The translations under genes were made by a program, and so were the position numbers. From the IMG/VR virus record IMGVR_UViG_3300009285_000349, positions 1-36,534 of that record: DNA of 36,534 bases; one strand, 5' to 3'. Below, in pieces: positions 1 through 36,534 of this stretch; position 1 is the stretch's first letter; each line of letters begins with the position of its first letter. The notes beneath the pieces are model-generated. The model was given only the letters and a program-made list of their open reading frames with translations. It was not told the origin of the DNA and ran no database searches. The stretch is from a virus.

Positions 1-441
1 AGCGACCTTCGCACCTGTTTCAAAGTCCAAAATTCCTAAAGCTTTTCCGAGTTCCAAGTGATCTTTAGGTGCAAAGTTAAATTTTTTTGGTTCTCCCCAT
101 TTTCTGACTTCAACGTTGTCTTTTTCGTCTTTGCCAACAGGAACCATGTCCAAAGCTGGATTGGGAATTAAGTTTAAAGCATTAAAATAGTTCTTTTCGG
201 CTTTATCGAGTTCTGGTTCCTTTTTTTTAAGCTCCTCTTTAACTTGCTTACCGGCTACAATGTTTTTTGATTTTGCAATTTCATTCCTCTCTGCTCTCAA
301 AGTTTCAATTTCGCCAATAAGTTTTCTGCGCCTTTCATCGATCTCAAGGAGTTTGTCTACCAACGAAGGATCCATTTGTTTATCTTTAACTGCCTTTTTA
401 AACTTTCCTGGATCTTCTCTAAGTAATTGAATATTAATCAC
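1..441 (-). CDS. serS: Seryl-tRNA synthetase, N-terminal part (cut by window edge)
   Basis: The minus strand reads 147 codons without a stop, from a GTG at 441 to the window edge. The product starts MINIQLLREDPGKF and continues as a basic/acidic helical arm (about residues 25-95), as in the coiled-coil tRNA-binding arm of SerRS. It then shows the family signature around residues 100-147: PNPALDMVPVGKDE, WGEP, PKDHLELG and LGILDFE. SerRS charges tRNA-Ser with serine in the cytoplasm. The class II catalytic core lies outside the window. The GTG start matches the usual SerRS N-terminus, and no ATG fits better. This housekeeping gene is the main evidence that the left end is bacterial chromosome rather than phage. 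Confidence 0.93.
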   Translation of the reverse strand, partial: MINIQLLREDPGKFKKAVKDKQMDPSLVDKLLEIDERRRKLIGEIETLRAERNEIAKSKNIVAGKQVKEELKKKEPELDKAEKNYFNALNLIPNPALDMVPVGKDEKDNVEVRKWGEPKKFNFAPKDHLELGKALGILDFETGAKVA

Positions 442-612
442 GTTTTGATTATACCTTACAATGCATGCTTATTAATATTCTCTCGTAAACTTTCCAATTT
501 GAAGGGGGTTCTTAATATTTACTGTTATGCAAGTACAAGTTCAGATTGCTACTTCGGGATCAGCGCTTTTTCCTATTTCCTATTGTGCGATTTAACAATA
601 TTGAAGATAAAA
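442..612. other. Left flank of the cassette array
   Basis: These 171 bases lie between the divergent serS start and the first plus-strand ORF. I see no convincing gene. GTTATGC at 524-530 resembles an integron R box, but no complementary partner or stem arms surround it, so I do not call it an att site. No integrase gene is present on this side. Confidence 0.5.
448..453 (-). promoter_or_regulatory. Possible -10 box of serS
   Basis: A TATAAT hexamer on the minus strand ends 6 nt before the serS GTG. If used, transcription would start at or very near the start codon and the mRNA would be leaderless. No good -35 and no Bacteroidota TAnnTTTG box is seen, so the call is weak. Confidence 0.35.
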
Positions 613-765
613 ATGTATAATAATCCACAATCTAAAATGAGATTTGGTCTTGATGAAAGGTCTCAAGAAATAAGAGACTTGAAAAAGAAAATTAAAAAAG
701 TATTGAGCGAAAAGATTGCATCTAAATTAATTGATAAACAGAACTTCTTTATTGAAAAATGTTAG
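613..765 (+). CDS. Small basic coiled-coil-like protein, unknown
   Basis: A 50-aa ORF starts at ATG 613 after a GAAG-type Shine-Dalgarno and ends in TAG at 763-765. The product is rich in Lys and Glu and predicted helical from about residue 15 (EIRDLKKKIKKVL). It precedes the first attC but contains no internal attC arm, and nothing upstream pairs with its 3' end. It is therefore either ancestral flanking DNA or a decayed cassette. An in-frame upstream extension to 427 is open but has no ribosome site. I do not recognise the family. Confidence 0.5.
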   Translation: MYNNPQSKMRFGLDERSQEIRDLKKKIKKVLSEKIASKLIDKQNFFIEKC

Positions 766-778
766 CCAAAAAAAACAA

Positions 779-967
779 TTATAACAGCGCGGCGCATAAG
801 CAGTTGCGGTAACAACAATTTAACAAAATAGGAGATAAATATTATGGGATATGCCGAAGAACAAATTAAAGACTATATGGATAATTTAGACCAAAATTAT
901 GCCGAACATTACGAAAAAGAAAACTTGCCAGAAGATGAAAGCAATCTGCTTGATGCGCAAGTTATAA
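779..967 (-). other. attC of cassette 1
   Basis: Outer boxes are TTATAAC 779-785 and GTTATAA 961-967. The stem pairs GCGCAT 792-797 with ATGCGC 953-958, AAGCAG 798-803 with CTGCTT 946-951, and TTGC 804-807 with GCAA 941-944. G952 and T945 are extrahelical. Spacers are 6 nt (786-791) and 2 nt (959-960). The loop holds the Shine-Dalgarno and start of the next ORF. Confidence 0.85.
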
Positions 968-1224
968 AGTTGCTTGCGGACAGGCATATAAATATTATTG
1001 AATTAAAACATCTTATGAATAAAGTTAAGCGTGTTAAAATAAAAGATGACCTTGAACGAATACTAATAAAAGATTTGGGCGAAAGTTACGACAGAATTGA
1101 AGATAAAAATTTTATAAACAAATATGCTGGTAAAATAGCGAACATTTATGAGTGGTGCGGGGATTGGTGGATATTAGAAGATGACAATTATATTATTACA
1201 GAAAATTGCTTTGCGAAAATTTAG
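844..1224 (+). CDS. Cassette 1 protein, acidic, unknown
   Basis: A 126-aa product starts at ATG 844 behind AGGAGA (830-835). It is acidic and helical, with a tyrosine- and glutamate-rich N-terminus (residues 1-35) encoded in the attC loop. The attC arm and R box are translated as ...ESNLLDAQVIKLL; GTT at 961 is codon 40, in phase. The C-terminal half contains a Trp-rich segment, YEWCGDWWILEDDNYI. The stop is TAG at 1222-1224, about 16 nt before the crossover box. The gene keeps its whole reading frame inside one cassette. No family is recognised. Confidence 0.75.
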   Translation: MGYAEEQIKDYMDNLDQNYAEHYEKENLPEDESNLLDAQVIKLLADRHINIIELKHLMNKVKRVKIKDDLERILIKDLGESYDRIEDKNFINKYAGKIANIYEWCGDWWILEDDNYIITENCFAKI

Positions 1225-1234
1225 CAAGCAATCT

Positions 1235-1367
1235 TTATAACAGAGTGGCTGGTAACTTGCCGAGCGTAAATTTTATAAATAAAAATAAGGATTAAGAACT
1301 ATGAGTGAAGAAAAAACCCAAATTGACCGAGCGAGTAGCGAGGTCAATGTTGACCAGCAAGTTAGGC
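1235..1367 (-). other. attC of cassette 2
   Basis: Boxes are TTATAAC 1235-1241 and GTTAGGC 1361-1367. GCTGGT 1248-1253 pairs with ACCAGC 1353-1358, and G1352 is extrahelical. Further pairing (AAC, TTG, CC) is interrupted by extra bases on the ORF-side arm. The inner loop has CCGAGCG and a GACC...GGTC hairpin (1325-1345) shared with attC4 and attC8. Confidence 0.8.
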
Positions 1368-1633
1368 GGAAATTTCTTCCGGGTGATTGGATAAGTATGT
1401 TCTATGGATTTGACAGAGAAATATTTTATGTGCTGAAATATAATTCCGAAACCGGGATCGTTATTATTGGTAATCCGAAATGGTGCGTAAGCGATTCTAA
1501 AACGATAGGGATAGAAGAACTACTTAGTAGAAAAGCAAAATATGTTTGTAGCACACGGCGGAACATTTTGAGATATATATTTTTCCCGGTGAGGAATTTG
1601 ATATGCCCGTTTTATAAACCATTTTCCGCCTAA
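1301..1633 (+). CDS. Cassette 2 protein, unknown
   Basis: A 110-aa product starts at ATG 1301 after an AAGG Shine-Dalgarno. The first 20 residues come from the attC loop and include IDRASSEV. GTT of the R box is codon 21 (DQQVRRKF), in phase. The body (LPGDWISMFYGF, then alternating hydrophobic strands) looks like a small beta-rich domain. It is followed by a basic, aromatic C-terminal tail that could be membrane-associated. The stop TAA 1631-1633 is itself part of the TAAC crossover box, so gene and cassette end together. No homology is recognised. Confidence 0.72.
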   Translation: MSEEKTQIDRASSEVNVDQQVRRKFLPGDWISMFYGFDREIFYVLKYNSETGIVIIGNPKWCVSDSKTIGIEELLSRKAKYVCSTRRNILRYIFFPVRNLICPFYKPFSA

Positions 1634-1820
1634 CGGTGCGGTTTTTAACAAGCCGCGACAAAACAAAATAAGGAATTAGAGTTATGAAACCAGAAATTTT
1701 ATTAGCAACACAAAGAGCAATGGAAGAATATTATTCCGATCCTCAATTGATGAACGACATGACGGTTGAACAACATATAGCTGATTGTATTAGCGGTCTT
1801 GTTGAAAAACTTAGTTATGC
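1628..1820 (-). other. attC of cassette 3
   Basis: Boxes are GCCTAAC 1628-1634 and GTTATGC 1814-1820. GTTTTT 1641-1646 pairs with AAAAAC 1805-1810, AACAAG 1647-1652 with CTTGTT 1798-1803, and CCGC 1653-1656 with GCGG 1793-1796. G1804 and T1797 are extrahelical. The ORF-side spacer is 3 nt, which shifts the reading phase of the box. Confidence 0.87.
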
Positions 1821-2016
1821 AAGCCCAGCTTCATCGGGCGTCCAAAACGGCGGACAATATATACCTAACTTGAAAAATATTTGGCAAGTAAGACAGATAA
1901 AATGCGGTAATGATAATATAACAATGATAGTGGACACCACAACACCTAATGATGAAATTTGGTTTGTTGATGCAGATGGACATACACAAAAATTTAAGAT
2001 GACCCAAACACCATAG
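1684..2016 (+). CDS. Cassette 3 protein, unknown
   Basis: A 110-aa product starts at ATG 1684 after AAGGA. The N-terminal helix-rich part (residues 1-43, TVEQHIADCISGLVEKL) is encoded by the attC loop and arm. The R box is read in a different phase from most cassettes (SYA). Codons 47-53 cover an inserted 20-nt mini-hairpin. The C-terminal half (WQVRQIKCGNDNITMIVDTTT, EIWFVDADGH) is a predicted beta domain. The stop is TAG 2014-2016. The minus-strand ORF across 1831-2046 is a shadow. Function unknown. Confidence 0.72.
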   Translation: MKPEILLATQRAMEEYYSDPQLMNDMTVEQHIADCISGLVEKLSYASPASSGVQNGGQYIPNLKNIWQVRQIKCGNDNITMIVDTTTPNDEIWFVDADGHTQKFKMTQTP

Positions 2017-2026
2017 CCGTTTTGGT

Positions 2027-2231
2027 GTATAACGGATCAGCGACAACCCGCCGAGCGGGAATGTAAACTAAAATAGGAATTGAGAAATGAACGAAGGAAT
2101 ATTAAAATTTATTTGTGCGATTACTGGACATGACGAAGTAACAATTAAACAAATGTTCAACGATTGGTTAAAATCCCCTTCATCAAAGACCGACCGAGCA
2201 AGTGAGGACGGAGTTGGTTGCGTAGTTAGTT
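2027..2231 (-). other. attC of cassette 4
   Basis: Boxes are GTATAAC 2027-2033 and GTTAGTT 2225-2231. GCGAC 2040-2044 pairs with GTTGC 2217-2221 (one G-T), AAC 2045-2047 with GTT 2213-2215, CCG 2048-2050 with CGG 2209-2211, and CC 2051-2052 with GG 2206-2207. Extrahelical G2216, A2212 and A2208 are all on the ORF-side arm. It has the same inner CCGAGCG class as attC2 and attC8. Confidence 0.78.
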
Positions 2232-2410
2232 TGCCGAGCAAAGGAAATAAGTGTTGCGAACTTTGTAAACATTGTAAGGTTGATAATGATATTACTTCTG
2301 CATCAAGAGGCGATCACCTTTGTTTTAACAGCAAATCTGATTGCTACTATTTAGGCGAGTTAAGAAATATAAAGTCTTTTTATTGTTCTGAATTTGCGAG
2401 GTCAAACTAA
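2087..2410 (+). CDS. Cassette 4 protein, Cys-rich, probable zinc-binding
   Basis: A 107-aa product starts at ATG 2087 after TAGGA. Residues 1-46 come from the attC loop and include TDRASEDGVG. GTT of the R box is codon 47 (GCVVSL), in phase. The cassette body is cysteine-rich: CCELCKHC near residue 60, then C-x6-C, then FYCSEF near the end. This resembles small phage or plasmid zinc-knuckle proteins of the CxxC...C...C...YCSxF type. Stop TAA 2408-2410 lies in the crossover box. The Cys pattern is loosely shared with cassette 8. Metal binding is inferred. Confidence 0.72.
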   Translation: MNEGILKFICAITGHDEVTIKQMFNDWLKSPSSKTDRASEDGVGCVVSLPSKGNKCCELCKHCKVDNDITSASRGDHLCFNSKSDCYYLGELRNIKSFYCSEFARSN

Positions 2411-2606
2411 CGTAGTTGCGTTTGTGCCGTTGCGGAAACATTTTATAAAACTAAATAGGAGTAGAAAATGGATATTGGAATTTTATTTGCCAAATACTGC
2501 GATGTGAAAGATTTACAAGAACCACATCAAAACGCATTGAGCCAAGATGCTTTAGTGAAATTAATTGAAGAATATGAAAGCAATCGGCACGAAACGCGAG
2601 TTAGCC
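2405..2606 (-). other. attC of cassette 5
   Basis: Boxes are AACTAAC 2405-2411 and GTTAGCC 2600-2606. GCGTTT 2418-2423 pairs with AAACGC 2592-2597, GTGCCG 2424-2429 with CGGCAC 2585-2590, and TTGC 2430-2433 with GCAA 2580-2583. G2591 and T2584 are extrahelical. It has the same geometry as attC1. Confidence 0.88.
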
Positions 2607-2836
2607 AGAAAAATGCACCAGGGGGTGGGACACAATTATATTTTATCAGTTATAGTTTCTGGCAATATACTTATGACGATAGCAAACTTGAAGGGGACAC
2701 AGTGGAAGGTTTTGAGAATACCGTTGAAGATTGCCATATAGAACGATTTGAGGACGTTGAAGCGTTAGAAGATAAATTGAGAAAACGGTTAGGATATGAC
2801 GGACTGACCATAATTAATTACATTAAAATTAACTAA
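2468..2836 (+). CDS. Cassette 5 protein, unknown
   Basis: A 122-aa product starts at ATG 2468 after TAGGAG. Residues 1-44 derive from the attC loop and arm (ALVKLIEEYESNRHET), and GTT is codon 45 (TRVSQK), in phase. The body has a strand-rich stretch (QLYFISYSFWQYTYDD) followed by an acidic segment and a helix (DVEALEDKLRKRLGY). Stop TAA 2834-2836 is 15 nt before the crossover box. The end of the cassette pairs with the segment following the internal GTTAGCC. No family is recognised. Confidence 0.72.
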   Translation: MDIGILFAKYCDVKDLQEPHQNALSQDALVKLIEEYESNRHETRVSQKNAPGGGTQLYFISYSFWQYTYDDSKLEGDTVEGFENTVEDCHIERFEDVEALEDKLRKRLGYDGLTIINYIKIN

Positions 2837-2847
2837 GCATTTTTTCG

Positions 2848-2980
2848 GGCTAACGAAGTTGCCACTAAACTGCAAACGGACATAAAAGGAAGAACTATTA
2901 TGGAAAATAATTCAGAGACTACTAATAAAACTCAAATTGCAACAAACGAAAGTTTGTCAGATTTGAGTGGCTTGTTAGCT
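2848..2980 (-). other. attC of cassette 6
   Basis: Boxes are GGCTAAC 2848-2854 and GTTAGCT 2974-2980. GCCACT 2861-2866 pairs with AGTGGC 2966-2971, AAA 2867-2869 with TTT 2962-2964, and CTG 2870-2872 with CAG 2958-2960. G2965 and A2961 are extrahelical. At 133 bp it and attC2 are the shortest sites. Confidence 0.85.
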
Positions 2981-3271
2981 GGCGACCGTATTTGGTTTGA
3001 TGAAGAAAAAAGACCATATACGATTAAAGCAGCGAACAAGCGATTTAAGGTTTGCACAAAACCATACAACATTAAACACACTGTAATTTATACAATCGTT
3101 GACTTGGACAGACAGATTAGAGGAACTGAAAACTTAGTTTTTTGTATGGGGTTTGAGAACATAAAGTTATGCAAAGAAGCATTAAAAAGATTAGAGAATG
3201 GCGAAAGCGAAGTGAGCAGTAGGAATAATATCCCATTAAAAATATCTAAAACGGAAAGGTCGTCCAGCTAA
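2900..3271 (+). CDS. Cassette 6 protein, conserved phage/plasmid-type hypothetical
   Basis: A 123-aa product starts at ATG 2900 after AAGGAAG. Residues 1-24 come from the attC loop (Asn/Thr-rich, low complexity) and the R box is read as LLAGD. The body matches my memory of a widespread hypothetical phage protein with the order LLxGDRxWFxEE, RPYxxxAxxxRFxxCTKP, TVxYTIVDxxxxxRGxxNLVFxxGFE, LxxGExEVSxRNxxPL; all these blocks can be read here. Stop TAA 3269-3271 lies in the crossover box. The matching part begins right at the R box, so the loop-encoded N-terminus appears to be an add-on. Function unknown. Confidence 0.8.
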   Translation: MENNSETTNKTQIATNESLSDLSGLLAGDRIWFDEEKRPYTIKAANKRFKVCTKPYNIKHTVIYTIVDLDRQIRGTENLVFCMGFENIKLCKEALKRLENGESEVSSRNNIPLKISKTERSSS

Positions 3272-3458
3272 CGGTGTGGCGTTTCACCGGATTGCGAAAA
3301 CAAAAAAAATATAAGAAGGAAAATAAAATGGGAAATGTGAATAAAATTTTAGTTGATATAATAAATAACATTGACAAATACGAGAAGCCATTTATAGCAG
3401 AACAATTATTTGTCGTCGTGAGAGAACTCAGCAATTCCGGTGCAAACGTATGTTATAG
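3266..3458 (-). other. attC of cassette 7
   Basis: Boxes are AGCTAAC 3266-3272 and GTTATAG 3452-3458. CGTTT 3280-3284 pairs with AAACG 3444-3448, CACCGG 3285-3290 with CCGGTG 3437-3442, and ATTGC 3291-3295 with GCAAT 3431-3435. C3443 and T3436 are extrahelical. The ORF-side spacer is 3 nt. Confidence 0.86.
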
Positions 3459-3717
3459 CGAGGGCGCAGTTCAGCCCGGTGCGGTTGCGGAAGAGAAGTT
3501 AATTTTTGATTGGAAAGAGGGCGAGTTGATAAGCGGAGACCCATTATTTTATTTGGATGATTGTCATGGAGTATCGGTGGACAATTATGTTGACCACATA
3601 GATATTAAATTTTATCAACGCATAAAAGAGAATGGGAAAACTTATTGCCGGGTTACAAAAAAACATACTCTTGATGTAGCCAAATTAGCAGAGGCACTTA
3701 AACTTTTAGAAGAATGA
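3328..3717 (+). CDS. Cassette 7 protein, unknown
   Basis: A 129-aa product. I chose ATG 3328 because AGAAGGA (3314-3320) precedes it and the other cassettes have the same layout; the frame is open upstream to a GTG at 3274. Residues 1-41 are helical (VNKILVDIINNIDKYEKPFIAEQLFVVV) and encoded in the attC loop. Codons 46-51 cover an 18-nt mini-hairpin inserted after the R box. The body is strand-rich (LIFDWKEGELI, DIKFYQRIKENG) and ends in a helix (DVAKLAEALKLLEE). The stop is TGA. No family is recognised. Confidence 0.7.
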   Translation: MGNVNKILVDIINNIDKYEKPFIAEQLFVVVRELSNSGANVCYSEGAVQPGAVAEEKLIFDWKEGELISGDPLFYLDDCHGVSVDNYVDHIDIKFYQRIKENGKTYCRVTKKHTLDVAKLAEALKLLEE

Positions 3718-3731
3718 CAGCAACCGCATCG

Positions 3732-3985
3732 CTATAACGAAGCTCCGGCTTACCCGCCGAGCGACATTAAAAACTAAAATAGGAATTGGAAAATGAACGC
3801 ACAAAAAATAGTTGATCATGCAATAAAGAAAGGTTACTTGGTTGAGTGCTGCGGTGGATGTGGCAAAACATATAAAGCGGATTACGATTGTGGTTGCCCC
3901 GCTGGTTCAAGTTATAAATGGAATCCAAATTTGATTTTTTTGCCGACCGAGCAAGCGAGGTCGGTTGTAGAGCCGGAAGTTAAAC
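3732..3985 (-). other. attC of cassette 8
   Basis: Boxes are CTATAAC 3732-3738 and GTTAAAC 3979-3985. CCGGCT 3745-3750 pairs with AGCCGG 3971-3976, TAC 3751-3753 with GTA 3967-3969, and CC 3754-3755 with GG 3963-3964. G3970 and T3965-T3966 are extrahelical. The CCGAGCG and GACC...GGTC elements recur as in attC2 and attC4. Confidence 0.82.
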
Positions 3986-4170
3986 CGACTTGCGTAAATT
4001 GTTTCTATGCAACCACTATAAAGAATGATGACGTAATTTCTTCTATATGCCATTGTCAGATAAGTCCTATTTGTTGGATGCAAGAAAAAGAAATTAAATA
4101 CGGAATACCTATTACCAGAATGCGAGAATGCGATGGATGCAATCATTTTAAGAAAGCAAGTTCGGTTTAA
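3793..4170 (+). CDS. Cassette 8 protein, two Cys clusters, probable zinc-binding
   Basis: A 125-aa product starts at ATG 3793 after TAGGAATTGG. The attC loop supplies residues 1-62, which carry their own cysteine cluster (CCGGCGKTY, DCGCPAGSSYKWNPN). GTT of the R box is codon 63 (EPEVKPTC), in phase. The body has a second set: C-x2-C, CHCQISPIC and RECDGCNHF. Stop TAA 4168-4170 lies in the crossover box. The two Cys clusters sit on opposite sides of the R box, so the protein may be a fusion of two small metal-binding modules. Metal binding is inferred. Confidence 0.75.
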   Translation: MNAQKIVDHAIKKGYLVECCGGCGKTYKADYDCGCPAGSSYKWNPNLIFLPTEQARSVVEPEVKPTCVNCFYATTIKNDDVISSICHCQISPICWMQEKEIKYGIPITRMRECDGCNHFKKASSV

Positions 4171-4363
4171 CATATAGCGGGCTAACTTGTCTGCGGAAAG
4201 GATATTATGAGTTTTGCAATACATAAAAAACTTGGCACAATAAAAGAAATACCAAAACACGCAGAGGGATGGATGAATAACGAATGGGCTGTATATGACA
4301 AATTTCCCACAGAAGAAAATTATTTTGAGGCAATAGCAGGTCAAGTTGAGCCCGTAGTTATTG
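4165..4363 (-). other. attC of cassette 9
   Basis: Boxes are GTTTAAC 4165-4171 (fits RYYYAAC) and GTTATTG 4357-4363. CGGGCT 4178-4183 pairs with AGCCCG 4349-4354, AACTTG 4184-4189 with CAAGTT 4342-4347, and CTGC 4191-4194 with GCAG 4336-4339. G4348 and T4341 are extrahelical. Confidence 0.88.
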
Positions 4364-4542
4364 TGAAAACGGCGGGGAGGACATTATTAGACTACGCAAA
4401 ATCGTGGGCTCAAAGATATAATAAGGATGGTAAAGAAAAGGAAGAATTAAAGATAAGTTTTGTAATAATAGCTAAACATCTATTCGCTTTAACCGATAAA
4501 GAATTATTAAGGTTAAAACACAATAGCCGTTTTTCAGAATAA
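4207..4542 (+). CDS. Cassette 9 protein, unknown
   Basis: A 111-aa product starts at ATG 4207 after AAAGGA, with an unusually short gap from the stem arm. Residues 1-50 (GWMNNEWAVYDKFPTEENYF) come from the attC loop and GTT is codon 51 (EPVVIVK), in phase. The rest is helical and basic (LLDYAKSWAQRYNKDGKEKEE, FALTDKELLRLKHN). Stop TAA 4540-4542 lies in the crossover box. The minus-strand ORF over 3907-4344 is a shadow. No family is recognised. Confidence 0.72.
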   Translation: MSFAIHKKLGTIKEIPKHAEGWMNNEWAVYDKFPTEENYFEAIAGQVEPVVIVKTAGRTLLDYAKSWAQRYNKDGKEKEELKISFVIIAKHLFALTDKELLRLKHNSRFSE

Positions 4543-4789
4543 CAGAGTGGCGGTTGTGCTTTTGCGGAACAGTTTTATAATAACAAATAGAGGTTTAACA
4601 TGACACACGAAGATTTTGAAGAAATACTTAATTGTAGCGAATGTAGCACTGCTTTAACTGATAATGATTGGAGCGAAACTTATTCGGTTCCTCTTTCAAT
4701 GACAATTAAAGAGATAAAGAGTTTGAGCCAAACATTAAAAACACATGAAACGTTGCTTAACAGCAACAAGCACGAACCGCAAGTTAAAC
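4537..4789 (-). other. attC of cassette 10
   Basis: Boxes are GAATAAC 4537-4543 and GTTAAAC 4783-4789. GCGGTT 4550-4555 pairs with AACCGC 4775-4780, GTGCTT 4556-4561 with AAGCAC 4768-4773, and TTGC 4562-4565 with GCAA 4763-4766. G4774 and C4767 are extrahelical. With cassette 8 it has the longest loop. Confidence 0.88.
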
Positions 4790-4980
4790 GGATTTTGGCG
4801 GATGTGGAGAACCAAAAAACAATATTGAAACTATTTAGTTGCCAATGTGGCGAAACTTTACTGATAGGCAAACCACATACTAAAATTGTTAATAACCATA
4901 ATGAACTTGATTACCTTGAATGTAAATGCCCCGATTGCGAGATGGGGTGGAAAGTAAAAATAAGTTTTACGGAAATATAA
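4600..4980 (+). CDS. Cassette 10 protein, CxxC zinc-ribbon-like
   Basis: A 126-aa product starts at ATG 4600 after TAGAGG. Residues 1-61 come from the attC loop and contain CSEC near residue 12 and a helical linker (KEIKSLSQTLKTHETLL). GTT is codon 62 (EPQVKRI), in phase. The body has CQCGE near residue 84 and CKCPDC near residue 110. Four cysteine pairs or near-pairs spread over both sides of the R box suggest a zinc ribbon, although a ligand pair from the loop part would be needed. The stop is TAA 4978-4980, followed by the terminal GTTTAAC box. Confidence 0.73.
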   Translation: MTHEDFEEILNCSECSTALTDNDWSETYSVPLSMTIKEIKSLSQTLKTHETLLNSNKHEPQVKRILADVENQKTILKLFSCQCGETLLIGKPHTKIVNNHNELDYLECKCPDCEMGWKVKISFTEI

Positions 4981-4991
4981 GCCAAAATTCC

Positions 4992-5054
4992 GTTTAACTA
5001 TCTACTAAGAGGCTATTAAGCCTAAGTTGTTTATTTATAATAAATTATAAGTAA
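4992..5054. other. Right end of array: terminal R box and candidate attI-side junction
   Basis: GTTTAAC 4992-4998 closes cassette 10, and no attC stem follows it. By attC polarity this is the platform-proximal end, where an attI site would be expected; on the minus strand the junction reads GATAGTTAAAC. A short hairpin, AGGCT(ATTA)AGCCT 5010-5023, may act as a weak terminator. Instead of an integrase gene, phage-like DNA begins here. Confidence 0.45.
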
Positions 5055-5068
5055 CTTTAATATTAAAG
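5055..5068. promoter_or_regulatory. 14-bp perfect palindrome, candidate RHH operator
   Basis: CTTTAATATTAAAG is perfectly palindromic and ends 10 nt before the ATG of a ribbon-helix-helix protein. RHH repressors commonly bind such sites to control their own operon. The overlapping TAACTTTA (5052-5059) could be a poor -7 box with TTG at 5027, but the 22-nt spacing is too long. Confidence 0.5.
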
Positions 5069-5078
5069 AGTATATATA

Positions 5079-5288
5079 ATGGGCAAACGTAAACAAATAG
5101 GTATTAAGTTACCAATTATGCTAATAAGTATTATTGATGAAATATCTATCCAGCAGGCAAAATCAAGAACTACTTTTATTGAAGAAGCAGTAAGAGAAAA
5201 ATTGAATCAGCTTAAAGTGAAGATTCCAACTAAGTATAAAGAGCCAATATATTATAATTCAGTTGAAGATATACCATTTGAGGAGTAA
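5079..5288 (+). CDS. Ribbon-helix-helix DNA-binding protein
   Basis: A 69-aa product starts at ATG 5079. It has the RHH (CopG/Arc) layout: a basic strand KRKQIGIKLP (3-12), helix A (ISIIDEISIQQA) and helix B starting SRTTFIEEAVREKLNQLK (about 29-46). Such dimers bind DNA with the paired strands in the major groove. The acidic tail (YYNSVEDIPFEE) may contact a partner. It is the first gene of the plus-strand phage module, directly behind a 14-bp palindrome, so an autoregulatory repressor is likely. A toxin partner is not evident, because the next gene is a zinc-knuckle protein. Confidence 0.85.
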   Translation: MGKRKQIGIKLPIMLISIIDEISIQQAKSRTTFIEEAVREKLNQLKVKIPTKYKEPIYYNSVEDIPFEE

Positions 5289-5289
5289 T

Positions 5290-5517
5290 ATGAAATGTAC
5301 TGCTTGTAAAAAAGAGATAGTATTCTGCTTAACTAAAAATGGTAACCGTATTCCAGTTGATGCTGAAACGCTAAGCGAAGAAGACAAATTATGGTTAATT
5401 AACAGACCAAAAGAAAACTATAATGAGCTGCTACCATTTAGATATGGAGAACATATTGCTCATTTCGCAACTTGCACTAATCCAGATTATTTTAGAAAGG
5501 AGAAAAATGATAAATAA
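5290..5517 (+). CDS. Small CxxC zinc-binding protein
   Basis: A 75-aa product starts at ATG 5290, one base after the RHH stop codon. It begins MKCTACKKEIVFCLTKNGNRIPVDAE and ends with HIAHFATCTNPDYFRKEK. Two Cys near the N-terminus and a distal H...H...C give a plausible single zinc site. Phages often encode such proteins ('KCxxCgxxi...vPvda...'), with no assigned function. Its 3' end overlaps the next ORF by 11 nt, consistent with an operon. Confidence 0.75.
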   Translation: MKCTACKKEIVFCLTKNGNRIPVDAETLSEEDKLWLINRPKENYNELLPFRYGEHIAHFATCTNPDYFRKEKNDK

Positions 5518-5764
5518 TATTAAAAAGATTCTTGAAGAAGTGGAACAAGAATATAATCGTGCATTAGAATTACATGGTAATTTCAATTCTTATCACGAAG
5601 GTTATGCAGTTATACTCGAAGAACTTGAAGAACTTTGGGATGAAATAAAAAAACGTATTCCGAGTAAAACAGAACTACGTGAAGAAGCTATTCAATTAAC
5701 TGCAATGGGATTAAAATTTATTACATTAATAGATGGAATTAAAAATGTTACACCTAATAAGTAA
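5507..5764 (+). CDS. MazG-like / NTP pyrophosphohydrolase-type protein
   Basis: An 85-aa product. I chose ATG 5507 because AGAAAGGAG precedes it closely; the frame is open upstream. The sequence contains HGNFNSYHEGYAVILEELEELWDEIKK (about 23-49) and LREEAIQLTAMGLKFI (about 57-72). This is the compact all-alpha MazG-like arrangement common in phages, with an ExxE pair in the first block and an E/A-rich second helix. These proteins are thought to hydrolyse nucleoside triphosphates, possibly (d)NTPs or alarmones. Catalysis is not shown here. Confidence 0.75.
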   Translation: MINNIKKILEEVEQEYNRALELHGNFNSYHEGYAVILEELEELWDEIKKRIPSKTELREEAIQLTAMGLKFITLIDGIKNVTPNK

Positions 5765-5999
5765 AAAAGACCCAACCAAAATGATGTTAGTAGCATTATC
5801 AGAAGAAGATTATGATACTATGAAGATTTTATGGGATAAAGGAATATTATTTGGTGCATATTCTTTCCAACATCTTAATAAGATGGAATCTAATAATCCT
5901 AATTGGGATAAATATAAAACACTCATAGAAAAATTTCCTTCTGCTAAAGGCATATTACATGTGAATATAGTAACTGGTTTCGCTAAAGGTGTCCAATGA
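5745..5999 (+). CDS. Hypothetical early phage protein
   Basis: An 84-aa product if started at ATG 5745 (MLHLISKKDPTKMMLV); an in-frame ATG at 5733 is also possible. It overlaps the MazG-like gene and overlaps the methyltransferase start by 4 nt (ATGA). The sequence is a mixed alpha/beta domain with ALSEEDYDTMKILWDKG and GILHVNIVTGFAKGV. No family is recognised. Translational coupling on both sides supports it as real. Confidence 0.65.
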   Translation: MLHLISKKDPTKMMLVALSEEDYDTMKILWDKGILFGAYSFQHLNKMESNNPNWDKYKTLIEKFPSAKGILHVNIVTGFAKGVQ

Positions 6000-6685
6000 A
6001 ATTATACTATAAGGAAGAAGGGATAAGAGTATATAATGGCGATTGCAAAAATATGTTTAAAAATTTGCCAGATAAATCTATTAGACTAATATTCGCAGAC
6101 CCACCTTATGGGATTAATTTAGAATACGATTCTCCATTTATAGACACTCCAGAATATTATTTGGATATGACCAATTTATTATTGACCGAAGGATTACGAG
6201 TAGCTGAAACAATGGTAATAACACCTGGTGGTTATACTAATGTTGAAATTTGGAAACAAATATGTAGAGAGAAAAAGATAGACTGGTTTAGATTTTGTTG
6301 GTATAAAGGTGCTATGCCGCATAGAAGTAAGGTTGGATTCGCACATTGGGAAGAAGTTCTTATATTTGGGAAGATGTATGCTGGAATCCCCGATTATCTA
6401 TATATTGCGCCGGAGGGGAATAAACAAGGTCATGCTTGTCCTAAACCAGTAGGGTTACCAATGTTTTTTATAGATGCATATACTAAGGAAAATGATTTAG
6501 TATATGACCCATTCTTAGGTAGCGGTACGACATTAATAGCATGTAAAATGAACAATAGAAAGGGGATAGGCACGGAATTATCGCTAACATATTCAGAAAT
6601 ATGCGCTAAACGTATATCTGAAACTATGAGATTTGGTAAAGATAATGATGAAATTTTTAATCAAACAGATTTATTTAGGAGTTAA
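5996..6685 (+). CDS. Site-specific DNA methyltransferase (N6A or N4C), beta type
   Basis: A 229-aa product starts at ATG 5996. Catalytic motif IV DPPY is at residues 35-38 (LIFADPPYGI), and the SAM-binding motif DPFLGSGTT is at 171-179 near the C-terminus. This order (IV before I) defines the beta class. An HxxxKPxxL-like segment (HACPKPVGLP, about 147-155) fits just before motif I. It transfers methyl from SAM to adenine N6 or cytosine N4 in DNA. At this size there is little room for a separate specificity domain. No restriction enzyme gene is nearby, so it is probably an orphan methylase protecting phage DNA or altering host control. Confidence 0.92.
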   Translation: MKLYYKEEGIRVYNGDCKNMFKNLPDKSIRLIFADPPYGINLEYDSPFIDTPEYYLDMTNLLLTEGLRVAETMVITPGGYTNVEIWKQICREKKIDWFRFCWYKGAMPHRSKVGFAHWEEVLIFGKMYAGIPDYLYIAPEGNKQGHACPKPVGLPMFFIDAYTKENDLVYDPFLGSGTTLIACKMNNRKGIGTELSLTYSEICAKRISETMRFGKDNDEIFNQTDLFRS

Positions 6686-6906
6686 TATGGACAAACAAAC
6701 AATGGATAAATGTTATAGTTAGCATATTATTAATAATAGCTATGCTGGTAACAATATATTATTATAAATATAAAAATATTGAAAAATATATTTGTTTATG
6801 CATATGTGCAGTGCTTGGTTGTGCATTAATTATTACCACTTTATTTGGCATTCTTTATTTAACTAATCCAGAGTATTATGCATTTAAATCTTTAATAGGA
6901 AAGTAA
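6686..6906 (+). pseudogene. Small two-helix membrane protein with disrupted 5' end
   Basis: A good Shine-Dalgarno (TTTAGGAG) precedes ATG 6687, but that frame stops after 11 codons (MDKQTMDKCYS). Shifting one base gives an open frame from 6685 that reads WTNKQWINVIVSILLIIAML, continues through a second hydrophobic segment (ICLCICAVLGCALIITTLFG), and ends in TAA 6904-6906. A one-base change just after the start would restore a roughly 73-aa two-TM protein. Otherwise translation could start at ATG 6742, giving 54 aa with only the second helix complete. An assembly error, a real frameshift, or a rare ATA start remain possible. Confidence 0.55.
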
Positions 6907-6907
6907 T

Positions 6908-7378
6908 ATGGAAATTAAAATTACAATACTCGGTGAACCTTATGTAAAGAAGAATGGCGTAAGACATTCTATGTTTTATAAAGATAGAAATGGACGTAAA
7001 GTTCCAAGAGAACATCCGGTCACATATTATTCTGAACCATATAAAGAATGGGCTAAGAAAGCTATCATAGCTTGTGGAGACTTTAAAACTAAACATCATG
7101 CAGAATATGAATTTCCTTTAGATGGCAAATACAATCTTAAATGTTTATTCTATCTGGACAAAGACAAGAAAGTAGATTTAACTAATCTAATGGAAGGTAT
7201 CCAAGATGTATTAGCTGGTAATCCAGGTATAGATGTAGCTGATAAATCTTATTATCAAATATTGGCAGATGATTCTACAAGATTCATTGGCTCAATAGAT
7301 GGCAGTAGAGTTATTTGTTTACCTTCCGAACCAGCAAGAGTAGAAGTAACTATAACTGATTTTAAATGGACTATATAA
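6908..7378 (+). CDS. RusA-family Holliday junction resolvase
   Basis: A 156-aa product starts at ATG 6908, one base after the previous stop, behind ATAGGAAAG. The N-terminus MEIKITILGEPYVKKNG matches the RusA beta-strand plus basic segment (normally GxPxxKxR/N). The core motif KKVDLTNLMEGIQDVL (88-102) has the acidic residues D90 and D100, and DD 121-122 in ILADDSTRFIG completes the usual acidic set. RusA dimers resolve branched DNA, in phages before or during packaging. The length fits the family, with a C-terminal strand of the VEVTI type. Confidence 0.88.
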   Translation: MEIKITILGEPYVKKNGVRHSMFYKDRNGRKVPREHPVTYYSEPYKEWAKKAIIACGDFKTKHHAEYEFPLDGKYNLKCLFYLDKDKKVDLTNLMEGIQDVLAGNPGIDVADKSYYQILADDSTRFIGSIDGSRVICLPSEPARVEVTITDFKWTI

Positions 7379-7387
7379 TATGCTCCT

Positions 7388-7501
7388 ATTTCTTCCCCGA
7401 AAACGGCTTCCAAATTTGACTTATACGGGTTTAGTTTATCAAGTCAATACTTATATCAAGGTAGGCAAACAAATTGAGCCTTGAGGCTATACGGAAGAAA
7501 T
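7388..7501. repeat. 114-bp noncoding element sharing its ends with an in-gene segment at 17603-17718
   Basis: It starts with ATTTCTTCCCCGAAAACGG and ends GGAAGAAAT, so the outer 9 bp form an inverted repeat. The same 19-mer and the same terminal 9-mer bound a 116-bp segment at 17603-17718, and CAATACTT and CCTTGA(G/A)GCT recur at nearly the same offsets. Inside are CCG-AAAA-CGG, TTGACTT/AAGTCAA and AGCC-TTGA-GGCT hairpins. It lies in the gap between rusA and the next ORF. Its nature is unknown. Confidence 0.5.
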
Positions 7502-7535
7502 TAAGGCAATTTTGATAATATACCCAAGAGATTTT

Positions 7536-7766
7536 ATGAGCACTGATACAAATAAGTCTTTTATCGTAACTAAGTTACTTACACATATAGGTAAGGACAT
7601 TAGGACTACCACAAGCAAAGTGTTTAGAGTGGGTGAAATAGTAACCAAAGATGTATTGTATAAATATTCTGCTGATAAAGGAATGATTATAGAATTACAC
7701 CCAAATATAATATTTATCATGGACAATAAAAAAATAATCCATCTAATAGCTAAGGAAAAGAAATGA
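7536..7766 (+). CDS. Hypothetical phage protein
   Basis: A 76-aa product starts at ATG 7536 (MSTDTNKSFIVTKLLTHIG), chosen because AAGAGA lies just upstream; the frame is open to 7512. It appears to be an alpha/beta fold with strands VFRVGEIV and GMIIELHPNIIFIM. Its stop overlaps the next ATG (ATGA). No family is recognised. The minus-strand ORF over the same bases is a shadow. Confidence 0.65.
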   Translation: MSTDTNKSFIVTKLLTHIGKDIRTTTSKVFRVGEIVTKDVLYKYSADKGMIIELHPNIIFIMDNKKIIHLIAKEKK

Positions 7767-7846
7767 GAACTAACTGGAAAATAATATTATTATTAATCAT
7801 CATAGGAACATTACAATATTTTTTAATTAGATGGATATTCAATTAG
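7763..7846 (+). CDS. 27-aa single-span membrane peptide
   Basis: The ORF starts with the ATG overlapping the previous TGA and ends TAG 7844-7846. The product is MRTNWKIILLLIIIGTLQYF plus LIRWIFN, a single transmembrane helix with positive N-terminal residues. Tight coupling and the AGGAG of the following gene right behind it support translation. Tiny TM proteins of this kind are common in phage early operons. Function unknown. Confidence 0.5.
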   Translation: MRTNWKIILLLIIIGTLQYFLIRWIFN

Positions 7847-7855
7847 GAGAATGAA

Positions 7856-8113
7856 ATGAATTTAGAAAATGAAATGTTTGAAGCAAGGATTAAAGATGAT
7901 GATATGTCAACAGAATCTATAATCAATCTGCATGATGCCATCCGCATTGCTAAAGAGTATGCAGAAAAAAGATATAATCAAGCACAATATGATTTAATTA
8001 TAATGATAATCCAAGATATGTTTAATGCTTGTTCATTAAATCTTCCTCTTGAATATGTGGGCAATCTAAAAAAGCAATTAAAATCTAAACTTGCAACGGA
8101 GACAGAGAAATGA
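7856..8113 (+). CDS. Hypothetical helical phage protein
   Basis: An 85-aa product starts at ATG 7856 behind TTAGGAGAATGAA. It is almost fully helical (DAIRIAKEYAEKRYNQAQYDLIIMIIQDMF, then GNLKKQLKSKLATE). It overlaps the following gene by 4 nt (ATGA). Its layout resembles small DNA-metabolism accessory proteins but no family is recognised. Confidence 0.7.
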   Translation: MNLENEMFEARIKDDDMSTESIINLHDAIRIAKEYAEKRYNQAQYDLIIMIIQDMFNACSLNLPLEYVGNLKKQLKSKLATETEK

Positions 8114-8430
8114 AAGAACTGAAAGAAAAGTTTATGAAACAATTTAATTTATGGACAAAATTAGAATTTGAAGGTGAAGAAAGTTTTACTACTTGTGATG
8201 AAAATGTTTGGCAATTCATCGAACAAAACTTCATATCCAAAAATGAATTTATCGCAATAGACCAACATCAGTTTATTGTGAATGATTTAGAGAAGCAATT
8301 CTCCGAAGCGAAAAAACAAATCAACACAATACAAGCAAACCTTATACGAAGAGTTGATATAATATTAAGTGAACCAGATGGGATAGTAAGAGAAATAATG
8401 ATAAACAATTTATTAACAAATTTATTTTAA
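8110..8430 (+). CDS. Hypothetical coiled-coil phage protein
   Basis: A 106-aa product starts in the ATGA overlap at 8110. The N-terminal half is mixed (LWTKLEFEGEESFTTCDENVWQFIEQ). The C-terminal half has a coiled-coil-like helix (VNDLEKQFSEAKKQINTIQAN) and ends in a hydrophobic helix. It belongs to the plus-strand operon. No family is recognised. Confidence 0.7.
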   Translation: MKELKEKFMKQFNLWTKLEFEGEESFTTCDENVWQFIEQNFISKNEFIAIDQHQFIVNDLEKQFSEAKKQINTIQANLIRRVDIILSEPDGIVREIMINNLLTNLF

Positions 8431-8450
8431 TTAATCCAGAAGGAGAAAGT

Positions 8451-8549
8451 ATGAAATTACCAACATACGAAGAACTAAGAAAAATGATTTTATTAATGAC
8501 ATCTAAAAATGCAAAGATGAATGATGAATTAGAAAAACAGAAAAAGTGA
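8451..8549 (+). CDS. 32-aa phage peptide, last gene of plus-strand module
   Basis: ATG 8451 follows a strong AGAAGGAGAAAG Shine-Dalgarno; the ORF ends TGA 8547-8549. The product (MKLPTYEELRKMILLMTSKN...) is a short amphipathic helix rich in Met and Lys. The ribosome site is one of the best in the module, which is the main support. Function unknown. Confidence 0.5.
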   Translation: MKLPTYEELRKMILLMTSKNAKMNDELEKQKK

Positions 8550-8700
8550 ATAAAGTGAATAAATAGAACCTATCCGATGTTCAATATTTTTGATCATAAC
8601 CCCCTCTATAAACCTCTAAGTAAGAGAGACTGGTACGAACAGTCAATCAGAACTTAGAGGCAATGAGGGTAGAACCACCTTAAAATAAAGGTGCGCCCGT
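8550..8700. other. Convergent intergenic region
   Basis: These 151 bases lie between the last plus-strand stop and the minus-strand stop at 8701. No ORF with a ribosome site is seen. Most of it is the candidate structured RNA. No plus-strand terminator with a U-tract is present. Confidence 0.6.
8598..8693. ncRNA. Candidate structured RNA between convergent modules
   Basis: This noncoding stretch folds into nested helices: CCCTC 8602-8606 with GAGGG 8665-8669; CCTCTAAGT 8613-8621 with ACTTAGAGG 8652-8660 (9 bp perfect); and GACTG 8628-8632 with CAGTC 8640-8644 across a 7-nt loop. An asymmetric internal loop lies at AAGAGA/AATCAGA. A separate hairpin, CACCTT 8676-8681/AAGGTG 8688-8693, follows. 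No U-tract follows any helix, so these are not ordinary terminators. The strand cannot be decided. No known riboswitch or ribozyme core was recognised. Confidence 0.5.
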
Positions 8701-8934
8701 CTATCCTATATGCAATGAAACACTTCGTAAACCTTTCAGAGAATCAAATCTGTTTTGGAAACCTTGTTGATGGGTGTGATTAAACTTAGAGGTCGCACTT
8801 ATTGATGGGGACAGTTTGGGTGCATTTTTTACATCAACATTTTCATTACTATCCACTTTATTTTCTTCACTTCTGGGCGGAGAAGTTTGCGGTATAAAGT
8901 TGTTTCTAAGACCGTATTTATTTTTAATAAACAT
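8701..8934 (-). CDS. 77-aa ORF from its own promoter, possibly leaderless
   Basis: ATG at 8934-8932 lies 4 nt after a TATATTTG box, so transcription from that promoter would begin on or beside the start codon. No Shine-Dalgarno fits. The product is hydrophilic and probably disordered (Ser/Asn/Pro-rich, ENKVDSNENVDVKNAPKLSPS) with a basic end. The unit is separated from the late operon by a strong terminator. The alternative is that the transcript is an RNA and the ORF is incidental, since the candidate structured RNA follows the stop codon on this strand. Confidence 0.45.
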   Translation of the reverse strand: MFIKNKYGLRNNFIPQTSPPRSEENKVDSNENVDVKNAPKLSPSISATSKFNHTHQQGFQNRFDSLKGLRSVSLHIG

Positions 8935-8938
8935 ATTG

Positions 8939-8968
8939 CAAATATAATATTGAATTTCAATTTGTCAA
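8939..8968 (-). promoter_or_regulatory. Bacteroidota-type promoter (TTG-N19-TATATTTG)
   Basis: The minus strand has TTGACA beginning at 8968 and TATATTTG at 8946-8939 with exactly 19 nt between TTG and the -7 box. The surrounding TATTGACA and TTATATTTG match the terL promoter at 34989-35018. It drives the 8701-8934 unit. Confidence 0.75.
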
Positions 8969-8979
8969 TAGGTGCATAT

Positions 8980-9013
8980 AAAAAAAATAGCCACTCTGTT
9001 TAGAAGTGGCTAT
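8980..9013 (-). terminator. Rho-independent terminator of the late operon
   Basis: On the minus strand a 9-bp perfect stem (8987-8995 with 9005-9013) with a 9-nt loop is followed directly by a run of U (8986-8980). It lies 48 nt after the stop codon of the last lysis gene and just before a new promoter. Confidence 0.88.
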
Positions 9014-9060
9014 CTCTACAATAGATTCAGTTTATAGTCAAGAAGTTATCCCAACAGAAT

Positions 9061-9504
9061 CTATTTAGGTTCATCAACTATTTTGATTTCCACTTTCTCC
9101 TTATTAATTAATATGGAATTAACAACTGCTACATATACTTTAAGATATGCTTCTGTAGAATTAATTAACTTAAAGTCTTGTTCTTGTTTCCCTAACAAAA
9201 TACAGCCGGATGTGTCTTCGTCAGTATTACCAATATGGATATAGATAAACTGGAAATTAGGAACATTCTGCAACCAAAGCATACCTTCATGAATACCAGG
9301 AAATTTCTTAGCATACTTCTTGGTCATTTCTCCATTCTTCTGCAACTTAATTTCATAAGTTCCAGCCGGAATACGAGTTTCGTGCATTACTTTTACTTCT
9401 CTTTTCTCGTCCTCTAATGTAAAACACAACTTATTACCATTGATATACAACTCGCCTACTGTCGCATCTTCATTAGATTTTCTACGGAATAATTCTAATA
9501 ACAT
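9061..9504 (-). CDS. DUF5675 family protein, lysis module
   Basis: A 147-aa product with the DUF5675 pattern: VGELYINGNKLCFTLEDE (16-33), RIPAGTYEI (44-52), NVPNFQFIYIHIGN (80-93) and DTSGCILLG (97-105). This family is frequent in phages of Gram-negative hosts, usually beside holins. The IHIGN...SGCIL combination recalls the His...Ser-x-Gly-Cys core of L,D-transpeptidase (YkuD) domains, so peptidoglycan activity is conceivable but unproven. It is the last gene of the late operon, 8 nt after the spanin-like gene. No other endolysin is seen in the window. Confidence 0.82.
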   Translation of the reverse strand: MLLELFRRKSNEDATVGELYINGNKLCFTLEDEKREVKVMHETRIPAGTYEIKLQKNGEMTKKYAKKFPGIHEGMLWLQNVPNFQFIYIHIGNTDEDTSGCILLGKQEQDFKLINSTEAYLKVYVAVVNSILINKEKVEIKIVDEPK

Positions 9505-9512
9505 TTATTACC

Positions 9513-10013
9513 TCACCAGAGAATATAGCTGATACCAACACCTAAATACCAACCGAGTTTAAACTGTTTATCTGTATAAACCGCACCACCACCTAACTGT
9601 ATAGCTGGTCTAATACGTCTCCAACCTTCAATCGGTTGTGGTACATATTTAATCACTTCTTTATCTTGATAAACTGTATTAGTAATTTCTTTAGTTTTAA
9701 TATCAGCTTGAATATCAAAGATATCATAAGGCGAATAGAAATATGAAACCGCTATACTATTGCCATCTTTGTCTAAATGAGTAGTATCTGAAGAAACAAC
9801 ATAAATATTATTACCACCAATATGCAAAGTATCGTGCTTAATAACAGGTACTCGTATCTTGATAATGGTAGGCACTTCTTTAATGGTTGTTTCAGTAACG
9901 ACAACTGGCTTAGTAGATTCATATTTAGGCACTTGTAATTTAAATGATAAAATTATAATAACTGAAACTAATAATATGTTAAGCAACCAAGAAACTACTT
10001 CAGATAGCTTCAT
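9513..10013 (-). CDS. Membrane-anchored periplasmic protein, possible single-gene spanin
   Basis: A 166-aa product. Residues 9-25 form one transmembrane helix (WLLNILLVSVIIILSFKL). A long strand-rich periplasmic stretch follows (VVVTETTIKEVPTIIKIRVPVIKHDT). The end (RPAIQLGGGAVYTDKQFKLG, then WYLGVGISYILW) alternates hydrophobic and polar residues and finishes on an aromatic residue, as outer-membrane strands do. An inner-membrane anchor plus an outer-membrane-like end, placed between holin and DUF5675, fits a spanin-type envelope-fusion role. This is inference. It may also be a DUF6808-like phage protein. Confidence 0.6.
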   Translation of the reverse strand: MKLSEVVSWLLNILLVSVIIILSFKLQVPKYESTKPVVVTETTIKEVPTIIKIRVPVIKHDTLHIGGNNIYVVSSDTTHLDKDGNSIAVSYFYSPYDIFDIQADIKTKEITNTVYQDKEVIKYVPQPIEGWRRIRPAIQLGGGAVYTDKQFKLGWYLGVGISYILW

Positions 10014-10243
10014 TATTTTACCTCTGTTTTACCTAATTCATTATTAGAATTAGTGAAGAAGTTCTTTAGCAGATAAGCTACGCCAGCACCTAAACCAGCT
10101 AATCCCAATGTACCTAATTCAGCAAGAGTAGGTAGCTTACCAGACTGTAATGAAGTACCAAGTCCAGTGATGACAACTGTTAATACTGCTACTAAGAAAC
10201 CTTTTGCTACATCTTTCCAATTAAGTGAAAATAAATTGCTCAT
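10013..10243 (-). CDS. Holin-like membrane protein
   Basis: A 76-aa product with two hydrophobic segments (GFLVAVLTVVITGLG, 15-29; LGTLGLAGLGAGVAYLL, 43-59) and a charged C-terminus (NNELGKTEVK). Size and topology fit phage holins, which make inner-membrane lesions to start lysis. It overlaps the next gene by one base, follows AAGGAGAT, and sits in the lysis cluster. Two other small TM proteins nearby could also serve, so the assignment is by context. Confidence 0.7.
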   Translation of the reverse strand: MSNLFSLNWKDVAKGFLVAVLTVVITGLGTSLQSGKLPTLAELGTLGLAGLGAGVAYLLKNFFTNSNNELGKTEVK

Positions 10244-10254
10244 AACATCTCCTT

Positions 10255-10551
10255 TTATTGTTTATGAAATAAGGCAATCAATATGCCTATAATCGTTAAT
10301 AAATTTAATAGTGGCAACAATAAATTACCTAATTTTTGCCATACTTTACCAGGTGTTTCTCTTTGTTCTTTAAGTTTTTTCATATCAACATAGAGTTCAC
10401 CTATTAGTTCAGATGCTTTACGATGTTCTGTTTTACCGTTAATAACAGGTACAGTAAAATCATTACCACGTTCAAGCAAAACTCGTAATGATGATTCAAT
10501 TTTTTTAAGACGGTCTTCGTGCAATGCACAAGTTATTGGTTGTTCTCCCAT
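10255..10551 (-). CDS. C-terminally anchored membrane protein, holin accessory-like
   Basis: A 98-aa product. The soluble N-terminal part (residues 1-70) is helical (HEDRLKKIESSLRVLLERGN). A C-terminal hydrophobic helix follows (LGNLLLPLLNLLTIIGILIALF, 72-93) with HKQ at the end. This XhlA-like plan (coiled coil, then C-terminal TM) often accompanies holins. It ends 11 nt before the holin-like gene. The family is not certain. Confidence 0.65.
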   Translation of the reverse strand: MGEQPITCALHEDRLKKIESSLRVLLERGNDFTVPVINGKTEHRKASELIGELYVDMKKLKEQRETPGKVWQKLGNLLLPLLNLLTIIGILIALFHKQ

Positions 10552-10568
10552 TACAAATCTCCCATCAA

Positions 10569-11120
10569 TTATATTCCATTTATCTGCTCGATTAGTTTAC
10601 TTACATTTATTTCTTCTGTATAATACCAAACATCTTTCCCGTTTTGTCTCGCCCATTCATTCAGTTTTTTACTCTGTCCAAACTTTATCCAAACAATTAG
10701 AAATTTATTCAAGTAAGATTTTTGAATGTGTTTCCAAGTGGATAACTGATTAGTGAATGGTATCTGTATCCTAAAACCAAAAATATTCCATATCTTCCGA
10801 TAGCACGTATAGGTTATTGGGTTGCTTAGTTTGTCAAAAGCATCGTCTGTTAATTCACCAACTACACAGTTGTATTTCTTATACATCACTTTCCAAACTT
10901 CTGGCGTGCTTATAGGCTCGTCTTCATAAAGAGTCAATTCCGGCGCTTGTTTGTAAAAAGATTCTATTTCGGTCATACTGCCCGACAATTTCTCTCTATG
11001 CAATAAATAAAAATCAAAGTCATGCTGGTCTCGAATAAGTATTCTTAATTCTTTGTCCAAGATTGCTCTCTGAATACGCGAATCACCAATTAATCCTCTA
11101 TTTATGCAAGCACCTATCAT
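10569..11120 (-). CDS. Hypothetical phage protein, 183 aa
   Basis: The start overlaps the upstream stop by 4 nt (ATGA). The product is globular with many aromatic residues: HDFDFYLLHREKLSGSMTEI, EVWKVMYKKYNCVVGELTDD, LNEWARQNGKDVWYYTEEIN. No signal peptide, TM helix or catalytic motif is clear. Its place between envelope-associated proteins suggests a late accessory role. No family is recognised. Confidence 0.68.
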   Translation of the reverse strand: MIGACINRGLIGDSRIQRAILDKELRILIRDQHDFDFYLLHREKLSGSMTEIESFYKQAPELTLYEDEPISTPEVWKVMYKKYNCVVGELTDDAFDKLSNPITYTCYRKIWNIFGFRIQIPFTNQLSTWKHIQKSYLNKFLIVWIKFGQSKKLNEWARQNGKDVWYYTEEINVSKLIEQINGI

Positions 11121-11428
11121 TTCTGTTCTTCCTTCTTAGGTTCAATCTTTCCAGCTTCATCATATTTTTGGTCATAAATCTTTTTCAATTCAAGCGCTTG
11201 TCTGTTATACTGTTTCCACAAGTCCGCAATACGTTCATCTATATCATACTTTTGGGCTTTGAATGGTATAACCAAGTCAACCGTCTTTTGATAGAGTTTT
11301 TGTGCTTCCTTCTCAAACGCCAACTGTATCTGTGCTTGTTTCTCGTTTGGCTTTACTTCTTGCCCAAACACGTGGGTTGAGCTAATCAAGATGGCTACTG
11401 CGATTAATAAAATAATTCTTAGCTTCAT
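11117..11428 (-). CDS. Secreted helical protein
   Basis: A 103-aa product with a Sec signal peptide (MKLRIILLIAVAILISSTHV, cleavage likely after VFG near residue 22). A mature charged helix with coiled-coil character follows (KQAQIQLAFEKEAQKLYQKT, DERIADLWKQYNRQALELKK). It is probably periplasmic. It overlaps both neighbours by 4 nt. A role in lysis or envelope modification is likely from its position but is not shown. Confidence 0.68.
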   Translation of the reverse strand: MKLRIILLIAVAILISSTHVFGQEVKPNEKQAQIQLAFEKEAQKLYQKTVDLVIPFKAQKYDIDERIADLWKQYNRQALELKKIYDQKYDEAGKIEPKKEEQK

Positions 11429-11676
11429 TGCTTATCCTTTTTATAGTTGAAAAACCCTTCTAATAATTTATCTGCTTCTTTACTATCATCTGCCCCATCA
11501 TAAAACATATTTTTATTTTTTAAGAAAGTGAATCCAGCATCAAACCTTCCGGTTTCATCAAAAGCATCCAGCCCTTTGCTCATTAGATAATCTGTAATCT
11601 TTGAATCTTGTTCAGTCAACTTCTTCCCAAGTTCAAGCAGTTCTTCTCTACTTTTACCACTTATTTCGTTTGGCAT
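11425..11676 (-). CDS. Small acidic hypothetical protein
   Basis: An 83-aa product starts at 11676 after AAGGAGT. It is soluble and charged (SREELLELGKKLTEQDSKIT; DSKEADKLLEGFFNYKKD). No domain is recognised. It overlaps the next gene by 4 nt. Confidence 0.65.
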   Translation of the reverse strand: MPNEISGKSREELLELGKKLTEQDSKITDYLMSKGLDAFDETGRFDAGFTFLKNKNMFYDGADDSKEADKLLEGFFNYKKDKQ

Positions 11677-11687
11677 TCTTTACTCCT

Positions 11688-11774
11688 TTAAAATAATTTC
11701 TTAACACCATTGATATAAATGATTATCGCAATTATTGCAAGAATCACTACGCCTACTAATATTTTCCAAAACAT
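11688..11774 (-). CDS. 28-aa single-span membrane peptide
   Basis: The ORF runs from ATG 11774 to TAA 11688 and encodes MFWKILVGVVILAIIAIIIY followed by INGVKKLF, one transmembrane helix with a basic tail. GAGGTGATA precedes the start. It fits between the fibre-like gene and the acidic protein without overlap. A role in lysis is possible. Confidence 0.55.
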   Translation of the reverse strand: MFWKILVGVVILAIIAIIIYINGVKKLF

Positions 11775-11787
11775 GTTATCACCTCTA

Positions 11788-13416
11788 TTATTTTCTTTGT
11801 CTCGTCCATGTGTAAGAAGCGGCGCTTGTAGTCCCGTCTGACCTCGTTGCTATAAATCCAGTCGCGGTTGCCGTTACGCTTAAAACTGCTTCTGCTGCCG
11901 TTACGGCTGTTATGTAAGTAAGTGTGTAGATGTCATTTACAGTTGCGCCGCTTACGGTTACTGTGTCTGTCGTTGCGGTAGTTGTAAAGGCATCTGTACC
12001 ACTCATTTGCGCGCTACCCCATAGAGAAGCACCAACCTTAAAATCATTATCTACATCAAATCTATCTTCATCTTCCATGTAGGTGATAGTGCCTTGATTG
12101 GTTTCTCCTTGCAAGTAAATATCATAATCAACACCAGCAGCACTTGAACCTATTACTACTCTTTGGTCTTTCAAATCCATTATTGCGGTAGCGGTTCCAG
12201 CATCATTTGGCGCACTAAGTCTTAAATAAGGATCAGCACCGTTATTAACTTGGATAGTACCATATTGCGGTGTGGTTGCGTTATCCGCCGTTAAAGTTAT
12301 TACGTAAGAATTAGCAGACGTGCCTGGGTCAAGCAAAGAAAGATTTCCCGCTAATCCCGTTGTTCCGGTTACTGTAAATTTATTCCCCGTGCCCGGGTCG
12401 GTTGTAGAGCCAACAAAGAACGAACCGTTCTCAGTGTTGAAATAACTATTTTGTCCTTTTCGTGTTTCTAAATTCCATCTTATATTGCCATCCACGTTTT
12501 TGTAATATGTCTGGACACCGCCGGTCGTAGCCGTTCCATCATAATACATTCCGCCTCTTGAATTGCCGGCTAAATCCTCAAATTGTAACCAACTCTTGCC
12601 ACTCTTTACTCTTGAAAGAACTTGCCCAAATTCATCAATCGAGTACATCAGTGTATCGCCATGATTGTAAAATCGCAACATATCTTCCAAGCTTCCAGTC
12701 GCTTGTCTTCCAGAATATATAGAACCAGTGAAAATATCCGATAATACATTTATCATGGCTGGCGCTGGTACGGACGGTTCTGCAAAAGGGTATTTATCTG
12801 TGCCATACACTACTAAGTAATCATTTATTCGCATTCCTAACCCACCCGCTCCACCTATCCGTGCTACTTGCGTCCAATCATTAAAAATTCCAATCGGCTT
12901 TTCCCAAAGAGCTAATCCGTCGCCGGAAAAATCTAACATAAAATCACGTCCACTTGTAGTATCTCTCCACCAATGACCTCTCGCGTTTCCTAATAAAGAT
13001 TTGAAAGCCGCAACTGAATCGGCGGACATGTTAAAATTAAAATCTTGCACCGATGCAACTCCAGTCAACGCTGGTGCGATTGAATATACCAAATTCCCCG
13101 TTCCGGTAGTACCGGTAGCACCGCCAAGATAATTAAGTTGTGTTCCGGTAGCAGTAATTGCAACGCTATTAAACGTCCATGTCGTATTGGCTAAGTGGTT
13201 GGTAATTGTTGTATCGGTATAAAGGAAATTCCACCGATTAGCAGTAGCACCTAAATTACCTAACTGATTCCCGAAAGGGTAAATGTTGTACTGAGCCTTC
13301 GGTGTCGCCACTCCCGAACCTAAGTCAATCCACAACGGATGTCTTTTAATCTCATCTTGAGCAAGTAAGAAAGATGAAATAAACAGAAGTAATAAGAATA
13401 TTTTTTTCATTTTCAT
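11788..13416 (-). CDS. Fibre-like protein with signal peptide
   Basis: A 542-aa product starts at 13416 after AGGAGATGAA. Residues 1-19 (MKMKKIFLLLLFISSFLLA) are a typical Sec signal peptide. The mature part is rich in Gly, Thr, Ala and Asn with repeated beta patterns (LGNLGATANRWNFLYTDTT, TGTTGTGN, TVTGTTGLAGN, NSYVITLTADN), as in phage fibre and spike proteins. The C-terminus (TTTATTDTVTVSGATVNDIY...) is a beta-domain seen in many phage fibres. The signal peptide is odd for a virion protein, which would assemble in the cytoplasm. It may be an envelope adhesin or receptor-masking protein instead. Confidence 0.65.
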   Translation of the reverse strand: MKMKKIFLLLLFISSFLLAQDEIKRHPLWIDLGSGVATPKAQYNIYPFGNQLGNLGATANRWNFLYTDTTITNHLANTTWTFNSVAITATGTQLNYLGGATGTTGTGNLVYSIAPALTGVASVQDFNFNMSADSVAAFKSLLGNARGHWWRDTTSGRDFMLDFSGDGLALWEKPIGIFNDWTQVARIGGAGGLGMRINDYLVVYGTDKYPFAEPSVPAPAMINVLSDIFTGSIYSGRQATGSLEDMLRFYNHGDTLMYSIDEFGQVLSRVKSGKSWLQFEDLAGNSRGGMYYDGTATTGGVQTYYKNVDGNIRWNLETRKGQNSYFNTENGSFFVGSTTDPGTGNKFTVTGTTGLAGNLSLLDPGTSANSYVITLTADNATTPQYGTIQVNNGADPYLRLSAPNDAGTATAIMDLKDQRVVIGSSAAGVDYDIYLQGETNQGTITYMEDEDRFDVDNDFKVGASLWGSAQMSGTDAFTTTATTDTVTVSGATVNDIYTLTYITAVTAAEAVLSVTATATGFIATRSDGTTSAASYTWTRQRK

Positions 13417-13420
13417 CTCC

Positions 13421-14863
13421 TTAATAATTGTAATAAGTTACTCTAACATCAGTCGTAGCAGAGTCAGAGATTAAATAGACTTTGTTGAGATTAGTAACGT
13501 ATATGGTAGCGGTATCTAAGTAGCCCAATGCGCCTTGTCCATTAGCGGTTGTTACACTTCCGTCAAAACCATAATAAAGTACCTTACCCGCACTTGCGTT
13601 CATTATCGTTACCTTTATACAAGCCACCGAAGTACCAGAAAGTGTGTCGGCGGCAACTCCAGCCGTGAATGTTGAGTAACTTGGCAATGAATAAGAAACT
13701 GACCTTGAAGTTTGTGTGCCATTAGTCTGATTAGCTTTAACATCAACCTGAGTTGCTTCTAACGAAAGAGCCGATGTATTCAAGTTCGTCCCAGCATTAG
13801 CTGTTACTGTTCCATCAGTTCCTATGTAAACTTTATTGGTTGTGCCTGGAGTGGTTTGGTCTATCCCAACTTGACCGATTATTGCTGTCCCACTTGGCAG
13901 ACTTTCACCAAATTTAATATCACCTATATAAGTTGCGTCGGTTATGTCTGTTGCTGGTGTTACTGAGAGAGAAGCTGATGATAGTTGCTGTCCTAAATTC
14001 CCCGCAGGCAAGGAAACAATATCCACGTTGCCTATGTTGTTATTACCGGTTGGCAGTGCATCAACAATACCCTTAACAGTTACGGTGTCTGTTGGAGAAA
14101 GTGTAACTGAAATCGTGGGTTGGTCTGTAGCGAGAACTACTCTTTGAGTTGTAGCGTCTGCATTACCAGTATTTGCAGAAACATCTGCCCCAGCAATATT
14201 ATTATTAACATTTAAGTAATTCCCATCTACTGCGTTATCTAAGAGGGCTAATGAAACCGCACTCTTAGTTATTTCATCTACTATTGAATCAGCATCCGCC
14301 TCAATATTATCCAAAGACGTGTTCATTAATGTTACCATATCAACGGTAGAATCTGCTTCTGCTATTTGTGTGGTTTGATTTGCCGCAGTAGCTGCACCAG
14401 AAGGTAAAGCAGATAATATAACATTAGTTTTCAGATACCCATTATCATCAAGTGTAAGTTGTTGCCCTATATGAAGTAAAGTAACTAAACTAAATGTAGT
14501 CTGTGCAGTTGTAGTATTAGTATATTTAACTTTAAAATACGGTGCTATAATGGGTAATGTTAGTTTAAATATAGTACCTGTCGTATAAGTGGTAGTAACG
14601 GAATCCATTGTTCTATAAGCTCCAGTGGTTACACCTTTATCAGCCCAATAGATTTTTACCCCAGATGATGCCGAACTTTGGTTACTAAGAATTGATAATG
14701 TAATGGAATTATATCCCGTTGCATTACGCCAAGATGTAGGTAAGAATATTCCAGCGGAATCCAATACTACATCAGTAGAATTAACTACATCCTTTGTACT
14801 TACTGATTGTCCATATGTTATACCAGCAAATACTAATAAAAACAACAACATCAGTTTTTTCAT
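13421..14863 (-). CDS. Second fibre-like protein with signal peptide
   Basis: A 480-aa product starts at 14863 after AAGGAGAAG. The N-terminus MKKLMLLFLLVFAGITYGQ is a Sec signal peptide with likely cleavage at YGQ. The mature part contains segments common in phage structural proteins, notably TGNADATTQRVVLATDQPTI (about 228-247), a Thr/Val-rich strand series, and NVDIVSLPAGN. Its stop lies 4 nt before the next gene, which also has a signal peptide. The pair looks like a cassette of exported surface proteins inside the late operon. Receptor binding is inference. Confidence 0.65.
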   Translation of the reverse strand: MKKLMLLFLLVFAGITYGQSVSTKDVVNSTDVVLDSAGIFLPTSWRNATGYNSITLSILSNQSSASSGVKIYWADKGVTTGAYRTMDSVTTTYTTGTIFKLTLPIIAPYFKVKYTNTTTAQTTFSLVTLLHIGQQLTLDDNGYLKTNVILSALPSGAATAANQTTQIAEADSTVDMVTLMNTSLDNIEADADSIVDEITKSAVSLALLDNAVDGNYLNVNNNIAGADVSANTGNADATTQRVVLATDQPTISVTLSPTDTVTVKGIVDALPTGNNNIGNVDIVSLPAGNLGQQLSSASLSVTPATDITDATYIGDIKFGESLPSGTAIIGQVGIDQTTPGTTNKVYIGTDGTVTANAGTNLNTSALSLEATQVDVKANQTNGTQTSRSVSYSLPSYSTFTAGVAADTLSGTSVACIKVTIMNASAGKVLYYGFDGSVTTANGQGALGYLDTATIYVTNLNKVYLISDSATTDVRVTYYNY

Positions 14864-14883
14864 TTCTTCTCCTTAATTAATTA

Positions 14884-17800
14884 TCATTTACCTAAATATT
14901 TATTCCTAATGGATTGCTCTCTTTGATTTTGTATTTGTTTAATAATATATGAAGGACTTTTCTTTTTAGCTATTTCTAATTGTATCTCTGCTACTTTTAA
15001 TTCACCTCTTAAAGATACATCACCATCCATTACTAATTTTTTCAAATCATTAACTTCTTTCTGTAACTCTCTTATTTCTATTATATCTTCATCTATTTCC
15101 TCTTTAACTAAAGGTTTAATAACAGTAGGTGCTAATCTCTTTAATGTACCAATAGCCTTAGATTCACCTTTTTTACCATAATCAGAATCTTGTTCATATA
15201 CGCTACCAGAACCTGCTTCTGATAAAGCTATTGATAATTCAGTTACAGTTTGTGCGGCTGGTATTAAATTTTGTGTTTGTCTTGCCCAATATTCACCCTT
15301 CATAAATCCATAAGCATTACTTAAAGCATCTGATAAAAACTTCTTAGTATCATCTGGTAACTCATTCAGTATCAACACAGCAGAACCTAATGTAGTTATT
15401 TCTTTTAATGATGCTTTAAGATTAGCTTTATCTTTCATAGTAATATTGTTCTTACCCTTCCAAACACTTTCTACTAATCTACCAGCAGATATAATCTTCT
15501 GTACTTTACTTTCTAATACTGCAGGAACCCATAATCTAAACTTCATTGCTGATTTACCTAATGTAGTTCTTACTATGCTTGGACGCATACCTCTATGATA
15601 ACCACCTTGAGCTGCAGCCTTACCTTCAAGTATTTGTCTATCTCGTGATGCACTAATAATCTTAGTTCTAAATTCTTCTGGTGTAAGTTTACCTAAATAA
15701 AACTGTCCTTGTATGATTTGTTCACCAGCAGAATAGAACTGATAAGGTGATGCTACTGCCTTAGCTAAATCCGTTCCACTTCTTTTCATATCCTTAGCAG
15801 TTAAAGTCTTATCTAATAAAGGTACATCTACTATACCACGTTCAGTTAATATATCAAATCCTTGCCCAGTACCTAATCTTTTAGTACCTATTGCAAGTTC
15901 TTTAGCTGTTATATCTTTACTTGTAACATTCTGTAATACACCACCTATCAAGTTACCTAAACCACCAGTAGGATTATATGAAAGGTATCTAATACTTGCT
16001 ACATTATTCAATATATTCATTGCAGTTTTAAATTGTTTATTACCTTGCATACCCGTATTAAAATCTTCACCAAATAATTCTTTCAGATAATTCTTAGACC
16101 AAGTTGTATTATTAATTAATCCAGCATTATACATTGCAGTTTCTAATCTTCTAACAATAGGGACTACAGGTTCTAAATGTTTTTGTAATGTGAATATATC
16201 TATGTAACCTTCTAATCTCTGCAGTATATCCATCGTTGGATTTTCAGTTCTACCGAAACGTGTTAAACTGTTAGGGTCAAACATCTTATCTGAACCAAAA
16301 TTATTAACCATATTATTAACTTCTTCTGGGTCAGCTTTCTTCATCTTCTCTTTCAATGCATCCAATAAACCAGACTTTCTGTATGCTTCAACTAAACCTC
16401 TTGGTTTATGTGGTAAATCATAATTACTTTTAATCTTCTCTTTAAACTGTTTAGCTTCATTAATAAAGTCTTTCAGTACACCTACAAATTTTTCTTCAGC
16501 AGAAGTTAAAGTAACCTTCTCACCAGATAATGCTTTGATAATATTATCATCATATCTACTACCAGTTGACCTTCTTGATTCTTCGGCTAATGTAGTAAAA
16601 TTATTAGTTAGTTTAATCTTCTCTATTTCAGCAGTTCTACCAGCTTCAAAATATGTTTGATATATAGCTTTTAATATAGGCACTTCTTCAACTACTTGGA
16701 ATGGTATTCTAACATTATTAATTACACTGGACTTTAATCCACCTTGTGATTGTTTCTTTAGATTCTTATATTCAATTAGTTCATCAGTATTTAATATCTT
16801 TCTACCAGTTTTAGATTCTTGTATCTTCTTATTATGCAATTCTTCAAATCTATTCTGTTGTTCTGGTGAATCAAACATAGTCTGCTTAACTGCTTTATTA
16901 AAATCTTCTTGTGATGCTTTCTTATTGATCATCTCTCTAATATTAGCAGTAGCATTCTCTACCATTAATTCTCTACCAGCACGTGTAAACTTACTTGGTA
17001 TAATATTCTTTTCAGAAGCATACTTTAATAAATCTTGTCCAAACTGGTTTCTATCATCTTTAGCTAAACCTTGTGTCTGTAACCATACTCTTTGTAGATG
17101 TGGTTGTATAGCATCGCCATATAACTTACTCATTTGTGCAGACCAATCTTTAAAATCACGAGTACCTTCATATACTAATCTTGCACCTTGTGAAAGTACA
17201 TTCTTAATAGTTTCAGTATTCTCTGTGAAATTAGATTTCATATTCTTTAATGAAAAATCTGCTGGTAATAATGTAGCACCAAAAGTAGTTTCTTCTGGTG
17301 CGGCATCAGTAGGTTTGACTTCTTCTACTGGTTTTATTTCTTCCTTTTTATTCAACGACTTCCAGTTACCTTGTTCATCTAATACAGATATACGTCCTTC
17401 TGCGAATGCTTTGCTAACTTCACCAGCACCTAATTGTTCTACAGCTTTATCCCAAGATTGTTTATGATTAATAGCCTCTGGTGCTGAATAAACCTTATCA
17501 TCAATCTTAATAGATTTCTGTGCAATATTTATTGGTTTATCGTTTAATTCGGTAGATGCTTCTTTGATAATATCAGTAGTATTAAGTTTAGTCTCAGTTG
17601 GAATTTCTTCCCCGAAAACGGACGAATTAGAGGGCTTAGGTTGTTCGGTTATACTTGAACCAATACTTTCTATTGGCTTAGGGACTATCTCTTTACCTTG
17701 AAGCTCTGTGGAAGAAATCGGGCTATTATTAGGCTTTATCTCGGTAGTAACTTTCCCGCTTTTTATAGCTTGCCCTAAATTTGAGTTATCTGCAACAATT

Positions 17801-18933
17801 TTAACTTCTTCTAAAGATGGTAAATTAGAAGTAGCTTTTTCTGCATCTGGAATTAATTTAGTATTACGTCCTTCTATAAATGCTTGATTATCAGATAAGG
17901 TTTCTTTAACAGCACCTAATCCTTGTTTCTGATATGATAATGGTTCAGTTAATAATGTTTCATTTACACGTTGTTCCATTAATTTATTTACTGGGGTCTC
18001 TTGAGTTAATCCTTCCACTGGGATGTTATTCTCAATAACCGTAGCTCTAATACCTAATTCATCTTCTAATGGTTTAATGCGTTCTTCAAGTTTAGATACA
18101 TAAGACTTCATAAACTGTTGGTTAGAACCTTTTAGTTCATCTACTGATTTTAATCTTGCATTACGTTCATTATATAAAGATTGTAATTGAGTTTGTTTAT
18201 CAAGCATATCAGTTGCTTCTTTACCACGTAATTCTTCAGTAACTTTAATATGTGTAACTTTCTCTGGTTTAATTTTATCCAGACCTTTGAATGCTAATAA
18301 AGTAGCACCTAACTGATTAACTTCATTAAGACCTTCACTTATTTCATTTAATCTTCTTTCATCTAAATCTAATAAAGGAGTTAATACTTTCATCTCTGGA
18401 CGACCAGTAGCAATTAAATTGGCTATCGTACCTCTGAATATTCCTATCTGAGTTTTAGTATCACCAAACACTTTATTTAATTGTTTAGTACCTTCTTGTA
18501 CACTAATAGCTGGTAAGTTCATAACATCATCAAATGCTTTACCAGCTTTCTCACCAAAGATAGTTTTATTAGCGGTAGATATAGTAGTTAATAATTGTGG
18601 GAATCCGGTTAAACTAAATGCGCCATGAGCTACACCTTGCCCAATATTAATAGCACCAGCAATAGGGTTATCACCTAACTGTTCTAAACCTTTACCGATA
18701 TAATCTGAAGGTGCAGAATAAATACTTGCCAGTTCTTGTATGCCTTTATATATGGTATCTGGGATTGCTATCTTACGCTGAGAAGAAACTTGCTGTTCTA
18801 CCTGTCGTTTATTACGTTCTAATAAATTTGGGTCAACAGTGGTATCTTCTTTAGCAGAAGGTAAAGTGGAATATAGCATTTTAGAATATTTGCCACCACC
18901 AGTATTAGAAACCATTTGAGAATATTTTCCCAT
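14884..18933 (-). CDS. Very large internal virion (injected) protein
   Basis: A 1349-aa product. I chose ATG 18933 because it overlaps the upstream stop (TAATG) with GGAAA before it; a GTG at 18942 is in frame. The N-terminal third is amphipathic with Gly-rich hydrophobic stretches (AHGAFSLTGFPQLLTTISTA). The middle (residues about 380-560) is Pro/Lys/Glu-rich and probably disordered. The C-terminal half is helical, with short motifs such as MRPSIVRTTLGKSAMKFRLW. This layout fits large podovirus ejection proteins of the PLxRFG/internal-core type, which enter the cell with the DNA. No enzymatic domain was found. Residues coded at 17603-17718 share DNA with an intergenic element. Confidence 0.7.
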   Translation of the reverse strand: MGKYSQMVSNTGGGKYSKMLYSTLPSAKEDTTVDPNLLERNKRQVEQQVSSQRKIAIPDTIYKGIQELASIYSAPSDYIGKGLEQLGDNPIAGAINIGQGVAHGAFSLTGFPQLLTTISTANKTIFGEKAGKAFDDVMNLPAISVQEGTKQLNKVFGDTKTQIGIFRGTIANLIATGRPEMKVLTPLLDLDERRLNEISEGLNEVNQLGATLLAFKGLDKIKPEKVTHIKVTEELRGKEATDMLDKQTQLQSLYNERNARLKSVDELKGSNQQFMKSYVSKLEERIKPLEDELGIRATVIENNIPVEGLTQETPVNKLMEQRVNETLLTEPLSYQKQGLGAVKETLSDNQAFIEGRNTKLIPDAEKATSNLPSLEEVKIVADNSNLGQAIKSGKVTTEIKPNNSPISSTELQGKEIVPKPIESIGSSITEQPKPSNSSVFGEEIPTETKLNTTDIIKEASTELNDKPINIAQKSIKIDDKVYSAPEAINHKQSWDKAVEQLGAGEVSKAFAEGRISVLDEQGNWKSLNKKEEIKPVEEVKPTDAAPEETTFGATLLPADFSLKNMKSNFTENTETIKNVLSQGARLVYEGTRDFKDWSAQMSKLYGDAIQPHLQRVWLQTQGLAKDDRNQFGQDLLKYASEKNIIPSKFTRAGRELMVENATANIREMINKKASQEDFNKAVKQTMFDSPEQQNRFEELHNKKIQESKTGRKILNTDELIEYKNLKKQSQGGLKSSVINNVRIPFQVVEEVPILKAIYQTYFEAGRTAEIEKIKLTNNFTTLAEESRRSTGSRYDDNIIKALSGEKVTLTSAEEKFVGVLKDFINEAKQFKEKIKSNYDLPHKPRGLVEAYRKSGLLDALKEKMKKADPEEVNNMVNNFGSDKMFDPNSLTRFGRTENPTMDILQRLEGYIDIFTLQKHLEPVVPIVRRLETAMYNAGLINNTTWSKNYLKELFGEDFNTGMQGNKQFKTAMNILNNVASIRYLSYNPTGGLGNLIGGVLQNVTSKDITAKELAIGTKRLGTGQGFDILTERGIVDVPLLDKTLTAKDMKRSGTDLAKAVASPYQFYSAGEQIIQGQFYLGKLTPEEFRTKIISASRDRQILEGKAAAQGGYHRGMRPSIVRTTLGKSAMKFRLWVPAVLESKVQKIISAGRLVESVWKGKNNITMKDKANLKASLKEITTLGSAVLILNELPDDTKKFLSDALSNAYGFMKGEYWARQTQNLIPAAQTVTELSIALSEAGSGSVYEQDSDYGKKGESKAIGTLKRLAPTVIKPLVKEEIDEDIIEIRELQKEVNDLKKLVMDGDVSLRGELKVAEIQLEIAKKKSPSYIIKQIQNQREQSIRNKYLGK
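17603..17718. repeat. 116-bp in-gene segment sharing its ends with 7388-7501
   Basis: It starts ATTTCTTCCCCGAAAACGG and ends GGAAGAAAT, as does the noncoding element at 7388-7501. It lies in the disordered, repeat-prone middle of the injected-protein gene. A direct repeat GGCTTAGG (17633-17640 and 17675-17682) and a CCAATA(CTTTC)TATTGG hairpin occur within it. Confidence 0.5.
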
Positions 18934-19901
18934 TATTTCCACAATCCTTGTTGTCTTAACTGTAATAATTCAGCACCAGTTGGCTTACGTCCTTCTTCCT
19001 TTTCAAAATCTGCTATAAATTCTTGCTTAGTCATTATCTTGTTATCATTAGAACCTGGTATAACTACATTACCTTTATCATCTTTATACCATTTAGCACC
19101 ACTTAATCCAAGTTTATCAGCTATCTCTTTAGAAGGTACTGTTAATTTTTCAGACTTAACTTTATTTTCTGCATATTTACTTGCTTGTTCATAAGTCTTT
19201 AGATAATTACCATTATCATCAATCCAATAGTTATCGCCAGCTTTTAATCCAGCTTTCTTAAAATCTTCTTTATCAGCTTGTTTATCTGTTACTACATAAG
19301 GTGTCATATATTGATTATATTTAGCTAAACCAGTTTCATAATACTGTTTTACTTTATTTAAATCTTCTTCAGCTTTACGTTGTTTTTCAGCTAAAGTTAA
19401 TTCTTGTATAGCGCCAGTTAATGCATTAAATTCTGATGGTCTATCTATATCCGCTATTATATATTTGCCATTTGCATCTTTCTTATATTCTCCAGTATCA
19501 ATATTAAGATAACCTTTTTGTGTAGAACTGCCTGGTAATAAAGCAGTTTTATATGAATCTTTATAATCTTTAGGTGTTGGAGAATCAATCATTAATTTAC
19601 CAGAAGAATCTTTAAGATAATTACCACTTGCACTTACTCTTGTTTTAGTTCCAGATTGATATGGTATAGGTGCATCAACTTGATAAGGATAAGTTTCAGG
19701 TTCTACTTTACTTATATTAAAGTTAAGTTGTTTTTCCTGACGTATATCATCTCTTTGTCTGAAGAAATTCATTAAACTTTCTTGACGTTGTATGCGAGAC
19801 TGTTCTAAATCAAACTGACGTTGCTTTTCATTAAGTTCTCTATTCTGTAAAAAATTACTTAATGATACTTCGCCATAAGTAAATCTAAAAGGCTCTGCCA
19901 T
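18933..19901 (-). CDS. Internal virion / core-associated protein
   Basis: A 322-aa product from ATG 19901 (MAEPFRFTYGEVSLSNFLQN), preceded by GAGGTTAAT; a longer start at 19934 would overlap the upstream gene. A Gln/Arg-rich helical segment (ELNEKQRQFDLEQSRIQRQE) is followed by repeated DxxGxYxK units (SGNYLKDSSGKLM, DTGEYKKDANGKYI, DDNGNYLKTYE, DDKGNVVIPG). Such Gly/Asp-turn repeats are frequent in phage core proteins. It is followed without gap by the injected-protein gene, which supports a joint role. Confidence 0.62.
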   Translation of the reverse strand: MAEPFRFTYGEVSLSNFLQNRELNEKQRQFDLEQSRIQRQESLMNFFRQRDDIRQEKQLNFNISKVEPETYPYQVDAPIPYQSGTKTRVSASGNYLKDSSGKLMIDSPTPKDYKDSYKTALLPGSSTQKGYLNIDTGEYKKDANGKYIIADIDRPSEFNALTGAIQELTLAEKQRKAEEDLNKVKQYYETGLAKYNQYMTPYVVTDKQADKEDFKKAGLKAGDNYWIDDNGNYLKTYEQASKYAENKVKSEKLTVPSKEIADKLGLSGAKWYKDDKGNVVIPGSNDNKIMTKQEFIADFEKEEGRKPTGAELLQLRQQGLWK

Positions 19902-19902
19902 A

Positions 19903-20652
19903 TTAACCTCGATTATTCCAATTCCAAGTGCCAACTTTTGTATTATTGCTATTATTAAATATATCTGCTACTTGATTAGGAAGATTACCTAATAATATCA
20001 AATTCTGATTCCATTTAGAATCTGAACGAGTTTGATTATATTGTGATTGATTCTGATTAAGTTGAGCCATACCAGTTAAGAAACTTAACATAGAATTACT
20101 GGCGTTAATAGCATTACCAGTGTTAGACAGAAATAGGTCTTTAGTGCTATTAACTACAACATCATTAATTTTACCAAGATTAGCTTTATTCTGTTCATTA
20201 GCTAATAACGCACTCGATTCAGTTCCTAATCCCATACCTCTATTGAATGCTAACAAAGAACTCGTTGAAGTGCCAGCAGATAAAGTACGTTTTAAGTTAT
20301 TACTAAAATCAGTATAATATTTAGAATTAGGGTCGCTTAACTGATTAGCAGTATTTGATAATAATTCTTCTGGGGTTTTAGGAACTTCTTCTGGAGTATT
20401 TGCAGTATTAGTATTAGTTTCACCTTCTTGATACCAAACTGGGAACCAACCCTTATCTTTATAAGGATTATCTTTCCAGTTAATATCACCAGCGAACCCT
20501 CTGTATGGGTCAAAAGTCCAACCGGAATTGTAATCACCAGCATATACCCAATCTTTTATTTTACCGTAAGTAGATGGCTTTGAAGTTTTAGTCCCATAAT
20601 CTTTGGGATTTTCTTTAGCTATTCCATAATTTTTACTTGAGACCCATCCCAT
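19903..20652 (-). CDS. Virion-associated protein, unknown
   Basis: A 249-aa product rich in Asn, Ser, Gly and aromatic residues. The N-terminal part is Tyr/Trp/Gly-rich (NYGIAKENPKDYGTK, WVYAGDYNSGWTFDPYRGF). The C-terminal half is Asn/Gln/Ser-rich and helical (LLSNTANQL, GTESSALLANEQNKANLGKI). Similar proteins precede the ejection proteins in podoviruses and are part of the internal core, so this is called by position. It ends one base before the next start. Confidence 0.58.
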   Translation of the reverse strand: MGWVSSKNYGIAKENPKDYGTKTSKPSTYGKIKDWVYAGDYNSGWTFDPYRGFAGDINWKDNPYKDKGWFPVWYQEGETNTNTANTPEEVPKTPEELLSNTANQLSDPNSKYYTDFSNNLKRTLSAGTSTSSLLAFNRGMGLGTESSALLANEQNKANLGKINDVVVNSTKDLFLSNTGNAINASNSMLSFLTGMAQLNQNQSQYNQTRSDSKWNQNLILLGNLPNQVADIFNNSNNTKVGTWNWNNRG

Positions 20653-20653
20653 C

Positions 20654-20881
20654 TTACACCTCTTTTTTATCTTCTAAAATTGTAACTTCACCAGTTTGTA
20701 AATCTATCGAAGCCCTTTTAATGTCAATTTCATTATCATCACAAAACTTTTGTATAATAAGATCACCATCTAATTGTAATTGGTTCACCTTATTAGAAAT
20801 TTCCACTACGTCTCGTTTTAAAGACTTCATTTTCAAATCAATGACTTGTAATTTTAATTGTTCAATCTCTGATAATTTCAT
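20654..20881 (-). CDS. Small coiled-coil protein
   Basis: A 75-aa product, mainly one coiled coil (MKLSEIEQLKLQVIDLKMKS, VVEISNKVNQLQL) with a short mixed end (IDLQTGEVTILEDKKEV). It ends one base before the next gene. It may be a virion assembly chaperone or core component. No family is recognised. Confidence 0.62.
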   Translation of the reverse strand: MKLSEIEQLKLQVIDLKMKSLKRDVVEISNKVNQLQLDGDLIIQKFCDDNEIDIKRASIDLQTGEVTILEDKKEV

Positions 20882-20906
20882 TTTGTTTTCTCTGTTTAGT
20901 TAATCG

Positions 20907-23144
20907 TTATACTAATTCTAAACTGGTGAGAACAGTATAACCAGTTCCGTTAATTGTTAAAGTACGCCCATAAGCATTTAACGTACCATCCGATAAAACA
21001 ACTGTATCTACAAGTCCTTCTGTACCGATACTGACAACAGACTTCCCATTAAACGTATCGTATTCTGTCTTACTTATTAATCCAGCAGTTACACTTGCAG
21101 TTGCCGCCATTGGTATATTTAATGTATGGGTAGATGTCGCTGAACTAAACGCTGGCGCAGTACCACTTGTCCCAACAGCGAATGTTTGTGTCGCCACAGT
21201 CAAACCACCTAAAGAAGTAATTGCGGCAGTTAAATATCTCCCATCAATATCTACCGTTACAGTACCAGCGTCTTGCTGGGTTAAAGTTATTATCCCATCA
21301 CCAGTATTAAACGAAGCAGAAGCTATCATGTTGCTATAAGCCGCATCCCAATTAGAACGGCTACCGGAACCATAATCAGTTACCCATTGTGCTGCACTAT
21401 TCCAAGCAGAAGAATTATCCGTTATCGAAGTTCCCCAAGCACTACCAGTTGATAAAGCTATACCAGCACCTGGATAAACCATAGAGGCTGGCGCGCTCCA
21501 ACTTAATATTCCGCCAGTTGCGTTTGAACAAGTTAATACTTGGTTTAATGTTGGAGCCACACTTGGAAATGAATAAGCAACATTATTTACTTTAGTTATA
21601 TTACCACTTGCATCTACATCAAATAAAGTATCAATTTCAAATCCACCTACTGCGAGTAATCTTCCACTACATTGTAATCCATCTGGGTTGGGTGTAGCAC
21701 CTTGTACTGCCCCAAGAGACACACTCACGCCAAATCCCGTACTTTCCCAAGACATAATGGGAACTGTACTATTCCACACTTTCCATAAAAAGTCATCAAC
21801 TCCGACAGCCCCAGCTTTATATAATATAATTTCATCTTGGTCTATATAAACCCCACCACTTGTAGAAGGTGTAGAATTACCTTTAATAGTAAACCCGATT
21901 AGTTCACCAGCTATAACTTGATTAGCGGCTACTGTGCTTGTATAAACTCCAGTGTTATCAATATAGGTTCCATTAGCACCCACCCCATCCCAAGAAGCAC
22001 CATTCCATCTCTTTAGTTGGTTTACTGTAACTGTAGTATCGAACCATAAATCACCAGGTAATGGAGAAGTTGGCGCAGTAGCACTATAAAAACTTTCGAC
22101 TTGTCTTTCACTAATATCAACCCATGCTGGAGTACCTATTGTTGCATCCCAACGATATAGTTTTTTAAGTGTAGTATTATACCATAAATCTCCGTCTAAA
22201 GGTGAAGATGGAGCAGAAGAACTTCTCGTTGATATTATCCAATCTGCGCCAATAATATCACTACGACTGCCTATCTGCAACTTACCTTTTAGATAAGCAT
22301 TAGAAGTGTATAGCCCTATTTGGTCAGAACCATATAAAGCGGAAAAATCTGTATCATTTATTGTCCCAAGTAATCCAAGCTGTGCCGCTGGTACAGCATT
22401 AAAATAACCCGAATAAGTGCTTATAACAGTAAGAATCTTAATATAAGGTGCGAAGTTCCTATTCCCAGCACCTAAATCTCTTACATCAGAAGTCATCATT
22501 ACTATGACGCTTCCTCTGTCTGGATTTGTTGCAAGGTCATTATTCCCAAGCCTCACCAGCACATCACCAATTTCGAGAGAACCAATTTGAGCTGGTATAT
22601 TGCCACCACTTTCAGAAGATTCTGTATAGGTGATAATATTGCCATTAACAGCAGTAACATCAAGTCTTAATTCTTTTACTACAGTAGCCCCATCCATATC
22701 AAATTTAGCAGTGTAAAGTAAATCTCCTACTTTGAAAGGGCTTAATAATGAATCATTAGAATTTTTAATTTCAAATTCAGTTTCATTAGCAAATACTACT
22801 ATGCCGGAATCAGATAAAATTACTGCCCCATTTACAGTTCTGATACTTTGTGCATATACATTTTTAGCATAAAAATTATCTACATCTAATCTTTCAAAAT
22901 GAGGATAAGGACGAGACTTTGCTGGTTTTTCAGTTAGAAAATCTTGAAAAGTAGTGTACCATCCTCTATCTCCTTTAACTTCAAGATATGCTTTGTCTCT
23001 ATCATCGGAAGTTAAACGAATATCTCCACTTTTCCCTTGTCCACCATAGCCAACAGAACGCTCTGATGAATTGACGGCATCTATAAGAACGTTAATTTCT
23101 CTGGACACTTCTTGAAAAGTTGTAAGATGTTTAGTGCTTTTCAT
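20907..23144 (-). CDS. Tail fibre / tail-tip structural protein
   Basis: A 745-aa product starting in an ATGA overlap. The N-terminus is helical (residues 1-25). A beta-rich part with a tail-tip-like barrel follows: AVILSDSGIVVF (110-121), PFKVGDLLYT, EIGDVLVRLGN. Two tandem repeats of the type SSAPSSPLDGDLWYNTTLKK / TAPTSPLPGDLWFDTTVTVN are seen, each ahead of a W-rich loop (LYRWDATIG, LKRWNGASW); these are common in fibre proteins. The C-terminal 200 residues are Gly/Ser/Thr-rich as in receptor-binding tips. No chaperone domain is visible. Confidence 0.75.
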   Translation of the reverse strand: MKSTKHLTTFQEVSREINVLIDAVNSSERSVGYGGQGKSGDIRLTSDDRDKAYLEVKGDRGWYTTFQDFLTEKPAKSRPYPHFERLDVDNFYAKNVYAQSIRTVNGAVILSDSGIVVFANETEFEIKNSNDSLLSPFKVGDLLYTAKFDMDGATVVKELRLDVTAVNGNIITYTESSESGGNIPAQIGSLEIGDVLVRLGNNDLATNPDRGSVIVMMTSDVRDLGAGNRNFAPYIKILTVISTYSGYFNAVPAAQLGLLGTINDTDFSALYGSDQIGLYTSNAYLKGKLQIGSRSDIIGADWIISTRSSSAPSSPLDGDLWYNTTLKKLYRWDATIGTPAWVDISERQVESFYSATAPTSPLPGDLWFDTTVTVNQLKRWNGASWDGVGANGTYIDNTGVYTSTVAANQVIAGELIGFTIKGNSTPSTSGGVYIDQDEIILYKAGAVGVDDFLWKVWNSTVPIMSWESTGFGVSVSLGAVQGATPNPDGLQCSGRLLAVGGFEIDTLFDVDASGNITKVNNVAYSFPSVAPTLNQVLTCSNATGGILSWSAPASMVYPGAGIALSTGSAWGTSITDNSSAWNSAAQWVTDYGSGSRSNWDAAYSNMIASASFNTGDGIITLTQQDAGTVTVDIDGRYLTAAITSLGGLTVATQTFAVGTSGTAPAFSSATSTHTLNIPMAATASVTAGLISKTEYDTFNGKSVVSIGTEGLVDTVVLSDGTLNAYGRTLTINGTGYTVLTSLELV

Positions 23145-25111
23145 AACTCGAAAAATTTCCTTAAAGTAATATCTAATGAATATACAGAATTACCATAACC
23201 AGTGGCTTCTGTTATTTTCACTTGTAATAGTTTACCTTCTTCATAATTTCCACCAGATTTAAATTCAGATGACGTCAAAGAAGTAGTTGGAGTAGCTCTA
23301 TTCTTGCCATAAGTTATTGTCGGAGCCGCAGTTAATGCTGTGCTATCCATAGTCGGACGATAGAACACTTTGCTTAATGATGGATTACCAAAATCCAGTA
23401 CCTTAGAAACCCAATAGAATGCACGATAAGTTATACTTGAAGTCGCTATATTACCACTTAAAGCATCTAACATTGAAGAACCAGTGGCAACATAAGTTTC
23501 TCCAAATTTACCGACAAATGCACCAAATCCAGTAGAAGTATTGCCACATGCAGTAAATTGTAGCCAACTATCCCACCTTTGTTTCGTCACATGAAATGTC
23601 CAAACATTACTATAACTACCTGTATGGTCGGGTACTATAAACAAAATCAAATTTTTAAGTGAATGAAAAACAACTACTGGGGTTTTACTTTGTTCGCCTA
23701 CTGTATAATTTTTAGCAAATCCAGTCCAATCATAAGTGGCAGTTACATCTGTTTTAATAGCATCGCCAATCGTCCTTATCTGCTCTCCATCATGCCAATA
23801 AGCATTTTTATAATCACACCAAAACATCCCATAATCAGTTATTACTATACTGCGCTGGGACAAACAGCCAACACCAACAGTTGTATCTTCGATATAGAAT
23901 CCATCAGCATTAATGCGATAAGCATTATTCTCATCGAATGCCCATATCTTACCATTGAACGCTTTCCAAGCTGTAGGTATTGATGGTAATTTTAAATAAT
24001 CACGTGTCCAATCAAACATATCATAACGATATTGTTTAGAACGGAAAGCAAGAAAAGCAGATTCTGGCATCTCAGATTTGTAACAACCAGCAACGTAATG
24101 GTAAGCATTTAAATCTGTATCTAACGAATAATAAACATCGGAAGTAGTAAGAGTTTCTGGAATACCAGTTTGTTCTTCATAAGAAGATAATATATCAGTA
24201 TTATTATCTACATAATCTATGGTCTTATGTGCACCGGATGTCGCCCAAGATATATTAGCACCAGTTCTGTCAACATATCCAACCGCACTTGTAACATCTA
24301 TTGACTGTTGCAATCTCCATAAAGTAGAGTCAGATAAAGAAACCTTACCATAAGTTTCATATCTACGATATATTTTGATACCAGTTACTCGTGCGTTTAG
24401 GTTGGCAATCGTATTTAAAGTTACTGTAAGAGTAAGATAATCAAAATCTTGTCCATGAGCTGGAATAGAATAACTTGCAGTAGAATTACCAATAGGGCTT
24501 TCTTGTATTCCATCATATACTAAAGATATATTATAATAATATTTTTTACTGGAATCGAAAGTAGTAGAACCATTATGCCCTACTATATCTATGTCGAAAG
24601 TAGCGGAATGGTCAGTAGAATAAGTGGGTCTTGATATGCCAGCATTCCCATATTGCCAAGATTTACTTGCACCACCAAAATGTCCATAATCACAATTTCC
24701 TATCCAAGTGGGAGTAGTTGGGACACCAGTGGTCGTTCCATTAGCTACTCTTACTTCTTCATTATGAACTACCATAGAAGTTGCTGTTGATGCTATCGCA
24801 GTTGCACCAAAATTAGATGCCGGAGAAGCCGCATAAAAATCAGTTACTATATTCAGATAACCAGCATCAGCATAAACTAAATTCCATTTAGAATCTTTAG
24901 TTTTAATCCAATCAAATAATCTGCCAGCGGTAGCGGTAGTCGTACCCATAGTTTTAGCAGTAGAAGTAGGTATAGCTTTTAATATTCCTTCAGCGGCGTC
25001 AGCATCTATATTGTTAGAATCTGATGCAGCATTATCAGGAATATCTTCTGAATCTGCTCGTTTAATAATTCCTTTGTCAAAACTGACAATAGAAAATCTT
25101 TCTTGTGACAT
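23141..25111 (-). CDS. Tail nozzle / stabilisation-type protein
   Basis: A 656-aa product. ATG 25111 was chosen over a TTG at 25117. The N-terminus (FSIVSFDKGIIKRADSEDIP, then DNAASDSNNIDADAAEGILK) follows the pattern of short-tail stabilisation or nozzle proteins, which begin with a GG/N-rich 'what is displayed' segment followed by beta-propeller-like repeats. The rest is beta-rich with many Tyr/Trp (YYYNISLVYDGIQ; VTGIKIYRRYETYG; VWTFHVTKQRWDSW). It overlaps the next gene (ATGA) and follows the adaptor gene. The assignment is by pattern and gene order. Confidence 0.62.
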   Translation of the reverse strand: MSQERFSIVSFDKGIIKRADSEDIPDNAASDSNNIDADAAEGILKAIPTSTAKTMGTTTATAGRLFDWIKTKDSKWNLVYADAGYLNIVTDFYAASPASNFGATAIASTATSMVVHNEEVRVANGTTTGVPTTPTWIGNCDYGHFGGASKSWQYGNAGISRPTYSTDHSATFDIDIVGHNGSTTFDSSKKYYYNISLVYDGIQESPIGNSTASYSIPAHGQDFDYLTLTVTLNTIANLNARVTGIKIYRRYETYGKVSLSDSTLWRLQQSIDVTSAVGYVDRTGANISWATSGAHKTIDYVDNNTDILSSYEEQTGIPETLTTSDVYYSLDTDLNAYHYVAGCYKSEMPESAFLAFRSKQYRYDMFDWTRDYLKLPSIPTAWKAFNGKIWAFDENNAYRINADGFYIEDTTVGVGCLSQRSIVITDYGMFWCDYKNAYWHDGEQIRTIGDAIKTDVTATYDWTGFAKNYTVGEQSKTPVVVFHSLKNLILFIVPDHTGSYSNVWTFHVTKQRWDSWLQFTACGNTSTGFGAFVGKFGETYVATGSSMLDALSGNIATSSITYRAFYWVSKVLDFGNPSLSKVFYRPTMDSTALTAAPTITYGKNRATPTTSLTSSEFKSGGNYEEGKLLQVKITEATGYGNSVYSLDITLRKFFEL

Positions 25112-25113
25112 TA

Positions 25114-25749
25114 TCAATAGCCTGGTGTAAATATTTCTTTTGGTATTGAGGGACTTGAATTAGCAAATCTGATACCTTTATGGACACTCTTTTCAAATTC
25201 AGTAGCAGATAATTGTAACATTGCAATATCTTTGACCATAGCAGTAGAATTATCTGGAAATACTTTTTGTAATGTAGAATATAATTTATACAATCTTTCC
25301 ATTACTCCACTTCTAATTCCTTCATGAAATTGTGAATCTATTTCAGTTAAAGAGCTGGTAATAGTTTTAGTAGGTGGTACTGCCACATATTCACAATAAA
25401 TATAAGCTACTTCTGCTGGTATTTCAGTTATAGCACAATTAAGATAATCATAAAATCTAATCTTCCCATTTTCGATTATGAATTTAAGTTCATAAATTGC
25501 TTTTGCATATTCACCATCAGAATCTTTGAAAGTAACTTTAGTTAGTTTATCACCATCAATATCAGCAAATTCAGTGAGTAAAGTATATTCTACCGTATCA
25601 GCCACAATAGTTATCGTATCGGTTTTTTTATATATTTCAGTTCGATGTGCAAATTCTTTAATCCTTTCATTAATCAATTCAAGAATTAAGGTTTGCCCAG
25701 CTTGTGGAACTTCAACTTGGCACATTTCAAACATATTGTATATCGTCAT
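25114..25749 (-). CDS. Head-tail adaptor
   Basis: A 211-aa product starting at 25749 after AAAGGAGATT. The helix-strand-helix plan (LILELINERIKEFAHRTEIY, then strands TDTITIVADTVEYTLL, then IYCEYVAVPP and HEGIRSGVMERLYKLYSTLQ) matches adaptors that sit under the portal in short-tailed phages (T7 gp11/P22 gp4-like plan). It lies between structural genes and the nozzle-like protein, as expected. Sequence identity to a named family is not claimed. Confidence 0.68.
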   Translation of the reverse strand: MTIYNMFEMCQVEVPQAGQTLILELINERIKEFAHRTEIYKKTDTITIVADTVEYTLLTEFADIDGDKLTKVTFKDSDGEYAKAIYELKFIIENGKIRFYDYLNCAITEIPAEVAYIYCEYVAVPPTKTITSSLTEIDSQFHEGIRSGVMERLYKLYSTLQKVFPDNSTAMVKDIAMLQLSATEFEKSVHKGIRFANSSPSIPKEIFTPGY

Positions 25750-25760
25750 TTAAATCTCCT

Positions 25761-26210
25761 TTAAGAAGTAGCAAACCATTCAACAGCAATAGTCCCAGAA
25801 GATGCTGTCGTTCCGATACTAAAACTTTTCGCAACAGCGAATGGAAGAATGATTGCTTCACCTGGATTTAGTACTGCTAATATAGATTCATCTAATGAAG
25901 TATCGCCAATAGTCAAAGTTAAAGTAGTAGCAACTGCAGCACCTAAAGCTGAGCTACTTGAATATGCATAACCAGTATGTTTTACATAAATAAATTTACA
26001 AGAAGCAACAGCTAAATATCCACCAGAAGATTCATAAACGGGCGACCCTGCAGAATATCCCGAAGTCGTTCCCCAAGTTACAGTTACGTTTCCATTACCA
26101 CCAACTGTATGCCCTACATCGGTTGCCATTACATCACTTGCCAACCCTTCTCCAGCGGCATGGGAATAAATTGGTGTAGCTGATACTGCAAACTCTACTC
26201 TACTCGCCAT
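25761..26210 (-). CDS. Small beta-rich virion protein
   Basis: A 149-aa product, Gly/Ser/Ala/Thr-rich and all-beta (GNGNVTVTWGTTSGYSAGSP; TTLTLTIGDTSLDESILAVL; TIAVEWFATS). The composition and end-to-end strands resemble capsid decoration or fibre-attachment proteins. It is preceded by AGGAGTTTGTT. No family is recognised. Confidence 0.6.
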   Translation of the reverse strand: MASRVEFAVSATPIYSHAAGEGLASDVMATDVGHTVGGNGNVTVTWGTTSGYSAGSPVYESSGGYLAVASCKFIYVKHTGYAYSSSSALGAAVATTLTLTIGDTSLDESILAVLNPGEAIILPFAVAKSFSIGTTASSGTIAVEWFATS

Positions 26211-26219
26211 AACAAACTC

Positions 26220-28166
26220 CTATATTAAACTCATAACTAATTGAAATTCTTTTCTGCACTGTTCTATTATACTGTTGAAACTTTGTATTTGTCCCATTAT
26301 CTTCTGAATACCCAAAGAGTATTTTTGAGATGCTTTATTAATGTCTTGCCCATACAACCCAACTTGTGCCTGGAACAAATCTAAATTAGCTTGATATTGG
26401 GAAATAGATGTTTCTAATGTTTTTGTCTTATTAACAATATCTATTTCGGCAGCTTTACTTCTATTCTGAATATCAACAACAGCAGTCTGCTGGTTATTCT
26501 GTAATGCCGTTTCGATTGCTTTAGCCGCATTAAATTTATTTAGCTCTACCACTTTAGTTGACTGGTTTATCAATCTTTCTTGGTCTAATTTAGACTGTTC
26601 GATTAATTTCTGTACTCCAGCATTGTAAATTGCCAGTTCTTTATTAAAAGAAGCAATGGAGTTCTGAATATCATTTGAATATAATGCTAATTGAGTTTGT
26701 CTATCTGTCGTCCATTTTTCTAAATTAGATTTATATTGTGTAACTTCTTTATTGACATTTTCTCTATATGCATCTACAGAAGAAATATATCTCTGTAAAG
26801 AATCTTTATATTCACTTATTAAAGCATTGAGATGTTGCGCTTGGTTCTGTATTGATAAATCAGTGGTCTTATTAGCAGACATCATCAATCGTTCTTGGTC
26901 AAGTTCAGACTGACGTATGGCTTTTTGTATGTTAGCTCTATATTCTTCTACTTTAGAATTAAAACCATTTGTTTCATTTGTAATATTGCTATTATAAAAT
27001 GCTATCTGTGCCTGCTGATTGCTTATTTCTGTTTGTGCTTTTTCGAGGTCTTGTGATGTTGCTATGTAAGTACCAGTATTAGAGAAAGCTATCGAATTAG
27101 ATGACTTAACATAAACTGGTATAGAACCAAAAGAACCTATTGTAGTAGCAGTATAAGTTCCTAATACCGCATCTGAATAAGAATATACTGGAGCAGAAGG
27201 TGTTGTCGGGACAGTAGAACTTATCGTTAAATCAGAAGGGGCGGTAGTTAATGTGCAAACTGGCATAGTATATACTGGAGAAGTAGGTAATGAACCAATA
27301 GTAGTTGCCGCAGTAATATCAATAGAAGCTGGGACAAAAGTTCCATCCGTATAACTTGCATTTGTATAACTTGCGGTAGAATAAGTGAAACTTGCCGCAT
27401 TAGGTGGAGTAGGTGCTGAAACCGCATCCATTGCCAATGATACTAAAGAATCATAAGCTACGTTAGTTTTATACATTAATTCTTGTATAGCTACATCTAA
27501 TATGACAGCTTGTTCTAATTCTGATGGGAAGCCACTTATCGAAGTAGAAGAATAAGTAACACCCGATGGATAACCTACTCCGATTACAGAACCACCAGAA
27601 GGTATCACATAAGCCTTAGTAGCTTCTACATAACATACGGGGTCTGTTGTTGTTGCTTCGTGTATCGAACCAGTAGAAGGAACTACATATATCACCAATC
27701 CAGTTCCACCAGTAGGTGCTACGGTAGTAGTTTTTAATCCTTGTGTAAAAGCACTGCCAGCATTTAGAATTTCAATCGAAGTTGGTACTGTTGCAGTTAC
27801 TCCAGTAATCGTACAAGTTCCAGAAGTACCTTGAGATAAAGTTACTACATCATTAACAACATAACCAGTACCAGCAACAGCAATATATACACTTGATAAT
27901 GCACCCGCTGGGGTTACTTGGGTTTTTAAACCAGCATCAATTAATCTTGCCCGATAGCCACCTTTATGTGCTCTAATAAATCTTATGGAAGATATATCTA
28001 AACCACTACCTGAATCAGTAGAAGTTGAGGCATATTTTTCAATTTTAGATTCTGGAATAGCATTAATAATGCTTTTAATAGAAGCATTAATTAAGTCGGT
28101 CATAGTAGTAGTATCTGCTATCGTCCCAGTATAAAGTTGAATTCGAGTTTGTAATGTGCCAGCCAT
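26220..28166 (-). CDS. Connector-type protein with long coiled coil
   Basis: A 648-aa product. The N-terminal 60 residues are adaptor-like (MAGTLQTRIQLYTGTIADTT). Residues about 90-175 form a Gly-rich beta domain (VAGTGYVVNDVVTLSQGTSG) found in several fibre proteins. Residues about 215-240 (ELEQAVILDVAIQELMYKTN) resume the adaptor pattern, as if the beta domain were inserted. Residues about 370-648 form a long coiled coil with internal repeats (RQSELDQERLMMSANKT and EQSKLDQERLINQSTK). It probably bridges portal and tail or projects from the neck. The role is inferred. Confidence 0.6.
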   Translation of the reverse strand: MAGTLQTRIQLYTGTIADTTTMTDLINASIKSIINAIPESKIEKYASTSTDSGSGLDISSIRFIRAHKGGYRARLIDAGLKTQVTPAGALSSVYIAVAGTGYVVNDVVTLSQGTSGTCTITGVTATVPTSIEILNAGSAFTQGLKTTTVAPTGGTGLVIYVVPSTGSIHEATTTDPVCYVEATKAYVIPSGGSVIGVGYPSGVTYSSTSISGFPSELEQAVILDVAIQELMYKTNVAYDSLVSLAMDAVSAPTPPNAASFTYSTASYTNASYTDGTFVPASIDITAATTIGSLPTSPVYTMPVCTLTTAPSDLTISSTVPTTPSAPVYSYSDAVLGTYTATTIGSFGSIPVYVKSSNSIAFSNTGTYIATSQDLEKAQTEISNQQAQIAFYNSNITNETNGFNSKVEEYRANIQKAIRQSELDQERLMMSANKTTDLSIQNQAQHLNALISEYKDSLQRYISSVDAYRENVNKEVTQYKSNLEKWTTDRQTQLALYSNDIQNSIASFNKELAIYNAGVQKLIEQSKLDQERLINQSTKVVELNKFNAAKAIETALQNNQQTAVVDIQNRSKAAEIDIVNKTKTLETSISQYQANLDLFQAQVGLYGQDINKASQKYSLGIQKIMGQIQSFNSIIEQCRKEFQLVMSLI

Positions 28167-28184
28167 CTTTACCTCTTATAAAGT

Positions 28185-28204
28185 GGGGAGTGTTTCCACT
28201 CCCC
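28185..28204 (-). promoter_or_regulatory. Strong hairpin in the leader of the connector gene
   Basis: On the minus strand GGGGAGTG-GAAA-CACTCCCC forms 8 bp with a GNRA tetraloop, 18 nt before the start at 28166 and 8 nt after the preceding stop. The following ACTTTATAA is a poor U-tract. It may be a partial terminator, an attenuator, or an RNA-stability element after the highly expressed capsid genes. Confidence 0.6.
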
Positions 28205-28212
28205 TGCTCAGT

Positions 28213-28710
28213 TTAGCGTTGTACCTGGATAATAGTGAAGTCAGCATTAGTTGCATTTAATGTTGAACCACCATTAAGATTGAATGCGTAATACGGTAGG
28301 ACAGGAATTCTTACTTTAGCACCAGAACCAATAGCCGCAACAGTAACCACATCTGCAACTGGAAGATTTGGGTCAAAAGTAAATTCATAAATTAGAGGAG
28401 ATACCGCTAATACAACATCATCAAATACTTGTTTAATCTTAACTCCATCTGTGGCGGCTACAGTAGTAGCATCACCCGTCAATGCGAATGATGAGGTATA
28501 GCCACCCCATAGGTCAAGTGGTAACGCTTGACCGTCAGGCGTTGCAGCACATTTTAATAACAAAGTCCATTGCTTTGTTGGGTCTAAATCTGCTGGTGTT
28601 TTCAATGTATAAGCATCATTTTCCGCAGTAGTAAAAGCTACGTTGCAAGTGATTATCATTGAATTTTTGCTTGACGATTTATTTGTCCATGCACCTTGAG
28701 TTAAAGCCAT
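28213..28710 (-). CDS. Capsid decoration-like protein
   Basis: A 165-aa product directly after the major capsid gene, with AGGAGTATAAA before the start. It is beta-rich with Ala/Thr/Asp (MIITCNVAFTTAENDAYTLK; KVRIPVLPYYAFNLNGGSTL). Position and size fit a head decoration or stabilising protein, and its strong leader suggests high expression. No direct family match is claimed. Confidence 0.62.
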   Translation of the reverse strand: MALTQGAWTNKSSSKNSMIITCNVAFTTAENDAYTLKTPADLDPTKQWTLLLKCAATPDGQALPLDLWGGYTSSFALTGDATTVAATDGVKIKQVFDDVVLAVSPLIYEFTFDPNLPVADVVTVAAIGSGAKVRIPVLPYYAFNLNGGSTLNATNADFTIIQVQR

Positions 28711-28724
28711 TTTATACTCCTATG

Positions 28725-30065
28725 TTAAATAAATTCATACATGTGTTGAGTTTTGAGCAATTTGAAATACAATCCCTGTTGCCCTTTAATTATATCTTTT
28801 ACACCTTCATAATCATTATCAACTTTAACATCATTACGATATTGGTCGGCTCTACGTTCCATGATACCAACATAATCCAAATTAGGTATTACCATCACTT
28901 TAGCGTAAGTACCTCTTAAAGATTTAGTAGGAGTTAAATAGATAATGCCATGAGGGGTTTGCATTTCTCTAACTGCAAATCCAAGAGTATTCCATTTTTG
29001 GTCGCCTAATTCTACTTTGCCTAACCAGCCAAATTTCTTATCAGTAGAAGCAGCTTGTTTGGTCACAATAGACATTACAGAACGTCCACAGAATCCAAAG
29101 GCTTCCATAGAATCTCTTTTATCGAAAATTACTTCAGTAGTATCTGTCAAAGTTGAGAAGTCAAATGCTGTTTCAGACATCTTAAAAATGTTAGCATCTG
29201 GAGTATCGGCTACAGATGTATATTCAGTTCCCCATCTGCGTAGAATAGGAATATAACCGTAGGTAGTTCTTACAACACCAGAATTACCAGCAGAATCAGT
29301 CAAGGTTCTGAGAGATGCTTCGGAGAATGTTCCAGAACCATCAAGATTAGTACCAACAGTAGAAACAGATTTTAAGAATGCTTCTTCTTTAGATACTTTA
29401 TAGTTCTTAAACATTTCTTCTCTCAAACGAGCCATTTCATTTGAATATCCACGTAAGTAACCTTCGACATCCATATCCTTAGTTACTTCAGCAGAATCAG
29501 AAAAGAATCCAACTGAGTTCCAGATTGTTGATAATTCGTCGTTGCTTCCTTCATGAGCAACAGAACCTTCACCTCTTGCTCTATAAAGTACAACAAACAC
29601 ATCACTTGCCGCAGTGGTAATCGAAGTTACGCCAGCCATTTCCTTCACTTTTAAAGTAGAAGTAGAAGTAGCATTCGTAATCATTACTTGACCTTTAAGA
29701 GTAGCTCTGGTTGTGTCGTAAACTTCACATACAAGACCTTCCCAAGATGAATCTACTGAAGCTGGAAGTCCTACTGGAGTACCAGTTACTGTTAAAGCAT
29801 TGGATTCTGCGCCACTTGAATTAATTGTTTCGGAAGCAGTTGAAATTACAAATTCTCTCTTAGCAAATCTGGATTCATGTTCAAACAATTTGTAAAGAGG
29901 GTCTTTAGTTTGTTTCACTTCTAATTGATACATAACAGTCGAGAATGGTGTGATGTCAGAATATAATTCTGCCACTGTATCTGGTTCTGGATAGAAATCT
30001 CTGCGGTCAAGCCACAACTTCGATGCAACACCATTATCGAATAGGGTTTTTGTTACACGTGCCAT
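28725..30065 (-). CDS. Major capsid protein
   Basis: A 446-aa product following the scaffold, with AAGGAGATTTATAA before ATG 30065. The length is normal for an HK97-fold capsid protein of the podovirus or SU10-like kind. An N-terminal arm (DNGVASKLWLDRRDFYPEPD) is followed by a spine-like helix region (EVTKDMDVEGYLRGYSNEMA, about 185-204) and a domain with IFDKRDSMEAFGFCGRSVMS and PHGIIYLTPTKSLRGTYAKV. An inserted beta domain seems to lie at about 80-160 (TVTGTPVGLPASVDSSWEGL). Identification rests on gene order and length. Assembly of the head shell is the expected role. Confidence 0.82.
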   Translation of the reverse strand: MARVTKTLFDNGVASKLWLDRRDFYPEPDTVAELYSDITPFSTVMYQLEVKQTKDPLYKLFEHESRFAKREFVISTASETINSSGAESNALTVTGTPVGLPASVDSSWEGLVCEVYDTTRATLKGQVMITNATSTSTLKVKEMAGVTSITTAASDVFVVLYRARGEGSVAHEGSNDELSTIWNSVGFFSDSAEVTKDMDVEGYLRGYSNEMARLREEMFKNYKVSKEEAFLKSVSTVGTNLDGSGTFSEASLRTLTDSAGNSGVVRTTYGYIPILRRWGTEYTSVADTPDANIFKMSETAFDFSTLTDTTEVIFDKRDSMEAFGFCGRSVMSIVTKQAASTDKKFGWLGKVELGDQKWNTLGFAVREMQTPHGIIYLTPTKSLRGTYAKVMVIPNLDYVGIMERRADQYRNDVKVDNDYEGVKDIIKGQQGLYFKLLKTQHMYEFI

Positions 30066-30077
30066 TTATAAATCTCC

Positions 30078-30953
30078 TTAATTTCGTGGTTCAGTTTTGA
30101 ATAAACTATGTTTATTACCTTTACGATTTTTTATTTCTTGCATAAAGGTAACTTGTTCATCATTTTCGTTCGTGTTAGTATTCGATATAGAAAGTGGTGA
30201 ATGATAATTAATACGTCTATCTGAAGTCAGTTCTCTTTTTTCTGTATTAATTTGTTTGCCATTCTTAGCCATTTCCATTTCATATAATTTGACATACAAA
30301 GAAGGGTCATCTTTCACCATAGCTCTTTGCATAAAATCGAATACTTCTGTTGCCTTTTTAATATCTCCACCAGTTGCCTTAGACAATCTTGAAATATGTT
30401 CAGCTTTACGTCTCGCATATTCCTGAGTTTGTAACTCTTTATTCTTCTGCTCCTCGAATGTTTGAGTTACTGCGCTAATCTGTTCGTTAATTTGAGATTC
30501 TCTAAATTCTTCATAAGCATCTTTTCTTTCATAATATTCTTCCAATGCTGTATCAAATTTAGCAGATTCAGATTCGGGATATGCTATTGCATCAGCTTTA
30601 TTATATCCAATAGGACGAGTAGGTTTAACTGGTTTAGCTAATTGTTGCTTTGGCTCAACTTCTGCTGACTTAGGTTTAGTAACCAATTCTTCCAGAAGTT
30701 TAGCACGTTCTTCTGCACGTATTCTACCTTCAAGTTCTTCACGATATAATCTATCACGTTCAGAAATTTTACGTTGAAGATTCACATACGCTTTAGCAGA
30801 TTTCTCTTTATCCCAACTTTTAATTTCTTCTTCAGTAGGGACAGATTCAATAGGTTCTATTTCATTAAATACTTCTTCAAATTGATTCTCAGCTGCGGAT
30901 TCATCAAATTGTTCTGAAGTTTCAAATGGTGTTTTACCAGGTTTTAAAGACAT
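30078..30953 (-). CDS. Scaffolding protein
   Basis: A 291-aa product between portal and capsid genes. It is highly charged and helical, with few hydrophobics (NLQRKISERDRLYREELEGR; AEERAKLLEELVTKPKSAEV; EQKNKELQTQEYARRKAEHI) and a basic C-terminus (KNRKGNKHSLFKTEPRN) as used by scaffolds to bind the coat. Composition and position fit an internal scaffold for procapsid assembly. ATG 30953 follows AGGAGAACAAA. Confidence 0.82.
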   Translation of the reverse strand: MSLKPGKTPFETSEQFDESAAENQFEEVFNEIEPIESVPTEEEIKSWDKEKSAKAYVNLQRKISERDRLYREELEGRIRAEERAKLLEELVTKPKSAEVEPKQQLAKPVKPTRPIGYNKADAIAYPESESAKFDTALEEYYERKDAYEEFRESQINEQISAVTQTFEEQKNKELQTQEYARRKAEHISRLSKATGGDIKKATEVFDFMQRAMVKDDPSLYVKLYEMEMAKNGKQINTEKRELTSDRRINYHSPLSISNTNTNENDEQVTFMQEIKNRKGNKHSLFKTEPRN

Positions 30954-31043
30954 TTTGTTCTCCTATGGTATGCTATGCATTTACCATTATTTATTGTTAT
31001 TAATATGTACCTAAAATTCTCAAGTGAATATTATGGTACCATT

Positions 31044-33206
31044 TTAGTTGTTGCCATTTTTGTTCACCTTCTTGTTTGTATTTTTTATTAAATCATTCAT
31101 TCTCATTTTTGTAAGATTGACAGTAGATTTTAAATCATTAACTAATGCTTGTAAATCTGTTTTAGTTTTCATTTCAGAAACTTTCTGCTCTTTCTGTATG
31201 TTCTCTCTCTGCAAAGTTTCGATTAAACCTTGTAACTTTTCATTCTGTTGTTGTAACTGCATGATAGCGTTTTCAGCATTTCTTATTGTATCTTCATCTT
31301 GAAGCACTTCATCAACATTATCAATAGGCAGTTGTTCAATTATAGGAGAAGCATTTTTAATAATACCATTTTGATAAGCCGCAGTTAAGGTCTGTAAATT
31401 TTGCTGTCTATTAGTAGGCAACATAGAGCCAGCTATTACACGAACATCATATTCCATATTTGTAATATTATTTAATAATATTATATCACCATTTTGCTCA
31501 TCTAATGTAGGTTCGTTAAAAGTAATTTGGCTTGCTTGTTTATAATTTGGTTTAATAATGCGAATTTCTTTTTCAGTAGTATAAACATTAGGTATCAGTT
31601 GAGATATTACTTTAGCCATCTGGTTAATAGATGCCTCAATTTTACGTTGTTTGTAAGAGGCTCTACGTTGCATCATTTGGTCTATCTGTTGAGTACCACC
31701 AAGAGTACGTGGTGCAGAAGTAACTTCCCCATCTTGGAACGAATAAGAACCAATAATTCTCTGTATCTGACGAATAATATTTTGTTTCTCAGCAAATGCT
31801 GCATTAGGCATAGGTGGATATTGTAATGCGAAAGGCGCAGTATCCCCATTTTCAAAATCTACTTCGATGACTGATACACCAGCTTGCTGTAATGCTTCCT
31901 CTACTAAAGTTTTACTTGCAGAATCTTTCTGCATAATAAGTTTGAGATTGGTAATGTTAGATAAATAAGTCATCATCAAATTACTTAATTTATCTAACTG
32001 TTGCTGCAAAGGAGTAGTAATACGAATATCGCCCATTGGGTAAGGAGTTCTATCGTGGTGCAGCATACATGTGATAATAGGATAGTCTCTAATAGGGAGA
32101 ACTTCATTAGCAATTTCAATACCACCAACAGACAATACTCGCTGGATTCTATCAATTAATGGTTGCTTAACAACAATAACACCATTTTTAACCAATTCTC
32201 CTTTAGTCACCATACTAACAACAGTAGTCTCTCCAGGTACGGCATAAGGTTCAGATTCTAAACCGGAGACCATTATTGGTGGCGCAGAAGGATTATTAGG
32301 GTCAATGATTAAATGGAATACCATCCCATATTGAGAAACGATTTCATTTAGTTTCTGCAAAGCAACGGGGTCAGTAACATATTGTTCTCTACCAGCTTTA
32401 GTAAGAATAGCTGCTGGTTCTGCTAACCATTCATTAAGTTTATCTTCATTTTCAAATACATTTTCATAATTTGAAGTTAAATCTTTCACATGGTAACGCT
32501 GAATTTTAATTTTAGTGTAACGGTCTATAACTCGGCAATAGTCTCCAGATGTAGTAGTTGGATTTAATATTTGCCCAGTATTATCAGCTCCATGTATAGA
32601 AAATGTTTCTGGAGATTCTTTTTCAGCTTGAGAAAAATCTGTTGTAGGGTATATGACTTTCAGCTTGTTTATGGATAATACTTTAGAAACTAATATGTTT
32701 TCTCCATCTGTACCATCTTGTTCTTTACTTGAAGGGTCAAGATACAGCTCTTTAATAGGGTCAAGATCGGTAAATAATATTTCACCTTTACCATAATCAG
32801 CATTAGGGTCAAAATACACTTGTATTCCACTAAGACCAATTTCAATAAAATCTCTGGTAAATTTATCAATCTTAGATTCACCTTTAGACTGATACCATAT
32901 CCAATCAAATAATTTAGCTACATTAGAAGAAGTTTTAAAATCAGATTTCTCTGTACCAGTAGCGGAAAAACGAGGTGGATTTTCTGTAAGTTCAGCTATA
33001 ATTAAATCAATAGATGGGAGTATCTCGTTAACTGGTATAGCCATTTGTCCACGTGCTTCAAGAACTTTCTGGTGTTCTTTCTTCCACGCATTAATCTTCA
33101 CTTCCCTATCTTGGATAGCCAGTTTCTTCCAAGTTTGCCGACTGCCACTGGAATAGTCTCTAAATATCTGCTCAGATAATATAACGTCTTTAGTTTTTTC
33201 CATCAT
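31044..33206 (-). CDS. Portal protein, P22-like
   Basis: A 720-aa product whose ATG overlaps the upstream stop (TAATG); a second ATG follows at once. The N-terminal region has the P22-type portal plan: RQTWKKLAIQDREVKINAWK (about 22-41), QMAIPVNEILPSIDLIIAEL (about 54-73), then DPNADYGKGEILFTDLDPIK and IKELYLDPSSKEQDG. The core ends with the crown/barrel helix (LQQQNEKLQGLIETLQRENI). Portals form the dodecameric DNA channel at one capsid vertex. The length is close to P22 gp1 (725 aa). Gene order with TerL, scaffold and capsid supports it. Confidence 0.88.
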   Translation of the reverse strand: MMEKTKDVILSEQIFRDYSSGSRQTWKKLAIQDREVKINAWKKEHQKVLEARGQMAIPVNEILPSIDLIIAELTENPPRFSATGTEKSDFKTSSNVAKLFDWIWYQSKGESKIDKFTRDFIEIGLSGIQVYFDPNADYGKGEILFTDLDPIKELYLDPSSKEQDGTDGENILVSKVLSINKLKVIYPTTDFSQAEKESPETFSIHGADNTGQILNPTTTSGDYCRVIDRYTKIKIQRYHVKDLTSNYENVFENEDKLNEWLAEPAAILTKAGREQYVTDPVALQKLNEIVSQYGMVFHLIIDPNNPSAPPIMVSGLESEPYAVPGETTVVSMVTKGELVKNGVIVVKQPLIDRIQRVLSVGGIEIANEVLPIRDYPIITCMLHHDRTPYPMGDIRITTPLQQQLDKLSNLMMTYLSNITNLKLIMQKDSASKTLVEEALQQAGVSVIEVDFENGDTAPFALQYPPMPNAAFAEKQNIIRQIQRIIGSYSFQDGEVTSAPRTLGGTQQIDQMMQRRASYKQRKIEASINQMAKVISQLIPNVYTTEKEIRIIKPNYKQASQITFNEPTLDEQNGDIILLNNITNMEYDVRVIAGSMLPTNRQQNLQTLTAAYQNGIIKNASPIIEQLPIDNVDEVLQDEDTIRNAENAIMQLQQQNEKLQGLIETLQRENIQKEQKVSEMKTKTDLQALVNDLKSTVNLTKMRMNDLIKNTNKKVNKNGNN

Positions 33207-33415
33207 TATTCCGCAGAAAAATGTGTTTTGTCATTAAAACCATCGCACATAACTCTTAAAGCATAGCTAATCTGGAATCCTTTATCATTAAGTTTAGGAA
33301 GCCAGTGAGTAGAAGATTCGCATTTAGGGCATTTAGGATATTCCGCATTAGGATTGATATGAACCTCAAATTCATGCCCACATTTATCACATTTTAAATC
33401 TTTAAATACTGCCAT
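33206..33415 (-). CDS. Small zinc-ribbon protein between terL and portal
   Basis: A 69-aa product from ATG 33415 (MAVFKDLKCDKCGHEFEVHI), which overlaps the terL stop as TAATG. Two CxxC pairs (CDKC at about 9-12 and CPKC at about 28-31) make an FmdB-type zinc ribbon, and the rest (HWLPKLNDKGFQISYALRVM) is unassigned. It is translationally coupled on both sides (TAATG), so its amount is tied to terminase and portal. A role in packaging or portal assembly is possible. Confidence 0.75.
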   Translation of the reverse strand: MAVFKDLKCDKCGHEFEVHINPNAEYPKCPKCESSTHWLPKLNDKGFQISYALRVMCDGFNDKTHFSAE

Positions 33416-34956
33416 TAGTTTAACATCCAAGAATTGTTATTAGCTCGACCATAACGAATATCTTCATAGTCCATCATTATTTCTTGTTTAAATAAAGGTG
33501 TGGTCTTTATCGCTACTGAATGAGAAGGTGCAATTAACCGTTTAGTAGCTAAATCTAAACCATCTAATGTATCGTCATGCTTACCACGTGGGTACATTAC
33601 CATTTCATCAACAAATTCTGTATGAGATTTTTTAATCCATAATACTCGGTTATAAAGATAGGGATGTAAGCGTTCAAGACGAGAGGACTTTTCAGTTCGT
33701 GGTGTTATCTTAGTTTCCATCCCCATCACAAAAAGGTTTTCTTCTCTAAGACGTTTGCGCAGATAATCACGTAGCATTTCTTGATAACCGACGGTTTCTA
33801 CGTGGACTCTTGTAAATTTATGGTATCTAATGGAATTTATAATTTGCTCTGCATGTACAGTAGGGGTTACACGTTTACGAAAATAATCTAACATATAAAT
33901 ATCTTTACCAGTATAAGCAATAGGCATAGACACTGAAAAATCAGCTGTTTGTTTAGTAGAAGAAGCTGGGTCAACACCAAGAAATGTATTAACTGGTATA
34001 ATTTTAGGTGTTATTAGTTCCTCAATGGTATATTCTGTATCCCCTTCGTGGGTAATTTTCATATAAAGAAAGCCATCTAATTCAGTTAGATGACCATCAT
34101 ACCAGCGAAGATATTCTTTTTTCATCAGTCTATCTTCGTCTCCAACAATTTGGCATAAATATTCTGAATAGAACTTAGATAATTTTCCCAGTTCTTCCAG
34201 TTCTTTCTTCTTGTTCATCAACCATTCATAAGGATACATCTCATTCCAGAGGCATTCCTTAGTATCTTCATCATATGCTTGGTAACGTTTAGTAACCCAA
34301 TTAGTAGCATTTCTTAATCTTTCTACAATGCAACCTTCACGTATAGGTGTACCAATTACTATTACTCTACCATTACGTCTATCAAGACCAGCAAGACCAC
34401 CAAGAAAATAATCAAAGTTCTTATCCATTTGTTCTTTAGTAATGGTGTTTAGTTCATCATCTGGGTCATCAAGAAGGTATAGGGTAATACGGGTATCAGA
34501 TTCTAATGCACCACGAACGGGTTGCCCAGTACCTAATGCTTTAATAGTAACCCACCAGCGACCTATTTTGACTTTGATTTTATCTTCACGCCAAGTTTCA
34601 GCTACATTTTCACCAGAATAACCAAATAACTCTCTAAATGGTTGGCTGTAATTAAGCACATCTTTAATTTTAGTAAGGCGGTTTATAGCTTCAGGACGGG
34701 TTTTAGACTGAATAAGCACAAATTTATCACCAATATCGAATATTACATGGTCAAATACAGCCATAACAGCCTTAGATGATTTAGCAGTACCACGTGGTGC
34801 TTCGATTAATGTCTGTATTGAGCTACGGTCAGTAAGATAAAGGTCTAATTCGGAATGAAATGGGGGAGATGGAAGATAATACGTTTGAGGACTTATGGTT
34901 TTACCCAAATAAGTAAGGCTATCTGCGCATTTCTGTATGACTTCAGTTTTGGTCAT
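33415..34956 (-). CDS. terL: Terminase large subunit
   Basis: A 513-aa product. The ATPase has Walker A APRGTAKSS (53-61), Walker B LYLLDDPDDE (159-168) and a coupling-type motif IGTPIR (201-206). The nuclease domain has D329 (FLGVDPASS), E387 (HVETVG) and D461/D462/D465 (HDDTLDG), the usual acidic triad of the RNase H-like fold. It packages concatemeric DNA into the procapsid and cuts it. GTGAGGCG lies upstream of ATG 34956, about 27 nt after the predicted transcription start of the 34989-35018 promoter. It heads the main late operon. Confidence 0.95.
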   Translation of the reverse strand: MTKTEVIQKCADSLTYLGKTISPQTYYLPSPPFHSELDLYLTDRSSIQTLIEAPRGTAKSSKAVMAVFDHVIFDIGDKFVLIQSKTRPEAINRLTKIKDVLNYSQPFRELFGYSGENVAETWREDKIKVKIGRWWVTIKALGTGQPVRGALESDTRITLYLLDDPDDELNTITKEQMDKNFDYFLGGLAGLDRRNGRVIVIGTPIREGCIVERLRNATNWVTKRYQAYDEDTKECLWNEMYPYEWLMNKKKELEELGKLSKFYSEYLCQIVGDEDRLMKKEYLRWYDGHLTELDGFLYMKITHEGDTEYTIEELITPKIIPVNTFLGVDPASSTKQTADFSVSMPIAYTGKDIYMLDYFRKRVTPTVHAEQIINSIRYHKFTRVHVETVGYQEMLRDYLRKRLREENLFVMGMETKITPRTEKSSRLERLHPYLYNRVLWIKKSHTEFVDEMVMYPRGKHDDTLDGLDLATKRLIAPSHSVAIKTTPLFKQEIMMDYEDIRYGRANNNSWMLN

Positions 34957-34988
34957 TAGCTAAAAACGCCTCACTTTTTAATAAGGGA

Positions 34989-35018
34989 CAAATATAATAA
35001 ATATTTTACGAATGTCAA
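34989..35018 (-). promoter_or_regulatory. Late promoter for terL operon (TTG-N19-TATATTTG)
   Basis: The minus strand shows TTGACA beginning at 35018 and TATATTTG at 34996-34989 with 19 nt between. The flanks (TATTGACA, TTATATTTG) match the promoter at 8939-8968. Transcription would start near 34983 and run about 26 kb to the terminator at 8980-9013. Confidence 0.8.
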
Positions 35019-35092
35019 TAGATGTAATGACGTTTTTTAATGCTCCTTTGCTCACAGAACTACAGTAATCAAAGGTCAAATATCCAGATACA

Positions 35093-35296
35093 TTAATTTG
35101 GCTGTTCATAGATTGCTCTTTCTATTTGTGTTCGTTCTTCCAGTATCTTTTTAGTTCTTTCTACTGACTTTTCCCACACTTCTCTCTTAACCAGTACATA
35201 TTTATCATATTTTACATAGTCCACTGGCTCTTTATCGAGCATATCTTTAGCATCAATAAAGGCTTGGTATTCAGGTAAGCGACTTGTACGTGGCAT
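35093..35296 (-). CDS. Small basic protein upstream of terL
   Basis: A 67-aa product from ATG 35296 (MPRTSRLPEYQAFIDAKDML), chosen because AGAAGGACTA precedes it; the frame is open to 35341. It is helical and charged (EVWEKSVERTKKILEERTQI). It could be a packaging accessory, but its size is short for a small terminase. It ends before the terL promoter. Confidence 0.6.
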   Translation of the reverse strand: MPRTSRLPEYQAFIDAKDMLDKEPVDYVKYDKYVLVKREVWEKSVERTKKILEERTQIERAIYEQPN

Positions 35297-35468
35297 TAGT
35301 CCTTCTTCTTTTAGTTTTAGATAACTGTGAATTAATAACATTAATAGTTAATGGTTTACATACCACTAATTCTACTGCTTTATATGGCATATAATATATA
35401 CCATTAACAGCTAATCCTAATTCATGTAATAAATCATATTGGCGTTGATAGCAGAACCATTTATCCAT
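35271..35468 (-). CDS. Hypothetical protein, 65 aa
   Basis: The ORF from ATG 35468 encodes MDKWFCYQRQYDLLHELGLA and a strand-rich middle (VNGIYYMPYKAVELVVCKPL) with a basic tail. No Shine-Dalgarno is visible, and it overlaps the next gene by 26 nt. It lies immediately downstream of an AT-rich repeat region. I do not recognise it. Confidence 0.42.
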   Translation of the reverse strand: MDKWFCYQRQYDLLHELGLAVNGIYYMPYKAVELVVCKPLTINVINSQLSKTKRRRTNATYKSLT

Positions 35469-35491
35469 AATTTTTTTTATAAAAATTTTTA

Positions 35492-35682
35492 GAATATGTT
35501 ATTTAAATTTAGCTAAGGTGGTTAATATGTTCATATATTTTATTAGATATTTAATTTAAAATATGTGTATGAACAATAATATATGTGAATATGTAAAAAT
35601 ATGTTATAAGAATATGATGTATAATCAAAAAATATGTTATAGAATTTATTTATGTTAAATTTAATAGATACATATATGTTAT
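35492..35682. repeat. AT-rich region with iterated ATATGT motifs
   Basis: Between the TerS-like gene and the next ORF (35469-35707, no gene supported) the motif ATATGT recurs at about eight places, from 35494 to 35677, often as AATATGTTAT or AATATGTG and several times at intervals of about 20-36 bp. The region is almost free of G+C. It may be a binding region for the small terminase (pac-like) or an origin. Low complexity alone could explain part of it. Confidence 0.45.
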
Positions 35683-35707
35683 GTTATGTAAAAAATAGGT
35701 GTATAAT

Positions 35708-36286
35708 TTATTCTGGTCTCTCCCCTTCCCCCATACCCCCATCCTTATGTCCTGTAGGGGTATCATTTCTATTAGAATTTCCATCAGTATTTACATTACC
35801 TATTACCTCTTGTTTTATTTCAGTAGGAGTATTAGATTTGAAATTATCAAAACTATCATAAGTCCTTGTTTCTTTTATCTTTGCAGTATTACCATCATAT
35901 ATTTCTTTATAGAATCTGGCTGTACTTAAGGCATCATTAGTACTTTTAATATTTTCTTCAGCTTTTACTGTAAGTTCTACTATTTTATCTAATGGATTTA
36001 TACCTTTATCTAAGTAATATTGAACTAATCCATTATCTATTTCTTTTTTCACTATTTCATCATTTAGCATAGAATATATCCTCTTTATATACTTGTTATC
36101 ATTATTACTGTAAACTCTTACAGCTAAATTTTTTATGTCATTTATATTAATATGCTTAGTATTCTTATATACTATAAGTCTTATTACTTCACTAACTAAC
36201 TTAACCTGTCTTAAGTTTATTCTTTTATACACCTTTCGATGTTGTTTATAAGTATTAATATTCTTACTGAAGTTTATTTTAGGCAT
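35708..36286 (-). CDS. Small terminase subunit-like protein
   Basis: A 192-aa product from ATG 36286, with no clear Shine-Dalgarno. The N-terminal half is very basic and helical (QHRKVYKRINLRQVKLVSEV), suiting a DNA-binding domain. The middle (VQYYLDKGINPLDKIVELTV and ENIKSTNDALSTARFYKEIY, about 88-130) matches my memory of a segment in TerS-type proteins. The C-terminal tail is disordered and Gly/Glu-rich (TGHKDGGMGEGERPE), encoded by a G-rich stretch. TerS binds the packaging site and hands DNA to TerL. Gene order supports this; the family call is tentative. Confidence 0.55.
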   Translation of the reverse strand: MPKINFSKNINTYKQHRKVYKRINLRQVKLVSEVIRLIVYKNTKHININDIKNLAVRVYSNNDNKYIKRIYSMLNDEIVKKEIDNGLVQYYLDKGINPLDKIVELTVKAEENIKSTNDALSTARFYKEIYDGNTAKIKETRTYDSFDNFKSNTPTEIKQEVIGNVNTDGNSNRNDTPTGHKDGGMGEGERPE

Positions 36287-36534
36287 TTATATATTCTATA
36301 AGATTAAATAGATAAAGATAAGATTTATAAAATAACAAGTACATTGTTCCGTTTTCGCTCGCGCTCAAACGTAACACAGAAAACTTGATAAGTCAATAAC
36401 TGTTGTAAAATATATTTTTAGCGTTATACTATATTTTAGCTGTTATTAGCTATTATAAGCCTATTTAAGTAATATTTACCTGTAAGAAAGAATAAATTAC
36501 CTCTTAAAATAATACAATAATCTATTTTTTGTAC
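36287..36534. other. AT-rich noncoding end of window
   Basis: These 248 bases have no supported ORF. They hold the TerS-gene promoter, a short GC-rich patch (CGCTCGCGCTC, about 36355-36365), and low-complexity AT sequence. The phage module probably continues beyond the window. Confidence 0.6.
36366..36396 (-). promoter_or_regulatory. Promoter for TerS-like gene (TTG-N20-TACGTTTG)
   Basis: The minus strand has TATTGAC with TTG at 36396-36394, then 20 nt, then TACGTTTG at 36373-36366. It shares TATTGAC and TTAnnTTTG with the two other phage promoters. Transcription would start near 36360, leaving a leader of about 75 nt. Confidence 0.65.

Follow-up and report, generated by a model that had tools for sequence, protein, structure and literature searches.

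A phage array of ten attC-type sites that span the starts of inverted genes

The window, by which we mean the whole stretch of 36,534 nucleotides analyzed here, is a phage record (IMG/VR virus record IMGVR_UViG_3300009285_000349). Near its left end, in the phage early gene region, ten attC-type sites are arrayed with ten small genes, and each site lies over the start of a gene. A 49.5-kb record of the same phage carries the identical array. Window positions 1 to 681 are absent from that record; they code for the N-terminal portion of a seryl-tRNA synthetase and are probably a chimeric end. The sequence-only reading had placed the array at 779 to 4998, and the array stands with its start corrected to 781/782. 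The E values below are from R1, a covariance model built from 38 attC sites located beside integron integrases in bacterial genomes, with no phage sites used. A plus sign in R1 denotes the recombined (bottom) strand.

781..965, + strand (recombined strand): attC 1; TAAC 782, GTTA 961; E 2.5e-12; loop holds AGGA, ATG and the first 39 codons of ORF 844-1224
844..1224, + strand: cassette gene 1; 126 aa; family search without result
1237..1365, + strand: attC 2; TAAC 1238, GTTA 1361; E 6.4e-9; over start of ORF 1301-1633
1301..1633, + strand: cassette gene 2; 110 aa; the stop codon TAA also belongs to the following crossover box
1630..1818, + strand: attC 3; TAAC 1631, GTTA 1814; E 1.4e-10; over start of ORF 1684-2016
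1684..2016, + strand: cassette gene 3; 110 aa
2029..2229, + strand: attC 4; TAAC 2030, GTTA 2225; E 0.049 (weakest); over start of ORF 2087-2410
2087..2410, + strand: cassette gene 4; 107 aa; C-terminal part Cys-rich; stop TAA within crossover box
2407..2604, + strand: attC 5; TAAC 2408, GTTA 2600; E 1.2e-7; over start of ORF 2468-2836
2468..2836, + strand: cassette gene 5; 122 aa
2850..2978, + strand: attC 6; TAAC 2851, GTTA 2974; E 9e-14; over start of ORF 2900-3271
2900..3271, + strand: cassette gene 6; 123 aa; stop TAA within crossover box
3268..3456, + strand: attC 7; TAAC 3269, GTTA 3452; E 5.3e-6; over start of ORF 3328-3717
3328..3717, + strand: cassette gene 7; 129 aa counted from ATG
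3734..3983, + strand: attC 8; TAAC 3735, GTTA 3979; E 0.012; over start of ORF 3793-4170
3793..4170, + strand: cassette gene 8; Cys-rich product of 125 aa; stop TAA within crossover box
4167..4361, + strand: attC 9; TAAC 4168, GTTA 4357; E 6.6e-5; over start of ORF 4207-4542
4207..4542, + strand: cassette gene 9; 111 aa; stop TAA within crossover box
4539..4787, + strand: attC 10; TAAC 4540, GTTA 4783; E 0.0072; over start of ORF 4600-4980
4600..4980, + strand: cassette gene 10; 126 aa, Cys-rich
4982..4998, + strand: right array end, the end of cassette 10 with its TAAC; this segment pairs with the GTTA region at 4783
5079..5288, + strand: ribbon-helix-helix phage gene adjoining the array, first of the following + strand early genes

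The last boundary TAAC, at 4995, has no partner GTTA. A Pfam search of the ten cassette proteins gave nothing above the cutoff, and weak matches with eukaryotic names were disregarded. Residues 30 to 119 of the gene 6 product are 52 to 54% identical to Gordonia phage proteins. For ORF10 and for the DnaB-like helicase, close relatives were found only in the same phage. In the window, the Rfam and tRNA searches returned no match, and no attI was recognized. No integron integrase (TIGR02249 match), and hence no intI in cis as in a complete integron, was found in the window or in phage records G001 to G003, which may be incomplete. The array DNA matched none of 50,697 phage records in distant mode, and a search of 80 out of 107 genomes with an integrase found none of the ten array proteins.

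We scanned for sites by strict geometry: TAAC plus 12 nt, six inner pairs, at least three outer pairs, and one unpaired base followed by 8 nt and GTTA. The scan gave eight matches on the + strand, every one in the array, and none on the - strand. In 200 dinucleotide shuffles of positions 701 to 5060, the mean was 0.005 matches and the maximum was 1. Sites 3 and 4 escape the scan owing to a one-base difference in one arm; site 3 has 9 nt instead of 8 between the unpaired base and GTTA. R1, trained on bacterial sites, recovered each of the ten on the + (coding) strand, with E values from 9e-14 to 0.049, and only two were weak (0.012 and 0.049). Inside the array, the other strand gave no match up to an E value of 10; one opposite-strand match, in L018 (E 0.35), lies outside the array. 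The ten gene-start-spanning sites are thus confirmed, as is their inversion relative to the genes. Each has the R and L boxes, and its unpaired bases are confined to one arm (ten of ten by R1, eight of ten by strict geometry). That arm is internal to the ORF in all ten sites, as had been read from the sequence. The extrahelical bases had been given as G and T; G occurs in nine sites (site 7 has C), and a second unpaired base, T, sits at the bacterial position in five (sites 1, 3, 5, 7, and 9). A CALIN is a group of two or more neighboring attC sites with no integrase nearby, and the window has this arrangement. The usual layout, with attC after the stop codon and genes in the canonical direction, was seen in none of the ten cassettes. 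We treated the canonical direction as the usual layout and not as a condition of recombination.

The ends of the cassettes are also complementary, as expected for the attC of a circle in a CALIN. The bases before each TAAC pair with the bases after the preceding GTTA at a mean of 6.2 of 8 positions, compared with 2.9 for the hairpin as arrayed and 2.7 for other combinations, and none of 20,000 permutations reached this value. Bacterial arrays gave 5.4 versus 2.9. Each cassette's ends pair with each other and not with those of other cassettes, which indicates that the array was assembled from cassettes. Because all ten R1 matches are on the recombined strand, the crossover is predicted at TAA^C, at the gene end, and not at the GTTA inside the ORF; in five cases this TAA is also the stop codon. 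Together, strand and end pairing support the proposal, made from the sequence alone, of integron-type cassettes with attC at the gene front.

The loops of the sites look like gene starts. The 18 nt upstream of each ATG contain AGGA (nine genes) or GAGG (one), and 20 to 62 codons precede GTTA in the ten window ORFs, as the sequence-only reading had it. By codon usage, the ORF frame was the best of six in all ten leaders, whether or not stops were ignored. Of 17 cassettes counted, 13 have GTTA in one and the same codon frame (7 of 10 in the window, 3 of 4 in the related phage G002, 2 of 2 in L156, and 1 of 1 in L158; P = 3.4e-4 for a preset frame), a count that leaves out two uncertain ORFs (L157 7072 and L158 7169), both in frame 0. 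L156 and L158 have a common attC plus leader, identical at 109 of 119 nt (92%), followed by unrelated DNA and proteins. Seven of the ten nucleotide differences are in the coding part, four of them at codon position 1 or 2, a pattern that does not suggest strong constraint on the leader protein. The occurrence of one attC and leader before unrelated bodies offers a way to study how cassettes come about. In L156, DUF551 begins at residue 48, and GTTA follows codon 43. Homologs of the G002 methylase begin at its residues 57 to 65 in all four records examined, and the site itself is weak (R1 E 0.39). In homologs of ORF6, 19 to 70 residues precede the matching region; therefore, the ORF6 leader may replace a variable N terminus instead of extending the protein.

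Similar arrays occur in other phages. G002 carries three attC sites on its coding strand (R1 E ≤ 0.0023). Among diverged relatives, a single one has an array (terminase 58% identical), and its cassettes are quite different from those of the window. The identical array, in the 49.5-kb record, belongs to the same phage; neither shows a gene order conserved across diverged genomes. Among more distant terminase relatives, L081 has one weak scan match, and L080 and L082 to L084 have none. Beyond what had been read from the sequence, the array is phage borne, and phages that encode an integrase also carry inverted cassettes. An integron integrase gene is present in two further types of phage, and all 11 of their sites (six in L156, two in L157, and three in L158) are on the strand of intI and the genes. 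These three have intI in cis, terminase/portal genes, integrases of one clade (support, 0.998), and, by reading, a common attI-like stretch before intI. Several of the genes in the integrase-bearing phages start after GTTA, so a start inside attC is not general there. The integrases of L159 to L164 are 41 to 42% identical and their GC is high. This set gave one R1 match, on the gene strand (L160, 7012-7065, E 0.0015), and one scan match, on the strand of intI (L163); L160 appears inverted by eye and was excluded from the counts. Phage cassettes contain methyltransferases, an RtcB-like ligase, and many small unknown proteins.

Two sequence patterns were also tried. In viral contigs, TTGCGGAAMMRTTTTATAA matched the known phage and seven contigs, and those seven lack this attC type. 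The AGCGGGCTAACYTGYCTGCGG matches were in four bacterial contigs and an unrelated phage, and the scan found this attC type in none of them; the two matches inspected gene by gene lie inside a SusC-like or portal-type gene. These matches were used solely to gain entry into the phylum.

Of 119 cassettes in bacterial arrays, 105 were canonical, their sites lying on the opposite strand from the genes, and 10 were inverted, one of them in prophage L122. Inverted ORFs of at least 80 aa starting inside attC were found at 4 of 153 bacterial-set sites (157 minus four weak ones: L073, the second of L107, L075, and L070), compared with 10 of 10 in the window. One of the four is in prophage L122, and one is overlapped by a canonical ORF. 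The geometry TAAC plus 11 or 12 nt, and base plus 8 nt plus GTTA, recurs at 77 sites of 15 bacterial arrays, which are presumably from the same type of host as that of the window phage. Further integrase loci comprised two canonical, one inverted (L148), and one ambiguous; in prophage L139, five of five were inverted. With 9 inverted and 105 canonical cassettes as the reference, Fisher tests gave 9e-20 for 24 phage sites and 6e-10 for the ten sites, both too strong because related sites were treated as independent.

We consider it likely that the array consists of ten inverted integron cassettes in a phage early region, that attC often serves as translation start and leader, and that recombination is of the ordinary kind. 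Each cassette would start after TAA^C, contain a whole attC and the gene body, and end at the next TAA^C. The attC loop contains the start codon, an AGGA-like sequence before it, and 20 to 62 codons. Recombination would take place on the folded + strand and would depend on an integron integrase from the host. The phage's own transcription would read the array toward the attI/intI end and not away from it, so that only inverted genes would be expressed, a likely reason for the inversion. With attC at the gene front, the site must be in an untranslated leader or be read through; in many such cassettes, attC would provide the ribosome site and the start codon and encode a leader peptide at the N terminus. 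Computation shows the structure and strand of the sites, the pairing of cassette ends, the turned genes, leaders that are open and look coding, and the same inversion where phages encode an integron integrase; we infer recombination activity, a host integrase, translation of the leaders, and selection by the direction of transcription. A broader scheme is put forward tentatively, as a possibility somewhat short of even: a reverse integron in phages, with a canonical attI-intI platform or a cluster served by a host integrase, attC sites that act both for recombination and as translation start and leader, expression from the phage operon, as a leader fusion, of whatever open frame follows attC in phase, and entry at the promoter-distal position next to intI.

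The cluster might instead be an ordinary one derived from hosts, in which phage transcription selected the hosts' minority of inverted cassettes. Hosts do hold such cassettes (10 of 119, one in a prophage), that of L064 encodes a phage-type adenine methylase, and phage attC clusters are already published (PMC9892861). However, start-spanning inverted ORFs are rare in the bacterial set (4 of 153 sites) and universal in the window, and phages with their own integrase have only inverted sites (11 of 11); we regard this origin as unlikely. Crossover at G^TTA inside the ORFs would swap protein bodies behind constant N-terminal modules. The common frame of GTTA in 13 of 17 cassettes and the leader common to L156 and L158 fit such domain shuffling, and cassette-end pairing is compatible with either crossover position. 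However, the arm with the extra base is internal to the ORF in all ten sites, like the bacterial arm near the gene end, and the bacterial crossover is on the other arm; R1 matches inside the array are on the + strand only; and common descent of the sites could give the frame agreement. Domain shuffling is therefore very improbable. We give about as little credence, if anything slightly less, to stems that act in the mRNA to control translation of fixed phage genes, with a likeness to attC due to chance or old descent and no present recombination. No integrase was found in the phage, the array is identical in two records of the same phage, and the four sites tested fold as RNA (z, -4.1 to -1.8; attC 6, -4.1), all of which would suit such control. 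Against it, the sites match a bacterial attC model, the pairing spans whole genes, for which a 5' regulatory stem has no need, and a related phage has wholly different genes between such sites.

In the usual description, an integron is a platform that pushes its genes away from an attI promoter, and each gene is followed by its attC. Some known cassettes are inverted and carry a promoter of their own, for example, toxin-antitoxin cassettes, in which the gene runs opposite to the usual direction; they occur singly within otherwise canonical arrays, and their attC does not hold a gene start. Both these and the window cassettes are turned, but the window array is wholly inverted and its attC holds the start. 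In the inverse integrons of Treponema, intI is turned relative to the array. In the phages, by contrast, it is the genes within cassettes that are turned, and intI and the attI-like stretch of L156 to L158 keep the usual arrangement. Several phage types show such turned cassette genes, some of them together with an integrase of their own. If active, the arrays would be a route for phages to gather accessory genes and a testable case of a recombination site that doubles as coding sequence.

Our literature search found no description of an inverted, start-spanning attC layout. This agrees with the sequence-only reading, which knew of no described class with the layout. One qualification is that inverted cassettes make up 10 of 119 in bacterial arrays and that attC clusters lacking an integrase (CALINs) were reported in virulent phages (Qi et al. 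2023, PMC9892861). The parts of that paper drawn on here describe attC sites with small cassettes, methyltransferase cassettes, and no integrase, as in the window; they record divergent attC directions in P12002L and activity of TJE1 attC sites with IntI1 in an assay, and they make no mention of attC over gene starts. By our scan, P12002L has one site (30008-30056), which is short, intergenic, and on the gene strand. Unlike the window, TJE1 has canonical genes, with three sites opposite the genes by the same geometric scan. Sedentary chromosomal integrons exist in the Bacteroidota/Chlorobi group, according to PMC9024848. They share with the window the attC geometry and the cassette-end pairing. 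However, they are canonical in 105 of 119 cassettes, with attC after the stop codon and an integrase present.

The virus record of 36,534 bases carries terminase, portal and other phage genes, and its ten-ORF array lies near the left end.

782-4998, plus strand: ten-ORF array, ORF lengths 107-129 aa

A long-range stem links the end of each ORF with the first part of the next. The stem has the layout TAAC, 6 nt, a pairing that runs past one unpaired base, 8 nt, and GTTA. The strict form of this stem is matched eight times in the window, every time within the array and on the plus strand, and averages 0.005 matches in shuffled sequence. A 49.5-kb record of the same phage has an identical array, flanked by a DnaB-like helicase gene and the following early genes. 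Positions 1-681 of the window, which encode the N-terminal part of a seryl-tRNA synthetase on the minus strand (PF02403, E 2.7e-16), are missing from that record, where the helicase gene is found instead, and are probably a chimeric assembly end. The body of the ORF at 2900-3271 has 52-54% identity to Gordonia phage proteins, which is surprisingly close across bacterial phyla.

We searched 395 genomes from the phylum of a Chitinophagaceae MAG for integron integrases. The integron integrase profile TIGR02249 matched in 107 of the 395 at E <= 1e-60, and 105 were above the cut-off. Such integrases are common in these bacteria: besides the phylum sample, a match to a phage integrase (E <= 1e-60) occurs in 64 of the 128 genomes from the order that includes bacterial genome G303. 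Sixty stretches around integron integrases were fetched from the phylum sample, and 15 of them held arrays with at least three sites (77 sites in total), which match the phage sites in geometry. An alignment of 38 of these bacterial sites gave a covariance model with attC pairing (pairing in 94.6% of cells; covariation score 0.371, versus 0.081 when shuffled). This model matched all ten window stems, all on the plus strand, at E from 9e-14 to 0.049, and supported the sequence-only reading of them as attC sites. On the minus strand inside the array, it gave zero matches up to E 10.

The modelled attC strand in the bacterial arrays is opposite to the genes. Of the 119 cassettes that have a site on either side, this canonical orientation was seen in 105, whereas 10 were inverted and 4 were unclear. 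The attC sites of phage TJE1 were active in published assays, according to PMC9892861, a paper on integron parts in phages. A geometric scan put all three TJE1 sites opposite the gene strand, and the covariance model recovered one of the three, on the same strand as the scan. At 10 of 10 window sites, the model strand coincides with that of the genes, so the sites are inverted relative to the genes, as had been proposed. Therefore, the predicted crossover box is TAA^C at each gene's end. Its TAA is the stop codon of five of the ten ORFs (2, 4, 6, 8, and 9).

Two further loci were observed. A bacterial array (L064) has a run of inverted cassettes at 8069-8344, 8468-8974, and 9115-9390, in which one gene is present twice with identical translation, and a phage-type adenine methyltransferase (phrog_111) lies between the copies. 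In Polaribacter phage P12002L (L133), a scan site at 30008-30056 is on the gene strand, and therefore the published P12002L cassette may be inverted too.

In each window cassette, the stretch just ahead of the final TAAC is complementary to the stretch that follows the cassette's own GTTA, with a mean of 6.2 of 8 positions paired. The in-array hairpin has no such extension (2.9 of 8), and other combinations give 2.7; the observed pairing sum was reached in 0 of 20,000 permutations. The bacterial arrays gave 5.4 versus 2.9. This pairing is the expected residue of circular cassettes with one attC each, and by itself it does not separate the two possible crossover positions.

G002, a diverged relative with a terminase 58% identical to that of the window phage, carries a different array, including two methyltransferases. 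Three of its attC sites match at E <= 0.0023 on the coding strand, and a fourth is weak (0.39). A nearly identical stretch (TTTGAGTTTTTAGTTATAA..TTTTTTGGC) occurs at 3961-4005 of L001 and on the minus strand of L019 near 17940-17900; it lies immediately left of the array in phage record G001 and within the array in G002.

G303 has two integron integrases inside prophages, L122 (portal and DnaC-like loader present) and L139 (terminase and portal present). A cassette at 11246-12400 of L139 encodes an RtcB-like ligase. Scanning viral contigs with these integrases yielded phages L156, L157, and L158 and more distant ones. L156 is the same as L139, and L157 the same as L122 (99.98% over 16.9 kb). 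In L122 (8505-10818), L139, and L156-L158, the integrase (TIGR02249) is upstream of structural genes and the cassettes are inverted. The L156-L158 integrases form a single clade within the bacterial integron integrases (support 0.998). Six attC sites lie in L156, two in L157, and three in L158, and every one shares its strand with intI and the genes. The ends of these cassettes show the pairing seen in the window, with 7-8 of 8 positions paired in seven of eight cases. L156, L157, and L158 share an attI-like stretch before intI, beginning TAACATA.

L156 3492, L157 7869, L158 7941: attI-like stretch (TAACATA...CCGATC...TAA), between last cassette and intI

The proposal that attC spans the gene start also held: all ten window genes have their predicted start inside attC, with AGGA or GAGG ahead of the ATG. 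From ATG to GTTA, codon usage favors the ORF frame in 10 of 10, likewise with stops ignored. The gene start is spanned at two of six L156 sites and at least one of three L158 sites; other genes in these phages begin just downstream of GTTA. One site common to L156 and L158 is identical at 109 of 119 bases; it takes in a leader of 19 codons, in which 15 of 19 residues agree, and the DNA beyond it is unrelated. In L156, a complete DUF551 domain starts at residue 48, immediately past attC. The match of window ORF6 to phage proteins begins at residue 30, also immediately past attC, but these proteins carry variable N termini of their own. Homologs of a G002 methylase, whose attC is among the weak ones, start in four phages at its residues 57-65, beyond the attC part.

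We suggest that phage transcription may cross the array in the direction of attI/intI. A cassette of canonical orientation would be antisense to it, and inverted ones would therefore be retained. An attC ahead of its gene would have to be either part of the leader RNA or translated, and many such cassettes may use read-through; an attC that is read through would therefore supply the ribosome site, start codon, and leader peptide. For the window phage and G002, the integrase would come from the host.

The open-access text covered, including the one paper that dealt with integron parts in phages (PMC9892861) as well as PMC8352920 and PMC9024848, describes neither attC sites that span gene starts nor inverted cassettes in a phage integron; this scope took in no subscription papers or preprints, and such absence is no proof of novelty. 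Five high-GC phage contigs (L160-L164) encode an integron integrase 41% identical and have attC-like stems, identified by eye, on the gene strand, which suggests that the reverse layout extends beyond one phylum. The platform in L156-L158 follows the usual order of array, putative attI, and intI, and intI is directed away from the array. Thus, the part that is turned round is the gene within the cassette, not the platform.
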